This document shows, in pieces, positions 1 through 64,000 of a DNA stretch of 64,000 nucleotides (the stretch's first letter is position 1; every line of letters begins with the position of its first letter). Under the pieces are notes generated by a model that was not told the origin of the DNA, searched no databases, and saw nothing but the letters and a program-made list of their open reading frames with translations. Made by a program: the position numbers and the translations under genes. The stretch is from Fodinicola acaciae (GTDB lineage Bacteria > Actinomycetota > Actinomycetes > Mycobacteriales > HKI-0501), in assembly GCF_010993745.1 (NCBI RefSeq), contig NZ_WOTN01000001.1, positions 1,367,235-1,431,234 on the forward strand, written 5' to 3'.

Positions 1-535
1 CGATCTCCGGCGCGATGTAGGAACCCCAGTCGTTGCCGACCACACCGTACGAGCCGTAGTCGAGCCGTTTCATCAGCTCGACGAACGCCGGCACCATCCG
101 CCACGGCGACCAGCCGCGGTCCTTCGTCGGACCGGAGAAGCCGAAGCCGGGCAGCGACGGGATCACCAGATGGAAGTCGGCGCTCAGCGGCTCGATCACG
201 TCCAGATATTCCACCACCGACCCCGGCCAGCCGTGCAGCATGAGCAGCGGCAAGGCGTCCGGCCGCCTGGACCGTACGTGCAGGAAGTGGATGGTCTGGC
301 CGTCGATCTCGGTGGTGAACTGCGGATACGCGTTGAGCCGCCGTTCCCAGGCCCGCCAGTCGTACTCGTCGCGCCAGTACGCGACCAGCTTGCGCAGGTG
401 GTCGACCGGCACGCCGTAGTCCCATCCCGCGTCGTCCAGCTCCTCGGTCCAGCGCACGCGGCCGAGCCGGTCGCGCAGCTCGTCCAGCTCGGCCTGCGGC
501 ACGTCGATCGCGTACGGCCGGATCTGCTCGGTCAT
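1..535 (-). CDS. Epoxide hydrolase, N-terminal part (gene runs off the window)
   Basis: The minus-strand reading frame opens with an ATG at 535 (an in-frame ATG at 544 is the alternative) and stays open to the window edge, so the C-terminal half is missing. The start of the protein (MTEQIRPYAIDVPQAELDEL) and the following WTEELDDAGWDYG, FLHVRS, LHGWPGS and PSLPGFGFSGP stretches are those of the epoxide-hydrolase N-terminal family of alpha/beta hydrolases. These hydrate epoxides to diols using an Asp nucleophile, which would be the Asp of the visible GNDWG. A full homologue with the same motifs lies at 5002-6183. Substrate unknown. Confidence 0.85.
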   Translation of the reverse strand, partial: MTEQIRPYAIDVPQAELDELRDRLGRVRWTEELDDAGWDYGVPVDHLRKLVAYWRDEYDWRAWERRLNAYPQFTTEIDGQTIHFLHVRSRRPDALPLLMLHGWPGSVVEYLDVIEPLSADFHLVIPSLPGFGFSGPTKDRGWSPWRMVPAFVELMKRLDYGSYGVVGNDWGSYIAPEI

Positions 536-730
536 GACGGTCATCCTCTCGTCCGTGGGGTACGCCGGGTGATCGGAACCGCGGCACGGATTTCGACAGC
601 CGTGCGCCGACCGAGACCAAAGTCCCTTCTCACCGGCCGTTCGGACAGCACTTCGGGGTTTGCCGCGCCGGTTGGCCGGGTACTTGTCACTCTGGCGATG
701 TTGACCATGCGCAACCATCGGGGGTCCGTG

Positions 731-880
731 ATGGACACGCAGAACACCGCACCTGAAGACGACCACCGCGGCTATCGCGGCCGGCACCGCCGGACCGGGC
801 TCGCCGCCAGTATCGCGACCTTGCTCGCCGTACCGATGACGTTCATCGGCCGGCGCAAGACGCACCTCACTCCGGCATAA
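731..880 (+). CDS. Small hypothetical protein, 49 residues
   Basis: A short frame begins with ATG at 731 (a GTG lies directly before it) and ends in TAA at 878-880. A GGGG tract about 8 nt upstream could serve as ribosome binding site. The product has a charged His/Arg-rich N-terminus, one weakly hydrophobic stretch (GLAASIATLLAVPMTFIG) and a basic tail. It lies divergent to the epoxide hydrolase and upstream of the monooxygenase. No family recognised; it could be a chance frame in high-GC DNA. Confidence 0.3.
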   Translation: MDTQNTAPEDDHRGYRGRHRRTGLAASIATLLAVPMTFIGRRKTHLTPA

Positions 881-954
881 CTCACACACCGGGACATTCG
901 GTGCCGTTCGCCGCGGCACCCTTTGTCGCGGTGGCTTTGTGTTCAGAAACTGGG

Positions 955-985
955 TACGGTGTACTCGATCGCGTACGGCGTACTC
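955..985 (+). promoter_or_regulatory. Tandem GTAC-N3-GTAC palindromes upstream of the FAD monooxygenase
   Basis: Two near-identical 12-mers, TACGGTGTACTC (955-966) and TACGGCGTACTC (974-985), are spaced 19 bp start to start. Each contains a GTAC-N3-GTAC dyad. They end 13 nt before the GTG start of the monooxygenase, so they overlap the likely promoter. TetR-family regulators commonly bind such repeated short dyads; the regulator here is not identified. Confidence 0.5.
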
Positions 986-998
986 AGTTGGAGGCTCG

Positions 999-2549
999 GT
1001 GCCTGATACATCCGTCCTCGTCGTCGGCGGCAGCAGTGTCGGCCTGGCGACGGCCCTCTTCCTCGCGCGTCAAGGCGTACGGACCACGCTGGTGGAGCGG
1101 CGGTCCGGCGTGTCCATCCACCCACGCGCGCTCGGTCTCGGCCTGCGTGCCGTCGAGGTGCTGGAAGACGCCGGACTGACCGCGGCGCTGGCGAAGGTGC
1201 AGCGTCCGACCGGTGGCGCGACCGGCCGCATCGACGTGGAGCGGATCGTCGGGGCCGACTTCTCCACGGTCGCGCGGCGTACCCCGCTCACCATGACCAC
1301 CGACGACTTCGCGGCCGTCACTCCGGCGACGATGGGGCAGGTGAGCCAGGACCGGCTCGACAGCGTCCTGCTGCCGGCGGCGCGGGAGGCCGGCGTGACC
1401 GTACGGTTCGACGCCGACGTCACCAGTCTCGAACAGGACCCCGATGGCGTACGCGTGACACTCCAGGATGGCGAGGTCATCGAGGCCGCGTACGTCGTCG
1501 GCTGCGACGGCGCCAACAGCCGCGTACGCGAACTGGCCGGGATCACCCGCTCCGGGCCGGGCAAGCTCGCCGACGGATACGTCATCAACACGCTGTTCGA
1601 AGCCGATCTCAGCAAGTGGATCCCGCCGATGGCCTTCGGCATGTGCGGCATTCACAACGAGCAGGTCGGCGGCATCCTGATCTCCATCGACTATCCCAAG
1701 CGCTGGCTGTTCCACATCATGAACTCCGGCATCGAGTCGATGGACGACTATCCGCCGGAGCGCTGCGCCGAGCTGATACGCGCCGCGATCGGCGCGCCGG
1801 AGCTGCCGGTCGACGTGCTCAGCGCACTGCCGTGGCGGTCGAGCCTCTGGCTGGCCGACCGCTTCCGCGCCGGCCGTGTGTTCCTGGCCGGCGACGCCGC
1901 GCACGTCCATCCGCCGACCGGCGGCTTCGGCCTCAACACCGGCATCCCGGACGGCCACAACCTGGCCTGGAAGCTGGCGTTGGCGCTGCAAGGCGTGGCC
2001 GGGGACGCGCTGCTGGACACGTACGAGACCGAGCGCCGGTCGCTCGCGCGCTCTTCGCAGGAGCAGGTCATGTTGCGCGCCAGGAACATGGACGTGCACT
2101 GGGACGGCACGAAGTCGGCTGAGCGTGCCGCGCTCGGCATCGCCGAGTTTCCGGTGGCACAGCTGGCGTATCCGCAGATCTCGCCGGCGATCGTCGACCC
2201 GCCGCGCACCGACCTCGCCGACCGCGCGGACGTTGCCGCCAACCTCGACGGGTCGCCTGGTACGCGTGTGCCGCACGTGTGGCTCGACCTCGACGGCGAG
2301 CGCGTGTCGACGGTGAACCTCGCCGGACCGGAGTTCGCGCTGCTCACCGACGGCGGCCACTGGCCGGTCTGGGACCTTCCGCTGCCGTTGCGGACGTACG
2401 ACGTGTCCGCCAGCCGCGTGCCGGGGATGTCGGCCGGCGGCGCCATGCTGGTCCGGCCGGACGGCATCGTGGCCTGGCGCGGTCAGCGCGACGGCCTCGA
2501 TCGCGCCGTGGCGCAGGCCATCTGTCGAGTGCCAGCGGCCGCGGGTTAG
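999..2549 (+). CDS. FAD-dependent aromatic monooxygenase
   Basis: This is a PHBH-type flavin hydroxylase of about 516 residues that should use FAD and NAD(P)H to hydroxylate an aromatic or polyketide-like substrate. The N-terminal FAD-binding motif is VVGGSSVGLATA (residues 8-19). The DG fingerprint appears as GCDGANSRVR and the second FAD motif as GDAAHVHPPTGGFGLNTG, followed by the usual DGHNLAWKLA. GTG at 999 is preferred over the upstream ATG at 939 because GGAGG lies 4 nt before it and the Rossmann fold then begins near residue 5. A HAD hydrolase follows 9 nt downstream, probably in the same transcript. The substrate cannot be inferred. Confidence 0.9.
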   Translation: MPDTSVLVVGGSSVGLATALFLARQGVRTTLVERRSGVSIHPRALGLGLRAVEVLEDAGLTAALAKVQRPTGGATGRIDVERIVGADFSTVARRTPLTMTTDDFAAVTPATMGQVSQDRLDSVLLPAAREAGVTVRFDADVTSLEQDPDGVRVTLQDGEVIEAAYVVGCDGANSRVRELAGITRSGPGKLADGYVINTLFEADLSKWIPPMAFGMCGIHNEQVGGILISIDYPKRWLFHIMNSGIESMDDYPPERCAELIRAAIGAPELPVDVLSALPWRSSLWLADRFRAGRVFLAGDAAHVHPPTGGFGLNTGIPDGHNLAWKLALALQGVAGDALLDTYETERRSLARSSQEQVMLRARNMDVHWDGTKSAERAALGIAEFPVAQLAYPQISPAIVDPPRTDLADRADVAANLDGSPGTRVPHVWLDLDGERVSTVNLAGPEFALLTDGGHWPVWDLPLPLRTYDVSASRVPGMSAGGAMLVRPDGIVAWRGQRDGLDRAVAQAICRVPAAAG

Positions 2550-2558
2550 CGTTGGGGC

Positions 2559-3254
2559 GTGCGCCTTCCGATCGACGCTGTCCTGTTCGACTTCCACGGC
2601 ACGTTGATGCAGGTGGAGGCTGCCGAAGACTGGCTGCGCGGCGGCGCGCGTACGGCCGGCTATCCGCTGCCTGAGGCGGAGTTCGAGCGGCTGCTGCCGG
2701 CACTGGTCGCCGCCGGCCGCGCCGGCGGTCCACTGCCGGCGCACGTGCCGGACGAGTACGCCCGGCTGTTCGCCGAGCGTGACCTGTCGATGGAGCAGCA
2801 CCGCGGCGCGTACACCGGCCTGCTGTCGACGGTCGATGGCGTGACACCGGAGCTGGCGACGGCGCTCTATGAGCGCCTGCTCGACCCGACGACCTGGATC
2901 GCCTATCCGGATGCCGCGCCGGTCCTCGCCGAGCTGCGCCTGCGCGGCATCCGTACGGCGATGATCAGCAACATCGGCTTCGACCTGCGGCCGATGCTGG
3001 CCGCCAGCGGATTCGCCGGGCTGTTCGACGAGGTCGTGCTGTCCTACGAGGTGGGGGCGCAGAAGCCGGACCCGAAGATCTTCCGCCTCAGCTGCGACCG
3101 CCTCGGCGTCGAGCCGGAGCGCGCGCTGATGGTCGGCGACACCGCTGCGGACGGCGCCGCGGTGGTCGTTGGTTGTCGCAGCCTGCTGCTGCCGGCGTCG
3201 CCGGTCGGCCAGGTGCACGGCCTCGACGCGGTGCTCCAGCTGACAACGCGCTGA
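2559..3254 (+). CDS. HAD-superfamily hydrolase
   Basis: A 231-residue haloacid-dehalogenase-like hydrolase. HAD motif I is DFHGTL (nucleophile Asp near residue 11), motif II lies in MISNIGFD, motif III is the Lys of GAQKPDPKIF, and motif IV is MVGDTAADG. This is the layout of small phosphatases and dehalogenases with a helical cap. It starts with GTG just downstream of the monooxygenase stop with a G-rich ribosome-binding tract (TTGGGG), so co-transcription is likely. Substrate unknown. Confidence 0.85.
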   Translation: MRLPIDAVLFDFHGTLMQVEAAEDWLRGGARTAGYPLPEAEFERLLPALVAAGRAGGPLPAHVPDEYARLFAERDLSMEQHRGAYTGLLSTVDGVTPELATALYERLLDPTTWIAYPDAAPVLAELRLRGIRTAMISNIGFDLRPMLAASGFAGLFDEVVLSYEVGAQKPDPKIFRLSCDRLGVEPERALMVGDTAADGAAVVVGCRSLLLPASPVGQVHGLDAVLQLTTR

Positions 3255-3296
3255 CCTCTTCGCTTACCAAACCCTTCGCAAGGAATTATCCTCAAA

Positions 3297-3317
3297 GTTG
3301 AGTCGTTGAGACTCATG
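3297..3317 (+). promoter_or_regulatory. HAIR element (HspR operator) upstream of hsp20
   Basis: GTTGAGT-N7-ACTCATG at 3297-3317 matches 12 of 14 arm positions of the HspR-associated inverted repeat CTTGAGT-N7-ACTCAAG known from Streptomyces and mycobacteria. It sits 30 nt upstream of the Hsp20 start codon. HspR represses heat-shock genes at such sites, and an Hsp20 gene is an expected target. Confidence 0.8.
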
Positions 3318-3346
3318 TAAGGTGAGTGATTGACGGAGGTTTGACG

Positions 3347-3817
3347 ATGGCTCTTCAACTGTGGGACCCGTTCACCGCACTTGCTCGTTTCGACACCGAC
3401 TTCGACCGGCTCGTCCGGCGCAGCTGGGGTCAGGTGCGGACGGCTGGTTTCGTGCCGGCAGCGGACGTGACGACCGACGGCGACGACGTGCTGGTGACGC
3501 TGGAGCTGCCTGGCGTCGACGTCGAGAAGGACGTGGAGGTCGAGGTCGCCGACGGCCGGCTGACGATCAGCGGCCAGCGCCAGCAGCAGGACGAGCAGAC
3601 GTCCGAGGACGGGCGCAAGGTGCTCGTACGCGAGTTCCGCTATGGCTCGTTCCGGCGCGACTTCGCGCTGCCGAAGGGTGTCACCGCCGAGCAGGTGAGC
3701 GCCGACTACGACCAGGGCCTGCTGACCGTACGCGTGAGCGGAGTGGCGCGGCCGAAGCCGCAGCCGCAGAAGGTCGCGATCCGGTCCGGAAAGCAGGAAC
3801 TGCCGAGCGCCGAGTAG
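3347..3817 (+). CDS. Hsp20 / alpha-crystallin small heat-shock protein
   Basis: A 156-residue ATP-independent holdase chaperone that binds unfolding proteins in the cytoplasm. The alpha-crystallin domain runs from about residue 40 to 140, with VTLELPGVDVEKDVEVEV and the strand motif LTISGQR. It contains FRYGSFRRDFALPKGV and the near-C-terminal YDQGLLTVRV (family GVLTV). ATG at 3347 is chosen over 3326 because a GGAGG lies 7 nt upstream and the protein then begins with the usual actinobacterial MALQLWDPF. The HAIR element upstream predicts HspR control, and a hairpin terminator follows. Confidence 0.95.
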   Translation: MALQLWDPFTALARFDTDFDRLVRRSWGQVRTAGFVPAADVTTDGDDVLVTLELPGVDVEKDVEVEVADGRLTISGQRQQQDEQTSEDGRKVLVREFRYGSFRRDFALPKGVTAEQVSADYDQGLLTVRVSGVARPKPQPQKVAIRSGKQELPSAE

Positions 3818-3818
3818 G

Positions 3819-3968
3819 TCAACCAGCGACGACCCAGGGATCCCTCGGGGTCCCTGCGTTTTCGTTCGCCGCGCCGGAGACCCGGTCGGCCGGCATCATC
3901 AACGCGGCGGCCACCGCACCGACCAACACCGCGATCGCGAACCGCCACTGGCGCGCGCTCCCCTGCAT
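3819..3968 (-). CDS. Small single-pass membrane protein downstream of the WYL regulator
   Basis: A 49-residue frame starts at ATG 3968, only 4 nt after the stop of the WYL regulator, with the junction TGAGGGGATG serving as ribosome binding site. Residues 10-26 (FAIAVLVGAVAAALMMP) form one hydrophobic segment, followed by a short polar tail. Tight coupling and the membrane segment favour a real gene. Its 3' end overlaps the hsp20 terminator on the other strand. No family recognised. Confidence 0.45.
   Translation of the reverse strand: MQGSARQWRFAIAVLVGAVAAALMMPADRVSGAANENAGTPRDPWVVAG
3835..3862 (+). terminator. Rho-independent terminator after hsp20
   Basis: A 9-bp GC-rich stem (CAGGGATCC... 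paired with ...GGTCCCTG, one G-T wobble) with a 4-nt loop at 3835-3856 is followed by CGTTTT. It begins 18 nt after the hsp20 stop codon. Confidence 0.65.
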
Positions 3969-3972
3969 CCCC

Positions 3973-4938
3973 TCACGGTAGCGGTCGGTCGCCGACGGCG
4001 TGGCTCAGCCGGTCGACCATCGCGCGTATCCGCTCCACCAGCTCCGGCGGCTCCAACACCTCGAAGTCGACGTCGAGGTTGGTCAGGTGCGCCGCGACGA
4101 AGGTCGGCCAGTCGGAGCCGGCGTACAGGTGGCAGCTGTGCTCGTCGACGTCCTCCAGCAGGCCGACGGTCGGCGGGATGAGCTCGCGCATCGCCGGCAG
4201 GCTGGCGTGCAACAGGACCTTCGCCTGATAGCGGTACGGCCGGGTGGAGACCGAGCGCGACACGTACGTCCCCGGCTCCTCCGGCATGTCTCGCGGCGTG
4301 AAGCGGCCATCGCGCGCGGCCACACCGGTCACGCGGTCGATCCGGAACGTCCGCCAGTCGTCACGGGCGAGGTCGAAGGCGACCAGATACCAGCGGCGGC
4401 CGGTGTGCACCAGCCGGTACGGCTCGACCGTGCGCTGGCTGGCCGGCCGGTCCTTCGGCGCATAGTCCAGCACCAGGCGCTGCTTGTCGCGGCAGGCCGA
4501 CGCGATCGCGGTCAACACCTCGGCGTTGGCGGCCGGTGCCAGGTTGGGGATCGGCACGACCACGTCCTGCAGCGCGTTGACGCGTTGCCGCAGACGTGCC
4601 GGCAGCACCTGCTCGAGCTTGGCCAACGCACGTACGGACGTCTCCTCCAGGCCGGTGATCGTGCCGTTGGCGGCGATCCGCAGGCCGAGAACCACCGCCA
4701 CTGCCTCGTCGTCTTCGAGCAACAGCGGCGGCAGTGCCGCGCCCGACCCGAGCCGATAGCCGCCGGCCACGCCTGGTGACGCGTGCACCGGATAGCCAAG
4801 GCCGCGCAGCTTGTCCACGTCGCGACGCACGGTCCGCACGTCCACGGCGAGCCGGGCGGCCAGGTCCGCGCCGGACCAGTCGCGCCGGCTCTGCAGCAGT
4901 GATAGCAGTCGGAGCAGCCGCGCGGACGTGTCCCTCAT
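3973..4938 (-). CDS. WYL-domain transcriptional regulator with N-terminal HTH
   Basis: A 321-residue DeoR/HTH_11-type winged helix (residues 5-60, with VDVRTVRRDVDKLRGLGYPV) is followed by a WYL domain (RRWYLVAFDLARDDWRTFRIDRV) and a C-terminal WCX-like extension. Such proteins sense a ligand and control a neighbouring gene. ATG at 4938 fits the family start MRDTSARLLRLL; the longer frame to 5067 would overlap the divergent epoxide hydrolase. The intergenic region holds a GGAC-N7-GTCC dyad, suggesting that it controls that gene and itself. A paralogue with the same layout is at 39867-40856. Confidence 0.88.
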   Translation of the reverse strand: MRDTSARLLRLLSLLQSRRDWSGADLAARLAVDVRTVRRDVDKLRGLGYPVHASPGVAGGYRLGSGAALPPLLLEDDEAVAVVLGLRIAANGTITGLEETSVRALAKLEQVLPARLRQRVNALQDVVVPIPNLAPAANAEVLTAIASACRDKQRLVLDYAPKDRPASQRTVEPYRLVHTGRRWYLVAFDLARDDWRTFRIDRVTGVAARDGRFTPRDMPEEPGTYVSRSVSTRPYRYQAKVLLHASLPAMRELIPPTVGLLEDVDEHSCHLYAGSDWPTFVAAHLTNLDVDFEVLEPPELVERIRAMVDRLSHAVGDRPLP

Positions 4939-4962
4939 GCCGCCTACATTGCCAGCAATCGC

Positions 4963-4992
4963 GGACCATAAACGTCCTGGATTCTCGATAAT
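4963..4992 (+). promoter_or_regulatory. Operator dyad and -10 box of the epoxide hydrolase promoter
   Basis: GGAC-N7-GTCC at 4963-4977 is a perfect 4-bp-arm dyad between the divergent WYL regulator and epoxide hydrolase. GATAAT at 4987-4992 fits a -10 box and would place the transcript start near 4999, within about 3 nt of the ATG at 5002. The dyad would then occupy the spacer/-35 region, suitable for repression by the WYL protein (inference). Confidence 0.45.
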
Positions 4993-5001
4993 GTGAGCAC
5001 C

Positions 5002-6183
5002 ATGGACGACAACGCCGTGACTCCATTCCGGATCGAGATCTCCGACGCCGCCATCCAGGACCTGCACGACCGCCTCGACCGGACCCGCTGGCCCGACGAG
5101 CTGCCGGACGTCGGCTGGTCATACGGCACACCGCTGGCATATCTGAAGGAGCTCGCCGCTTACTGGCGCAACGACTTCGACTGGCGGGCCGCGGAGGCGA
5201 CACTCAACGCGTACGACCAGTTCACCACCACGATCGACGGCACCAACGTGCACTTCCTGCACGTCAGGTCGGCGGAGCCGACCGCGCGGCCACTGCTGGT
5301 CACGCACGGCTGGCCCGGCTCGGTGGCCGAGTTTCTGCGGATCCTCGGGCCGCTCACCGACCCGGCCGCGCACGGCGGCGACCCGGCCGAGGCCTTCCAC
5401 GTGGTCGCGCCGTCGATCCCCGGCTATGGCTTCTCCGGACCGACCACCGAGACCGGCTGGGACCTGAGCCGGGTCGGCAACGCGTTCGTCGAGCTGATGA
5501 GCCGGCTCGGCTACGAGCGCTTCGGCGTACACGGCGGCGACTGGGGTGCGATGATCTCGCGCTCCATCGGTCTCGGCCACACCGACCGGGTCACCGGCGT
5601 CCACCTCACGATGCTGCCGACCGGCATCCAGCGCACCGAGCCGACCGAGGCCGAGCTGGCCGGGCTCAGCGAGGCCGACCAGGCACGGCTGAAGCTGTCG
5701 TACGAGCGCACCAAGACGTTCACCAGCGACGGCTCGGCCTACGGCATGCTGCAGTCGACCCGGCCGCAGACGCTGTCGTACGCGCTGACCGACTCGCCGG
5801 TCGGCCAGCTGTCCTGGATCGCCGAGAAGTTCAAGGCCTGGACCGACTCGACCGACCGGCCGGAGGACGCGATCGACCGCGACCAGATGCTGACCAACAT
5901 CAGCATCTACTGGTTCACCGGCACCGCCGGCTCCTCCGCCCGGCTCTACTACGAGTCGGCGCACGCCGGCACCGGCTTCCGCGGCGGTCCCCCGCCGGCC
6001 GGCTCCGTGCCGACCGGCGTCGCCGTCTTCCCGGCGGAGCTGTCCGTGCCGATCCGTCAGCTCGCGGAGAAATACGACAACATCGTGCACTGGGCCGAAT
6101 ACGAGCACGGCGGCCATTTCGCCGCGATGGAACAGCCGGACGTGCTGGTTGCCGATCTCAGGACGTTTTTCCGGAAGGTTTAG
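5002..6183 (+). CDS. Epoxide hydrolase (EH N-terminal family)
   Basis: A 393-residue alpha/beta hydrolase hydrating epoxides to diols. The N-terminal domain (FRIEISDAAIQDLHDRL ... RWPDELP) precedes the oxyanion-hole motif HGWPGS (102-107). The nucleophile is D180 in GGDWG, and the catalytic His is H372 in EYEHGGHFAAME. The length is typical for microsomal-type bacterial homologues. ATG 5002 is chosen over GTG 4993 because a -10 box ends at 4992. It is divergent from a WYL regulator and convergent with the reductase gene, whose stop overlaps by 4 nt. Substrate unknown. Confidence 0.92.
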   Translation: MDDNAVTPFRIEISDAAIQDLHDRLDRTRWPDELPDVGWSYGTPLAYLKELAAYWRNDFDWRAAEATLNAYDQFTTTIDGTNVHFLHVRSAEPTARPLLVTHGWPGSVAEFLRILGPLTDPAAHGGDPAEAFHVVAPSIPGYGFSGPTTETGWDLSRVGNAFVELMSRLGYERFGVHGGDWGAMISRSIGLGHTDRVTGVHLTMLPTGIQRTEPTEAELAGLSEADQARLKLSYERTKTFTSDGSAYGMLQSTRPQTLSYALTDSPVGQLSWIAEKFKAWTDSTDRPEDAIDRDQMLTNISIYWFTGTAGSSARLYYESAHAGTGFRGGPPPAGSVPTGVAVFPAELSVPIRQLAEKYDNIVHWAEYEHGGHFAAMEQPDVLVADLRTFFRKV

Positions 6184-6998
6184 CCAAAAGCGGTCGCGTT
6201 GCGGCCGACCCACGCGGCGAAGGTGCCGGGCCGTCGACCGAGCAGATCGGCGACGGCCGGGCTCACCCGTCGCTCGGCCTCGGTCGGCTCGCCAAGGATG
6301 TCGAGCGTGCCGTCGGCGACCGGCTCCGGCATGAACGCCAGCATCGCCTTCTTCGCCTGCGCCCTGGTCAGCTCGACGAACCGTACGTCAGCGCCGATCG
6401 CCTCCGCCTGCTGCCGCGGCGAGATCGGCTCCGGGCCGGTCAGCTCGTACGTCCGACCGTGGTGACCGCCGCCGCGCAGCACCGCGGCGGCGACCTCGCC
6501 GATGTCCCGCGGGTCGATGATCGGCACCGCGACATCGCCGAACGGCGCGGCGACCGTACGGCTCGTGCGCACCATGTCGGCCCAGGCCAGGGCGTTGGAC
6601 TGAAAGCCGCCTGGCCGCAGGATCGTCCACTCGAGGCCGGAGTCGCGCACAGCGCGCTCGTACGCGCGCAGGCCGTCGTGCGACACGGCCGTCGGTCGGG
6701 TGCCGGCGGCGACCGACGACAACAACACGACGCGCCGCACTCCGCTGCCCTTGACGACCTCCAGAAGCTCGCCGGGATGTGCGCGTACCAGCTGCTCGCC
6801 GGCAATGAGCAGGAACACCGCGTCGGCGCCGTCGAGTGCCGGCTTGAGGCTGGCCGGCTCGCCGAGGTCGGCGAGGTGCTGCCGCACCGGCAGATCAGCC
6901 GATCGCCGCGCCACCGCGACCACCTGCTCTCCGGCCGCCGCGAGTGCGTCGACCAGTGGACGGCCGACGTTTCCGGTCGCTCCGGTTACCACGATCAT
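6180..6998 (-). CDS. NAD(P)-binding NmrA-like quinone reductase / atypical SDR
   Basis: A 272-residue NmrA/QorB-like protein. The N-terminal nucleotide-binding motif is VVTGATGNVG (residues 3-12), followed by VVLLSSVAA and the substrate loop WTILRPGGFQSN. There is no YxxxK, as is usual for atypical SDRs of this group. A GAGGAG ribosome binding site precedes the ATG. It is divergent from an HxlR-family regulator across a nested palindrome. The same arrangement (qorA with an HxlR-type repressor) responds to quinone or redox stress in other actinobacteria, so that role is inferred. Confidence 0.85.
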   Translation of the reverse strand: MIVVTGATGNVGRPLVDALAAAGEQVVAVARRSADLPVRQHLADLGEPASLKPALDGADAVFLLIAGEQLVRAHPGELLEVVKGSGVRRVVLLSSVAAGTRPTAVSHDGLRAYERAVRDSGLEWTILRPGGFQSNALAWADMVRTSRTVAAPFGDVAVPIIDPRDIGEVAAAVLRGGGHHGRTYELTGPEPISPRQQAEAIGADVRFVELTRAQAKKAMLAFMPEPVADGTLDILGEPTEAERRVSPAVADLLGRRPGTFAAWVGRNATAFG

Positions 6999-7046
6999 GA
7001 GAACTCCTCGTCAGGTTGGCTTGCCTGCCTGACGCTACGAACCGGA

Positions 7047-7079
7047 CTTACTTCTGGTAAGGACGTACCTGGAAGTAAG
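7047..7079. promoter_or_regulatory. Nested palindrome, likely HxlR operator
   Basis: Perfect 8-bp arms CTTACTTC (7047-7054) and GAAGTAAG (7072-7079) enclose a second dyad GGTA-N6-TACC (7056-7069). It lies between the divergent reductase and HxlR gene. The right arm overlaps a -10-like TAAGCT (7076-7081) exactly 7 nt before the regulator ATG. The TACT...AGTA core resembles operators of redox-sensing HxlR proteins such as YodB. Confidence 0.65.
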
Positions 7080-7087
7080 CTCATGAC

Positions 7088-7501
7088 ATGGACGTTGGGG
7101 AGCAGGTCGCGAACTGGTCCGCGCACGCCGACAGTGACGTGTTCCACACCGACTGTCCGGCACGTACGGTGCTCGACCACGTCACCAGCCGCTGGGGTGT
7201 CTGGGTCCTGCTCGCGCTGCGCTCCGGCGAACTGCGGTTTTTCGAGTTGCGCCGACGTATCGACGGCATCAGCGAGAAGATGCTGGCGCAGACGCTGCGC
7301 ACGCTCACGCGCGACGGCCTGGTGTGGCGGCAGGTCGAGCCGGCCACGCCACCACAGGTCAGCTATGGCCTGACACCGCTCGGCACCGGCACCAGCGAGC
7401 AGCTGTCGACGTTGTTCGGCTGGCTGCGCGAGCACGCCGCCGACATCCTGCGGACCCAGGCCGACTTCGACGAGGTCAGCGAGCGAGCAGCCGCGCGGTG
7501 A
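7088..7501 (+). CDS. HxlR-family transcriptional regulator
   Basis: A 137-residue MarR/DUF24-type winged helix. It has the conserved Cys near the N-terminus (HTDCPARTVLDHVTSRWGVWVLL), the recognition region (RFFELRRRIDGISEKMLAQTLRTL) and the wing (YGLTPLG). In YodB/QorR-type proteins this N-terminal Cys senses quinones or oxidants. The start codon is 7 nt from a -10-like box, so a leaderless message is possible. It probably represses itself and the divergent reductase through the palindrome at 7047-7079. Its 3' end overlaps the convergent SDR gene by 26 nt. Confidence 0.92.
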   Translation: MDVGEQVANWSAHADSDVFHTDCPARTVLDHVTSRWGVWVLLALRSGELRFFELRRRIDGISEKMLAQTLRTLTRDGLVWRQVEPATPPQVSYGLTPLGTGTSEQLSTLFGWLREHAADILRTQADFDEVSERAAAR

Positions 7502-8300
7502 GCTCGGCGAGCGCCGCCTGAGCCCGCGGATCACGCGCCTCCGGTTGCGGCTCGGCGCGTTCGAGCTTGTCGAAGTAGTGTCCGGTCACGCCATCCAGCT
7601 CCGGATCGACGATCAGCCGGAGCGTCGACCGGGTGCCGGTGTCGACGCTGTCCATGGTGTTCCAGCCGGCCTCGACGACCATGCCGGTCGGCATCAGCGT
7701 CGCCGGATGCAGAGCGTTGACCGTGACGCCGGTGCCGGCGGTCTCGGCGGCCAGCGCGAAGGTGTCGGCGATCATCGCGAGCTTGCTCTGCCGGTATGCG
7801 CGTACGCCGTCGTAGTCGCGCTCCACCAGCGGGTCGTCGACGAACGACGCCTGGCCGATCGAGGCGACGTTCACGATCCGCGCTGGTGCGTTGCGGGTCA
7901 GCGTCGGCAGCAGCTCCCGCGCGAGCAGGTGGCTGGCCAGGTAGTTGACCGCGAAGCGCAGCTCGATGCCGTCGCGGCTGACCTGCCGGCCCTCCCCCGG
8001 CACGCCGAATCCGACGCCGGCGTTGTTGACCAGGATCGTGAGGTCGCTGTGCCGGTCGGCGACCTCGGCGGCCAGCCGGCGGACGTCGGCGATCGACGCG
8101 AGATCGGCCACCGCGGTGTCGATCCGGGTGCCGTCCGGCGCCTCCGCCGCCACCTTGTCGCGAGTGGCGGCGGCACGCTCTGGGTCGCGTCCGTGGATGA
8201 CGACGGCGGCGCCGAGCCTGGCCAGCTCGGTGGCGACCTGCTGTCCGAGGCCGCCGGTCGCGCCGGTGATGAGCACCTTCTGCCGGGATACGTCTCGCAT
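7476..8300 (-). CDS. Short-chain dehydrogenase/reductase
   Basis: A 274-residue classical SDR resembling retinol-dehydrogenase-like bacterial enzymes. The cofactor motif is TGATGGLGQQVA (residues 13-24), with VADLAS and the NNAG motif at VNNAGVG. The catalytic Ser is in NVASIGQ and the Tyr/Lys pair in YRQSKLA. It reduces or oxidises an alcohol/carbonyl with NAD(P); substrate unknown. It is tail-to-tail with the HxlR gene (26-nt overlap) and upstream, on the same strand, of nothing obvious, so it may have its own promoter near 8310. Confidence 0.9.
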   Translation of the reverse strand: MRDVSRQKVLITGATGGLGQQVATELARLGAAVVIHGRDPERAAATRDKVAAEAPDGTRIDTAVADLASIADVRRLAAEVADRHSDLTILVNNAGVGFGVPGEGRQVSRDGIELRFAVNYLASHLLARELLPTLTRNAPARIVNVASIGQASFVDDPLVERDYDGVRAYRQSKLAMIADTFALAAETAGTGVTVNALHPATLMPTGMVVEAGWNTMDSVDTGTRSTLRLIVDPELDGVTGHYFDKLERAEPQPEARDPRAQAALAELTARLLAR

Positions 8301-8346
8301 GTCCTCGACCCTACGTCCACCGCCACCGCTTATCCTGTTGCCACGA

Positions 8347-9849
8347 CTACCCGCCGAACCAGGTCGCCAATGCCTCGCGCAGCTCGTCGGCGTCCGAGCC
8401 GGCCCAGGCGACGTACGCGTCCGGTCGGATCAGCACGAGCTCTGCCGGCGGCTCGGCGGTCTCCGCCTCGACGAGGTCGACACGGTCCGACCAGTCGGCC
8501 GCGATCGCCGGCGCACCACCGAAACTGAGCAGCACCGGCCGCGCCTTCCGCATGAGCTCGGCGATCCGGGTCGCTCCGGCCGCCGTTTTCACGTCGATGT
8601 CAGGCATCCACCGGCCGATCAGCGGATGCCGGCCGGTCGTGCGCATGTCGTACCGCGTGTCCGCTCCGGACATCAGGTCGCAGATGTGCTGCCGGTTGTC
8701 CTTCTTTTCCAGCAGCTCGCCGAAAAGCTGTCGCATGGCGGTGACGTTCGGACCGGGTGACAGCAACGCCGTCTGAGCTCTGGTGTGCATGATGACCCGC
8801 TCGCCGACCGATCGCCGTTCGCTTTCGTACGTGTCCAGCAGGCCGTCCGGAGCCCAGCCTTGCACCGCGGCGGCGATTTTCCAGCCCAGATTGAGAACAT
8901 CCTGCATGCCGAGGTTGAGACCAGGTCCGCCGATCGCGGAGTGGACGTGTGCCGCGTCGCCGACCAGGAAGACCCGGCCGGACCGATAGCGGTCGGCCTG
9001 CCGTGAGTTGATGCCCTCGTTGGCGCGCGTCAACATCAGCTCGTGGCCGTCTGGTGGCGCGACCGCCTCGACCTGCGCGCCGAGGATCCGGCTGAGCGTC
9101 GCGCTGGCTTCGGCCAAGGTCACCGGCACGGTGTCCGGCACCGGTTCGCCGTCCCATTCATAGCCGCCAAATCGGTAGACGCCCGGCTGCATCGCACCGA
9201 TCGCCACCATGCCGGTCTCGGTGCGGTAATGGCCGCGCCTGAGGCGGCCGAGCCCCGGCACCACCAGGTCGCCGTTGGACTCTGGTGTCGGCTTCGCGAT
9301 GCCGACCTGCCCCATGATGCCGGTGAACCGGTCGTCGGTGATGCCGGGAAATCCGATGCCGAGCGACTTTCTGATCACGCTGCGACCGCCGTCGGCGGCC
9401 ACCAGATAACGCGCGGTCAGGTCGTACGTGTCGTTGAGCCGCACCGTCACGGTGTCGGAGTTTTGGCTCAGTGCGGTGACTTCCTGGCCTCGCCGGAGAT
9501 CGACGCCGAGGCTGGTGGCGCGTTCTTCGAGCAGCTTTTCCAGCGTCGGCTGCGGGATCGGCAGCAGGTAGATCGACGGATCGTCCAATGTGGACAGATC
9601 CAGCGGAAACGCGCCGAAGGTGAAACCGGGTGCCGGCCGCGGCGGTTGCAGCTGGCCGGACAGCACCTCGTACAGTCCGCGATAGTCCAGCGCCGGCACT
9701 ACCCGGCCGACCAAGCCGTTGGCCTTCGGCGCGGTCGACCGCTGCGGCAGCCGCTCCAGGACGACCGGCCGCAGGCCAGCGAGCGCCAACTCGGTGGCCA
9801 TCAACAGCCCGTTCGGTCCACCGCCGGCCACAATCACGTCGTGAATCAT
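8347..9849 (-). CDS. FAD-dependent aromatic monooxygenase
   Basis: A 500-residue PHBH-type flavin hydroxylase of the RdmE/tetracycline-hydroxylase-like group. It carries VAGGGPNGLLMATELA (FAD motif, residues 6-21), AADGGRSVIRKSLGI (DG motif) and GDAAHVHSAIGGPGLNLGMQD. The C-terminal thioredoxin-like tail ends DADELREALATWF. ATG at 9849 is chosen over the longer frame to 9993 because GGGAGA lies upstream and the Rossmann fold then begins at residue 4. A TetR regulator lies 65 nt upstream on the same strand and probably controls it. Substrate unknown. Confidence 0.9.
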   Translation of the reverse strand: MIHDVIVAGGGPNGLLMATELALAGLRPVVLERLPQRSTAPKANGLVGRVVPALDYRGLYEVLSGQLQPPRPAPGFTFGAFPLDLSTLDDPSIYLLPIPQPTLEKLLEERATSLGVDLRRGQEVTALSQNSDTVTVRLNDTYDLTARYLVAADGGRSVIRKSLGIGFPGITDDRFTGIMGQVGIAKPTPESNGDLVVPGLGRLRRGHYRTETGMVAIGAMQPGVYRFGGYEWDGEPVPDTVPVTLAEASATLSRILGAQVEAVAPPDGHELMLTRANEGINSRQADRYRSGRVFLVGDAAHVHSAIGGPGLNLGMQDVLNLGWKIAAAVQGWAPDGLLDTYESERRSVGERVIMHTRAQTALLSPGPNVTAMRQLFGELLEKKDNRQHICDLMSGADTRYDMRTTGRHPLIGRWMPDIDVKTAAGATRIAELMRKARPVLLSFGGAPAIAADWSDRVDLVEAETAEPPAELVLIRPDAYVAWAGSDADELREALATWFGG

Positions 9850-9914
9850 GACAAATCTCCCGTTTCCAGGCAGCCCAAAAGAAGGCATGCTTTTCCTTGT
9901 GTATTGCCGAAAAG

Positions 9915-10526
9915 CTAGGAAGAGAGGTTGGAAACCCTCTTGATCGCGGCACGCAACGCAGCCGGTACGGTCACCGGCGGGTCGGCGCGCCACCAGTTGT
10001 CCAGCGCGACTCGTACGGCCACGCCGAGTGCCGACGCGACCAGCTGCGGATACATCTGGTCAGCCGGCACGCCGAGGCGATCGGCGATCGCCGCCGCCAG
10101 CTCGTGCTCAACCTCGCGGCTGCCTCGCAGCAACGCCGCCTGCACGGACGGCTCGGCAGTCATCCGGTGGACGCCGCCGCGCCACTGCGGATCAGGCATC
10201 GCCTCGGCGTCCTCGCTTTGCTGCAGGAACTGCGAGACGACCGCTTCCTCGAGTGCCTGCCACAGCGACTCGGTGGCCGGCCGCTCCGGAAGTGCCGCGA
10301 CCACCCGGCGCATCCGGTCGACGTGCCGCGAGGCGATCGCGTCGGCCTTGCTGGCGAAGTAGTTGTTGAACGTACGTGGTGACACCCCGACCTCGGCCGC
10401 GATGTCCTCCACCAGGACGTTGTCCAGGCCGCGCCGCACCGCCAACCGGATGGCGGCCCAGGCCAGAGCGCTGCGAGTCTCCTGCTTCTTGCGCTCTCGC
10501 AGCCCCGGCTTGGTCCTCGCGTCCAT
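9915..10526 (-). CDS. TetR-family regulator
   Basis: A 203-residue TetR/AcrR repressor. The HTH spans about residues 10-60, with ETRSALAWAAIRLAVRRG and VGVSPRTFNNYFASKADA; the rest is a helical ligand domain. ATG 10526 gives the compact family start MDARTKPGLRERKKQ; the longer frame to 10562 would read into the tatC terminator hairpin. It precedes the FAD monooxygenase on the same strand. The 65-bp gap contains a GCATGC-centred AT-rich dyad that could be its operator. Ligand unknown. Confidence 0.9.
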   Translation of the reverse strand: MDARTKPGLRERKKQETRSALAWAAIRLAVRRGLDNVLVEDIAAEVGVSPRTFNNYFASKADAIASRHVDRMRRVVAALPERPATESLWQALEEAVVSQFLQQSEDAEAMPDPQWRGGVHRMTAEPSVQAALLRGSREVEHELAAAIADRLGVPADQMYPQLVASALGVAVRVALDNWWRADPPVTVPAALRAAIKRVSNLSS

Positions 10527-10543
10527 GCCTACGACCGTACGAC

Positions 10544-10583
10544 AAAAGTGCGGGCCCCGCAATCTTTCGGGGCCCGCACTTTT
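10544..10583. terminator. Strong bidirectional terminator between tatC and the TetR gene
   Basis: A perfect 16-bp stem (AAAAGTGCGGGCCCCG at 10544-10559 pairing with 10568-10583) with an 8-nt loop and T/A tracts on both sides. It lies 13 nt beyond the tatC stop codon and should end the Tat transcript. Confidence 0.9.
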
Positions 10584-10595
10584 CTCAGTCGGCTA

Positions 10596-11525
10596 TCAGG
10601 TCGCGTCGTCGTCGTACTGGCGGCGCTGTGCCGTGTCAGTCGAGTTGCCGCTCGGCGCCTCGATCTCCTCGACCGAGGTCTCGATCACCGACGCCTCGTC
10701 ATCGGACACGTTGCCGTACATGGCGGAGGAACGGCGGGCCTTCCGGCGATCGTGGACGAACGCGACTCCGACCGCGAGGAAGTAGAGGCTGACCATCGGA
10801 ATCGCCAGCGCGGTCATCCCGAAGGGGTCGGGTGTCGGCGTCACGATCGCGGCGAACAGGAACATGAGGAAGACGGAGACCCGCCACCACGACAGCAGCC
10901 GCCGCGCGCTCACCAGGCCGGCAAAGTTCAGCATGACGACAATCAGGGGAAACTCGAAGCCACAGCCGAACAGGACCATCATCCCGGTGATGAAGTCCAT
11001 ATAACCTTTGAGCTCGAGGTTGGCGACCACACCGGTCCCACCGCCGAACGCGAGCAGGAACTCAAGGCCGCGCGCGATGACGAAATAGGCGAGCACGGCG
11101 CCAGCGACGAAAAGAGGCGTTGCAACGGCAACGAACGAGTAGGCCCATCGACGCTCGTGCTTGTGCAGCCCCGGAGTGATGAAGCTCCACAGCTGGTAAA
11201 GCCAGATGGGGGCCGAGATGATCAGGCCGACATAGAGGCCGAATTTCAGCTGCGTGACGAGATAGTCGGTGACCTGCAGCTGCTGGAGCGGCTGGCACAT
11301 CTTGCCGACCGACATTTGTGCCTGACAGTAGGGCTGCTCCAGGAAGTTGATGATCTCCTTGGAGAAGAAGAACGAGGCGACCGTACCGACGAGGATGCCG
11401 ATGACGGCTCGGAACAGCCGCGTGCGGAGCTCGATCAGATGCTCCATGAGCGGCATCGATCCGTCAGCGGCCCGCTGACGGCGACTTGGTTTACGCGCGC
11501 CTTGCCGGCGCGGCAACAGATTCAC
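10596..11525 (-). CDS. tatC: Sec-independent protein translocase TatC
   Basis: A 309-residue polytopic membrane protein forming the twin-arginine signal receptor with TatA/TatB. It has MEHLIELRTRLFRA in the N-terminal cytoplasmic part, then six hydrophobic segments. The periplasmic/loop motifs are FGLYVGLIISAPIWLYQLWSF... and the Glu-containing FGCGFEFPLIV. A charged C-terminal tail (after residue 250) is longer than in E. coli, as usual in actinobacteria. It starts with GTG at 11525, 22 nt after tatA. Following pafBC, this placement is the canonical actinobacterial one. Confidence 0.97.
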   Translation of the reverse strand: MNLLPRRQGARKPSRRQRAADGSMPLMEHLIELRTRLFRAVIGILVGTVASFFFSKEIINFLEQPYCQAQMSVGKMCQPLQQLQVTDYLVTQLKFGLYVGLIISAPIWLYQLWSFITPGLHKHERRWAYSFVAVATPLFVAGAVLAYFVIARGLEFLLAFGGGTGVVANLELKGYMDFITGMMVLFGCGFEFPLIVVMLNFAGLVSARRLLSWWRVSVFLMFLFAAIVTPTPDPFGMTALAIPMVSLYFLAVGVAFVHDRRKARRSSAMYGNVSDDEASVIETSVEEIEAPSGNSTDTAQRRQYDDDAT

Positions 11526-11547
11526 GGACTCGGCAGCTCGGCAGGAG

Positions 11548-11823
11548 TTAGCTGCGCTGCGAGTCGGACGGTTGCGCGACCTTCTTGTCGTTGATCGGCG
11601 AAGGCTGGTCGTCCGGGATGCTCGGCTCCTCGTCCGCCTTGGCCTTGGCGTCCTTGTCCTTGTCCTTCATCTCGTCGGTCAGCGCCTTGGTCTCGGCCTT
11701 GAAGATGCGCAGCGACCGGCCGAGGCCGCGAGCGGCATCCGGCAGCTTCTTCGCACCGAAGAGCAGGATGAGCACGACGACGAGCACGATGATGTGCCAC
11801 GGCTTCAGACCACCAGCGAACAT
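11548..11823 (-). CDS. tatA: Sec-independent translocase subunit TatA
   Basis: A 91-residue protein with one N-terminal membrane helix ([20 protein letters not shown], residues 9-28) containing the conserved FGAKKLP hinge. An amphipathic helix ([20 protein letters not shown]) and an acidic/lysine-rich tail follow. It oligomerises to form the Tat pore for folded proteins. It is directly upstream of tatC on the same strand. Confidence 0.96.
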
Positions 11824-11912
11824 GAGCTAGCCCTCTCCTACGGTTTCACGCCGCGGCAGGGGTGTTGCCTCACCCGTTGCGGCTCGCACCATCGTACGTC
11901 CCGATGAGCGTT

Positions 11913-12200
11913 TCAGGCTGCGCTGCCACTGGATTGCGTGGATTGGCCACCGGTTGGTGTCGTCACGGCCGCCTGCTGGCCGGCCGCCACCTCGGCGGCT
12001 CGCGCCTGCAAATCCGACAAAGCGCCATTGATCTGGTCAACTCTGGCCTGCAGGGCCTGCACGTCGTCGAGCTTCCCCTGCACCGCCAGCACCTGAGCCT
12101 GCAGCTGCCGCAACGGACCCACCAGGCGCACCAGCACCAGCAGGAGCAGCAGGACCGCCACGACGGCGATCGCGATCGCGATCCACACGGCAAGACTCAC
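11913..12200 (-). CDS. Small membrane-anchored coiled-coil protein
   Basis: A 95-residue protein. Residues 4-26 are one hydrophobic helix (VWIAIAIAVVAVLLLLLVLV). Residues 30-70 form a heptad-like Gln/Leu/Ala-rich coiled coil (QLQAQVLAVQGKLDDVQALQ), and a Ser/Thr/Gly-rich disordered tail ends the chain. It lies between the zinc-ribbon gene and tatA. No family recognised; a membrane-tethered coiled coil is all that can be said. Confidence 0.7.
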   Translation of the reverse strand: MSLAVWIAIAIAVVAVLLLLLVLVRLVGPLRQLQAQVLAVQGKLDDVQALQARVDQINGALSDLQARAAEVAAGQQAAVTTPTGGQSTQSSGSAA

Positions 12201-12243
12201 AGGCCGAAGCCTAGTGGCCGTACGCCGGACGCCGAAGATTGGG

Positions 12244-12579
12244 CTAGCTGGTCGCGACGCGCCGCGCGGCGGCCGCCAGGTCCTCAGTGCGGTGCAGCTC
12301 GATCACGAAGTCGAGCAGGTCGTCCACGCTCAGCGCCGGTCCGGTGTGCTGCTCGGCCGCCTCCTGCGGGATCGACCAGAACTCCACCTTCACGCCGCCG
12401 GTGCGCAACAGCGTCGACACGTGCGTGTCGGCCGGCTTGCGGATGCTTCTGGCGCAACCGCTGCACACGAATGCGTAGTACGACAGGCCAGCCGTCGAGC
12501 ATTCGTGCAGCACCACGTCGTCGGTCGTCAAGTCAACGTCGCCGCAGTACGGACAAGTCGCCTTGATCTGCGCGTTCAC
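12244..12579 (-). CDS. Zinc-ribbon protein of unknown function
   Basis: A 111-residue cytoplasmic protein beginning at the second of two consecutive GTG codons (12582/12579), with AAGGGG just upstream. Two CxxC pairs, CPYCG near residue 9 and CSGC near residue 40, form a probable zinc ribbon. A helical acidic C-terminus (VDDLLDFVIELHRTEDLAAAARRV) follows. The longer frame to 12789 overlaps pafC. It sits between pafC and the Tat genes. Function unknown. Confidence 0.7.
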   Translation of the reverse strand: MNAQIKATCPYCGDVDLTTDDVVLHECSTAGLSYYAFVCSGCARSIRKPADTHVSTLLRTGGVKVEFWSIPQEAAEQHTGPALSVDDLLDFVIELHRTEDLAAAARRVATS

Positions 12580-12712
12580 CACGGTCCCCTTTCGCCGCCC
12601 CGATCGGCGGGGTCCTTTCCCGCCTTTCGTGGTGTTGACGCACCGGTAACCGGGTGATGACGCGATAACGGAGCATGAACCTGAGTCGTGGGTCACAAAT
12701 CTGCGGCGGCGA

Positions 12713-13675
12713 TTACTCCTGATATGCCAACAAGGCCTGTTGCGCGTCGTGGCGGACGGCTTCGGCCAGCTCGACCGGCGCCACCACACGTACGTCGGTG
12801 CCGAGGCCGAGCACCATCCGGCGCGCCCAGCCGAGGTCGCTGGCCCACATGGTGATCTCGGTGTCGCCGCCGTGCTTGTGCGTGACCGACTCGACCGGGT
12901 AATACTCGGCGACCCAGCGCGCCGACCTGGACAGCCGCAGGGTGATCAGCAGGTCGCCTGGGCCCGGCTTGAAGACACCGCCGGTCACGTCGTCGCCGCC
13001 GGCGCCTGGCGGCGGTGCGGCCGGCTCGTCCAGCTCGGTCAGCTCGTCGATGCGGTCCAGCCGGAAGCGGCGTACCGCGTCGGCCGACCGGCACCACGCC
13101 TCCAGATAGCTGCGACCGTCCACGACCAGCAGCCGGATCGGGTCGACCACGCGATCGGTGGTCTCGTCGCGAGTGGCCGTGTAGTAGGTCATCCGTACGG
13201 CGTGCCGGTGTTCCAGCGCGGCGCGCAAGGCGTTGGCGCGGCTCGCCTCGGTCGGCGACGTACGCAGCTTCACCGCGACCCGGCTGGCCGCCGAGGCCGC
13301 GTCACCGGCCGCGGACTCCAGCTTGGACAGCGCGCGGTCGATGGCGTCGTCCTGGCTCAGTCCCGGCGTCTCCCCCAACGCGCGCAGGCCGACGATCAGT
13401 GCCAGCGCCTCGTCGGCGGTCAGCCGCAGCGGCCGGTCGATGCCGGCGTGGTAGGTGATGGTGACGGTGTCGTCGTCGAGCACCATGTCGATCAGGTCGC
13501 CGGGACCGTATCCCGGCAGGCCGCAGACGAACAGCAGGTTGAGGTCCTGGCGCAGCTGCGTCTCGGTGACGCCGAGGTCGGCGGCCGCCTCCTCGACCCG
13601 GATGCCGGGCCTGGCCAGCAGATACGGCACCATCGCGAGCAGTCGCGGCAGGTGTTCGCTGACACTGATCGCCAT
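12713..13675 (-). CDS. pafC: PafC, WYL-domain DNA-damage regulator subunit
   Basis: A 320-residue HTH-WYL protein. The N-terminal winged helix (LLAMVPYLLARPGIRVEEAAADLGV) is followed by a WYL core with RSYLEAWCRSADAVRRFRLDRI and a WCX-like C-terminus (GLGTDVRVVAPVELAEAV). In mycobacteria PafB and PafC form a heterodimer that activates the RecA-independent DNA-damage regulon. Its ATG overlaps the pafB stop (TGATG), indicating translational coupling and stoichiometric production. The 14110 start of the open frame is not credible because it lies within pafB. Confidence 0.93.
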   Translation of the reverse strand: MAISVSEHLPRLLAMVPYLLARPGIRVEEAAADLGVTETQLRQDLNLLFVCGLPGYGPGDLIDMVLDDDTVTITYHAGIDRPLRLTADEALALIVGLRALGETPGLSQDDAIDRALSKLESAAGDAASAASRVAVKLRTSPTEASRANALRAALEHRHAVRMTYYTATRDETTDRVVDPIRLLVVDGRSYLEAWCRSADAVRRFRLDRIDELTELDEPAAPPPGAGGDDVTGGVFKPGPGDLLITLRLSRSARWVAEYYPVESVTHKHGGDTEITMWASDLGWARRMVLGLGTDVRVVAPVELAEAVRHDAQQALLAYQE

Positions 13676-14655
13676 CAGCGCCCGCCCTTCACGCTGGCCA
13701 GCGCGGTCAGCCGCTCGACGACCATCCGGCGCACGTCCGGCGGCTCCAGCGCCACCACGTCGGCGCCATAACCGACCAACCGGTTGGCCAGGCTGCCGGG
13801 ATCGCGATACGGCAGCTGCACGAGATCCCAGCCGGCCAGGTCGGACGGATGCACCTCGATGGCCGAGCGGCGCAGGCCCGCGCAGCTGCCGGTGCGTACG
13901 CGCACTGTCGCCTTGCCCTGGTGCGACGGCGTCTCGTCGCCGTAGACGTATGAGGCGAGGTCGACGTCCTCCGGCGGCTCGAACCTGCCGGACGGACCGT
14001 ACGCCTTGACGTTGCCGACGACTCGCGAGAGCCGGAAGCAGCGCGTCGCGTCGCGGTCGAGGTCGTGCCCAACCACGTACCAGCGGCCTTTCGACGACAC
14101 CGCACCCCACGGCTGCAGGTGCCGCTCGGCCGGCTCGTCGTCCTCGGGACGCCGGTAGGAGAAGGTGATCGCGCGACGGTTGCGTACGGCCGCGAGGATC
14201 GTGTCGACCGCGGGATCGGCGGCGACGACCGGCTCCACCGGCAGCGTCGCGGTCGGATCGACGTCGACACCGGCGGCGCGCAGCTTCAGCAGGCCGGAGG
14301 CCGCCGCCGAGGCCAGGCCACGGACGTGCCAGAACCTGGTCGCCAGGCCGACCGCCGCCGCCTCGTCCGGCTCCAGGTGGATGTCCGGCAGCTCGTAGTC
14401 GCGGCGCGCGATCCGATAGCCGGTCTCGGTGTCGAAGGCGCTCATCACCCGCATCTCGACCGGCACTCCGAGGTCGCGGAGCTCGGCCTTGTCGCGCTCG
14501 AACATCCGTTGGAAGGACTCGTGCGCGCGCTGGTCGTCCTCGTCGTGCTCGTAGCCGGCCACCGTCTGCGCGATCTGCGACGCGGTCAGGAACCGCCTGG
14601 TGGACAGCAGGCAGATCACCAGGTTGACCAGACGCTCGGTTCGTACGCGGGACAC
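13675..14655 (-). CDS. pafB: PafB, WYL-domain DNA-damage regulator subunit
   Basis: A 326-residue HTH-WYL regulator, partner of PafC. The winged helix lies in residues 1-70 (VNLVICLLSTRRFLTASQIAQTV ... FQRMFERDKAELRDLGVPVE). The WYL core includes GRWYVVGHDLDRDATRCFRLSRV, and the C-terminal domain ends VERLTALASVKGGR. It starts with GTG 14655 and is translationally coupled to pafC. pafA lies 5.4 kb further upstream, separated by a MerR/esterase/patatin block, whereas in many actinobacteria pafA-pafB-pafC are adjacent. Confidence 0.93.
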   Translation of the reverse strand: MSRVRTERLVNLVICLLSTRRFLTASQIAQTVAGYEHDEDDQRAHESFQRMFERDKAELRDLGVPVEMRVMSAFDTETGYRIARRDYELPDIHLEPDEAAAVGLATRFWHVRGLASAAASGLLKLRAAGVDVDPTATLPVEPVVAADPAVDTILAAVRNRRAITFSYRRPEDDEPAERHLQPWGAVSSKGRWYVVGHDLDRDATRCFRLSRVVGNVKAYGPSGRFEPPEDVDLASYVYGDETPSHQGKATVRVRTGSCAGLRRSAIEVHPSDLAGWDLVQLPYRDPGSLANRLVGYGADVVALEPPDVRRMVVERLTALASVKGGR

Positions 14656-14682
14656 CCCAAGGACGCTAGCGGATGGACCCGG

Positions 14683-15483
14683 TCATGTGTTCGAACTACC
14701 CCCAGGGCGCGGCGGGTCGGCCGGCGTGTCGCGGGGTTGTCCACAGGCGTACGCGCGTGCCTCGCGCAAATACGTCACAATGTCGCGACCCTCGGTCGCC
14801 GACCAGCCGGCCCGCTCGCTCAGCGCCGCCTGGTTTTCCTGCCACATCCGCGCCGCCGCGGCCTTGACCCGCGGATCGTCGCCGTGGAACCGGCTGGCCA
14901 GCGCGTCCCAGTCGGCCAGCAGCCGCTGCACGGCGGGGTCGCTCACCGGCGTACCGCGGTCGAGGTGCTCGTGCACCTGCGCCACCATCGCCTTCCACTC
15001 CCGCTTGGCCGCCTCCGCGCCGGCCGCGCCCAGCTGGGCACGTCGCTCGGCGAGCAGCTCGCGGCTCTGCTGGCTGAAGTAGGTCCTGAACATCGACATG
15101 GCCTCGATGGTCGCCAGGAACGACTGCGCGTCGGGCAGGTCGGCGCCGTCGAGCCGGTGCAGCAGGCCGCGTACGTGCTTCATCAGCGTCGCTATCTGGT
15201 CCGACTGCTGCCGCAGCTCCTCGAGGTGATCGGTGAGCAGCCGCCGCCAGTCGTCGGCGCCGGCCAGGCCGCCGCCGATCCGGTCCAGCGGCAGGCCGAG
15301 CTGCCGGAGTGCCTTGATCTGGTAGAGCCGGCGTACGTCCGCGGCCGTGTATCGGCGATGGCCGGAGCCGGTGCGTTCGCTCGCCGGCAGCAGGCCGATC
15401 TCCTCGTAGTGGTGCAACGTCCGCACGGTCACGCCGGCCGCCTCAGCCAGCTCACCGATCGTCCATCGCCTGTCGTCGCTCAC
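14683..15483 (-). CDS. MerR-family regulator with TipAS-like effector domain
   Basis: A 266-residue activator. The MerR winged HTH (WTIGELAEAAGVTVRTLHHY, RRYTAADVRRLYQIKALRQLGLPL) and dimerisation helix occupy residues 1-120. A TipAS-type helical domain follows (AMSMFRTYFSQQSRELLAERR ... WDALASRFHGDDPRVKAAAARM). TipA-type proteins twist 19-bp-spacer promoters after binding cationic drugs. It starts at GTG 15483, 8 nt from a -10 box, so the message is near-leaderless. Its own promoter and that of the esterase-like gene at 16406-17689 carry the same box. Confidence 0.92.
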   Translation of the reverse strand: MSDDRRWTIGELAEAAGVTVRTLHHYEEIGLLPASERTGSGHRRYTAADVRRLYQIKALRQLGLPLDRIGGGLAGADDWRRLLTDHLEELRQQSDQIATLMKHVRGLLHRLDGADLPDAQSFLATIEAMSMFRTYFSQQSRELLAERRAQLGAAGAEAAKREWKAMVAQVHEHLDRGTPVSDPAVQRLLADWDALASRFHGDDPRVKAAAARMWQENQAALSERAGWSATEGRDIVTYLREARAYACGQPRDTPADPPRPGGSSNT

Positions 15484-15490
15484 CCCACTG

Positions 15491-15521
15491 ACGCTAGAAC
15501 CTGACGTTACGTAAGGCGCAA
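15491..15521 (-). promoter_or_regulatory. MerR-type promoter of the merR gene (19-bp spacer)
   Basis: On the minus strand, -35 TTGCGC (15521-15516) and -10 TAGCGT (15496-15491) are separated by exactly 19 bp. The spacer contains the dyad TTACGTAACGT (core ACGTnACGT). The over-long spacer plus central palindrome is the signature of MerR-activated promoters. The predicted start of transcription falls next to GTG 15483. Confidence 0.8.
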
Positions 15522-15544
15522 GCCTTGGACGCCGCGCAGACCTC

Positions 15545-16342
15545 TTATCGGGTCGGATCGTCGCCGAACAGGAGCCGCAGCGGACCGGCCATGATGCCGC
15601 CGTCGACCGGCAGCACGACGCCGGTGACCCAGGCGGCGTCGTCCGAGCCGAGGAACGCGACGGCGGCCGCGATGTCGGCCGGCTCGCCGATGCGCTTCAG
15701 CGGATAGCGCTCGGCGACCCGGTCCATGAACGCCGCGTGGCCCGCACCGCGGTTCTCCCACACGCGCGTACGGATCGTCCCCGGCGCGACGACGTTGAAC
15801 CGGACGCCTTTGTCGCCGTACATGACGGCGAGGTTCTGCGTGATGCTGTAGACGCCGGCCTTCGCCGCCGAGTACGCGAGGCCGCCGAAGGCCGCCAGGC
15901 CGTTGACCGAGCCGATGCTCACGACGGCTGCGCCGTACGGTGCGGCGAGCAGATGCGGCATCGCAGCCTGGATCGCGCGTACGGCGCCGGCCAGCGTGCC
16001 GTTCATGGTCGAGTTCCAGGTCTCGTCGGTCAGGTCCTCCAGCGAGGCACCTTTGCCGGTGAAGGCGTCGTTGACGACCACTCCGAGGCCGCCGAAGCGC
16101 TCGACGGTGGCGGCCACCGCGGCCCTGACCGACTCGCCGTCGGTCACGTCGCAATGCACCGCGAGGCCCTGCTCGCCCAGACCGGCGGCGACCTCGGCGG
16201 CCGCCTCGTCGTCGATGTCGGCGATAGCCACCGACGCACCTTCGGCGGCAAGGCGCTCGACGATGGCGCGGCCAATCCCGTGCGCGCCGCCCGTGACGAA
16301 TGCCGTCCGGCCGTCGTAGCGGCGCAGCTGTGCGGAAGTCAT
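15545..16342 (-). CDS. Short-chain dehydrogenase/reductase
   Basis: A 265-residue classical SDR: FVTGGAHGIGRAIVERL (cofactor motif), CDVTDG, VVNDAF in place of the usual NNAG, catalytic Ser in SIGSVNG, Tyr/Lys in YSAAKAG, and the terminal VLPVDGGIMAG. The start at 16342 is preferred to 16351 because GAGG directly abuts the upstream ATG and is 9 nt from this one. It lies between the MerR gene and the esterase-like gene, tail toward merR. A role together with them is possible but not shown; substrate unknown. Confidence 0.9.
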   Translation of the reverse strand: MTSAQLRRYDGRTAFVTGGAHGIGRAIVERLAAEGASVAIADIDDEAAAEVAAGLGEQGLAVHCDVTDGESVRAAVAATVERFGGLGVVVNDAFTGKGASLEDLTDETWNSTMNGTLAGAVRAIQAAMPHLLAAPYGAAVVSIGSVNGLAAFGGLAYSAAKAGVYSITQNLAVMYGDKGVRFNVVAPGTIRTRVWENRGAGHAAFMDRVAERYPLKRIGEPADIAAAVAFLGSDDAAWVTGVVLPVDGGIMAGPLRLLFGDDPTR

Positions 16343-16405
16343 GATCTTCATCCTCGATCACCGCCGAGCCGGTCGACAGCCGTTGTCTCGATCCGGCCGG
16401 CGGGA

Positions 16406-17689
16406 TCAGCCGGTCTTGATGAGGGTGTGCCAGGGCGTGACCTTGTCGATGTGCACGACCGCGTCGAAGGCCACCAGCGGGTTCACCATCTGCTTGTATG
16501 GCCCCTGCAGTGTGCAGTCGATCTCAGCGAACCGGTCGGCCACCGGACCGGTCTGCGGCACCTTGCGCAGGTCGAGCATCGCCAGCGGCTCACCGGCGCC
16601 GGCCATCAGCACGTCGAGACTGGCCGGATCTGTGAACGGGCCGACGTCCTCGAAGGACACGTTGGTGTGGCCGGCCGGACCACCGGGGATCAGACGGTGC
16701 ACGAACATCCGGCCTCCGTTGTACGTGGTGGCGATGACCACGTACTCATTGCCAAGCCGCTGAGCCAGGTGCTGGCCGAGCATGACCTGCTCGTCGTTGA
16801 CGATCGGCGGCACCCGATATGGCCAACGCTGCAGATGTCCGTTGGCGGCGCCGACGACGATGCGCTCCTCGCGACCGAGGATCCACTCGATGTTGTCGGC
16901 CATCGCCAGGTCGCGCAGGTTCGCGCCGCCGTACGTGCGCTCCGCGCCGGAGGCCATGTTGACCAGGAACGCGTCCGCGTGCCGCGCGGTGATCGCACAC
17001 TGCAGCGCGACGTCGGCGTCTTCGCCGTAGCGGACCCGCTCGGCCTGCAGTCGCTCGGCCAGCTCGCCGATTCGCGCGGTCAGCTCATATCGATGGGCCA
17101 CGTCCAGTGCCAGGTACGCCCGCAGAGCCGGCGCGACCCAGGCCAGGCCGGTGCGGTCGACCGGCAGGTAGTCGAAAAGCGGCTGCAGTCGCTCGCGAAC
17201 GGCAGCGGCGTACGACGGATCCGCCTTGTCCAGGAAGGCGAGCGCGGCACGTACGGCGGGCAACGCGGACGCAGTCGAATCCGGCACGTCCATGCCATAG
17301 AACCGGATTTTGCGGTCGTTGTTGAGATTGTGCGCGCGCATCCAGCCGAGCTGGTCACGCATCTCCGCGCATTTGCCCATGTGGTACGTGATTCCGTCGC
17401 GCAACAGCTGGTCGAGGTCGCCGTCACCGCCGAGGACCCAGTCGTTGACCAGCCAGCCTTCCGGAAATCCGGACTCCATCACCAAAGCGGTGAAACCCAG
17501 CTTCTCAACGAGAAAGCGGGTGACCAGGTGCCGGATCTGGTAGAACTCGTGCACCCGGTGCGTCGGCTCGCCGACGCCGACCACACGCGCGTCGCCGACG
17601 ATGTCCCGGAGCGGCTCGAGCTGGTCGTAACCGGTGTCGAGTGAGTGCAGTCGGTCAACGTTCGCTTTGAGCCATTCGCTGATGTCCAC
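16406..17689 (-). CDS. Erythromycin-esterase-family hydrolase
   Basis: A 427-residue Ere-like protein. The family's catalytic histidine region is VGVGEPTHRVHEFYQIRH (near residue 40). The glutamate region is LVMESGFPEG (near residue 70), and the later conserved His is in GAANGHLQRWPY. Members hydrolyse the macrolide lactone ring, but many actinobacterial homologues have unknown substrates. It starts at GTG 17689, 8 nt from the -10 box of a 19-bp-spacer promoter bearing the same palindrome as the nearby TipA-like merR. It is therefore probably induced by the ligand of that regulator, conceivably a drug. Confidence 0.85.
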   Translation of the reverse strand: MDISEWLKANVDRLHSLDTGYDQLEPLRDIVGDARVVGVGEPTHRVHEFYQIRHLVTRFLVEKLGFTALVMESGFPEGWLVNDWVLGGDGDLDQLLRDGITYHMGKCAEMRDQLGWMRAHNLNNDRKIRFYGMDVPDSTASALPAVRAALAFLDKADPSYAAAVRERLQPLFDYLPVDRTGLAWVAPALRAYLALDVAHRYELTARIGELAERLQAERVRYGEDADVALQCAITARHADAFLVNMASGAERTYGGANLRDLAMADNIEWILGREERIVVGAANGHLQRWPYRVPPIVNDEQVMLGQHLAQRLGNEYVVIATTYNGGRMFVHRLIPGGPAGHTNVSFEDVGPFTDPASLDVLMAGAGEPLAMLDLRKVPQTGPVADRFAEIDCTLQGPYKQMVNPLVAFDAVVHIDKVTPWHTLIKTG

Positions 17690-17696
17690 GCGGCCG

Positions 17697-17727
17697 ACCG
17701 TAGAACCTCACGTAACGTCAGGTTCAA
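17697..17727 (-). promoter_or_regulatory. MerR-type promoter of the erythromycin-esterase-like gene
   Basis: On the minus strand, -35 TTGAAC (17727-17722) and -10 TACGGT (17702-17697) are exactly 19 bp apart and enclose ACGTTACGTGAGG. The 17-mer CCTGACGTTACGTGAGG differs at one base from the merR promoter box read in the opposite direction. It implies activation by the adjacent TipA-like regulator and a leaderless mRNA starting at GTG 17689. Confidence 0.8.
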
Positions 17728-17730
17728 CCC

Positions 17731-18573
17731 TCACAACAGCCGGGTCGCCGCCGGCGCCAGCAGCGGCCGCGCGAACCGGCAGATCTCCTCCGCCGCGTCG
17801 AACTCCAGGCTCACCGGCTCGTCCCAGCCGCCCGGCACCGGCGTGCCCGGCCAGGTGTGTCCGCAGCCGAACACCGTCCAGGCGACCACCTGCGTACCCC
17901 CGACACCGCCGTCCACGTCGACACGCTCAGAGGCGTCGGTGACGCGCGTCCTGCCTGGACCGGCCGGACAGCCGTTGATGGCACGCCAGCGATCGGCGGT
18001 CTCCTGGAGCGAGAGCGTACGACCGCGCAGCTCGCCGCTGGGACCGCGACGACGCGAATAGCCACCGGTGATCGGCAGCAGCGAGTCGGCCGTACCGTTG
18101 ATCAACATCGCGGACACCCCGTGCGTCGGCCGCTGGCCGGACAGCGCCGCAGGCAGTCCGGCGGCTACGGCCGCGAGGACGGCGACCTGGTCGCTCGCGG
18201 CCAGCGCGAGCCGGTGGGCCATGATGCCACCGTTGGACATGCCGGCCACGATGGTCCGATCCGGTGCCGTGCCGTGCTGCTCGACCGACCAGTCGATGAC
18301 AGCGTGCAGAAACGCGACGTCGTCGACGCCGGCCTCGTCCGCCGCGGTGACGCCGCGGCCGTCGGCCCAGCTGCCTTCGTGGCCGTCCGGATAGGCGACC
18401 GCCATCCCCCACTCGTCGGCCTGCCGGTCGAAGGTCGTCCACTCGCGCATCATCGATCCGTCGCCGCCGTTGCCGTGCAACACGAGGACAAGAGGCATCG
18501 GCCTCGCTTTGGCACGCGGCAGCTTTACCGTGAAACTACGCCGAATTCCGCCGATCTCCAGCTCGCTGGTCAC
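17731..18573 (-). CDS. PHB-depolymerase-like (LpqC-type) esterase
   Basis: A 280-residue alpha/beta hydrolase. The oxyanion motif HGNGGDG starts at residue 33, the nucleophile is S113 in GMSNGG, and a late His lies in FGCGHTWPG. This pattern matches polyhydroxybutyrate depolymerase/feruloyl-esterase-like proteins. No signal peptide is evident, so it is probably cytoplasmic, unlike secreted depolymerases. Its ATG overlaps the stop of the patatin gene (18570-18573), so the two are translationally coupled. Confidence 0.85.
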   Translation of the reverse strand: MTSELEIGGIRRSFTVKLPRAKARPMPLVLVLHGNGGDGSMMREWTTFDRQADEWGMAVAYPDGHEGSWADGRGVTAADEAGVDDVAFLHAVIDWSVEQHGTAPDRTIVAGMSNGGIMAHRLALAASDQVAVLAAVAAGLPAALSGQRPTHGVSAMLINGTADSLLPITGGYSRRRGPSGELRGRTLSLQETADRWRAINGCPAGPGRTRVTDASERVDVDGGVGGTQVVAWTVFGCGHTWPGTPVPGGWDEPVSLEFDAAEEICRFARPLLAPAATRLL

Positions 18574-19406
18574 CAGATCGCCGCCACCGTGTCCGCGATC
18601 GCCGCCGCCTGCCTACGGCCGGCGCGCGCCGACCCGGCGCGGCGGCCCGGATCGAGCATGTTGCGGCCGATCGCCTCCAACGCGGCGCGGTTCGGCGACA
18701 CGACCACCACCTCCGAGCCGGCCGACCGCAACGCCGCGGCCTGCTTGTCCACGCTCGGCACCGGACCGAAACCGCGGACGATCGGCGCCAGGACCACGAC
18801 CCGGCGACAGCCCTCGGCGAGGTCGGCGTTGGCCGCTGACCGTACGCCGCCGTCGATCCAGCGCCGGCCGTCCATGCTCACCGGCGGCCAGACGCCGGGC
18901 ACCGCGCAGCTCGCGGCGACAGCGCGTACGAGCGGCACGCCGCTGCTGGCGTCGAAACCGGTGAACTCGCCGGAGAGCGCGTCGACCGCGGCGATGACCA
19001 GCCGTCGCTTCGGCCAGTCGGTGAGCGGCAGCCGCGACTCGATGACCGCCAGCCGCTCCGACTCCGACGCGGTCTTCGCGTGCAACGCCATCCGGCCGAT
19101 CCGTGCGCGTACGGCCCGCGGATCGCGCGCGCCGATGGTGGCCAGCCCGTAACGGATCATCGAGCCGATCCCGAAACTCGCGGCGAGCTCGGACGTCGGT
19201 GGCCGCAGCTGGCGCTCGTACAACTCCTGTACGTCCAGGCCGCTGGTGACCTGCGCGCCGACCACCGACCCCGCGGACGTACCGACGACCAGGTCGGCCT
19301 GGGTCAGGTCGACGCCGGCCTCGGCGAGCCCGGACAGGATCCCCAGCTCCCAGGCGATGCCGGTGACTCCGCCGCCACCGAGGACGAGCGCGCGCTCTCC
19401 GGTCAT
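18570..19406 (-). CDS. Patatin-like phospholipase
   Basis: A 278-residue serine lipid acyl hydrolase with a Ser-Asp dyad. It has the glycine-rich oxyanion motif LGGGGVTG (residues 9-16), nucleophile S44 in GTSAGS and the catalytic Asp in WIDGGVRS (near residue 190). It lacks a signal peptide. Coupled downstream to the PHB-type esterase and upstream to a small membrane protein (4-nt overlap at 19403-19406), it forms a three-gene unit. Confidence 0.9.
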   Translation of the reverse strand: MTGERALVLGGGGVTGIAWELGILSGLAEAGVDLTQADLVVGTSAGSVVGAQVTSGLDVQELYERQLRPPTSELAASFGIGSMIRYGLATIGARDPRAVRARIGRMALHAKTASESERLAVIESRLPLTDWPKRRLVIAAVDALSGEFTGFDASSGVPLVRAVAASCAVPGVWPPVSMDGRRWIDGGVRSAANADLAEGCRRVVVLAPIVRGFGPVPSVDKQAAALRSAGSEVVVVSPNRAALEAIGRNMLDPGRRAGSARAGRRQAAAIADTVAAIW

Positions 19407-19654
19407 CCGGCCAGCCAGACCAGCAGCACGAACACCACCACGAACAGCAGCAACGCGGCCGCGTACACCCAGGTGCGGAACCGGCCGGCGTTCATCTGGT
19501 AGCGGACCTTGTTGCGGCGGTGCTCCAGCCGGTTGGCCGCCTCGCTGCGCTTCGGCCGGGGCTGCTTGACGTAGTCCGGACGCAGGAAGGCGTGTCGCAG
19601 CCAGGCGAGAAACGCGTTCTGCGGCCGCTGGGTCTGATCGTCGCTCGCGCTCAC
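19403..19654 (-). CDS. Small C-terminally anchored membrane protein
   Basis: An 83-residue protein beginning with GTG 19654. A basic cytoplasmic region (residues 1-58) has many Arg/Lys (KQPRPKRSEAANRLEHRRNK), and one C-terminal transmembrane helix follows (WVYAAALLLFVVVFVLLVWLAG). The patatin ATG overlaps its stop. It lies near pafA. No function recognised. Confidence 0.7.
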   Translation of the reverse strand: MSASDDQTQRPQNAFLAWLRHAFLRPDYVKQPRPKRSEAANRLEHRRNKVRYQMNAGRFRTWVYAAALLLFVVVFVLLVWLAG

Positions 19655-19718
19655 GCCTCGAACGATCTCACACGTTCGGCCTTGCCGTACGGCGCCTACG
19701 CTCGTGCTCGCGCGGCAG

Positions 19719-20006
19719 TCACCGGCTCGGGTGCCGAAAGACGGTCAGGACGAGTGCGACCAGCGCGAATGGGAACAGGAGCACCCCGGTCCCGAAGAGC
19801 AGGACGACACCGACCAATGGAAGCGTCGACCTGGACTGGTCCGAGCTGGTCAATTGCAGCAGCACTCCGGCGCCGCAACTGGCCGCGGCGACGATCAGTG
19901 CCAGCGCCGCGGCTGTCACGTATCCGGCCACGCCACGCAAGTCTCGCCGAGGTTTGGTGTTCGTGCCGCCGATTGTCCGGCCGCGTCGTACGACCGGACA
20001 TCGCAA
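19719..20006 (-). CDS. Small two-helix membrane protein
   Basis: A 95-residue protein with an Arg-rich N-terminus and two hydrophobic segments (AGYVTAAALALIVAAASCGAG and LPLVGVVLLFGTGVLLFPFA), plus a short basic tail. It lies 17 nt downstream of the pafA stop on the same strand, so it may be co-transcribed with pafA. No family recognised. Confidence 0.6.
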   Translation of the reverse strand: MRCPVVRRGRTIGGTNTKPRRDLRGVAGYVTAAALALIVAAASCGAGVLLQLTSSDQSRSTLPLVGVVLLFGTGVLLFPFALVALVLTVFRHPSR

Positions 20007-20023
20007 GAACGTGCCAGCTGTCG

Positions 20024-21382
20024 CTACATGCTCGCGATCAGCTTGTCGACGCGGTCGTCGACCGAGCGGAACGGATCCTTGCAGAGCACGGTGCGCTGCG
20101 CCTGGTCGTTGAGCTTGAGGTGGACCCAGTCGACGGTGAAGTCGCGCCGGCGCTCCTGCGCGTGCTTGATGAACTCACCGCGCAGCCGCGCGCGCGTGGT
20201 CTGCGGTGGCACGCTCTTGGCCTCGAAAACCTTCAGGTCGCGCGAGATCCGTACGGCCTCGCCGCGCTTTTCCAGCAGGCCGAACAAGCCGCGGCCGCGG
20301 CGGATGTCGTGGTAGGCGAGGTCGAGCTGCGCGATCCGCGGATGCGACAGCGGCAGCGAATGCTTGTCGGCATAACGACGGATCAGCTTGTATTTGGTGA
20401 CCCAGTCGATCTCCTTCTCGACCAACTCCAGGTTGTCGGTCTCCACCGCGCGCAGCGTACGTTCCCACAGGTCGAGGATGTGCTTGGCGAGCGGGTCGCT
20501 GCCGCGGCGCGCCACGAAGTCGGCGGCCTTGGAGAAGTATTCCTGCTGGATCTCCAGCGCGGAGGCCTCCCGGCCGTTGGCCAGCCGGATCTTGCGGCGG
20601 CCGGTCACGTCGTGGGACACCTCGCGGATCGCGCGGATCGGGTTTTCCAGGTTGAGGTCGCGCATCGCCACGCCGGACTCGATCATCCGCAGCACCAGGT
20701 CGACCGTGCCGACCTTGAGCAGCGTGGTCGTCTCGCTCATGTTGGAGTCGCCGACGATCACGTGCAGCCGGCGATAACGCTCGGCGTCCGCGTGCGGCTC
20801 GTCGCGCGTGTTGATGATCGGACGCGACCGGGTCGTCGCCGACGACACGCCTTCCCAGATGTGCTCGGCGCGCTGCGACAGACAGTAGACCGCGCCGCGC
20901 GGGGTCTGCAGCACCTTGCCGGCGCCGCAGATCAGCTGGCGGGTCACCAGGAACGGGATGAGTACGTCGGCCAGCCGGCCGAACTCGCCGTGCCGGCCGA
21001 CGCAGTAGTTCTCGTGGCAGCCGTAGGAGTTGCCGGCCGAGTCGGTGTTGTTCTTGAACAGGTAGATGTCGCCGGCGATGCCCTCGTCGCGCAGCCGCCG
21101 CTCGGCGTCGATCAGCAGGCCCTCGAGTACGCGCTCGCCGGCACGGTCGTGGGTGACCAGGTCGGTCAGCGAGTCGCATTCGGGCGTCGCGTACTCCGGA
21201 TGCGAACCGACGTCGAGATAGAGCCGCGCGCCGTTGCGAAGGAAGACGTTGCTGGAACGCCCCCAGGACACCACCCGACGGAACAGATAGCGGGCCACCT
21301 CGTCCGGACTCAGGCGCCGCTGCCCGCGAAACGTACAGGTGACGCCGTACTCGGTCTCCAGACCGAAAATGCGTCGATCCAT
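20024..21382 (-). CDS. pafA: PafA, Pup--protein ligase
   Basis: A 452-residue carboxylate-amine ligase that joins the C-terminal Glu of Pup to substrate lysines using ATP. The N-terminal [10 protein letters not shown] provides Mg-ATP-binding glutamates, the catalytic Asp is D57 in [17 protein letters not shown], and [16 protein letters not shown] and [13 protein letters not shown] form the rest of the active cradle. A C-terminal domain ([21 protein letters not shown]) ends ...KLIASM. Its paralogue Dop is at 38232. In this window it is separated from prcA by about 15 kb. Confidence 0.97.
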
Positions 21383-21468
21383 ATGCAGACCCTAGCTGTC
21401 CCAACCGCCTCGAGGTGAGAAGTCCGGGCCGCCAGTTTTTCGAACCAGGGCTTGCTATGGCAACACGC

Positions 21469-21489
21469 TATAGTGCAGAATGCACTATA
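21469..21489. promoter_or_regulatory. Perfect palindrome overlapping the padR start codon
   Basis: TATAGTGCA (21469-21477), GAA, TGCACTATA (21481-21489): a 21-bp perfect inverted repeat. Its left arm contains a -10-like TATAGT, and the palindrome covers the first possible ATG (21480) and touches the second (21489). Autorepression by the PadR protein is likely. Confidence 0.7.
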
Positions 21490-22088
21490 TGCTGAGCCGT
21501 ACGGACCGGGACGTGGTCGCGTTGACCGTGCTGGCGCTGCTGATGACCGGTCCGAAGCACACGTACGAGATGCATCGGATGATGATCGACACGCACAAGG
21601 ACTTCGTCACCGGGCTGCCGCGCAGCATGTATCACGCGGTCGAGAAACTGCAGCGTGACGGCCTGATCGACGCCGTCGAGACGCGTCGCGACGGGCCGCG
21701 GCCGGAGCGCACCGTGTACGCGCTGACCGACGCCGGCCGAGCGTCGCTGCGCGAGCGCGTCGGGAAGCTGCTGCGTACGCCCGACGCCGACAGCACGTCG
21801 TTCGTGGCCGCGCTCTCGTTCGTCGGCTGCATCCCGGTGCCGCACGCGCGCGAAGCACTCGGTGAGCGCGCGGCCGAGCTGCAACGCGCGGCCGACGCGG
21901 AGGCGGCGGCGCTCGACGAGGTCGGCCGTACGGTGCCGCGCTTGCTGCTGATCGAGCTGGAATATCAGCTTTCCAAGGATCGCGCCGAAAAGGCCTGGGT
22001 CGACGGCATCCTCGCCGACCTGGACGGCGGCCAGCTCGACTGGCCGGACGATCCGCGCCAGCTGATCGTGGAGCTGCCGCTGACCTGA
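21480..22088 (+). CDS. PadR-family regulator
   Basis: A 202-residue PadR/AphA-type regulator. The winged helix lies in residues 5-90, with VALTVLALLMTGPKHTYEM, SMYHAVEKLQRDGLIDAVE and RTVYALTDAG; a C-terminal helical dimerisation region follows. ATG 21480 is 6 nt past a -10-like TATAGT; ATG 21489 (MLSRTDRDVV) is an equally plausible start. A palindrome at the start codon suggests autoregulation. No obvious target lies next to it: pafA is divergent and an NTF2-like gene follows after a hairpin. Confidence 0.9.
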   Translation: MHYMLSRTDRDVVALTVLALLMTGPKHTYEMHRMMIDTHKDFVTGLPRSMYHAVEKLQRDGLIDAVETRRDGPRPERTVYALTDAGRASLRERVGKLLRTPDADSTSFVAALSFVGCIPVPHAREALGERAAELQRAADAEAAALDEVGRTVPRLLLIELEYQLSKDRAEKAWVDGILADLDGGQLDWPDDPRQLIVELPLT

Positions 22089-22095
22089 GAAAGAA

Positions 22096-22127
22096 ACCGG
22101 ACGGGATGCGCCAACATCCCGTCCGGT
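22096..22127. terminator. Hairpin terminator after padR
   Basis: A perfect 13-bp stem (22096-22108 with 22115-22127, arm ACCGGACGGGATG) and a 6-nt loop begin 8 nt past the padR stop. An A-rich run precedes it, so it would also work for transcripts on the other strand; no T-run follows on the plus strand. Confidence 0.6.
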
Positions 22128-22220
22128 CACGCCAGCACCGGTGGAGCCACCGGCCTGCCGTCGCAGCGGCCAGCATAGCGGCTCCTCCGGATCCATCCTC
22201 GTTCCGACAGGAGCTCAGCC

Positions 22221-22616
22221 ATGTCCGAAACCGACCAGATCCATGCGGTGACCGCACGGCTCGCGGCCGCCTGGGCCGCCGGCGACGCGACCGCATACGG
22301 CGCGGAGTTCACCGAGGACGCCGACTACGTCGTCTTCAACGGCACACACCTGAAAGGCCGGCAGGCGATCGTCGACACGCACCGGTGGCTCTTCGACGGT
22401 CCACTGAAAGGCAGCCGGATCGCCGGCTCCGCGTCGGCGCCGGCATCGGTCCGCTTCGTCCGGCCGGACGTCGCCATCCTGATCACCGCGGGCGCCGTCG
22501 CGAGTGGCGACGCCGCACCAGCACCTGGACAGGACTCCGTCCAGACGACCGTGTTCGTGAAAAACGGTGACCAATGGCGGGTCGCCAGCTTCCAGAACAC
22601 CCGGAAGACGGCGTGA
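22221..22616 (+). CDS. SgcJ/EcaC-type NTF2-like protein
   Basis: A 131-residue SnoaL/NTF2-like fold of the SgcJ/EcaC family. It has an N-terminal helix pair (QIHAVTARLAAAWAAGD), the conserved EFTEDADYVVFNGTHLKGRQAI and a C-terminal strand WRVASFQNTR. Such proteins bind small ligands in a cone-shaped pocket; catalytic roles are rarely known. GACAGGAG lies upstream of the ATG. Its stop overlaps the GTG start of the next gene, so the two are coupled. Confidence 0.85.
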   Translation: MSETDQIHAVTARLAAAWAAGDATAYGAEFTEDADYVVFNGTHLKGRQAIVDTHRWLFDGPLKGSRIAGSASAPASVRFVRPDVAILITAGAVASGDAAPAPGQDSVQTTVFVKNGDQWRVASFQNTRKTA

Positions 22617-23038
22617 AGCCGCTGTTCGCGGCCTCGGCGTACGTGCCGCGGCCGATCGACGACCTCGTGCCGCTGATCCTGCACATGGAGGCCGGCCCGG
22701 TGACGCCGGCGACCGCGCCATATCTGGCCGGCGACGAGACACGCGTCGGCTGGACGGTCTCCGGCGGTCCGGACCGGTTCGACGTGTACGCCGGTGGTCA
22801 ACACCTGCTCTACGTCGACATCGACCGCCGCACCAACACCATCGGCCTGCAGGGCCACTGGTGGTATCGCGGCGAGTACGCGCTGACCGCCGAGCCACCT
22901 GGCACGCGCGTCACGTACCGAGTGTTCAACGTGGCGCCGCGCGGCCGCTGGGCCGTACCGCTGGCCAACCGGTTCTTCATCGGTTATCCAGCGATGGTGC
23001 GGAAATCGGTCGACGACTTCGCCGCTCGCTACGCCTAG
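22613..23038 (+). CDS. SRPBCC/START-like protein
   Basis: A 141-residue protein starting at GTG 22613, overlapping the previous stop (GTGA). Features are consistent with a helix-grip lipid-binding-like fold (YVPRPIDDLVPLI at the start, GRWAVPLANRFFIGYPAMVRKSVDDFAARYA as the long C-terminal helix). Family assignment is by pattern only. Its TAG stop lies in the CTAG that begins a repeat element (23035), so the insertion may have replaced the original C-terminus. Confidence 0.65.
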   Translation: MKPLFAASAYVPRPIDDLVPLILHMEAGPVTPATAPYLAGDETRVGWTVSGGPDRFDVYAGGQHLLYVDIDRRTNTIGLQGHWWYRGEYALTAEPPGTRVTYRVFNVAPRGRWAVPLANRFFIGYPAMVRKSVDDFAARYA

Positions 23039-23276
23039 ATGATCTATTCCAAGGGCTGGGGTAGCTTGCGTTCTTGGCTTGGTGCCCGATAGTTGGACGC
23101 CGTTGCAGTCGAGGAACAGCATTGCTCGCCTCAACAGTCACACCAGTCACAGCGAGCGGCGGTCAGGTGGAGTGAAAGCCGTTTTTCTTGCGTCCAGCGC
23201 TAGCAAATCGGCCTTCGCGCCAACCATGAACACCGCAAGGCGGACATTTAGCGTTACAGGTCCTTATCGGTCCCTA
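23035..23276 (+). mobile_element. Truncated IS-like repeat element (copy A)
   Basis: The left end CTAGATGATCTATTCCAAGG (23035-23054) matches 18 of 20 bases with the right end of the 784-bp element at 56453-57236 read in reverse. Internal homology covers a GCCCGATAGTTGGACG segment and about 170 bp from AACAGCATTGCTCGCC to ATTTAGCGTTACA (around 23125-23263). It ends near a CTAG at about 23273. It lacks the middle of copy B and carries a 1-nt deletion relative to it, so it looks like a decayed, non-autonomous copy. Base composition is less GC-rich than its neighbours. Confidence 0.65.
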
Positions 23277-24011
23277 GGCGTTCAGGCCGCCGTCGACGGT
23301 GAGGGACGTACCGGTCACCTGCCGGCCGCCCTCACCGGCGAGGTAGGACACGGCCGCGGCGATGTCGTCGGTCGTGCCGAAGTGGCCGAGCGCGATCAAC
23401 GCACGCTGCGGTTCCGCGTGCTCGCCGTCGGCCGGGTTCATGTCGCTGTCGGTCGGCCCCGGGTGCACGACGTTCACGGTGATGCCGCGCGGTCCGAGGT
23501 CGCGCGCCAACCCCTTGGTCAGCCCGTTGAGCGCCGACTTGCTGGCCGAGTAGAGCGCGATGCCGGCGTGCGGCACGTAGTCGGCCAGGTTGCTCCCGAT
23601 GCTGACGATGCGGCCGCCTTGCGGCAAGTGCGGTGAGGCGGCCTGTGCGGCGACCAGCACGGCGCGTACGTGGATGGCGAGGGTCCGGTCGATCTCCTCG
23701 ACGGTCAGGTCCTCAAGCGGGCCGCTCGGGAAGATGCCGGCGTTGTTGACCAGGATGTCCAGCCGGCCGAGCTCGGACACCGTACGCTCGACCGACGCCA
23801 CCACGTCGGCCGCGTCGGCGCTGTCCGCGCGTACGGCCACCGCGCGCCGGCCGGTCGCCTCGATGCCGGCGACGAGCTCCTTGGCGCGGTCCTCGGCACG
23901 CTCGTACGTGATCGCCACGTCCGCGCCGTCGCTGGCCAGCCGCCTGGCGATGGCCGCGCCGATCCCCCGGCTGCCACCGGTCACCAACGCCACCTTACCG
24001 GTCAGGCTCAT
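23274..24011 (-). CDS. Short-chain dehydrogenase/reductase
   Basis: A 245-residue classical SDR (FabG-like): VTGGSRGIGAAIARRL, ADSAD, VNNAGIF, Ser in SIGSNLA, Tyr/Lys in YSASKSALNG, and VTGTSLTVDGGLNA at the end. ATG 24011 has GGAGG 8 nt upstream; longer frames reach into the divergent promoter. It is divergent from a TetR gene, across an intergenic region with two TCGATACA repeats, so TetR control is likely. Its stop abuts the end of repeat element A. Confidence 0.93.
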   Translation of the reverse strand: MSLTGKVALVTGGSRGIGAAIARRLASDGADVAITYERAEDRAKELVAGIEATGRRAVAVRADSADAADVVASVERTVSELGRLDILVNNAGIFPSGPLEDLTVEEIDRTLAIHVRAVLVAAQAASPHLPQGGRIVSIGSNLADYVPHAGIALYSASKSALNGLTKGLARDLGPRGITVNVVHPGPTDSDMNPADGEHAEPQRALIALGHFGTTDDIAAAVSYLAGEGGRQVTGTSLTVDGGLNA

Positions 24012-24034
24012 GCCGTCCTCCATTTCTGTGTCGG

Positions 24035-24100
24035 TCGATACATAAGTAGCCGTACCAGTGCCCAACCAGCGATCGCAAGGTTATTGTGGTGATCGATACA
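24035..24100. promoter_or_regulatory. Intergenic region with repeated TCGATACA boxes (TetR candidate sites)
   Basis: TCGATACA occurs at 24035-24042 and 24093-24100 in the same orientation, each near one of the two divergent start sites. Direct repeats at both promoters would let one regulator control both genes. They are not clear palindromes, so confidence is moderate. Confidence 0.4.
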
Positions 24101-24113
24101 AAATGGAGGTGCG

Positions 24114-24716
24114 ATGGCGACCCGTGGACGGCCGCGTACGTTCGACCGCGACGCGGCGCTGCGCGCGGCAATGGAGGTTTTCTGGGCCCGCGGCTACGAA
24201 GGCACGTCGATCAGCGACCTGACCGCCGCGATGGGGATCAACTCCCCGAGCCTGTACGCGGCGTTCAGCTGCAAGGAGGCGCTGTTCCGGGAGGCCGTCG
24301 AGCTCTACGGGAAGGTCGAGGGCGGCACCAGCGAGCGCGCGTTCAAGCGCGCGAAGACCGCACGCGAGGCGGTCGAGACGATGCTGCGAGACAACGTCGA
24401 GATCTATGCCAATCCGGCCACACCACCTGGTTGCATGGTCGTACTGGCCGCCACTGTGTCCAATCCGGAGAACGAAGCCGTACGCGACTTTCTCGCCGAC
24501 GCGCGGCGAGAATTTGTCGACATGCTGTCGCAGCGACTGAAGCAGGGGGTTGCCGACGGCGACCTTCCGGCGCACGCGGACATCGCCGCGATCGCCGAGT
24601 TCTACGCGACCGTCCAACATGGACTGTCGATCCGGTCGCGCGACGGGTCCGACGCGGCGACCCTCTCGAAGGTCGTCGACGGCGCGATGGCCGCATGGGA
24701 CGCGTTGGTCGGCTGA
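24114..24716 (+). CDS. TetR-family regulator
   Basis: A 200-residue TetR/AcrR repressor with HTH in residues 10-55 (AALRAAMEVFWARGYEGTSI, MGINSPSLYAAFSCKEALF). The C-terminal domain is of the type paired with SDRs and oxidoreductases (PGCMVVLAATVSNPENEAVRDFL). GGAGG precedes the ATG. It is divergent from an SDR which it probably represses. Ligand unknown. Confidence 0.93.
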   Translation: MATRGRPRTFDRDAALRAAMEVFWARGYEGTSISDLTAAMGINSPSLYAAFSCKEALFREAVELYGKVEGGTSERAFKRAKTAREAVETMLRDNVEIYANPATPPGCMVVLAATVSNPENEAVRDFLADARREFVDMLSQRLKQGVADGDLPAHADIAAIAEFYATVQHGLSIRSRDGSDAATLSKVVDGAMAAWDALVG

Positions 24717-24774
24717 CCGGCGATCCGGTGTCGTAGGCTGGCGCACCCCATGTACCGTTTCGGAGGTCGATGCG

Positions 24775-25455
24775 ATGCGCCGCAGTGTGATCACCCTGAC
24801 CGTCGCCGCTCTGGTCCTGTTGTTGTCCGGCGCGGCTTCCGCCGAGCCGCGGACCGTTGACGCGGATGCCAAGCCGCAGGCCAAAAGTGCCGCGGAGGCG
24901 TGCGCGTACACCGCGGTCAAGCCGAAGGACAAGTTCAAGGGCATCCCCACCTTCGACCCGAAGGCGGCGGCCAGGCCGTACGTGGCACGACTGATCACCA
25001 ACCGCGGCATCATCACCATCCAGGCGCTGACCGACAAGGCGCCGTGCACGACGTACTCCTTCCGCTATCTCGCCGAGCGCGCCTACTACGACTGGACGCA
25101 CTGCCACCGGCTGACCGTGGCGCGGATCTACGTGCTGCAGTGCGGCGACCCGACCGGCACCGGCAGCGGCGGCCCCGGATACCAGTTCCCGGACGAGAAC
25201 CTGGCCGGCGCGACCTATCCGGCCGGCACGGTGGCGATGGCCAACGCCGGCCCGAACACCAACGGCAGCCAGTTTTTCTTCACCTGGAAGGACACCACGC
25301 TGCGGCCGAACTACACGCCGTTCGCGAAGGTGACCGGCGGCATGGACGTGCTGCAGAAGATCGTCGCGGCCGGCCAGGACGACCAGAACAGCGAAGGCGA
25401 CGGCTATCCGTACGCCTTCACCGAGTTTCTGCACGTGCAGATCTCCAGCCGGTAG
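24775..25455 (+). CDS. Secreted cyclophilin-type peptidyl-prolyl isomerase
   Basis: A 226-residue protein: signal peptide (MRRSVITLTVAALVLLLSGAASA), a short linker, then a cyclophilin domain from residue 60. The catalytic/core motifs are TTYSFRYLAERAYYD, GTGSGGPGYQFPDEN and MANAGPNTNGSQFFFTW. The catalytic Arg of the typical FHR motif is represented by CHRLTVARIYVLQCGD. It would speed proline isomerisation outside the membrane. ATG 24775 has GGAGG 8 nt upstream; the longer open frame reads through the TetR gene. Confidence 0.93.
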   Translation: MRRSVITLTVAALVLLLSGAASAEPRTVDADAKPQAKSAAEACAYTAVKPKDKFKGIPTFDPKAAARPYVARLITNRGIITIQALTDKAPCTTYSFRYLAERAYYDWTHCHRLTVARIYVLQCGDPTGTGSGGPGYQFPDENLAGATYPAGTVAMANAGPNTNGSQFFFTWKDTTLRPNYTPFAKVTGGMDVLQKIVAAGQDDQNSEGDGYPYAFTEFLHVQISSR

Positions 25456-25460
25456 GGTGA

Positions 25461-25541
25461 CGGTGCGGCCGCGACTGGCGAGGGTGGGTCACCACCGGGG
25501 AGCGACCGCACCAGATAGGCATCGGTGTCGACCGCCTGGGC
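25461..25541 (+). promoter_or_regulatory. ZTP (pfl) riboswitch aptamer
   Basis: The conserved blocks of the ZTP/ZMP riboswitch are present in order. P1 is GGTGCGG (25462-25468) with CCGCACC (25506-25512), the core is GCGACTGGCG (25471-25480) and CACCGGGGAGCGACC (25493-25507), and CCGCCTGGGC (25532-25541) closes the pseudoknot. ZTP/ZMP accumulates when 10-formyl-THF is short and turns on one-carbon genes. The downstream fchA and folD are typical targets. Confidence 0.9.
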
Positions 25542-25574
25542 TCCGAGGTCAGCGACGGCTGATCGGAGTTTTCC
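25541..25574 (+). terminator. Riboswitch expression platform: terminator hairpin that also contains the SD
   Basis: CTCCGA (25541-25546) pairs with TCGGAG (25563-25568) and TCAGC with GCTGA inside it (GACG loop), followed directly by TTTT. The GGAG in the 3' arm is also the only Shine-Dalgarno for the TTG start at 25575. One hairpin can therefore terminate transcription and hide the ribosome site; ligand binding at the adjacent CCGCCTGGGC should oppose it. Confidence 0.75.
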
Positions 25575-26123
25575 TTGCGGAATCTGACAATTGACGAGTT
25601 CCTGACCCGGCTGGCCAGCCGCGCGCCGGCACCTGGCGGCGGCGCCAGCGCGGGCCTGCACGCCGCGCAGGCGGCCGCACTGCTGGCGATGGTGGCGCGC
25701 TACAGCGACGCTCCACGCCTCGCCGCCGATGCCGACCAGCTCATCGCCGCGGCAGTACGGTTGGCCGAGGACGACATCGCCGCTTTCGGTGCGGTGGCTG
25801 AGGCGTACAAGCTGCCGAAGGACCAGCGGTCGGAGCCGTTGGCGAAGGCGCTCGCCGGCGCCATGATCCCTCCGCTGGAGGTTCTGGCGCTGTGCCGCCG
25901 ACTGTTGACGCTGGCCGACGAGGTTTTGCCGGTCGTCAACAAAAACGTCATCACCGACATCGCGGCGGCCGGTGAGGCCGTACGTGCCGCCGCCGGCACG
26001 TCTCGGGTCAACGTCGAGGTGAACGCGCGCGGTGAGCTGCCGCCGGGGGTGTCCGATGTGGACGATCTGTTGGCGCACGTCGATCGGTTGACGGCGGCCG
26101 TACGAGCGGCGATCTCGTCATGA
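25575..26123 (+). CDS. fchA: FchA-type methenyl-THF cyclohydrolase / cyclodeaminase
   Basis: A 182-residue formiminotransferase-cyclodeaminase domain protein: TIDEFLTRLASRAPAPGGGASAGLHAAQAAAL (the glycine loop is diagnostic), RLAEDDIAAFGAV, PLEVLALCRRLL and NKNVITDIAAAGEAVRAA. FchA interconverts 5,10-methenyl-THF and 10-formyl-THF. The start is TTG 25575, set by the GGAG in the riboswitch hairpin. It overlaps folD by 4 nt. It probably supplies the cyclohydrolase step that the neighbouring FolD, lacking its catalytic Lys, may have lost. Confidence 0.9.
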   Translation: MRNLTIDEFLTRLASRAPAPGGGASAGLHAAQAAALLAMVARYSDAPRLAADADQLIAAAVRLAEDDIAAFGAVAEAYKLPKDQRSEPLAKALAGAMIPPLEVLALCRRLLTLADEVLPVVNKNVITDIAAAGEAVRAAAGTSRVNVEVNARGELPPGVSDVDDLLAHVDRLTAAVRAAISS

Positions 26124-26893
26124 TCTCGTTGTCTGGCAAGGAACTCGCGGCTGAGCTGCGCGCGCGTACGGCCGACCGTGCGGCGACACGCAAGGTGCGG
26201 CTGGCGATCGTCACCGTGACCGATGACCCGTCCAGCGCCTGGTATGTGCGGTCGTTGTCAATGGCCGCGACGAAAGTCGGAATCCAGTGCGAGATCGTCC
26301 GCGACCTGTCCGCACTGTCCACATTGGACGCCGACGGCGTCATCCTGCAGACGCCGGTGCCAGGTGACCGGCCGGCGGCCGAGGTCGCGGCGGCGATCGA
26401 CCCCGAGCGCGATGTCGACGGCGCGAATCCGGTCAGCCTCGGCCGGCTCGCCTGCGGACTGCCGGCTTTCCCACCAGCCACGGCAGAAGCGGTCGTACGG
26501 CTGCTCGATCATCACGGCGTCGAGATCGCCGGCCGCCAGGCTGTCGTCGTCGGCCGCTCGACCGTCGTCGGGAAACCGCTGGCTCATCTGTTGCTGGACC
26601 GCGACGCCACCGTGACCGTCGCGCATTCGCGTACGAAGGACCTCGCCGCGGTCACGCTCGCGGCCGACATCCTGGTGGTCGCCGCCGGCCGGCCGGGATT
26701 GCTCCGGCCGGAGCACGTTCGGCCGGACACCATCGTCATCGATGTCGGTACGAACACGACCGACGACGGCGGCCTGGTCGGCGATGTCCACCCTGCTGTC
26801 GCCGGCCGGGTCGCCGGACTTTCCCCGGTGCCGGGCGGAGTCGGTCCGGTGACCACGGCCGTACTGTTGCATCACACCGCGTTCGGTCTTTAG
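26120..26893 (+). CDS. folD: FolD-type methylene-THF dehydrogenase lacking the catalytic lysine
   Basis: A 257-residue FolD fold. The substrate region has Y42 (WYVRSLSMAA), Q77 in GVILQTPVP and D100 in DPERDVDGANP. The NAD(P) domain has VVVGRSTVVGKPLAHLLL and the C-terminus is PVPGGVGPVTTAVLLHH. The lysine four residues after the conserved Tyr (YxxxK, essential for cyclohydrolase activity in other FolDs) is L46. It is coupled to fchA and controlled by the ZTP riboswitch. The likely role is dehydrogenase only, with FchA doing the hydrolysis. Confidence 0.92.
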   Translation: MISLSGKELAAELRARTADRAATRKVRLAIVTVTDDPSSAWYVRSLSMAATKVGIQCEIVRDLSALSTLDADGVILQTPVPGDRPAAEVAAAIDPERDVDGANPVSLGRLACGLPAFPPATAEAVVRLLDHHGVEIAGRQAVVVGRSTVVGKPLAHLLLDRDATVTVAHSRTKDLAAVTLAADILVVAAGRPGLLRPEHVRPDTIVIDVGTNTTDDGGLVGDVHPAVAGRVAGLSPVPGGVGPVTTAVLLHHTAFGL

Positions 26894-27393
26894 AACCGCC
26901 AGCGTGTCTGACTGTATTCGCCTTTGCCGAAGCCGAAAGCCACCTTCGGCCGGACTTCGAACACGAGTGCCGGCGTCGGCGCGTCACCGCGGAACCTGCC
27001 GTCCTCGACCTCGAAATGCCATTCCGAGCCGTATTTCGCCTCGTACGTGTCGGCCACGCGCTGGAGCAGGTCGTGGTCGGAGGCCACCGTCGCGGTGCCT
27101 TCGACCACGATGTCCAGGCCCTCACGCAACGCGTTGGCACCGGTGGTGAGGACACATTCGGGGTTGGCCGCGAGATTGACCGCCTTGCGTTCGTCGCCAC
27201 CTGTGCAGAAATAAAGCGTGTCGCCGAGCCACACAGCCAGCAACGGCGTCACGTGCGGCCGGCCGTCAGGTCGTACGGTCGACAGCCAGAACAGCTCCGC
27301 CCTCGTCAACGCCGCCACCGCGTCTGACCACCGCGTCGCGGTCGCCCCTTCGCCGCTGTAGCGCGCATCCAGGCTGGTCGTCGGCTCCACCAT
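26890..27393 (-). CDS. PPOX-class flavin/F420-binding split-barrel protein
   Basis: A 167-residue pyridoxamine-5'-phosphate-oxidase-like split barrel: FWLSTVRPDGRPHVTPLLAVW, LYFCTGGDERKAVNLAANPECVL, and FEVRPKVAFGFGKGEYSQTRWRF at the end. The family binds FMN or F420; the TVRPDGRPHVTPL strand pair is the usual cofactor site. ATG 27393 has GGAGG upstream and is preferred to GTG 27420. It is convergent with folD (4-nt overlap) and may follow the arginase-like gene in one transcript. Substrate unknown. Confidence 0.85.
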   Translation of the reverse strand: MVEPTTSLDARYSGEGATATRWSDAVAALTRAELFWLSTVRPDGRPHVTPLLAVWLGDTLYFCTGGDERKAVNLAANPECVLTTGANALREGLDIVVEGTATVASDHDLLQRVADTYEAKYGSEWHFEVEDGRFRGDAPTPALVFEVRPKVAFGFGKGEYSQTRWRF

Positions 27394-27419
27394 GGTTACC
27401 TCCTTCGTCGGTGGTGACA

Positions 27420-28211
27420 CTAGAGACCTCGACGCAACGCGGCACCAAGACGGCGGATGATGTCGGCCTCAGCGGCGTTTTCGCCGCGTGGCGCATGCTC
27501 GGTGATCGCCGCACCGACGACGTTGTCGAGCCGGCTCAGGAGCTCGATCAGCTGGCCCGGCGACACGCCGCCTGGATAGCGATAGCCGACCGAGGCGAAC
27601 TCCGCCGGGTCGAGCGAGTCCAAGTCGACATGTACGTAAATCGGTCCGCTGACTTGCGAAAACGCTTCTTCGAGCCGGTCGACGCCGTACGCGCGCAGAC
27701 CAGTTTTCACCATATACTCGCGCTCGCAGTCGTCCACCTCGCGGACGCCGGCCAGAATGACCTGCTCAGGCCGCAGCAGCCGGCCCGGCGTCAACGCTGT
27801 CGGACCGTCGCCGAGCAGCGTACGCACGATCATTGCGTGGAACGCGCCCGAACGCAGGTCACCGGGGCCATAGCAGTCGGGGTTGGCGTCGATCCACAAC
27901 AATGTCAACTCGTCGCCATATCGCCGGCTGGCCGCCTCCACCGGCGCCAGATCGACCGCGCATTCGCCGCCGGCGGTGATCACGAAGTCGTCGATCGTGG
28001 CGAGAGTTTCCCTTGTCAGGCGGAGATTGTCGACCAACACGTCGAGTGCGCGCACGCCGTCGACCAGGTCGGTGGTGTCGTCGCGTACCGGCACCACCCG
28101 CACCTCGTCGGCCGGCATCAACTCCGCCGTACGATGCGCTCCTGCCTTCAGAAATCGCGCCGACTCGGCGGCCGAACCCTGCCATTGCGGGACACAAAGC
28201 ACTGTGGTCAT
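27420..28211 (-). CDS. Arginase-family protein with altered metal site
   Basis: A 263-residue ureohydrolase fold. The three metal-binding segments are visible, but two are changed: GGDHS is GGECA (81-85) and DAHxD is DANPD (108-112), while VDLDSLDP (195-202) is intact. With the His ligands replaced, the binuclear Mn centre may be lost or changed, so arginase/agmatinase activity is doubtful. ATG 28211 has AAGGA upstream. The downstream PPOX gene is 26 nt away. Confidence 0.8.
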   Translation of the reverse strand: MTTVLCVPQWQGSAAESARFLKAGAHRTAELMPADEVRVVPVRDDTTDLVDGVRALDVLVDNLRLTRETLATIDDFVITAGGECAVDLAPVEAASRRYGDELTLLWIDANPDCYGPGDLRSGAFHAMIVRTLLGDGPTALTPGRLLRPEQVILAGVREVDDCEREYMVKTGLRAYGVDRLEEAFSQVSGPIYVHVDLDSLDPAEFASVGYRYPGGVSPGQLIELLSRLDNVVGAAITEHAPRGENAAEADIIRRLGAALRRGL

Positions 28212-28261
28212 GACTTTTCCTTGGGAGAGAACGAGATGATGGCGGTCGGCGACGGCGCGCC

Positions 28262-28354
28262 TCAGGCCGTCCAACCGGCGCGCCGCTCCCGCAGCAGCCG
28301 CCGCATCTCGTCCGCATGCCAGGTCAACCCGACCAGGTCCCCGGCACGCGTCAT
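28262..28354 (-). CDS. Possible 30-residue protein
   Basis: A very short frame (MTRAGDLVGLTWHADEMRRL...) with GGGAGG immediately upstream of the ATG and a charged amphipathic helix. It fills the gap between the DJ-1-like and arginase-like genes on the same strand. Nothing else supports it, and the spacing to the purine tract is unusually short. Confidence 0.25.
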   Translation of the reverse strand: MTRAGDLVGLTWHADEMRRLLRERRAGWTA

Positions 28355-28385
28355 GCCTCCCACCCTACCCCGCCAGCGCGATCTT

Positions 28386-29036
28386 TCAGTCGTGAATGCC
28401 GGCCATGTCGAGGAAAACGGCGCGTGCGCCTTCGATGGTGGCGTCGGATGCCTTGCTGACATGGCCGGTGTCGTACGGTGGCCGCGGGTCGTACTCGATG
28501 ATCAACTGCGTGGCCTCGGCGCGTTCGCGGCCGGCGATCTCGCCGACCAGCCAGAGGCCGAGGTCGATGCCGGCGGAGACACCGGCGGCCGTGACGATCC
28601 GGCCGGAGCGGACGATCCGTTCGTCCGGACGCGGCTCGGCGCCGAAGTGGCGCAGGCCCTCCTGCACCATCCAGTGTGTCGTCGCCGGCAGGCCGTTGAG
28701 GATCCCGGCTTTCGCCAGTACGAGCGCACCACTGCAGACCGAGGTCGTCCACGTCGTCGTCCGGTGTGCCTCGACGACCCAGTCGATCAGCTCCTTGTCC
28801 TCCAGGATCCCCATGCTGTTGGTGGCCGAGCCAGGCACCAGCAGGATGTCCGGACGGGGCGTCTCCGCGTACGAGTGCGTGGACATCAGGGTCAGCACCT
28901 CGCTGTCCGCGGTGACCGGACCGCGCTCGTTGCTGACAAAACGCACCTCGGCACCGGGCAACGACCGCAGCACCTCGTACGGTCCGATCAGGTCGAGCGC
29001 GGTGATGCCGGGGTAAAGAACGAAAGCGATCTGCAT
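28386..29036 (-). CDS. DJ-1/PfpI-family protein (isonitrile-hydratase-like)
   Basis: A 216-residue class-I glutamine-amidotransferase-like fold. It has the N-terminal IAFVLYPGITALDLIGPYEVL, the nucleophile elbow SVCSGALVLAKAGIL with its Cys (near residue 113), and ATTHWMVQEGL, as in isonitrile hydratase and AraC-coupled GATase1 proteins. ATG 29036 is chosen; the longer frame to 29237 overlaps the SDR. Substrate unproven. Confidence 0.88.
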   Translation of the reverse strand: MQIAFVLYPGITALDLIGPYEVLRSLPGAEVRFVSNERGPVTADSEVLTLMSTHSYAETPRPDILLVPGSATNSMGILEDKELIDWVVEAHRTTTWTTSVCSGALVLAKAGILNGLPATTHWMVQEGLRHFGAEPRPDERIVRSGRIVTAAGVSAGIDLGLWLVGEIAGRERAEATQLIIEYDPRPPYDTGHVSKASDATIEGARAVFLDMAGIHD

Positions 29037-29121
29037 GACAGCTCCTTCGGGCAGGCGTGTGACCAAGCCTGCCGACCGAGTGGAGATGTCAGCAAGGACA
29101 CGCACCCCACGTTTTCGGCCA

Positions 29122-29988
29122 TCAGGCCGGTGCGGCCGCCGGCTCGGAGTCGGCCGGCCCTGCCTGCATCTGCTGGGCGACCAGCCAGGCTCGAAGGCTG
29201 GCCGGCAGATACGGGAGCACCGAAGCCATCCTGGCATCGCGACCGATCAGATAGCGCGGTCGTGGCCGTGCCGTTTCCAGCACGCGGACCAGCACCTTCG
29301 CGGCAGCGGCCGGCGCCAGGCCTTTGCTGCCACGCTCTTCGGACGTACTCATCACCGCCTCCAACGCCGCACCGTAATAGCGCTGCGCCTCGGCCGGCAT
29401 CCGCTCGTACAACGCACGACCGGCACCGACCGCGGTCCCCCAGATCGAGGTCGCGATGGTGCCCGGCTCGATCAGCACCACCTGCACGCCAAACGGCCGC
29501 AGCTCGGCGCGGAGCGTGTCGGTCATGCCGGCCAGCGCGAACTTGCTGGCGTGGTATGCGCCGATCAGCGGTCCGGCGATCCGGCCGCCGATCGAGCCGA
29601 CGAACAGCAGCCGGCCCCGAGTTTCCCGCAGTCGCGGCAAAAACGCCTGCGTGACGGCCAGCTGGCCGGTCACGTTGACCTCCAGCTGCTGGCGAAAATC
29701 GTCCAGCGGCAGGAACTCCAGCGGTGCCCCGACCGCGATGCCCGCGTTGTTGACGACCGCGTGCAGCGGACCGCCGATCTCCGCCGCAGCCGCGTCGATG
29801 GAGGCCTGGTTGGTCACGTCGAGCAGGATCGGCGCACCGGACGCGCCGAGGTCGGCGCGCAGGCTGTCCGCGTCCTTTCCTTTGCGTACGGCGGCATAGA
29901 CCCACCAGCCGCGGTCCGCGAGCGCCTTCGCGGTGGCCCGGCCGATGCCGGTGGACGATCCGGTGACGAGTACGCGCCGAGTGGCCAT
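29122..29988 (-). CDS. Short-chain dehydrogenase/reductase
   Basis: A 288-residue SDR: VTGSSTGIGRATAKAL, LLDVTN, VVNNAGIAVG, FVGSIGGRIAGPLIGAYHASKFAL (Ser, Tyr and Lys of the catalytic triad) and a long C-terminal extension (YLIGRDARMASVLPYLPASL) as in 17-beta-HSD-like members. ATG 29988 is preceded by GAGGGG. It is divergent from a TetR gene through two ATGTT-N9-AACAT boxes, so TetR repression is expected. Confidence 0.92.
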   Translation of the reverse strand: MATRRVLVTGSSTGIGRATAKALADRGWWVYAAVRKGKDADSLRADLGASGAPILLDVTNQASIDAAAAEIGGPLHAVVNNAGIAVGAPLEFLPLDDFRQQLEVNVTGQLAVTQAFLPRLRETRGRLLFVGSIGGRIAGPLIGAYHASKFALAGMTDTLRAELRPFGVQVVLIEPGTIATSIWGTAVGAGRALYERMPAEAQRYYGAALEAVMSTSEERGSKGLAPAAAAKVLVRVLETARPRPRYLIGRDARMASVLPYLPASLRAWLVAQQMQAGPADSEPAAAPA

Positions 29989-30005
29989 CTGTAGTCCCCT
30001 CACGA

Positions 30006-30062
30006 ATGTTTACGTCGGTAACATCCATGAGCAAAGCACGAAGATGTTTATGATGTCAACAT
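30006..30062. promoter_or_regulatory. Two ATGTT-N9-AACAT operators (TetR)
   Basis: Identical-format 19-bp dyads at 30006-30024 and 30044-30062, centres 38 bp apart, lie between the divergent SDR and TetR genes. The second covers the TetR ATG. TATGAT (30049-30054) inside it is a -10 box exactly 7 nt before that ATG, so the regulator mRNA is probably leaderless and autorepressed. Confidence 0.7.
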
Positions 30063-30666
30063 GCCAACCAGCACGTACCATCACGGCAACCTGCGGGCCG
30101 CCCTGATCCAGGCGGCCCGAGAGCTGCTGGCCGACGGCAGGGACAGCGACCCGTCGCTGCGCGAGGTGGCCAGGAAGGCCGGCGTGAGCCATGCCGCGCC
30201 ATATCGGCATTTCGCGAGTTTCGAGGAGTTGCGCGAGGAGGTCGCGGCGGCGGTGATGCGCGACCTCGCCACCTCGATCCGTGCGGCCGCGAAGAAGTCC
30301 GGCGACGATCCAGAAAAGGCATTACGCGCGGCGGCCGCCGCGTACGTGCGCTATCAGTTGACCCATCCGGGCGAGGCAAAGCAGTTCATCGAGCGAAACT
30401 ACGCCGACGTGCCACCCGACTCCCCGGCGCTCGCCGCCGGCACCGACGCGCTGACGGCGCTCGGCGAGATTCTCCACGGTGGACAGCAGGCCGGCGTTTT
30501 CGTCGACGCCGAGATCGACGTGCTCGTCAAGACCTGCTGGGCTCTGGTGCACGGCCTGCACATGTTCGTGACGATGGGGAAACTCGAGCGCGTCAGTCCC
30601 AACAAAGCCAGTCAGCTGATCGAGCCCTATCTGGACCTTCTGCTAAGCGGGATCAGCAAAAGCTAG
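30061..30666 (+). CDS. TetR-family regulator
   Basis: A 201-residue TetR repressor of the WHG-domain type: the HTH has YHHGNLRAALIQAARELLAD and AGVSHAAPYRHFASFEELREEV. The C-terminal TetR_C domain includes RYQLTHPGEAKQFIERNY and WALVHGLHMFVTMGKLE. It likely represses itself and the divergent SDR through the tandem boxes at 30006-30062. Downstream lies a stretch of mobile-element debris. Confidence 0.93.
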   Translation: MPTSTYHHGNLRAALIQAARELLADGRDSDPSLREVARKAGVSHAAPYRHFASFEELREEVAAAVMRDLATSIRAAAKKSGDDPEKALRAAAAAYVRYQLTHPGEAKQFIERNYADVPPDSPALAAGTDALTALGEILHGGQQAGVFVDAEIDVLVKTCWALVHGLHMFVTMGKLERVSPNKASQLIEPYLDLLLSGISKS

Positions 30667-30850
30667 TGCCAGGTGTTTCACGGATTTGGGTGACACGGGC
30701 TTGGAATGGGCGGGAGTGCCTGTCCTGTAAGGGAAACTGGGCCTGTCGAAGGTCCGGTGTTCACTGACGGGAAGGCACTTCGCGGGTGCGAGCGTGGTGA
30801 GGCGTTGGCGGCGGCCCTGCGGCCGGGCACCGCCGGGTGCGCAGACCACG

Positions 30851-31076
30851 ATGTTCAGCACCAGCAACTGCGGCTGGTACCGCATCACCTGCTTCCTCGC
30901 CGACACTCCCGCCCGCGGCCGGCACCCTGCTGGGCGGGTTGCCGGCGCTGGACCTTCGTCACCGCCAGCACGCTCGCGTCAAAGGCCGTATCCGGCAAGG
31001 AAAAGACACCGGACTGCGCAACCTGCCCCTGCTGGCAGCGTTCACCCGCCAACGCGCCGCATTCGGTCACACCTAA
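30851..31076 (+). pseudogene. IS1380-type transposase remnant
   Basis: Two frames, broken by a frameshift near 30930, read SNCGWYRITCFLADTPA and then LPALDLRHRQHARVKGRIRQ, followed by GKDTGLRNLPL. This is the C-terminal part typical of IS1380-family transposases (ELRHR...EDRIR..KDTGLRNLP). The N-terminal two thirds are missing and the reading ends in TAA after an unrelated tail. Flanking 30667-30850 shows no gene. Confidence 0.6.
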
Positions 31077-31114
31077 CCCAAAAACCGACGCCCTCCAACC
31101 GAAAGGACGCACTA

Positions 31115-31370
31115 TTGGAGACGATCGCGACGAAGTTCGGTCACGCCGACACCGCCGCATTCCTGGAAGATTTCCTGAGGTTCTCCCCCACCGAGGCCAG
31201 CCGGTGTGTGCAGCGCGCTCGGACGTTCTGCGGCTGCCGCGCTCTGGCCACCGGTGAGAAGTTTGGCGCCGCAGCTGGAAATCACCGACGGCGTTCCAGA
31301 ATTCATTCCACCGCAGTACGTGGACTTCGAGCAGAAACCGCTGCGAAATACCTACCACCTGTTCAACTGA
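31115..31370 (+). pseudogene. DUF222/HNH-endonuclease (13E12-type) remnant
   Basis: The left part reads TIATKFGHADTAAFLEDFLRF, SPTEASRCVQRAR, a DUF222-like N-terminal segment. After a frame change near 31270 the right part reads ITDGVPEFIPPQYVDFEQKP, LRNTYHLFN and stop, the end of the HNH-containing proteins. The central region is deleted. These are common repetitive genes in actinobacteria; this copy is dead. Confidence 0.55.
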
Positions 31371-31609
31371 GACCGAACAGGTGGCTCCTCACACAACCAG
31401 ATCATCGAGTCAGGTAACGAAAGCGGCAAGAGGAATGCTTCAGACCTGTGGATCGGTCTGTGAAGGGCGTACCTTCCCGGTGATCGAGTAACTGGTCTCA
31501 AGCAAGCCGACGTTGGCGCATCGGTTGGGAAGGCACGCCATGGCCTGTCCGCGCCGGTGAGCACCAAGCTCACCGAGCAGTGGAAGACCGAGCAACGCTC
31601 CTTCGCCGA

Positions 31610-31809
31610 CCAGGATCCTCCTGGTCATGGATCGCCCCAGTGCTGGCGGTCGGCGACGGGGCACTGGGGTTCTGGGGCGCGCTACGCGAGGTCTTCCCGG
31701 CCACGCGCGAGCAACGGTGCTGGTCCCACAAGATCGCGAACGTGCTGGCCGCACCGCCGAAGACGGCGCATCCGGGCGCGAAGAAGGCGGTGGAGACCTG
31801 GAGCGCTAG
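31610..31809 (+). pseudogene. IS256-family transposase fragment
   Basis: An open stretch reads VLAVGDGALGFWGALREVFP, ATREQRCWSHKIANVLAA, PPKTAHPGAKKAVE, which is the core around the second catalytic Asp (GDGALGFW) of IS256-type mutator transposases. N- and C-terminal thirds are absent and it stops at the palindrome next to the LuxR gene. The stretch 31371-31609 shows no gene and is probably more element debris. Confidence 0.75.
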
Positions 31810-31830
31810 TGTCCCGAGTCGGGACACTAG
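31806..31830. terminator. 25-bp palindrome at the 3' end of the LuxR-type gene
   Basis: CTAGTGTCCCGA (31806-31817), G, TCGGGACACTAG (31819-31830): perfect 12-bp arms with a single central base. The TAG stop of the regulator lies inside it. It may be a terminator despite the tiny loop (the stem would open at the tip), or the edge of an insertion site. Confidence 0.5.
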
Positions 31831-34694
31831 GCGAGATTGGACCGGTGCGCGAGCGCGGCCGCCTCGGTTCGCGTCGTGACCCCGAGCTTGGTGAGAATCC
31901 TGGCCACGTGCGTGGCGACCGTGTTGGTGGAGATGAACAGCTCGACCGCGATCTCGGCGTTGGACAGGCCACGCGCCAGCACTCCGAGGACCTGCCTTTC
32001 TCTCGGCGTCAGGCCAAAAGCGTCATCGGACTCCGCCTCGTCCTCCTCCTCGAGCCGCGCGCGTACGGCCAGCGCGTCGATGCGGTCCAGCAGCGGCGCG
32101 GCGCGGAGATCGGCGGCGATCGATCGGGCCTCACGCAGCCGCAACCGCGCGCCGGATCTGTTGCTGGAGACCAAAGCCGCACCGGCCGCGCTGATCAAGG
32201 ACACGGTCAGCTCGTATGCGTTGCCGAGCGCTCGCCAGGCCTCGACGGCCCGGTCCCAGTCGGCCAGGGCGCCGTTTCCGCTCTCTGCCTCGAAAGTCAG
32301 CCGATAGGCGGTGAGCAGCGGGGTGGTTTCGGGCGGTACGCGGTCGATCAGCGCGCGCAGCTCGGCCACTCGCTCGACGCTCTCGTCGGCGAGGCGGCGG
32401 TTGCGCGGGTTGGCGGTCCGGCGAGTACGCGCCAGCCTGGCTCCGGTCGCCGCCAGTTCCATCACCTCCTGATGCCAGGCCAGGAGGTCGTCCGGGACCA
32501 ACGTCAGCGCCGCGGCCAGCACGTCGTCGGCAAGATCCAGCTCCGCGCGCTCGATCGCGCGCCGGATCCGCAGGTTGGCGATCCACACGGCGACCCACCC
32601 GGTCGTCGAACCGGCGCGCACGTGCCGGTCCAGATAGGCCAACAGCTCGTCGCACCGCTCACCTTCACCGCGGCCGAGCGCGATCTCCGCCTCGACGCAT
32701 CGCAGCATGACGGCGAAAAACTGCGGCGGATCGTCGGCCAGCGCGTCGTCGACGACCTCCAGGGCCTCGTCCCACCGACCAAGCGAGGCGAGCGCGCCGG
32801 CGCGGTTCTGCGCCAGCATGCTGCCGCGCGCACGACCCTGGCCAAGCCGTTCGGCGGCGAGCTGTCCGGCTTTGGCGATCGCCGCGGCCTCCGCGTACGC
32901 ACCGGCGACCCGCAGCACCACGGCTTCCCACTGCACGCTGGTCAGATAGCTGTAGTCGTCGCCGGATGCCTCGGCCAGCCGGCGGCTCTCGGCGAACATC
33001 GCCCGCACAGCCGGCAGGTCGCCGGTGACCGAGTCGAGCCGTGCGCGTACGAGCAGCGGCAACGCGCGCAGGCGGTCGTTCCCGCAGCGCTCGGCCAGCT
33101 CCAGCGCCCCCGTGACGTGCTCGATCGCGGCATCGGACAGCCCCTCGACCGCCTCGACGAACGCGAGCCAGGCCAGCAGCTCGCAGCGGATCTCGTCGGC
33201 CACGCCGGGTGGCACCAGCGCGACCGCCGCGGCCAGGTCGTCGCGACCGCCGCCGCTCAGCCGGTTTTGCAGCCGGCCACGCAGGCTGAGCAGCTTCGCC
33301 GTACGCACCGGGTCAGCCGCCGGCTCCAGCTCCGCCAGCGCGGCCGTGCTGTGCGCGATGCCGCTCGGTGAGTTGCCGGCCGCGTACGATGCCGCGGCGG
33401 CCGTCTCCAGCACGCACGAGCGGCTGACGCCGACCAGCTCGGCCGGCTTGTCGACGGCGTCCCACCAGCTCAGCACGCGCTCCAGCAGGTGCAGCTGCTC
33501 GTCGTAGGCGTATTGCCGGCCGGCGCGCTCGGCCGCGTGCCAGGCGGCCGGCAGCGCGAGCGCGACCTCGTTGGCCGCGGCCCAGTGCTCGGCCAGCGCC
33601 GCGGTGGCCTCCGGCTGGCCGGCGAGCACACGTGCGTACCGGGTGTGGATCCGCCGGCGCTCACCCGGCAGCAGCGACTGATAGACGACCTCGCGGATCA
33701 GGTCGTGGCGGATCGCGTAACCGTCGGCGCGTACGACCAACTGGTCACGCTCGACGAGCGCGCGCAGCGCGTCCTGCAGGCTGTCCTCCGGCAGGTCGGT
33801 GACGGTCTGCAGCAACGTGTCGGAGACCTCCGTGCCGGCCACCGCGACCACCGGCAGCAGCCGGCGCGCCGGCTCGGGCAGCTCGGCGACCCGGTCCAGC
33901 AGCAGGCCGCTGAGGCTGGTCGCGGCCGCCTCGCCGGCCGCGTTCAGTGCCTCCACAAAGAGCGGATTTCCACCGCTGCGCCGGTGAATCCGGCTGGTCC
34001 AGACCGGGTCCGGCGTACGCCCGCCGATCGCGCTCAACAACGCCGCCACGTGCTGGCGCGCCAACGGATGAAGGTCGACGCGCAGCACGTCGGCTCGCCG
34101 GCCGAGCTCGGTCAGCAGCATCCGGCCGGGGTGGCCGGCGGCCAGCTCGCCGGTGCGGATCGTGCCGACCAGCAGCACCGCGCGGTCGGTGAGATTGCGC
34201 GCGAGATAGACGAACAGCTCGCGACTGGACGCGTCGGCCCAGTGCAGGTCCTCGATCACCAGCACCACCGGCCGCGTCTCGGAGACCCGGCCGATCAGGG
34301 TCAGCAGCTCCTCCAGCAGCCGCGTACGGCCGAAGCCGCCAGCGGCCGGGTCCAGATCCGGCAGCCAGCCGCCGAGCGCGGACCCGGCCAGCGGCAACAG
34401 CTCCTCGACCCGCTCGCGTCCCCACCGGCGTACCAGATCGCGCAGGATCGCCACGAACGGGACATACGGCGCGCCGTCCGCGCCCAGCTCCAGGCAACCA
34501 CCGGTCAGCACAAGCGGCTCACCAGGCAGGTCGGACAGCGTGGCGGTCACCAAGCGTGACTTTCCGATGCCGGCCTCGCCGGACACCAGCACGGTGACCG
34601 ACTGACCCTGCCTTGCCTGCTCGTACGCGGACCGAATGCTGGACCGCTCCACCGTACGGTCGACCAGCACCGGACTCACGACCGTCGGCACCAC
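31827..34694 (-). CDS. Large ATP-binding LuxR-family regulator (LAL/MalT type)
   Basis: A 955-residue STAND-type regulator. The AAA/NACHT-like ATPase has its P-loop GEAGIGKS at 39-46 and Walker [13 protein letters not shown] near 150. A TPR-like helical middle region covers about residues 370-870. The C-terminal LuxR HTH ([37 protein letters not shown]) covers about 885-950. Such proteins activate catabolic or secondary-metabolic genes after ligand and ATP binding. No target is evident next to it: downstream are IS remnants, upstream a decayed reductase gene. Confidence 0.9.
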
Positions 34695-34746
34695 GCGCTT
34701 GATCCCTCCTGCTGCTCGCAGTCAGGTTAGCGCGCAAAAACGACGG

Positions 34747-35107
34747 CTACGGGATGACCCGACGCTTTCGAAAATTGTCAAAGAAGCCGGCGAACATCTG
34801 CTCGGTGTCGACGAACTCGTGGAAGCCGAGCCGGCGAATCCCGTTTCCGTCCGCGAAAAGGTCATAATCCCACCCGAAAAACGCCTCGGCGAAACGTCAC
34901 GACGACACGTCCGCGTAGGGATGCGGCTCCAGTCCGTACTTGTCGATCATCGTGTTCCACAGCGATTCCTTGTCCGACATCACGTCCTGCAACGACGTGC
35001 AATGGCGGCGCGACCTCGAGGTCGAACGTCGACGCGCACACCGCGATCGCCATCGTCAGGCTCATCGCGGCATGGAAAACGGGGGCGCCGCCGGTCAGTG
35101 TCCTCAC
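34747..35107 (-). pseudogene. Decayed PRISE-type SDR (progesterone-5-beta-reductase-like)
   Basis: Minus-strand pieces in three frames spell a reductase. They are GGAPVFHAAMSLTMAIAV, then TFDLEVAPPL, then (after a frameshift near 34990) SLQDVMSDKESLWNTMIDKY, then (after a stop near 34900) FFGWDYDLFADGNGIRRLGF, HEFVDTEQMF and a final RVIP with stop at 34747. The order matches the C-terminal half of PRISE reductases, with internal deletion and at least two frame breaks. The N-terminal Rossmann half is gone. Confidence 0.6.
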
Positions 35108-35192
35108 AGCCGTGTTCGTCGACGTGCTGCGCGCGCACGCCGAAGTCCGTTAGCCGCCAGCTTTCCGGTGCTGACGTTGGAAGGCTCGAGGC

Positions 35193-35624
35193 ATGCCAAA
35201 GGCTTACTACAGCACCGTATTTGACCAGACCGCCGACGATGTCTGGAAGGCGATCCGCGCTTTCGACCACTACGCGTGGGCCGGTGTCGTGTCCGAGGTC
35301 AGCATGGAGGACGGCAAGGCCGGTGACGCGGTCGGCGGCGTACGCCGGATCGTCAGCGGCCAGCACCTGATGCGGCAGCGGCTGGTCGCGCACTCGGACG
35401 CGGAGCGTAGTTATACGTACGACCTGTGCGAGCCGAGCCCCTATCCCGTACGCGACTATCACGCGACCCTGCGCGTCACGCCGATCACTGACTCCGGACG
35501 GGCGTTCGTGGAGTGGTGGGCCACCTTCGACTGCGCCGACCATGAGCGGCAGCGCTGGACCGATCACTTCGAGCGCAACGGCTTCGCGGTCTGGCTCGAG
35601 TCACTCCGCTCGTACCTCGGCTGA
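35193..35624 (+). CDS. SRPBCC-family protein
   Basis: A 143-residue polyketide-cyclase/dehydrase-like helix-grip protein: TVFDQTADDVWKAIRAFDHY at the start, a central GVRRIVSGQ strand and a long C-terminal helix (RWTDHFERNGFAVWLESLRSYL). These bind small hydrophobic ligands; enzymatic role unknown. It ends just before the tandem-repeat array, and its upstream region contains the decayed reductase on the other strand. Confidence 0.85.
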   Translation: MPKAYYSTVFDQTADDVWKAIRAFDHYAWAGVVSEVSMEDGKAGDAVGGVRRIVSGQHLMRQRLVAHSDAERSYTYDLCEPSPYPVRDYHATLRVTPITDSGRAFVEWWATFDCADHERQRWTDHFERNGFAVWLESLRSYLG

Positions 35625-35639
35625 CCGCCGCCACGCCCG

Positions 35640-36090
35640 CAGAAACCCCGCCACCCGCCGAGCGGCACAGAAACCCCGGCGCTCGCCGATCGACGGCCAA
35701 AACGCGCCGCTCGGCGAGCGACGTGGGAAAGGCGCCACTCAGCGCCCAACGACGCCAAAACCACGACACTCGGCGAACGGCACAGAAACCCCGGCGCTCG
35801 CCGAGCGACACCGGAAAGGCGACGCTCAGCGACTGGCGGCGGAAATGCGCCGTTCGCCGACCGACGCGCGAAAGGCGACGCTCAGCGACTGGCGGCCAAA
35901 ACGCGCCGCTCGGCGAGCGACGTGGGAAAGGCGCCACTCAGCGCCCAACGACGCCAAAACCACGACACTCGGCGAACGGCACAGAAACCCCGGCGCTCGC
36001 CGAGCGACACCGGAAAGGCGACGCTCAGCGACTGGCGGCCAAAACGCGCCGCTCGGCGAGCGACGCGCGAAAGGCGCCACTCGGCGGTGG
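35640..36090. repeat. Intergenic array of about 16 imperfect 28-29-nt repeats with internal dyads
   Basis: Units follow GAAA-(C/G-rich)-CGCTCGCCGAGCG-AC or close variants. Many contain the dyad CGCTCG-S-CGAGCG. A 147-bp block covering about five units is duplicated without visible change at 35694-35840 and 35893-36039 (period 199 bp). The array lies between the 3' ends of the convergent SRPBCC and prcA genes. Unit length varies by 1-3 nt and there is no unique spacer. Frames through it are repetitive translations, not credible proteins. Confidence 0.9.
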
Positions 36091-36141
36091 CGGTGAGGGC
36101 GGTCGGTGGGGTTGTGGGGGTGGCGCTGGTGGGCCGTGAGG

Positions 36142-36927
36142 CTACGACTCCGGGGTGTCGGTCGTGTTCTCCGCGGCGGTTGGCGCGTCGTCGTCCTTGG
36201 CCGGAGCGGGCTCGGTTGGCTCGGTCGTGTCTTCGCCGAGGATCTCCTGCAGCGCCGCCGTGCGGATCCGGCGGAAGGCGCGGCCGGCGCGCGTACGGTC
36301 CAGGATCGCGACCTCGAGCTGCTCGGCCTTGAGCTGGCGCGGCGAGCCGTTGTCGCCACCGACGCTGCCGAGCGCCTTCACCGCCAGCTTGACCGCGTCG
36401 GCCACCTCCAGGTCGAAGCTGTGGCCCTCCTTGAGCACCGCCGAGATGCCTTCCGGCTGTCCACCCATGGTGATGTAGCCGGGCTCGTCACCGACCGAGC
36501 CGTCATAGGTGATCCGGTAGAGCTCGTCGTCGGCCGGCGTCGCGCCGACCTGCGCCAGGCAGACCTCGACCTCCAACGGCTTGGTCTGCTCCAGAAACAG
36601 CGATCCGAGCGTCTGCGCGTATGCGTTGGCGAGGAACTTGCTCGTCACGTCGACCCGGTCGTAGTTGTAGCCGCGCACGTCGCAGAGCCGCACGCCGACC
36701 ATCCGCAGCTGCTCGAACTCGGCATAACGGCCGACCGCGGCGAACCCGATCCGGTCGTAGATCTCGGAGACCTTGTGCAGCGCCGAGGACAGGTTTTCGG
36801 CCACGAACAGTACGCCACCGGCGTAGCTCAGCACGACCACACTGCGGCCGCGCGCGATGCCTTTGCGCGCGTATTCCGAGCGGTCGCGCATGATCTGCTC
36901 GGGTGACGCGTAGAACTGCATGGCCAC
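36142..36927 (-). CDS. prcA: 20S proteasome alpha subunit PrcA
   Basis: A 261-residue alpha-type subunit forming the gated outer rings of the actinobacterial 20S proteasome. The N-terminal [25 protein letters not shown] is the gating segment with the H0 helix. The fold continues with [24 protein letters not shown] and a long acidic, Thr/Glu-rich tail typical of bacterial PrcA ([20 protein letters not shown]). It starts 35 nt after the prcB stop, in one transcript with prcB. Confidence 0.97.
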
Positions 36928-36962
36928 GGTTGTCTCGGCCCCTTCCGTCGATCTGCTGGGTT

Positions 36963-37796
36963 CTAACCCTTGTCGACGCGGCCGTCCACGACCGCGCGCG
37001 CCACCTCGGCGATGGCGTCCTCGTCGACCCGGCGCGCTCCGTCGATGTCGACCTGATAGACCACCGGATAGATCGCGCGACCGAGGTCGGGACCACCGGT
37101 GGCGGTGTCGTCGTCGGCCGCGTCGTACAACGCCTCGACGGCGATCCGGACCGCCTCGTCACCGGACAGGCCGTCCCGGTAGAGCTTCTTGAGCGAGCCG
37201 CGCGCGAAGATCGAGCCGGAGCCGACCGAGTGGAACTTCTGCTCCGGATACGGGCCGCCGGTCGGGTCGTACGAGAAGATGCGGCCGCTGCTGGCCGGGT
37301 CGGCGGCGTCCGGGTCGATGCCGGCGAACAGCGGCACCACCGCGAGCCCCTGCATGGCGGCGGCCAGGTTGCCGCGCACCATGTTGGCCAGCTTCACCGC
37401 CTTGCCGGACAGCGACAGCGTGACGCCTTCCATCTTCTCGAAGTGCTCCAGCTCGACCTGGAACAGCCGGACGAACTCCAGCGCCAGGCCAGCGCTGCCG
37501 GCGATGCCGACCACCGAGTATTCGTCGGCGCCGTAGACCTTCTGCATGTCGCGGTTGGCGATCATGTTGCCGGCGGTGGCGCGCCGGTCACCACCCATCA
37601 CGACGCCGCCGGCATATTGCAGCGCCACGATGGTGGTGCCGTGCGGGCTCAGCTCCGCCGCGCTGCCCGGCGGCAGCGGCCGCCGCCCGGGCAGCAGCTC
37701 CGGCGCCACGTTGCCGAGCAGTTCGGTGAACGACGAGGTGCCTGGCGTGCTGAAGAAATCCGGCAGGCGTCCGTACGACATCGGACCGGCAGCCAC
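36963..37796 (-). CDS. prcB: 20S proteasome beta subunit PrcB
   Basis: A 277-residue proteolytic subunit made as a precursor. A 53-residue propeptide precedes the catalytic Thr (T54 of [21 protein letters not shown]). The conserved Asp/Lys/Ser set of N-terminal-nucleophile hydrolases lies in [16 protein letters not shown] and GSAGLALE ... GSGSIFARG. Self-cleavage before T54 activates the chamber. It lies between pup and prcA on the same strand. Confidence 0.97.
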
Positions 37797-37870
37797 GTTG
37801 CTTGTCTCCTCACAGGTCAGGCAGGGAAATTCTCGTCGGTGACCATACCGGCAGCGGCCGGCACCGCGGC

Positions 37871-38077
37871 CTACTGGCCGCCTTTCTGCACGTAACCGCG
37901 GACGAACTCCTCGGCGTTCTCCTCCAGCACCGAGTCGATCTCGTCCAGCACGTCGTCGACGTCGTCGGAGAGCTTCTCGTGCCGCTCGGCCGCCTCCGGA
38001 CTCGGCTCCGGCGCCGGCGTCTCCTCGTCCTCAGTGCTCCGGCGGTGCTGCTGACCGCCACTTTCCCGCGTTGCCAT
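37871..38077 (-). CDS. pup: Prokaryotic ubiquitin-like protein Pup
   Basis: A 68-residue disordered modifier. Start at ATG 38077 gives the family N-terminus [10 protein letters not shown]. The central helix that binds the Mpa/ARC coiled coil is [27 protein letters not shown], and the C-terminus is GGQ. The final Gln means Dop must deamidate it to Glu before PafA can ligate it. It lies between dop and prcB. The longer frame to 38116 adds an N-terminus not found in the family. Confidence 0.96.
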
Positions 38078-38231
38078 CGGCGCTCCCGGTGTCGAGCGAA
38101 ACGTGCCTATGTCCAAACGATATCTCGCCGAACCGGCAGCGGCGCGCAGTCGCCATCGGCCACGGGCAAGAAATTCTTACGCTCTCAGCTTCATCACCGC
38201 TGGGTGATTTGCGACGGATGCCGGAACCAAC

Positions 38232-39755
38232 CTATTTCGGTGCGCCGGTGATCGTATCGATCAACTGCTCGGCGGTGTCGCACCGGTCGAGCAGGTCCTT
38301 GACGTGTGCCGCGGTGCCGCGCGTCGGCTCCATCATCGGCACGCGTACGAGCGACTCACGGCCGACGTCGAAGATCACCGAGTCCCAGCTCGCCGCGACC
38401 ACCGAGCCGCCGAACTTCTGCAGGCAGCGGCCGCGGAAGTACGCGCGCGTCTCTTCCGGCGGCGCGGTGGTCGCACTCAGCACCTGCTCCTCGGTCACCA
38501 GCCGCTCCACCGCACCACGCGCCACCAGCCGGTTGTAGAGACCCTTCTCCGGCCGTACGTCCGCATATTGCAGGTCGACCAGCTGCAGCCGCGAGGAGCC
38601 CCAGCCGAGCCGGTCACGGTCGCGATAACCCTGCAGCAGCCGCAGCTTGGCGACCCAGTCCAGCTCGCGGGAGCACTTCATCGGGTCGTCGCCGAGCCGC
38701 TCCAGCACCGATTCCCACCGGTTGAGCACGTCCAGCGTCTGCTCGTCGGCGTCGGTGCCGTAACGATCCTCGACGAACTTGCGCGCGCGCTGACAGTATT
38801 CGTGCTGGATCTGCAGCGCGGTCAACCGGCGCCCGTCGCGCATCCGCAGCTGGTGTTTGAGCGACACGTCGTGCGAGACGCGGTGCAGCTCGCCGACCGG
38901 CTCCGCGATGGCCAGGTCGTCCGGCAGGAATCTGGCCTCGATCATGGCCAGGACCAGCGAGGTCGTGCCGACCTTCAGGTACGTCGAGACCTCGCACAGG
39001 TTGGCGTCGCCGATGATCACGTGCAGCCGGCGGTATTTGTCCGCGTCGGCGTGCGGCTCGTCGCGCGTGTTGATGATCGGCCGCTTCAGCGTGGTCTCCA
39101 GGCCGACCTCGACCTCGAAGTAGTCGGCGCGCTGCGACAGCTGGAAACCGTCCTGCGAGCCGTCCTGGCCGATGCCGACCCGGCCGGCGCCGCAGATCAC
39201 CTGCCGGGTGACGAAGAACGGCGTGAGGTGCGCGACGATCTCGGCGAACGGCGTCTCGCGGCTGCACAGGTAGTTTTCGTGCGAGCCGTACGAGGCGCCC
39301 TTGTTGTCGGTGTTGTTCTTGTAGAGCTGCAGCGGCGGCGCGCCGGGGACCGTGCTGGCACGCTGTGCCGCCTCGGCCATCACCCGCTCACCGGCCTTGT
39401 CCCACAGCACGACGTCCAGCGGTGTCATGACCTCCGGCGTCGAATACTCCGGATGCGCGTGGTCGACATAGAGCCGAGCGCCGTTGGTCAGGATCAGGTT
39501 GGCCAGGCCCAGATCCTCGTCGGCCAGTGCCTCAGCCGGGTCGTACAGCGCGCCGCCGAAAGTGAAGCCGCGCGCGTCGCGCAGCGGCGACTCCTCCTCG
39601 TAGTCCCACCGGGTCCGCCGCTGCCGGGCCAGCTCCTCGCGGGAGCCGTACGCGTTGACGACCAGGGACGAGGTCACCATGGGGTTGGCCTGGGGCTGGC
39701 CGGGCACCGCGATGCCGTATTCGACCTCGGTGCCCATCACCCGTCGTGTTGTCAC
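38232..39755 (-). CDS. dop: Dop, Pup deamidase/depupylase
   Basis: A 507-residue PafA paralogue that deamidates Pup-GGQ and removes Pup from substrates. It has [13 protein letters not shown] (N-terminal Mg-ATP site), the catalytic Asp D98 in [33 protein letters not shown] and [13 protein letters not shown]. The Dop-specific loop after residue 30 ([22 protein letters not shown]) is present and absent from PafA. GTG 39755 is chosen because a -10-like TAGGCT lies exactly 7 nt upstream (leaderless); a TTG precedes it. pup follows 154 nt downstream. Confidence 0.96.
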
Positions 39756-39824
39756 CAACTCAGCCTAATGGCCTCGGCTGACAGGAGTGCCGTGGTGTGC
39801 GTGATCTGACCGTGCGGCCGGCGG

Positions 39825-39853
39825 CCATCTAGGCCGGCTTGTGTCCTAGATGG
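39825..39853. promoter_or_regulatory. 9-bp inverted repeat upstream of the second WYL regulator
   Basis: CCATCTAGG (39825-39833) and CCTAGATGG (39845-39853) form a perfect dyad with an 11-nt spacer between dop and the divergent WYL gene. Position and symmetry suggest an operator for that regulator, possibly touching the dop promoter as well. A terminator role is unlikely since no gene ends here. Confidence 0.6.
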
Positions 39854-39866
39854 CTGCGATGCTGGT

Positions 39867-40856
39867 GTGGTGACGGATACGCCTGGACGCCTGCTGAGCC
39901 TGTTGTCGCTGCTGCAGATGCCGCGTGAGTGGCCCGGCAGCGAACTCGCCGACCGACTCGGTGTCAGCACGCGTACGGTCCGGCGCGACATCGAACGGCT
40001 GCGCGACCTCGGCTATCCGGTCCGCGCGTCGATGGGGACGACCGGCGGATATCAGCTGGTCGCGGGCTCGGCTATGCCGCCGCTGCTGCTCGACGACGAG
40101 GAGGCGGTGGCCATCGCGGTCGGCCTGCGTACGGCGGCGCGTCAGCCGGTCGACGGCATCGAGGACGCGTCCGTACGCGCGTTGGGCAAGCTGTTGCAGG
40201 TGCTGCCGTCCCGCTTGCGGCATCGCGTACGCAACCTCGGCACCGCGACGCTCTCCTGGAACATGGACGGGCCGGTGATCGATCCAGAGGTGTTGGCCAC
40301 TGTCGCCGGCGCGGCGACCGCCAGCGAGCGGCTGCGGTTCGGGTACGTCGCGGGCGACGGCACCCAGACGCGCCGGTTCGTCGAGCCGCACCGGCTGGTC
40401 GCCGCCGGGCACCGCTGGTATCTGGTCGCGTACGACCTCGAGCGCGGCGACTGGCGGATCTTCCGGGTCGACCGGATCGCCCGGCCACAGCTGACCGGCG
40501 TGCGGACGCCACCGCGCGAGCTGCCGGCGACGGACGCGGTCGCGTACGTGCGCGACCGGATGTATGGCCTGCTGCCAACCTACAGGGCCGACGTCACGGT
40601 CCAGCTGCCGGCGGACGCGGTCATGCAGCGTTTCGGCGAACAGTTCGGAGACGTCACGCCGATCGACGAGCACAGCTGCCGCGTACGGTCGGCCGCCGAC
40701 ACCTTGGAGTGGCTGGCCTTCCGGTTCGTGCAGCTGGGATGCGAGTTCGAGGTGCACGGCCCGCCGGAGCTCGCCGAGCACCTGCGCCAACTCGGCGGGC
40801 GCGTGCTGCGCGGTGTCGGCGCGCAGATCTCCGGACACGAACTTCCACAGATCTGA
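39867..40856 (+). CDS. WYL-domain transcriptional regulator
   Basis: A 329-residue paralogue of the regulator at 3973-4938. It has an HTH_11 winged helix (SELADRLGVSTRTVRRDIERLRDLGYPVRA), a long linker, a WYL core (HRWYLVAYDLERGDWRIFRVDRI) and a WCX-like C-terminus. It starts at GTG 39867 (followed by a second GTG). It is divergent from dop and 70 nt upstream of an SDR on the same strand, the likely target. Confidence 0.9.
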   Translation: MVTDTPGRLLSLLSLLQMPREWPGSELADRLGVSTRTVRRDIERLRDLGYPVRASMGTTGGYQLVAGSAMPPLLLDDEEAVAIAVGLRTAARQPVDGIEDASVRALGKLLQVLPSRLRHRVRNLGTATLSWNMDGPVIDPEVLATVAGAATASERLRFGYVAGDGTQTRRFVEPHRLVAAGHRWYLVAYDLERGDWRIFRVDRIARPQLTGVRTPPRELPATDAVAYVRDRMYGLLPTYRADVTVQLPADAVMQRFGEQFGDVTPIDEHSCRVRSAADTLEWLAFRFVQLGCEFEVHGPPELAEHLRQLGGRVLRGVGAQISGHELPQI

Positions 40857-40889
40857 TGACGACACCTCACCCTCCGCTGCGGCAACCTG

Positions 40890-40911
40890 ACCTGGTCGTG
40901 ACGCAGACCAG
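40890..40911 (+). promoter_or_regulatory. Dyad CCTGGTC-N8-GACCAGG before the SDR, overlapping its SD
   Basis: Perfect 7-bp arms (40890-40896 and 40905-40911). The right arm runs into the AGGAGG (40909-40914) that serves the ATG at 40927. It could be an operator for the upstream WYL protein or an mRNA hairpin that partly hides the ribosome site. Confidence 0.4.
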
Positions 40912-40926
40912 GAGGACCTGACCACC

Positions 40927-41697
40927 ATGTTGCTGGAGAAGAAGAACGCGATCATCTACGGCGCCGGCGGATCGCTCGGCGCGGCGGTCGCGAAGAAGTT
41001 CGCCGCCGAGGGCGCGCGCGTGTTCCTGGCCGGGCGTACGAAGGAAACGCTCGCCGCGGTGGCCGCCGAGATCGGCGAGAAGGCCGAGGTCGACGTCGTC
41101 GACGCGCTGGACGAGCGCGCCATCGACGAGCACGCGGCGTCGGTCGTGGAGCGCGGCGGCAGCATCGACGTGTCGCTCAACCTGATCACCCGCGGCGACG
41201 TACAGGGCATCCCGCTGCTGGACATGAGCCCCGGTGACCTTGTCGAGTGCATCGTCAACGGCGTCACCGCCAACTTCCTCACCGCGCGCGCCGCCGGCCG
41301 GCAGATGGTCCGCCAGGGCCACGGCACCATCCTCGGCCTGAACAGCGGCTCGGCGCAGGGCAGCCCGATGATGGGTGGCACCGGCCTGGCCGACGCGGCC
41401 ACCGACACGCTGATCCGCAATCTGGCGATCGAGCTGGGACCGGCGGGCGTACGCGTGCTGGGCCTGTGGGTCGCCGGCGTGCCGGAGACACTGACGGTGG
41501 AGAAGCTCTCGAAGGTCAACGCCAACATCACCGCCGAGGCCGTACAGGGCATCCTGGACAACCTGGCCGGCATGCGGCTCACCAAACGCTCACCGCGGAT
41601 CGACGAGGTGGCCGCGACGATCGCCTTCCTCGCCTCCGACCAGGCCGCCGGCATCACCGGCACGATGGTCAACGTGACCTCGATGTTCACCAGCTGA
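40927..41697 (+). CDS. Atypical SDR lacking the Tyr-Lys pair
   Basis: A 256-residue SDR fold with cofactor motif IIYGAGGSLGAAVAKKF, a Ser in LGLNSGSAQ and a C-terminal ITGTMVNVTSMFTS. Where YxxxK is expected the sequence reads GGTGLADAATDTLIR, so both catalytic residues are missing. NNAG is also replaced by LNLITRG. It may bind NAD(P) without classical catalysis or use other residues. It has a good SD and probably shares regulation with the WYL gene. Confidence 0.85.
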   Translation: MLLEKKNAIIYGAGGSLGAAVAKKFAAEGARVFLAGRTKETLAAVAAEIGEKAEVDVVDALDERAIDEHAASVVERGGSIDVSLNLITRGDVQGIPLLDMSPGDLVECIVNGVTANFLTARAAGRQMVRQGHGTILGLNSGSAQGSPMMGGTGLADAATDTLIRNLAIELGPAGVRVLGLWVAGVPETLTVEKLSKVNANITAEAVQGILDNLAGMRLTKRSPRIDEVAATIAFLASDQAAGITGTMVNVTSMFTS

Positions 41698-41716
41698 TGG
41701 CGCGGTCGACACGTGG

Positions 41717-41752
41717 CCGAAGGCCTTCCTCGCGTTGGAGGAAGGCCTTCGG
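41717..41752. terminator. Bidirectional hairpin between convergent genes
   Basis: A perfect 15-bp stem (CCGAAGGCCTTCCTC at 41717-41731 with 41738-41752) and a 6-nt loop, between the SDR stop and the membrane-protein stop. No strong T-run follows. Confidence 0.75.
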
Positions 41753-41758
41753 TTCGGC

Positions 41759-42427
41759 TTACTTGACCAGAACCGGCGCCGGCGTCGTGGCGAACATGCC
41801 CTCCCGGCGGCGCCGGCGGACGTATCGCATGGTCCACAGGATCAGCAGGCCGATGACGGCGATGCCGGTCATCTGGGACAGGCCGGCCATCACGTCCACC
41901 GGCAGCAGATAGACCAGCGGGATGCGGACCGCCGCCTCGACCAGCAGCGTGCAACCCCAGACCAGCGACATGGTGCGGAAGGTCTGCCGGAAACGCGGTT
42001 CGGTGGCGTAGCGCCGGTCCATCTCGGCGACCTTCTCCGGCGTCCCGGCGGCGAACCGCCGAGCGCCGTAGTAGACCATCGGCTTGCCGAAGAAGCTGGT
42101 GACCAGGAAGATCGCGCCGACCAGGCTGGTGCCGAACGAGTCCTTCACCAGCAGGAAGCGCGCGTCGCCGGTCACGAACGTCATGGCCAGGCCGAAGACG
42201 AAGGTCGCCAGCATGAACACGGCGAAACCGTCCAGCTTCCGTGCCCTGACCGCGACGTAGAGCGTGCGTACGCCGGCCACCACCGAGCCGGCCAGCAGCG
42301 AGAGGTATTCGTCGAAGCCGAAAAACCGCAGGCCGTAGTAGGCGATGATCGGCAGGCCCACGTCCGCGATCAGGCCGATCGCCAGCTTCTTCATCGCTCG
42401 TTGCCGCGGTGCGGCGCTCTCGGTCAT
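41759..42427 (-). CDS. VC0807-family-like integral membrane protein
   Basis: A 222-residue protein with about five to six hydrophobic segments (IADVGLPIIAYYGLRFFGF, SLLAGSVVAGVRTLYVA, FAVFMLATFVFGLAMTFV, MSLVWGCTLLVEAAVRIPLVYL, MTGIAVIGLLILWTM) and a basic C-terminus. The pattern resembles the VC0807 group of uncharacterised membrane proteins. ATG 42427 has GGAGA upstream. A GATGTC-N4-GACATC dyad lies just before it. Function unknown. Confidence 0.75.
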   Translation of the reverse strand: MTESAAPRQRAMKKLAIGLIADVGLPIIAYYGLRFFGFDEYLSLLAGSVVAGVRTLYVAVRARKLDGFAVFMLATFVFGLAMTFVTGDARFLLVKDSFGTSLVGAIFLVTSFFGKPMVYYGARRFAAGTPEKVAEMDRRYATEPRFRQTFRTMSLVWGCTLLVEAAVRIPLVYLLPVDVMAGLSQMTGIAVIGLLILWTMRYVRRRRREGMFATTPAPVLVK

Positions 42428-42443
42428 CAAGGTCTCCCCATGA

Positions 42444-42459
42444 GATGTCGTCTGACATC
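42444..42459. promoter_or_regulatory. Dyad GATGTC-N4-GACATC upstream of the membrane protein
   Basis: A perfect 6-bp-arm repeat 17-32 nt upstream of the ATG at 42427, extended by TGA...TCA-like flanks. It is placed as an operator for an unlinked TetR- or GntR-type regulator. No adjacent regulator gene exists. Confidence 0.45.
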
Positions 42460-42641
42460 ACTGACACTATGGCCGTTATGCAGGCGTTTCTTCGGTCCGC
42501 GGGTGGGTACGCGAGGTTCCACCCTGGGGTGGAGGGGTCAACCCGACGCGCGTCCTTCACATGCCGGCCTTCGACAGGCAAAGATCCGGTCAAGTCCGGC
42601 CGGGTAGCGTGCGGTGACCCTGTCCCGCACCAGGAGGATCC

Positions 42642-43532
42642 ATGCCGCGCTGGCCGTACGCCGTCATGCTCGTCGCCGTAGCCGTGTTCACCAGCCTGCT
42701 CACCACCGGATCGGCCGCCACCGCTTCCGGAGGCCTGCCGGTACGCGGCGACCAGCTGCACGTGATGACGTTCAACCTCCGCTATGCCAGCACCACCACA
42801 CCGAACTCGTGGGCCGAGCGGCGGCCGGTGATGGCCAGCCTGCTGCGCCGCGAGCGGCCACACCTGATCGGCACGCAGGAGGGACTTTTCGAGCAGCTCA
42901 ACGACATCGGCGACGACCTCGGCTCGAGCTACCGGTCACTGGGCCTCGGCCGCGAAGGCGGGTCCAACGGCGAGTTCATGATGATCTTCTACGACTCCAG
43001 GCGACTGCGCGTGATGGCGTACGACCACTACTGGCTCTCGGACACTCCGCTGGTGATGGGGTCGAAGACCTGGGGCGGCTGCTGCGCGCGGATGGTCACC
43101 TGGGCTCGCTTCCTCGACCGGCGTACGCACAAGCAGTTCTACGCGATCAACAGCCACTTCGAGGCGTTCGACGCGGTCGCGCGGTCCAAGGCGGCTGACC
43201 TGGTGTTGCAGCGCGAGGCGCAGCTGGACCCGAAGCTGCCGGTGATCATGACCGCAGACTTCAACGAGGCCGGCAAGCCCGGCGAGACCGTCTACGACAA
43301 GCTGGTGACCAATGGTCCGTTCAGGGACAGCTGGGTCACCGCCGCGCGCCGGAGCCCGCTCTACGCGACCTTCCACGGTTATCGGCCGCTGGTCCCGGAC
43401 GGCGACCGGATCGACTGGATCCTCACCTCGCCGGGGATCACCACCTCGGCTGCACTGATCAACACCTACCAGCGCGGCGGCCAGTATCCCAGCGACCACC
43501 TGCCGGTGCAGTCAGCGATCACGCTGCACTAG
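42642..43532 (+). CDS. Secreted endonuclease/exonuclease/phosphatase-family protein
   Basis: A 296-residue EEP-fold phosphoesterase with an N-terminal signal peptide (WPYAVMLVAVAVFTSLLTTGSAATA). Catalytic motifs are VMTFNLRYAS (Asn), GTQEGLFEQL (metal Glu), INSHFEAFD (His), TADFNEAG (Asp/Asn) and DRIDWIL ... YPSDHLPV (Asp/His). It should act outside the cell on nucleic acids, phosphoinositides or related phosphodiesters. Its stop codon lies in a 28-bp palindrome. Confidence 0.92.
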   Translation: MPRWPYAVMLVAVAVFTSLLTTGSAATASGGLPVRGDQLHVMTFNLRYASTTTPNSWAERRPVMASLLRRERPHLIGTQEGLFEQLNDIGDDLGSSYRSLGLGREGGSNGEFMMIFYDSRRLRVMAYDHYWLSDTPLVMGSKTWGGCCARMVTWARFLDRRTHKQFYAINSHFEAFDAVARSKAADLVLQREAQLDPKLPVIMTADFNEAGKPGETVYDKLVTNGPFRDSWVTAARRSPLYATFHGYRPLVPDGDRIDWILTSPGITTSAALINTYQRGGQYPSDHLPVQSAITLH

Positions 43533-43556
43533 GGCCTGTTTCGAAACAGGCCCTAG
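43529..43556. terminator. 28-bp perfect palindrome containing both stop codons
   Basis: The half-site CTAGGGCCTGTTTC (43529-43542) is followed by its exact complement (43543-43556). TAG of the plus-strand phosphoesterase (43530-43532) and TAG of the minus-strand acyltransferase (43555-43553) are both inside. It should act as a compact bidirectional terminator. Confidence 0.7.
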
Positions 43557-44089
43557 GCGAGCAGCGAGTCGTCCGGACGGTCGGCGGCCTTGGACACCAC
43601 GTCGCCGTTGCGGTTGACCCAGCCGATCGGCCGCGCCGGGTTGCCGACGACGAGCCGGTGCGGCTCCACGTCCTTGGTCACCACGGCACCGGCGGCGACG
43701 AAGGCGTACTCCCCGATCTCCACGCCACACACGACCGTCACGCCGCCGCCGATGGTCGCGCCACGGCGTACGACCGTCGGCGACACCTTCCAGTCGTCCT
43801 TGGTGGCGCGCGGGTTGAGGTCGTTGGTGAAGACCGCGGACGGACCGACGAAGACCTCGTCCTCGAGCGTCACGCCGACATACACGGAGACGTTGTTCTG
43901 GATCTTGCAGCGGTCGCCGATGACCACGCCGGGATCGACGTAGACGTTGCGACCGAGGTTGCAGTCGCGGCCAACCTTGGCGCCGGACCGTACGTACGAC
44001 AGGTGCCAGACCTTCGTGCCGGCCCCGATCACGGCGCCGTCGTCGGCGGACGCGGTCGGATGGATGTACGCAGCCTCGGTCGTCGTCAT
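43553..44089 (-). CDS. Left-handed beta-helix acyltransferase
   Basis: A 178-residue hexapeptide-repeat transferase of the WlbB/WbbJ type: IHPTASADDGAVIGAGTKVW, GRDCNLGRNVYVDPGVVIGD, KIQNNVSVYVGVTLEDEVFV and GVEIGEYAFVAAGAVVTKDV form the helix coils. NDLNPRATKD and VVGNPARPIGWVNRNGD follow. Members N-acetylate UDP-amino sugars for cell-surface glycans. Start ATG 44089. It stands alone without other glycan genes, so its substrate is open. Confidence 0.88.
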   Translation of the reverse strand: MTTTEAAYIHPTASADDGAVIGAGTKVWHLSYVRSGAKVGRDCNLGRNVYVDPGVVIGDRCKIQNNVSVYVGVTLEDEVFVGPSAVFTNDLNPRATKDDWKVSPTVVRRGATIGGGVTVVCGVEIGEYAFVAAGAVVTKDVEPHRLVVGNPARPIGWVNRNGDVVSKAADRPDDSLLA

Positions 44090-44143
44090 GCCGCCATTGT
44101 CCAGAATCACCGCCGCGCGCCGGCAGCCAGGGCTTGCCGAGAT

Positions 44144-44177
44144 TTAGTTATGCGCATAACGTTATGCGCATAACTAA
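44144..44177. promoter_or_regulatory. 34-bp perfect palindrome made of two TTATGCGCATAA boxes
   Basis: TTAGTTATGCGCATAAC (44144-44160) is followed by its exact reverse complement (44161-44177). Each half also contains its own perfect dyad TTATGCGCATAA. It lies 14 nt upstream of the MarR-fusion ATG and is of the MarR operator type, so two dimers could bind side by side. Confidence 0.85.
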
Positions 44178-44190
44178 TTAAGGAGACGTC

Positions 44191-45051
44191 ATGGACTTCG
44201 CTCAGGCCGACGCACTCAACCAGGCCATCCGCATGCTGAGCCTGCGCCACCGCGCCAGAGCCGCCGAGCTGCTGGCGCCGCTGGGTCTGCACACCGGCCA
44301 GGAAGCGCTGCTGCTCCAGCTCGACCGGACCGGACCGATGATCCAGGCCCAGCTGAGCGAGGCACTTGGCTGCGAGCCGCCGAGCGTCACACTCATGACC
44401 CGTAAACTGGAGGCCAGTGGCCACATCAGCCGCAAACCCGCGCCGTCGGACAAGCGCGCCAGCATCGTCGAGCTGACCGACAGCGGCCGGGACCTCGTCG
44501 GCAAGGTCAAATGGCTGTGGCGGGTGCTGGCCGAGGAGACCATCGCCGGTCTGCCGGCCCAGACCGTCACCGAGCTCCCCCGCGTCCTGAACACCCTCAC
44601 GGCCAACGTCGACAACCGCGACCGAGAGCCGGCGATGGGTACGCCGGAGTGGATCCGCGGCCATCTCGATCAGATCGAGCGCACCGGGACCACCGACGGC
44701 GTCACCGTGAAGGGCCGTCCGACGGTGCTCCTGACCTACCGCGGCGCCAAGACCGGCAAAATCCGCCGGGCAACGCTCATGCGGGTCGAACACGACGGCC
44801 GATATGCGGCCGTCGCGTCGAAGGCCGGACTACCAACCAACCCGCGGTGGTACGCCAGCCTGCTCGCGCAGCCAGAGGTCAATCTCCAAGACGGCGTGGT
44901 CACCGGCGACTACCGGGCCCGTGAGGTGTTCGGCGACGAAAAGGCGCTCTGGTGGCGCCGCGCGGTCGACGCGTACCCCGACTATGCCGACTACCAGCGC
45001 TCAACCGACCGGCAGATCCCCGTTCTCGTACTCGAACCGAGGTCACGCTGA
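44191..45051 (+). CDS. MarR regulator fused to a deazaflavin-dependent nitroreductase domain
   Basis: A 286-residue two-domain protein. Residues 1-140 are a MarR winged helix ([53 protein letters not shown]). Residues 152-286 are a DDN-type F420-binding split barrel ([61 protein letters not shown]). No stop or frame break separates them. It may couple F420/redox state or a nitro-compound to DNA binding. AAGGAG precedes the ATG and a 34-bp palindrome lies upstream. The next gene overlaps its stop by 1 nt. Confidence 0.9.
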
Positions 45052-45644
45052 TGCACGAAAAGGTGTTCGCTCAGGCCTGGGACGACCCAGCCAATACGCG
45101 ATACGAGATGCGGCCGATCGACGTCAACGCCGTGTTGGCCGAGCGTTACGAGGTCAGCGAGCCGTTGGTCCTTACGCGAACGATGTTGTGGGACATCGAA
45201 GTGCGCAAGGCGCGGCGGCCGGACATCTACATCCCGCGAGTGGTGGCCGAAGGAAGCGCACAGGCGTGGGGAGGCGACGATACGTACGTCCGCAGGTCGT
45301 CCCAGCGTCTGTGGCTGGAGCCCCACCGGCACGGCCTGATCATCGAACAGACCCACCTCGACCACGCCAGCCAGACGGTCACCTTCATCGGCGCGGCCAG
45401 CCACCCCGGCCCCGACGGAGCACCTCTGCGGGCGACCACCGACCAACCGCTCTTCCATGTCGAGCACGCCGTCGGCGGCACCGAGGACCAGCCGCTGAAC
45501 CTGTGGCGTACGGTCCACCTCACCGCCGAGCCGGACCAGCGGATCGTCGACGTGTTCGCGCGCATCGACGAGGACCCGTGGCTGCCGATCTTCGTCGAGA
45601 TCTACGTCAGGGACGTGCTGCGCATCGGCCTGACCCGTCGCTGA
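45051..45644 (+). CDS. Conserved hypothetical protein coupled to the MarR-nitroreductase
   Basis: A 197-residue soluble protein whose ATG overlaps the previous stop (TGATG). It has no transmembrane segment. Repeated beta-strand-like stretches (GLIIEQTHLDHASQTVTFIG, LFHVEHAVGGTEDQPLNLWR) and a Trp/Pro-rich end (EDPWLPIFVEIYVRDVLRIG) are visible. I do not recognise the family. Translational coupling suggests it works with, or is regulated by, the MarR-nitroreductase. Confidence 0.7.
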   Translation: MHEKVFAQAWDDPANTRYEMRPIDVNAVLAERYEVSEPLVLTRTMLWDIEVRKARRPDIYIPRVVAEGSAQAWGGDDTYVRRSSQRLWLEPHRHGLIIEQTHLDHASQTVTFIGAASHPGPDGAPLRATTDQPLFHVEHAVGGTEDQPLNLWRTVHLTAEPDQRIVDVFARIDEDPWLPIFVEIYVRDVLRIGLTRR

Positions 45645-45649
45645 CAGCC

Positions 45650-45682
45650 AAACGCCTGACCGGCGGTGCCGGTCAGGCGTTT
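45650..45682. terminator. Bidirectional terminator between the hypothetical gene and arc
   Basis: A perfect 15-bp stem (AAACGCCTGACCGGC at 45650-45664 with 45668-45682) and a GGT loop, ending in TTT on one side and AAA on the other, between two convergent stop codons. Confidence 0.85.
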
Positions 45683-45695
45683 GCCGCGGTGCGTC

Positions 45696-47498
45696 CTACA
45701 GGTATTGGCCGGTGTTGGCGACGGTGTCGATCGACCGGCCGGCCTCGGCACCCTTGCTGCCGGTGACGAGCGTACGGATGTAGACGATCCGCTCACCCTT
45801 CTTGCCGGAGATCCGGGCCCAGTCGTCCGGGTTGGTGGTGTTGGGCAGGTCCTCGTTCTCCCGGAACTCGTCGACGCACGAGTCCATCAGGTGCTGCATC
45901 CGCAGGCCCTTGCCGCCGGTCAGCAGGAAGTCCTTGATGGCCATCTTCTTCGCGCGGTCCACGATGTTCTGGATCATCGCGCCGGAGTTGAAGTCCTTGA
46001 AGTAGAGCACTTCCTTGTCACCGTTGGCATAGGTGACCTCCAGGAACTTGTTTTCCTCCGACTCGGAGTACATCCGCTCGACCACCCGCTGGATCATCTC
46101 CTGCACGGTGGCCTGCCGGTCCTTGCCGTGCTCGGCCAGGTCGTCGGAGTGCAGCGGCACCTCGGTGGTGATGTATTTGGAGAAGATGTCCCTGGCCGCC
46201 TCGGCGTCCGGCCGCTCGATCTTGATCTTCACGTCCAGCCGGCCGGGCCGCAGGATGGCCGGGTCGATCATGTCCTCGCGGTTGGACGCGCCGATCACGA
46301 TCACGTTTTCCAAGCCCTCGACGCCGTCGATCTCCGACAGCAGCTGCGGGACGATCGTGTTCTCCACGTCGGAGGAGACACCGGAGCCACGCGTGCGGAA
46401 GATCGAGTCCATCTCGTCGAAGAACACGATCACCGGGGTGCCTTCGGAGGCCTTCTCCCTGGCGCGCTGGAACACCAGCCGGATGTGCCGCTCGGTCTCA
46501 CCGACGTACTTGTTGAGCAGCTCCGGGCCTTTGATGTTGAGGAAGTACGACTTGGTGTTGCGGTCGGCGGTCGGGTCCTCGCCGCGCACCTCGGCCACCT
46601 TCTTGGCCAGCGAGTTGGCCACCGCCTTGGCGATCAGCGTCTTGCCGCAGCCGGGCGGACCATAGAGCAGCACGCCCTTCGGCGGCCGCAGCTGGTGCTC
46701 GCGGAACAGGTCGGCGTGCAGGAACGGCAGCTCGACCGCGTCCCGGATCGCCTCGATCTGGCTGGACAGGCCACCGATGTCGGTGTAGTCGATGTCCGGC
46801 ACCTCTTCGAGGACCAGCTCCTCGACCTCGGACTTGGGGATCCGCTCGTACACGTAGCCGCTGCGGGTCTCCAGCAGCAACGCGTCACCGGCACGCAGCG
46901 GTGCCTCGGTCAGCGAGTCGGCCAGGTGGACGACGCGCTCCTCGTCGGCGCGGCCGACGACCAACGCGCGGTCGGCCAGACCGTCGGCGTTGTGCAGCAG
47001 CTCCTTGAGGCTCACCACCTCGCCGGCACGCTCGAAGCCGAGCGCCAGCACGACGTTGAGCGAGTCGTTGAGCAGGACCTCCTGGCCCTTGCGCAGCTCG
47101 TCGATCTCCACCGACGGCGACACCGCGACCCGCAGCTTGCGGCCACCGGTGAAGACGTCGACGGTGTTGTCGGCCTGCACCTCCAGCACCACGCCGAAAC
47201 CGCTCGGCGGCTGCGCCAGCCGGTCGATCTCCTCCTTGAGCTGGACGATCTGCTCGCGCGCGTCGCGCAAGGTCGACACCAGCTTCTCGTTTTGCTCACC
47301 GAGCCGCGCCACGTTGGCGTGGGCGGCGGCGAGCCGCTCCTCGATGCCTCGTACGTGCCTGGGGCCCTCGGTGAGCTTGCGGCGCAGCAGTGAGACCTCT
47401 TCCTGCAGGAAGCCGATCTGAGAGTTGAGGTCCTGCACCTCCTTCTCGTAGCGCGCAGCACGAGCCGAAGCGTTCTCCCGGTCATCGGACACGAGCAC
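45696..47498 (-). CDS. arc: ARC/Mpa proteasomal ATPase
   Basis: A 600-residue AAA+ unfoldase that recruits pupylated proteins and feeds them into the 20S proteasome. An N-terminal coiled coil that binds Pup (residues 15-95, [20 protein letters not shown]...) is followed by tandem OB domains and the AAA+ core, with Walker A GPPGCGKT near residue 280 and Walker [13 protein letters not shown]. The C-terminus GQYL is the docking tail for PrcA. It lies after trmI as in other actinobacteria, but dop is 6 kb away. Confidence 0.97.
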
Positions 47499-47650
47499 TC
47501 ACCTCCCTGACGGGTCTCCCCTGCGGGATACGACCCGGTTCAAGCGTAAACGGTTCGGGCACCACACGCTGACAGCCGCGTGCCCAGATCGTTGCAGGAC
47601 AGCGTTTCCGGCCGGTTACCCGGGGGTGATGACCGGACGGATGTGGCCAA

Positions 47651-50415
<2,765 letters not shown>

Positions 50416-50500
50416 CCCCCGATGCTACGGCGACTCGCCGGCTCCGGTGTCCCCGCCGTAGGTCCCCGGCATTGTCACAGCCGTGGCCTAGCCTGACGGT

Positions 50501-51388
50501 ATGTCTGTAGCGGTGCCGGCAGCCTCAACAGGATCGCAGCGGTCACACGGAGACGTGACGGGCTCGCTGTCGCCGTCACGCGCGAGCGACTTCAAGACCT
50601 GTCCACTGCTCTACCGGTTTCGGGCGATCGACCGGCTGCCGCAGAAGCCGACGCCGCAGACCGCGCGCGGCACGCTCGTACACGCCGTGTTGGAGCGGCT
50701 GTTCGACGCCGCGGCGATGGAGCGTACGCCGCAGCACGCCGCCGACCTGCTGGAGCCGGAGTGGGCCAGGCTGACCGCCGAGGAGCCGGCACTGGCCGAG
50801 CTGTTCGGCGAGTCCGAGGAGCTGGCCGGCTGGCTGCAGTCGGCGCGCCGGATGCTCGACGGCTATTTCACCCTGGAGGACCCGATCCGGCTGGAGCCGG
50901 CCGAGCGCGAGCAGCTGGTCGAGGTGGTGCTGGAGTCGGGCCTGCGGCTGCGCGGCTTCGTCGACCGGCTCGACGTGGCGCCGACCGGCGAGATGCGCGT
51001 GGTCGACTACAAGACCGGCGCCGCGCCGCGTGAGGCTTTCGAAGGCAAGGCGCTGTTCCAGCTGAAGTTCTACGCGCTGGTGCTGTGGCGTTCGCGCGAT
51101 GTCGTGCCACGGCTGCTGCGGCTGATGTATCTCGGCGACCGGGAAATCCTCGACTACGTCCCGGACATCGACGAGCTGCGCCGCTTCGAGCGCACGTTGC
51201 AGGCGCTGTGGACGGCGATCGACCGCGCCACCACACAGCGGGATTTCCGGCCCAGTCCCAGCAAGTTGTGCTCGTGGTGCGACCATCAGGCGCTGTGCCC
51301 GGCCTTCGGCGGCACGCCGCCGCCGTTCCCCGAGGTGCTGCCGGCACCGACCGACCCGCTCGCGATCACGCCGGCCACCGAGGACTGA
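50501..51388 (+). CDS. RecB-like PD-(D/E)XK nuclease with Fe-S cluster motif
   Basis: A 295-residue nuclease-domain protein: SPSRASDFKTCPLLYRFRAI, RGTLVHAVLERL, the catalytic GFVDRLDV ... MRVVDYKTG (Asp and Lys of PD-DxK), QLKFYALVL and the C-terminal CSWCDHQALCPAF. Together with the early CPLLYRF Cys, the late Cys trio forms an AddB/Cas4-style 4Fe-4S staple. A stand-alone nuclease of this type is conserved near trmI/arc in actinobacteria. ATG 50501. Role in DNA repair inferred. Confidence 0.92.
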   Translation: MSVAVPAASTGSQRSHGDVTGSLSPSRASDFKTCPLLYRFRAIDRLPQKPTPQTARGTLVHAVLERLFDAAAMERTPQHAADLLEPEWARLTAEEPALAELFGESEELAGWLQSARRMLDGYFTLEDPIRLEPAEREQLVEVVLESGLRLRGFVDRLDVAPTGEMRVVDYKTGAAPREAFEGKALFQLKFYALVLWRSRDVVPRLLRLMYLGDREILDYVPDIDELRRFERTLQALWTAIDRATTQRDFRPSPSKLCSWCDHQALCPAFGGTPPPFPEVLPAPTDPLAITPATED

Positions 51389-51464
51389 TCCTCCTGCCGG
51401 ACGAGGCTCGAATCGCTCCTGGCGACGAATCGGCGGACCGTGACGCGGCGATACGGTTGTCCGC

Positions 51465-52667
51465 GTGAAGGGATCCGGGCTGCTCACGCGGCTGAGGGCG
51501 ACACCGCAGTGGGTCGGCGACGTGAGCCTGGCCGCTGTCGTGCTGATCGTCGTCGCCGGCCTGCTGCTGGCGGCGGCAGCGACTCGGCCGTCCGACCCGG
51601 ACATCCCGTGGCTGCGCAACGTCCCGCTCGTCATGGGGCTGTGCGTCGTCGGCGTCACACCGATCCTGATCCGCCGCTGGGTCTGGGCCTCCGCGGTGCT
51701 GGTCGCGGCGATCGCGGTGGCCGCGGTGCCGCTCGTCGGCTCCAACACCACCGAGGCGTACTCGCTGCTCGTCGTGATCTACACGGCGGCCGTACGCCTG
51801 CCGCCGCCACGCGCGGTCGGTGCCACCGCGATCGTGTCGGCGGGCATCGCATTGGCTTGCGTCGAGGCAAACGCGAACGTCGTTGTCTGGATGGCCAACG
51901 GGGTTTTCGTCGTCATTCCGTTCGCCATCGGCTCAGTCGTACGAACCCGGCGCGCCTACATCGCGGCCCTGGAGCAGCGCGCGATCGCGGCCGAGACGAC
52001 TCGCGAGCTGACCGCGCGCGACGCCGTGCTGGCCGAGCGGCAACGCATCGCGCGGGAGTTGCACGACGTCGTCGCGCACCACATCAGCGTCATGGGGGTT
52101 ATGGCGGCGGCGGCCCGGCGGACTTTGCGTACGAACCCCGAGGTGGCCGACGAAGCGCTCGGCACCATCGAGGACACCGGCCGGTCGACCCTCCGCGAAA
52201 TGCGCCGCCTGCTGGACGTGTTACGCGACGAGAAGGACCCGTCGCTGCCGACCACACCGCAACCCGGCCTTCCCGGCCTGGAGGCGTTGGTGCACCAGGT
52301 CGGAGAGGCCGGCCTGACCGTACGCCTGCGGGTCGAAGGCGAGCCGATGCCGCTGGACTCCGGCGTCGACCTCACCCTGTTCCGGATCGTCCAGGAAGCG
52401 CTCACCAACACGCTCAAACACGCCGGTCCGACCAGCGCGGACGTGGTCGTACGGTATGGACCCGCGGACGTGGAGGTTACCGTCTCGGACAACGGTCGCG
52501 GTCCGGCCGGCGCCAACATCGGCGGCCACGGCCTGGTCGGCATGCGCGAGCGGGTCGGCCTCTACGCCGGCTCGCTCTACACCGGACCGGGTCCGGCCGG
52601 CGGCTTCACCGTACGCGCGACGGTGCCGTTCGACCGGCCAGCACACACGAAGGGAATTTCGGCGTGA
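51465..52667 (+). CDS. Sensor histidine kinase (NarL-type, HisKA_3)
   Basis: A 400-residue membrane kinase with about five N-terminal transmembrane segments (residues 20-160), a short coiled linker, the dimerisation/phosphoacceptor motif ERQRIARELHDVVAHHISVM (H200) and an HATPase domain (FRIVQEALTNTLKHA, SDNGRGPAG, GHGLVGMRERVGLYAGSL). The sensory part has no large extracellular loop, so it may sense the membrane or a hydrophobic ligand. GTG 51465. The response-regulator GTG overlaps its stop. Confidence 0.93.
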   Translation: MKGSGLLTRLRATPQWVGDVSLAAVVLIVVAGLLLAAAATRPSDPDIPWLRNVPLVMGLCVVGVTPILIRRWVWASAVLVAAIAVAAVPLVGSNTTEAYSLLVVIYTAAVRLPPPRAVGATAIVSAGIALACVEANANVVVWMANGVFVVIPFAIGSVVRTRRAYIAALEQRAIAAETTRELTARDAVLAERQRIARELHDVVAHHISVMGVMAAAARRTLRTNPEVADEALGTIEDTGRSTLREMRRLLDVLRDEKDPSLPTTPQPGLPGLEALVHQVGEAGLTVRLRVEGEPMPLDSGVDLTLFRIVQEALTNTLKHAGPTSADVVVRYGPADVEVTVSDNGRGPAGANIGGHGLVGMRERVGLYAGSLYTGPGPAGGFTVRATVPFDRPAHTKGISA

Positions 52668-53341
52668 CCGACAGGACCAGTCCGGTGCGTGTCCTGCTGG
52701 TCGACGACCAGCCGCTGCTGCGTACCGGCTTCCGGATGGTGCTGGGCACCGAGCCGGACCTGGAGGTGATCGGCGAGGCGTCCGACGGCGAGGAAGGCGT
52801 CGACCTGGCTCGCCGGCTGCTGCCGGACGTCGTGCTGATGGACATCCGGATGCCACGACTGGACGGCGTGCAGGCCACCGCGCGGATCACCGCCGCGAAG
52901 CTGCCGGTGCGCGTACTGATCCTGACGACCTTCGACCTCGACGAGTACGTGCTCGGCGCGCTGCGAGCCGGTGCCAGTGGCTTCCTGTCGAAGGACGTGC
53001 CGGCCGAGGACCTGGTCGACGCCATCCACGTGGTGGCCTCCGGCGAGGCCGTCGTGGCGCCGCGGATCCTGCGCCGACTGCTCGACCGCTATGCCGACCG
53101 CCTCCCCGATCCGAACAGTCCGGCGGCGCCGGCACTGGAGGCACTCACCGAACGCGAGCGCGAGGTGCTCGTGCTGATGGCGCGCGGCCTGTCCAACGCG
53201 GAAATCGCCGCCAAGCTGGTTTTGGGCGAGACGACGGTGAAAACTCATGTCGGCCACGTGCTCACCAAGTTGGAATTGCGCGACCGCGTGCAGGCCGTGG
53301 TGCTCGCGTACGAATCCGGCCTGATCCGTCCCGGCACCTGA
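52664..53341 (+). CDS. NarL/LuxR-type response regulator
   Basis: A 225-residue partner of the upstream kinase (GTGA overlap at 52664-52667). The receiver domain has acidic pocket D14/D15, phospho-acceptor D60 in VVLMDIRMP, the switch Thr in ILTTFDLDEYV and the Lys in GFLSKDVP. The LuxR HTH at the C-terminus includes [20 protein letters not shown] and LGETTVKTHVGHVLTKL. Targets are unknown; no transporter follows. Confidence 0.95.
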   Translation: MTDRTSPVRVLLVDDQPLLRTGFRMVLGTEPDLEVIGEASDGEEGVDLARRLLPDVVLMDIRMPRLDGVQATARITAAKLPVRVLILTTFDLDEYVLGALRAGASGFLSKDVPAEDLVDAIHVVASGEAVVAPRILRRLLDRYADRLPDPNSPAAPALEALTEREREVLVLMARGLSNAEIAAKLVLGETTVKTHVGHVLTKLELRDRVQAVVLAYESGLIRPGT

Positions 53342-53622
53342 ACGTTTTGCGTGCTGCGAAACAGTTTTCGCGCGTAACTCGACAAATAACGCACGGTGAC
53401 GGCGAGAAATCCGCCGGAAGGCGGACCGGAACCAGCCAAGGTGATGACGTCATTCGGTTGCTCGAGCCTTTACGCTGGAGCTGGTCAGCTTGCTGGCCCG
53501 GCCGGACCTCTGTCGGGGGGAGGTCCGCGGCATCCCCCTCGCACCCCGAACCGATAGAGCACCACGAGCTCAACCAATGAGTCCGCCAGCCCGAGCTGGC
53601 GGACTCGCCTATTTTTGAGGTC
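53342..53622 (+). promoter_or_regulatory. 281-nt leader of the aminotransferase with hairpins and a possible leader peptide
   Basis: No protein gene fits here. A 37-codon frame (ATG 53444 to TAG 53557) is possible. A hairpin CGGACCTC (53503-53510)/GAGGTCCG (53520-53527) carries a six-G run (53515-53520) in its loop and 3' arm. That run can alternatively pair with CCCCC at 53534-53538, and C-rich sequence continues to about 53548. The leader ends in a terminator (53579-53616) right at the aminotransferase SD. This reads like an attenuator or an unrecognised structured RNA. Confidence 0.4.
53579..53616 (+). terminator. Rho-independent terminator immediately before the aminotransferase
   Basis: A perfect 12-bp stem GAGTCCGCCAGC (53579-53590)/GCTGGCGGACTC (53595-53606), CCGA loop, then CCTATTTTT. 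The T-run abuts the GAGG ribosome site of the ATG at 53623. It either ends the two-component transcript or attenuates the aminotransferase. Confidence 0.8.
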
Positions 53623-54660
53623 ATGATCGACGCCGCTTTTCAGAGCCAGTGGACCTCGCGCCGCGGATATCTCAACACGACGTCCTACGGATTGCCGCCG
53701 CGATCGACGGTGGCCGCACTGCGCAAGGTGCTGGGCGAGTGGCAGGACGGTGCTTGTCCCTGGGAAGACTGGGAAGTCTGCGTCGGCCAGGCCCGGGACC
53801 TGTTCGCGCTGCTGGTCAATGTGACGCCGGACACGGTCGCGACCGGTGCCGCCGTCTCGCAGTTGCTGGCGCCGATCGCCGCGGCCATTCCGGCCGGCTC
53901 CCGCGTCGTCGTGCCGGTGGAGGAATTCACCTCCAACCTGTTTCCGTATCTCGTCCAGGCCCATCGTGGCGTCGAGGTCGTCACCGTGCCGGCGGCTGAG
54001 TTGTTGTCCGCGATCGACGAGCGTGCCGACGTGGTCGCGTTCAGCCTCGTACAGTCGGCCTCCGGAACCATTGCACGTCTGGACAAGCTTCTGGCCGCCT
54101 GCCGCGCCAACGGCGCACTGTCCATTGTGGACGCAACGCAGGCGGTCGGCTGGCAGCCGGTGGACGCCAGCGGTGTCGACGTGTTGCTGTGCGCCGCGTA
54201 CAAATGGCTGATGGCGCCGCGCGGCGTCGCTTTCGCCGTCGTACGGCCGGAAATCGCCGACCGCATTCCGCCGCTGGCGGCCGGTTGGTATGCCGGTGAG
54301 GACTTTCACCAGTCCTATTACGGACCGCCGCTGCGACTGGCCAGCGACGCGCGGAGGTTTGACATCTCCCCCGCCTGGTTCTGCTGGGTCGGCGCGGTGC
54401 CGTCGATGCGTACGCTCCTGGACGCCGGCATCGATGCGGTCCACGAACACAATGTGGGCCTGGCCAACGCATTCCGCACCGCACTTGACCTTCCGGTCTC
54501 CGACAGCGCGATCGTCAGCTGTGACATCGACGCGGCCGCATCCGAGCGGCTGGCCGCGGCGAACGTGTCGAGCGCCGTACGCGCCGGCCGTGTGCGGCTC
54601 GCTTTCCACCTCTATAACACAATGGCCGACGTCGAGCTGGCCGCCGACGCGATCCGTTGA
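53623..54660 (+). CDS. Class-V PLP-dependent aminotransferase / cysteine-desulfurase-like protein
   Basis: A 345-residue fold-type I PLP enzyme. The Schiff-base Lys is K194 in LLCAAYKWLMAPRGVAF and the PLP-ring Asp is D170 in SIVDATQAVGWQPV. Cofactor-phosphate contacts lie in GAAVSQLL and SLVQSASG. It is shorter than IscS/NifS-type desulfurases and lacks an obvious catalytic-Cys loop, so an aminotransferase or lyase acting on a small amino compound is more likely. A hairpin terminator lies directly upstream, suggesting attenuation. Confidence 0.87.
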   Translation: MIDAAFQSQWTSRRGYLNTTSYGLPPRSTVAALRKVLGEWQDGACPWEDWEVCVGQARDLFALLVNVTPDTVATGAAVSQLLAPIAAAIPAGSRVVVPVEEFTSNLFPYLVQAHRGVEVVTVPAAELLSAIDERADVVAFSLVQSASGTIARLDKLLAACRANGALSIVDATQAVGWQPVDASGVDVLLCAAYKWLMAPRGVAFAVVRPEIADRIPPLAAGWYAGEDFHQSYYGPPLRLASDARRFDISPAWFCWVGAVPSMRTLLDAGIDAVHEHNVGLANAFRTALDLPVSDSAIVSCDIDAAASERLAAANVSSAVRAGRVRLAFHLYNTMADVELAADAIR

Positions 54661-54719
54661 CGTCGAGCACGCTCAAAGGTTTACCGTTTCGACCCGGACC
54701 ACTCACCAGGAGGCAACCA

Positions 54720-55106
54720 ATGAGCGACGAACGTTTCGAGCGCGGCAAGAAAATGATGCAGGAGGTCACCGGCGGCAGCGCCGACGCGGTGATGGAGTCG
54801 CTGGCCGACATCTCACCGGAGCTGGCCAGGCAGACCGTCTCCTGGGGTTTCGGCGAGATCTACAGCCGGCCGGAGCTGGCGCCGCGCGACCGGCAGCTGG
54901 TGACGCTCGGCATGCTGACCGCGCTCGGCGCCGAACCGCAGCTGGAGGTGCACGTCAACGCGGCGCTGAACGTCGGCCTGACGCCGAAACAGATCGTCGA
55001 GGTGTTCCTGCATTCGGCCGGATACTGCGGATTTCCGCGCGCCCTCAACGCGACCTTCGTGGCGAAGAAGGTGTTCGCCGAGCGCGGCCTACTGCCGGTC
55101 GAGTAG
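54720..55106 (+). CDS. Carboxymuconolactone-decarboxylase-family protein
   Basis: A 128-residue all-helical protein of the CMD/AhpD-like family: RFERGKKMMQEVTGGSADAV at the start, FGEIYSRPELAPRDRQLVTLGMLTALGAEPQLEVHVNAALNVGLT, and EVFLHSAGYCGFPRALNA. The CxxC of AhpD is absent, so it is more like gamma-carboxymuconolactone decarboxylase homologues. AGGAGG precedes the ATG. It lies 59 nt after the aminotransferase. Its 3' end overlaps the convergent HIT gene by 18 nt. Confidence 0.9.
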   Translation: MSDERFERGKKMMQEVTGGSADAVMESLADISPELARQTVSWGFGEIYSRPELAPRDRQLVTLGMLTALGAEPQLEVHVNAALNVGLTPKQIVEVFLHSAGYCGFPRALNATFVAKKVFAERGLLPVE

Positions 55107-55514
55107 CTCCTTGATCCGGTCCGCGGTGTCCTTCGCCTGCGCGTCCGAGGCATACGGATGCCGCGGACCGAGCCAGAACCGCAGGCCGTCCTTGCGAACC
55201 CGTGGGATCACGTGCAGGTGCAGGTGCGGCACGCTCTGGCTGACCACGTTGTTCATCAGGATGAGCGAGCCGTCGGCCCGCCGCGCGTCCTGCACAGCCA
55301 GCTGCAGCCGCTGCGAGGTGGTCAGCCAGTGCTCGGCCAGCCGGACGGGCAGCTGATCGTACGTGCGGATGTGCACGGTCGGCACCATCAGCACGTGGCC
55401 GTGGAACACCGGTTTGGTGTCCAGGAACGCGACGAGGTCGTCGTCGCGCCACACCTCGTACGCGACGGCCTCGCCGCTGACGATCTGGCAGAACACACAC
55501 GGTTTTTCGGCCAC
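55089..55514 (-). CDS. HIT-family nucleotide hydrolase/transferase
   Basis: A 141-residue protein with the HIT signature HLHLHVIPR near residue 96 (HxHxH, central His nucleophile), an N-terminal zinc-type CVFCQIVSGE and the helix-strand pattern FHGHVLMVPTVHIRTYDQL. HIT proteins hydrolyse AMP conjugates or dinucleoside polyphosphates. GTG 55514 start. It is close to the beta-propeller gene on the same strand (10-nt gap), so probably co-transcribed. Confidence 0.94.
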   Translation of the reverse strand: MAEKPCVFCQIVSGEAVAYEVWRDDDLVAFLDTKPVFHGHVLMVPTVHIRTYDQLPVRLAEHWLTTSQRLQLAVQDARRADGSLILMNNVVSQSVPHLHLHVIPRVRKDGLRFWLGPRHPYASDAQAKDTADRIKELLDRQ

Positions 55515-55524
55515 GAGCGTGAAC

Positions 55525-56424
55525 TTATCCCAGCCGGACGCGCAGGATCGAGCCGGAGCCTTCGGTCACGAACAGGTCGCGCCACGGGACGTACGGACCG
55601 AAACGGTCGGCGAACCGCATGCTGGTCGGATTTGCCAGCCCGGACACCAGAAGACAGGCCCGGCCCGTCCACGGACTGATCCGGAAGATCTCACCGCTGC
55701 CGTAGGCCGCCACGTAGAGCTGGCCGTCCGGTCCGATCGTGCCGTCGTCCGGCGCTTTCGTCGCGCCACTGGAAAGTTTGACGACGACCTGATGCGCGGC
55801 CGGATCGGCAAGCGGCACGCGCGTCACCGCCGAGTCGGGATCGAGCACCGAGGTGGTGAAAAGCTGGCCGCCTTTGATGATCACCGCGTCGGCGCTGGGG
55901 ATCTCGGTGGTCCAGCCGGCGTCGACCCTGCCGCCAGGCAACACCTTGAAAATCCGGCCGTTACTGTCGGCCACGTAGTAGTTGCCGGCGCTGTCGAACC
56001 CGCCGCCGTTGGCGTTGGCGAAGCCGGACGCGTACGGCATCACCGGCCGGTCGAGATGCTGCGGGTCGAAGCGTACGACCTCGCCGGGACCTTCCACCGT
56101 GTCGCCGGCGTTGACGTAGAACAGGCCGTCGGGCCCAGCGCGGACGGCGCCAGGTGCTCGTACGTCCACAGTGGACGACACGGCACCGGACGGCAGATAG
56201 CGCTCGACCCTGTTGCCGCTGAGTACGCTGACCCACACGCCACCGCGGCCGTCGAACTCCAGGTTTTCGTACCAGGTGCCGGCATCCTGGTGGAACGTGC
56301 TGACGGTCGTCGGGGTGCCGCACGAGCCGATCGCGGCCGCGGCCGGCTCGGCCACGCCTGCCATCGCACCGAAGGTCATCGCCACCGCCGCGACAGCCAT
56401 CCAGCGGCGCAGTCGAGGTCGCAA
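55525..56424 (-). CDS. Secreted SMP-30/NHL-like beta-propeller protein
   Basis: A 299-residue exported protein. TTG 56424 (AAAGGA upstream) gives a normal signal peptide LRPRLRRWMAVAAVAMTFGAMAGVAEPAAAA. The rest consists of repeated four-strand blades: NLEFDGRGGVWVSVLSGNRV, VRAGPDGLFYVNAGD, GFDSAGNYYVADSNGRIFKV and GTIGPDGQLYVAAYGSGEIFRI. This is the pattern of SMP-30/gluconolactonase or NHL propellers; no clear metal-binding Glu/Asn/Asp set was confirmed. The longer frame to 56592 would start inside the IS-like element. Confidence 0.82.
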   Translation of the reverse strand: MRPRLRRWMAVAAVAMTFGAMAGVAEPAAAAIGSCGTPTTVSTFHQDAGTWYENLEFDGRGGVWVSVLSGNRVERYLPSGAVSSTVDVRAPGAVRAGPDGLFYVNAGDTVEGPGEVVRFDPQHLDRPVMPYASGFANANGGGFDSAGNYYVADSNGRIFKVLPGGRVDAGWTTEIPSADAVIIKGGQLFTTSVLDPDSAVTRVPLADPAAHQVVVKLSSGATKAPDDGTIGPDGQLYVAAYGSGEIFRISPWTGRACLLVSGLANPTSMRFADRFGPYVPWRDLFVTEGSGSILRVRLG

Positions 56425-56452
56425 GGTTTGGTCCTTTCTCCGATCAGAAACA

Positions 56453-57236
56453 CTAGATGATCTATGCCAAGGTGACCGTGAGGTTTTCGCGCACGTCACG
56501 ATCAGAAAGTGCGTGACATTCCCATGATCAACGACTCGGACGCCGTGGTGTCCCGGTAGGTGGCGAGAGGGTCCACTCAATGGGACTCGCAAGCGCGTGT
56601 AACGCTAAATGTCTGTCTTGCGAGGTTTATCGGTGGTGTGAATGTCGAGTTACTGGCGCTAGATACAAGAAAGACGGCTTTCACGCCTGCGTGACCGCCA
56701 GCACCTGTGGTGAGTGTGACTGCTGAGGCGAGTAATGCTGTTGTGGCTGCTCGCCGGGCCAATTGCCCGGTTTGATATCCTGTTAACCAGGTATTACCCG
56801 GTCGGGCCGTCTCACCCGCACGGTTGGCCACAGCAGTCACACCAGCAAGGCCCTAGGGCATGTCGCTGGACGTACACAGAGGCTCCTGACGCGCGCCTGG
56901 ATCGCGGCGGTGTGGAAGTCGTTGCGTCCCATGCCGGTCCGCCGCGACAGCTCACGCGATCACAGCCCAGGACCTGCCATGCGGCTGTGGTACTCCGGCA
57001 CCGCCCCAACAACGCCGCGCTCCGGCCGAAAATCACTCTCCCAGCCAGCGCAGCAAAAACACCCGATCCCGACCAGGCCGCCCACCAGGATCACCCAACA
57101 CCCGACGCGCCCCACGACACACCCCACTCAACAACCGCAAGACAGACACAGCCCCAAGACCGCGACGCGCGTCCAACTATCGGGCAGCAGGTGAAGAATT
57201 CAAGCTTCCCCCAGTCCCTTGGAACAGACCATCTAG
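56453..57236. mobile_element. 784-bp IS5-like element with terminal inverted repeats (copy B)
   Basis: The left end CTAGATGATCTATGCCAAGG (56453-56472) and the right end read in reverse, CTAGATGGTCTGTTCCAAGG (57236-57217), agree at 17 of 20 bases. CTAG at both edges fits the YTAR target of IS5-type elements. No intact transposase is present. A minus-strand frame (56577-56840) contains GVKAVFLVSSASNSTFTPPI, which has a counterpart in copy A at 23035-23276. It looks like a non-autonomous or decayed element. The whole 816-nt gap between the propeller gene and 57247 is this element plus short flanks. Confidence 0.65.
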
Positions 57237-57246
57237 GCTACGCAAG

Positions 57247-57972
57247 GTGCAGACCGATCCTCCTCGACGCCGCACCGGCCTGATCGTCACCGTCATCGTC
57301 GTACCCGTCGTGCTGGTCCTCGCCATCGCCGGCGTCGGCACGTTTCTGGTCGTACGCGCGATCAGCGGAGCCTTGCCGGCCGGTTGGCGCTCGGCCGGTT
57401 TCGTCGTGGAGACGAGCGACGACGCCGTCCGCGACGAGGTCGGCCAGCTGCTCGTCGCGTGCGTCGGCGGCGAGGCCCGCTATGTCGTACGGTCGCGCGG
57501 CGTCCAGGTCGGCGTGCCGCCGGCGCAGCAGCCTCGGCTCGGTCAGCTGGTCTCGCGGCTGCCCATCGACACGAGCGTGTCGCTGCGGCCCGTGCTCGAC
57601 GGCACCACCGGCGACCAGCTGCGATCGCTGGACGGCAAGACGAACTACACGCTCGGACCGGCCGGGCTGACCGGCGAGCGGGTCACCCAGGCCAGCCTGG
57701 CGAGCGGCCCCAGCGGCGGGTGGCTGGTCAACGTCACGTTCGACTCCGCCGGGTCCAAACAGCTGGCCAGCCTGACCGGCCAGCTGCGGGGCAAGCAGCT
57801 CGCCATCGTGGCGGCCGGCGCGGTCATCTCCGCGCCGCTGGTGCAGGACGCGATCACCGGCGGCCAGCTGCAGGTCACCGGCCAGTTCACCCAGACCGAG
57901 GCGCGGGGCATCGCGGCGGCCTTCCAGCTCGGTCGCCATCCGGTGGCCATCAAGGCCGGCGACCCGGGCTGA
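57247..57972 (+). CDS. Membrane-anchored protein with SecD-head-like domain
   Basis: A 241-residue protein with one N-terminal transmembrane helix (GLIVTVIVVPVVLVLAIAGVGTFLVV) and an extracytoplasmic region. The last 110 residues resemble the P1 head of SecD (YTLGPAGLTGERVTQASL, WLVNVTFDSAGSKQLASLTG, KQLAIVAAGAVISAPLVQDA, ITGGQLQVTGQFTQTEARGI). It lacks the transmembrane channel part of SecDF. It starts at GTG 57247, 11 nt past the IS-like element, which therefore supplies or has displaced its promoter. It ends at a TGATCA shared with the convergent HAD gene. Confidence 0.8.
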   Translation: MQTDPPRRRTGLIVTVIVVPVVLVLAIAGVGTFLVVRAISGALPAGWRSAGFVVETSDDAVRDEVGQLLVACVGGEARYVVRSRGVQVGVPPAQQPRLGQLVSRLPIDTSVSLRPVLDGTTGDQLRSLDGKTNYTLGPAGLTGERVTQASLASGPSGGWLVNVTFDSAGSKQLASLTGQLRGKQLAIVAAGAVISAPLVQDAITGGQLQVTGQFTQTEARGIAAAFQLGRHPVAIKAGDPG

Positions 57973-58632
57973 TCAGGCGGCGATGGAGCGCAGGTATGGC
58001 ACGTCGACGCCGACCAGGCTGTCGCGGATGATCCGCCGCGGCCCGGCCTCCACCGGCACCTCGGCCGGCACGATCAGCACCGTACAACCGGCCGCCTGAG
58101 CCGACGCCGAACCGGTCGGCGAGTCCTCGATCGCCACGCATCGGGCCGGGTCGACACCGAGCAGCGCGGCGGCGCGTTGGTAGGGATCGGGATGGGGCTT
58201 GTTGTGCGCCACCTCGTCGCCGCACACGCTCACGTCGAAATATTCGGCGCCGATCCATTTGAGCGCGACGTCGGTCAGGTCGCGCAACGTGGAGGTCACC
58301 AACGCGGTCGGCAGGCCGGCGTCGCGTACCGCGTCCAGCAGCTCAGGCGCGCCCGGCCGCCAGGTCAGGCCCTCGGTGAACAGCTCCTTCGTACGCGCCA
58401 TCAGCCACGCGCCGTCCGCGGCCTGGTCGCCGCCGACCAGGCCGATGTCGGCGTGCACGATGCCGATCGACCGCGCCAGATTGGCACCGACCATGCTCGC
58501 CCGGGCCGGCGCAGACAGCTCGCCACCGAGCTTGCGCGCGAGTTCCTTCAGCGAGATGTCCCAGATCTTTTCGGAGTCGACAAGGGTGCCGTCCATGTCG
58601 AACAGCACGGCAGCCACGCGGTCGTCATCCAT
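57973..58632 (-). CDS. HAD-superfamily phosphatase (beta-phosphoglucomutase-like)
   Basis: A 219-residue HAD enzyme with a helical cap: motif I DMDGTLVDSE, motif II ALVTSTLRDL, motif III Lys in AHNKPHPDPYQRAA, and motif IV CVAIEDSPTGSASAQAAGC. This is the subgroup of sugar-phosphate phosphatases and beta-phosphoglucomutases. ATG 58632 gives MDDDRVAAVLFDMDGTL; the longer start at 58683 is unlikely. It follows metH on the same strand after 85 nt. Confidence 0.92.
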   Translation of the reverse strand: MDDDRVAAVLFDMDGTLVDSEKIWDISLKELARKLGGELSAPARASMVGANLARSIGIVHADIGLVGGDQAADGAWLMARTKELFTEGLTWRPGAPELLDAVRDAGLPTALVTSTLRDLTDVALKWIGAEYFDVSVCGDEVAHNKPHPDPYQRAAALLGVDPARCVAIEDSPTGSASAQAAGCTVLIVPAEVPVEAGPRRIIRDSLVGVDVPYLRSIAA

Positions 58633-58717
58633 CGCGTACGAGCGTATTTCCTCCCGCCCTCCGGGGACAGAGGCGCGGCTCACATGAGGGGGCCCACGAC
58701 TTCGACGTCAAGGCGGA

Positions 58718-62272
<3,555 letters not shown>

Positions 62273-62353
62273 GTGTCAAGGTTACCCTCCTCGGCGCGCC
62301 GGTCCACACCGGTTTGGCAGTGGCCCACTCCGCGCGAGACGTAGGGTGGACGG

Positions 62354-63217
62354 GTGAGTGAGTTCGACGGACTGCCGACCCTACGTTCGCCCATCGCGAT
62401 CGCCGCCTTCGAAGGCTGGAACGACGCGGGCGATGCCGCCACCGCCGTGGTCGAACACCTGGAGGCGGTGTGGGAGGCGGAGCCACTGGCCGCGATAGAC
62501 CCCGACGACTACTACGACTTCCAGGTCAACCGGCCGACGGTCTCGATGACCGAAGGAGACGGCCGCCGCATCGAGTGGCCGACGACCCGCCTGTCCGTGT
62601 GCACACCACCCGGCTCCGAGCGCGACGTCGTGCTCGTACGCGGCTTGGAGCCGAACATGCGCTGGCGCGGCTTCTGCGAGGAGCTGCTGGAGATCCTGCA
62701 CGCCCTGGAGGTCGACTCGGTCATCCTCCTCGGCGCGCTGCTGGCCGACGTGCCGCACACTCGGCCGCTTCCGGTCAGCGGCAGCGCGACCGACCCGGGA
62801 CTGATCGACCGGCACGGTCTGTCGCCGTCCCGGTACGAGGGGCCGACCGGCATCACCGGTGTCATGCACGAGGCCTGCGCACGCGCCGAGCTGGAGACGA
62901 TGTCCTTCTGGGTCCAGGTGCCGCACTACGTCGCCCAGCCGCCGTGCCCGAAGGCCACGCTCGCACTGCTCGGCCGGCTCGAGGACGTGCTGGACATCCC
63001 GGTGCCGACCGAGGACCTGCCGGACGCGGCCGCCGCCTGGGTCTCGACCGTCGACGAGCTGGCCACCCAGGACTCCGAGATGGCCGACTACGTACGCGCG
63101 CTGGAGGAACGCGACGGCGAGGCGATGGCGCAGACCAGCGGCGAGGAGCTGGCCGCCGAGTTCGAGAACTACCTGCGCCGCCGTCGCCAGGGCCCTCCCG
63201 GCGCCACCGGGGCCTGA
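62354..63217 (+). CDS. PAC2-family protein (proteasome-assembly-chaperone-like)
   Basis: A 287-residue PAC2 fold: AIAAFEGWNDAGDAATAVVEHL, DYYDFQVNRPTVSM, VLVRGLEPNMRWRGFCEELLEIL, VILLGALLADVPHTRPLPV, ARAELETMSFWVQVPHYVAQPPCPKATLALL and a charged C-terminal helix (EFENYLRRRRQGP). Eukaryotic PAC2 helps assemble 20S proteasomes; actinobacterial homologues are proposed, not proven, to do similar work. GTG 62354 is exactly 7 nt from a -10-like TAGGGT (leaderless). It is divergent from metH. Confidence 0.92.
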   Translation: MSEFDGLPTLRSPIAIAAFEGWNDAGDAATAVVEHLEAVWEAEPLAAIDPDDYYDFQVNRPTVSMTEGDGRRIEWPTTRLSVCTPPGSERDVVLVRGLEPNMRWRGFCEELLEILHALEVDSVILLGALLADVPHTRPLPVSGSATDPGLIDRHGLSPSRYEGPTGITGVMHEACARAELETMSFWVQVPHYVAQPPCPKATLALLGRLEDVLDIPVPTEDLPDAAAAWVSTVDELATQDSEMADYVRALEERDGEAMAQTSGEELAAEFENYLRRRRQGPPGATGA

Positions 63218-63220
63218 CAT

Positions 63221-63273
63221 TGCCGCAACGCCTCGTTACGGGCGCCTGGTGCCAGCAACAGGGCGTTGCGGCA
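63221..63273. terminator. Long hairpin between PAC2 and the response regulator
   Basis: A perfect 12-bp stem TGCCGCAACGCC (63221-63232) with GGCGTTGCGGCA (63262-63273) and a 29-nt loop lies between the two convergent stop codons. No T-run; a terminator or mRNA-protecting hairpin. Confidence 0.55.
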
Positions 63274-63281
63274 GATTCGGC

Positions 63282-63947
63282 CTACCAGCGGCGGACGTGG
63301 CCGGCTTCCCAGGCCCACAGCGCGATCGCGATCCGGCTGCGTACGCCCAGCTTGTGCGCGATCTCGACGATCCGGCGCTGCACCGAGATCGGTGAGATGT
63401 AGAGCTCGTCGCCGATCTCCGCGTCCGTACGCCCCTGCGCGACCAGCTGCGCGATGTCGATCTCCCACTCGTTGAGCAGTTCGCCGTCGACGCGCTCGTC
63501 GCCGCGGGCGATCGCGGCGCGGGTCGACATCTGGCGGAGCAGTCGTACGGCCAGCTTCGGGCTGACCAGCGTCGCGCCAGCGGCGGCGACCCGTACGCCT
63601 TCGACCGCGGGCTTCGGCCGGGTCGGCTTGAGCAGGAATCCGCAGGCGCCTTCGCGGAGCGCGTTGTAGACATACCAGTCGAGCGCGAAGGTCGTCAGCA
63701 TCACGACCCGCACCGGCTTGCGCACTCGCGGCCCGGCCAGCTGCCGGGTGAACTCCAGCGCGTCCATGCCGCGCATCCGGATGTCGGCCAGCGCCACGTC
63801 CGGCCACTTGTCCCGCGCCACCCGGAGGGCGGCTTCGCCGTCCCGTACGTCGTCGATCACCTCGATGTCCGGCTGCGACTCCAGGGTCGCGCGCAGCTTC
63901 CGGCGGTGCGCCTCTTCGTCGTCGGCGATCAGTACGCGGATGGCCAT
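63282..63947 (-). CDS. NarL/LuxR-type response regulator
   Basis: A 221-residue receiver-HTH protein. D9/D10 form the acidic pocket, D55 in VALADIRMRGMDA is the phospho-acceptor, the switch Thr is in MLTTFALDWYV and the Lys in GFLLKPTRPK. The C-terminal LuxR-like HTH (LVAQGRTDAEIGDELYISPI, SVQRRIVEIAHKLGVRSR) is present but atypical, with RR replacing the usual KTH in the recognition helix. ATG 63947; its kinase partner is presumably beyond the window edge. 63948-64000 holds no identifiable gene. Confidence 0.92.
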   Translation of the reverse strand: MAIRVLIADDEEAHRRKLRATLESQPDIEVIDDVRDGEAALRVARDKWPDVALADIRMRGMDALEFTRQLAGPRVRKPVRVVMLTTFALDWYVYNALREGACGFLLKPTRPKPAVEGVRVAAAGATLVSPKLAVRLLRQMSTRAAIARGDERVDGELLNEWEIDIAQLVAQGRTDAEIGDELYISPISVQRRIVEIAHKLGVRSRIAIALWAWEAGHVRRW

Positions 63948-64000
63948 ACCCGTCTCTCCCCGGTCGACGTACGGCCGGCTTGCTGGAGGTTCAGCGAATC

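Follow-up and report, generated by a model that had tools for sequence, protein, structure and literature searches.

MhqR of Staphylococcus aureus is described, in the excerpts available from two papers, as a MarR-type quinone-sensing repressor (PMC12893000, PMC6798810), and its alpha3-alpha4 loop is reported in the first of these to be allosteric. PutA, one of the so-called trigger enzymes, is reported in the accessible part of PMC8249747 to have the putA-putP spacer as its only binding site. Among F420H2-dependent reductases, the available sections of an F420 review present FDOR-A enzymes as rather active on quinones and state that the tuberculosis drugs pretomanid and delamanid are activated by Ddn (PMC8498797), which makes the control of DDN-family genes of wider interest. 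Here, in a window of 64,000 nucleotides from Fodinicola acaciae, we describe a gene that places an F420 enzyme inside a transcription factor. This MarR-DDN fusion is real and recurring, and it belongs to a group of actinomycete MarRs with one kind of operator, through which unlike putative quinone reductases appear to be joined as one exchangeable module.

Architecture of the fusion protein

The fusion gene (44191..45051, + strand) starts with ATG and encodes 286 aa. Pfam places a MarR winged-helix domain (PF01047) on residues 39-90 (44305..44460, + strand; E 2.5e-12, 46.9 bits against a curated cut-off of 24.6) and a DDN/FDOR-A F420H2-dependent reductase domain (PF04075, F420H2_quin_red) on residues 154-283 (44650..45039, + strand; E 3.5e-39, 134.3 bits, curated cut-off 22), and NCBIfam adds a match to TIGR00026 (E 1.7e-29, 102.8 bits, cut-off 46.35). 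There is no internal stop, and the claim of an earlier note that a MarR and an F420-type reductase share a single uninterrupted frame is thus borne out. In a PDB sequence search the N-terminal half matched many MarR proteins, and the DDN half matched Rv1558 (7kl8; E 9.9e-51, residues 151-283). The structure model of the fusion (mean pLDDT 85.5, pTM 0.50) is confident for both domains, and Foldseek aligns it to F420-bound Rv1558 (7kl8, TMt 0.89) and to the MarR protein 3bpx (TMt 0.78).

The linker between the two domains (residues 140-150; 44608..44640, + strand) is modelled with pLDDT below 50 and varies among fusions, measuring by eye about 10 residues in the window's protein and more in the others, up to about 40. 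Because the linker is variable and poorly modelled, and given the pTM of 0.50, no fixed domain interface is predicted. Within the MarR half, Cys61 (codon 44371..44373, + strand) lies between model helices 52-59 and 63-75; it is kept in 49 of 54 related MarR loci and missing in 5.

The F420 site of the enzyme half

Ddn positions named in the available part of PMC3267046 were mapped onto the fusion via an ungapped alignment with 3r5z, which we take as nfa18080 because the residue numbers in that part fit with an offset of 1. Of the 16 positions compared from this list, 11 are identical, namely K55, T56, R60, S78, K79, W88, Y130, Y133, Y136, R142, and I144, which correspond to K187, T188, R192, S210, K211, W220, Y262, Y265, Y268, R274, and I276 in fusion numbering. 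Those that differ are P63, Y65, A76, M87, and N91 of Ddn (T195, M197, V208, R219, and S223 in the fusion); by the same offset, R54 of Ddn, outside the 16 compared, corresponds to A186. At three of the differing positions the A, M, and V of the fusion are also found in 3r5z, a structure solved with F420.

Across the 12 aligned fusions (Embleya left out), R192, S210, W220, Y265, Y268, R274, and I276 are invariant, while K187 is kept in 9 and replaced by R in 3, and Y262 is kept in 10 and replaced by F in 2. The position of N91 is S or G in the fusions, in contrast to Asn in most of the unfused DDNs aligned. F420-binding and active-site residues are therefore largely, not fully, retained, and the expectation that the reductase half carries an F420 site holds for most positions, seven of them invariant in the fusions aligned. 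CofD scores above its family cut-off in the window's genome; among 14 control genomes there are 6 matches, 3 of them above the cut-off. This genome contains 10 PF04075 matches. A 475-aa open frame contains another of these PF04075 domains (L003, G000:C2:564984-565370) and may encode a further multidomain DDN protein.

A tandem operator that accompanies the MarR half

Upstream of the gene, positions 44144..44177 form a perfect 34-bp palindrome, our proposed operator, whose 17-nt arms (44144-44160 and 44161-44177) are 100% complementary with no gap. It contains two abutting 14-nt dyads of the sequence GTTATGCGCATAAC, at 44147..44160 and 44161..44174. The palindrome is thus as the earlier note described it, but the abutting units are these 14-nt dyads, the 12-nt cores proposed before being 2 nt apart. 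An AAGGAG motif (44180-44185) starts 2 nt past the end of the palindrome, and the ATG follows 13 nt past it.

In the 8.86-Mb genome, the 12-mer TTATGCGCATAA occurs only within these two dyads (the backward-pattern control gave 1 match per strand), and a degenerate tandem pattern was likewise found at one place only (control, 0). No further operator copy was found in the genome by the exact core or by the degenerate tandem pattern, and a single genomic place fits what would be expected for a self-regulator.

Within 110 nt before the MarR start, the pattern [AG]TTA-N6-TAA[CT] is present as two sites at 39 of the 54 MarR loci, as three at 8, and as one at 7. With a looser motif at least two dyads are seen upstream of 52 of the 54, so that the proposed operator has conserved counterparts; the exceptions are L025 and the fusion L018, which has a single dyad only. 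The spacing of neighboring sites is 14 nt in 34 cases and 15 nt in 21, and 23 of the 109 sites are exactly GTTATGCGCATAAC. This conserved inverted repeat near the gene's own start is a predicted site for a MarR dimer. Such dyads precede fused and unfused MarRs alike, which indicates that they go with the MarR half.

Fused and unfused relatives

A contig scan with the fusion as query yielded 145 stretches encoding a relative, of which the best 80, corresponding to 79 loci, were kept. Seventy-eight loci have a MarR that matches at 60% identity or more across 120 aa or more, and removal of 24 duplicates left 54 distinct MarR loci, comprising 13 fusions (window included) and 41 without an in-frame DDN; L092/L094 (genome G001, frame-shifted) and L154-L157 fall outside this MarR filter and were treated apart. 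Reading on from the MarR start gave 11 in-frame fusions of 296-330 aa (L011-L020 and L033), with 66-74% identity to the window's protein in the best segment. A twelfth, of 306 aa and 67% identity, lies on a 5.7-Mb plasmid record of Embleya, the sole one of 65 matching plasmid records with one place covering at least 80% of the query.

Among the 41 unfused loci, a DDN of more than 60% identity within 700 bp is present in three (L039, L130, and L135) and in none of the other 38. It is a separate gene behind the MarR in L039, where the two are a few nucleotides apart, and in L135. In L130 it is divergent from the MarR across the operator and is fused to a relative of ORF3, the gene downstream of the window's fusion, in a 356-aa frame (L130:352-1422), which makes a second, different fusion inside the MarR/operator module. 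A further candidate, L121, had looked like a MarR-DDN fusion in tblastn and was ruled out, its DDN being a separate 166-aa ORF.

This MarR group is narrow. At E ≤ 1e-30 the MarR half is found once per genome in 12 genomes (those of L011-L020, L033, and L039), and in a phylum-wide sample at E ≤ 1e-25 it is found in 3 of 396 genomes, the window's own and two at 43-45% identity. Among 297 genomes from the family of G399 (the genome that carries L012), at least 46 encode the MarR half with an identity of 61% or higher, and at least 9 of these have both halves in one open frame; these are lower bounds, the 297 genomes being drawn from a larger group with up to 8 candidates scored in each.

Fusions occur in Streptosporangiaceae, Thermomonosporaceae, Frankiaceae, Embleya, and the window's lineage. 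Resolution is poor in the MarR tree (56 rows), over which the fused rows are scattered (10 changes), and a single clade of fusions is at the edge of rejection (AU p 0.050), so that one old fusion with subsequent losses and several separate fusions would both fit. Among at least 38 unfused loci searched for DDN pieces behind the MarR, a clear one was found in L145 (48 aa, 85% identical to L018, out of the MarR frame) and weak ones in L132 (about 20 aa) and L048 (the DDN end), with E of about 1e-4 to 1e-2. Judging from these pieces, the DDN has thus gone at least once while MarR and operator were retained, and the switch seems not to need it.

Exchangeable reductases around the switch

The unfused loci are frequently associated with genes for a putative quinone reductase and a pump. 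A WrbA gene (>500 nt), often divergent, is found upstream at 28 of the 41, and a DHA2-type pump at 39 of the 41; for the fusions the corresponding counts are 1 of 12 and 5 of 12. These counts refer to loci with at least 1,400 nt upstream, leaving out the window (copy L002, with 1,041 nt upstream). The proteins were named from L021, and at the other loci by tblastn to the two L021 proteins. The L021 WrbA-type NAD(P)H:quinone oxidoreductase scores 159.5 bits for TIGR01755 (cut-off, 132.5). Since the L021 pump (TIGR00711, 211 bits; cut-off, 230) and the PIG3/QOR-like gene of L154 (TIGR02824, 129 bits; cut-off, 296.8) fall under their NCBIfam cut-offs, DHA2 and PIG3 are used here as superfamily-level names.

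In these divergons the unfused MarR is 71-84% identical to the window's and has the same tandem operator, whereas the reductase is WrbA (NAD(P)H-dependent, flavodoxin-like) in replacement of the fused F420 enzyme. The reductase partner thus differs from locus to locus (WrbA, DDN, or PIG3/QOR-like), and one MarR/operator switch seems to serve exchangeable reductases. The window's own locus contains neither WrbA nor the pump, and in many relatives the place of its divergent hexapeptide-repeat acyltransferase gene (43553..44089, - strand) is taken by wrbA or the pump gene. A WrbA relative of 59% identity lies about 1.4 Mb away in the same genome, preceded by no such operator. Since only 1 of the 12 fusions has WrbA and 5 have the pump, the link to quinone genes comes mainly from the unfused relatives. 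The difference in WrbA between fused (1 of 12) and unfused (28 of 41) loci has a Fisher p of 4.8e-4 if kinship is ignored, but the tree gave one independent pair on supported branches, and an association of fusion with lack of WrbA is not relied on here.

The fusion sits inside a Pup-proteasome cluster (36142-47498), in which genes for proteasome alpha, proteasome beta, Pup, and Dop occupy 36142-39737 and that for the proteasome ATPase occupies 45696-47498. Seven genes separate Dop from the ATPase, the fusion and ORF3 among them.

ORF3, a linked protein of unknown family

The start codon of ORF3 (45051..45644, + strand; 197 aa) overlaps the fusion's stop codon (TGATG), which makes translational coupling plausible. 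For the coupled unknown protein of the earlier note, the overlap and the linkage hold, and the coupling is plausible only. No match to ORF3 came from Pfam up to E 10, from NCBIfam up to E 0.1, or from a PDB profile search, and a single-sequence model (pLDDT 32.5) gave no fold. Relatives are rare, being found in 1 of 396 genomes of the phylum sample (the window's own) and in 5 of 341 genomes of the family of G421; none were found in phages. One plasmid record, Rhizobium bangladeshense p4, contains a relative at 42% identity (L122:3953-4588), annotated as hypothetical, which adjoins an MFS gene and is near genes for a dioxygenase (with a note on catechol metabolism), an SDR, and an aldehyde dehydrogenase. 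The match of this relative to TRAM_2 (E 0.081) is below the cut-off and was taken as chance.

All seven actinomycete copies of ORF3 that were found are near such dyads, and five of the seven are beside a MarR. In G001, of the window's genus, two dyads and a MarR come immediately before ORF3, without an intervening DDN, and MarR and ORF3 each have one frameshift in that assembly. L154-L156 show three dyads, a PIG3/QOR-like gene, and then ORF3, and in L154 and L155 a divergent MarR is 50-52% identical to the window's. L156 and L157 have dyads and ORF3 and no MarR within the 3.6 kb examined. In L156 the three operator-like dyads (L156:3060-3102) precede the QOR-like gene and ORF3, and a different contig of this genome (G626) encodes a MarR of 55% identity, so that control at a distance is possible. 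In L157 (L157:1489-2430), the apparent start of a PIG3/QOR-like reductase, with two dyads upstream, runs in frame into ORF3, apparently through an internal deletion.

Proposed function and alternatives

We consider it probable that the protein is a self-regulated repressor fused to a detoxifying enzyme under its control, and that its MarR half responds to a quinone-like or electrophilic compound. This proposal starts from what can be read in the sequence itself, namely the fusion, an operator that is unique in the genome, the retained F420-site residues, and the repeated linkage to putative quinone reductases. A dimer of the MarR half would occupy the two abutting dyads in the start region of its gene and would hold expression of the fusion and ORF3 low. 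Release would come from a quinone-like or electrophilic aromatic compound, which would either bind in the MarR pocket or modify Cys61 in the loop before the recognition helix, the reactivity of Cys61 being conjectural. Fusion and ORF3 would be made, the DDN half would reduce the compound with F420H2, and once the compound is cleared repression would return. Repression, ligand class, enzyme activity, and the roles of Cys61 and ORF3 are here what we infer. The enzyme half would act as effector, as one of several exchangeable quinone reductases tied to the MarR/operator pair, and the fusion would couple the amount of enzyme to that of repressor. Weighing against the proposal are the F420-site positions that differ from Ddn, the lack of WrbA and the pump at the window's own locus, the single dyad of L018, the dyads and ORF3 of L156 and L157 with no MarR beside them, and the five MarRs that have no Cys61.

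The earlier note had suggested a regulator that senses F420H2 redox state directly, such that the DDN half binds F420/F420H2, alters DNA binding by the MarR half, and thereby reads the F420H2/F420 ratio. Retention of most F420-site residues and recurrence of the fusion in 13 of 54 loci from several families, which suggests that the joining may have a use, would agree with this. However, 41 of the 54 loci have an unfused MarR behind the same kind of operator, 38 of them without a nearby DDN (at least 60% identity, 700 bp); the DDN can be a separate or a divergent gene and has left remnants behind unfused MarRs (clear in L145, weak in L132 and L048); and with this linker no fixed interface is predicted. 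Direct sensing of this kind is unsupported, and we regard it as improbable. The other suggestion of the note, that a reducible substrate is sensed, may hold. With the DDN seemingly dispensable, the linker variable and poorly modelled, and Cys61 kept in 49 of 54 loci, the MarR half is the likelier sensor and the DDN the enzyme under control. A related and rather unlikely variant is an enzyme-gated repressor, in which the DDN half reduces the compound bound by the MarR half of the same chain, so that occupancy depends on F420H2 and compound alike. If this were true, the cell would induce the locus only once the F420H2 supply falls behind, and the gene would report indirectly on F420 redox state.

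The joining may also have been nearly neutral, loss of a stop codon having united two cotranscribed genes whose halves work as before. In L039 such genes are still separate and adjacent, some linkers look by eye like tails of unfused MarRs (L019 versus L048), the DDN has been lost in places, and the tree leaves one versus several origins unsettled. Set against this are the presence of the fusion in 13 of 54 loci across several lineages and the kept active-site residues, and we judge this account unlikely, though with an appreciable chance of being right. A sequencing or assembly error that joined two genes, which the earlier note had named as a danger to its claim, fails as an explanation in view of the 12 other in-frame fusions in other records and has a negligible probability.

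The module suggests which class of ligand the MarR may bind and what a DDN-type enzyme may do, and it offers a first clue to the function of the ORF3 family.

Comparison with known systems

Among the matches listed by a full-text literature search that covers few subscription papers, we found no description of a MarR-DDN fusion, and the whole word "MarR" is absent from the F420 review (PMC8498797). For the operator core, the matches listed contained two papers, seen in excerpt, on herpesvirus mRNA and on ParB.

Compared with Ddn and the other FDOR-A (mena)quinone reductases, as presented in the accessible parts of PMC3267046 and PMC8498797, and with Rv1558 (7kl8), the enzyme half shares the fold and most of the F420-site residues, with 58% identity to Rv1558 in the Foldseek alignment. 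Unlike these enzymes, it forms the C-terminal half of a putative DNA-binding protein.

With MhqR the locus would share a MarR repressor, proposed here too, at a quinone-detoxification locus, and by count of model helices Cys61 is predicted to lie in the same alpha3-alpha4 loop. The grounds for likening the MarR half to MhqR-type quinone sensing are the gene neighbors and the conservation of Cys61 only. In the excerpts available on MhqR no enzyme fusion is described and the quinone is bound in a pocket (PMC12893000), whereas here ligand and mechanism are proposed only.

The layout, an enzyme and a DNA-binding domain on one polypeptide, is that of the trigger enzymes such as PutA (available part of PMC8249747), and the operator of the fusion is likewise the only one in its genome, although the DNA-binding and enzyme families are others. 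The substrate of the enzyme is reported there to switch the role of PutA; for the fusion, the indirect evidence is against such a switch. As far as the literature search reaches, an F420 enzyme in a trigger-enzyme layout appears to be new.
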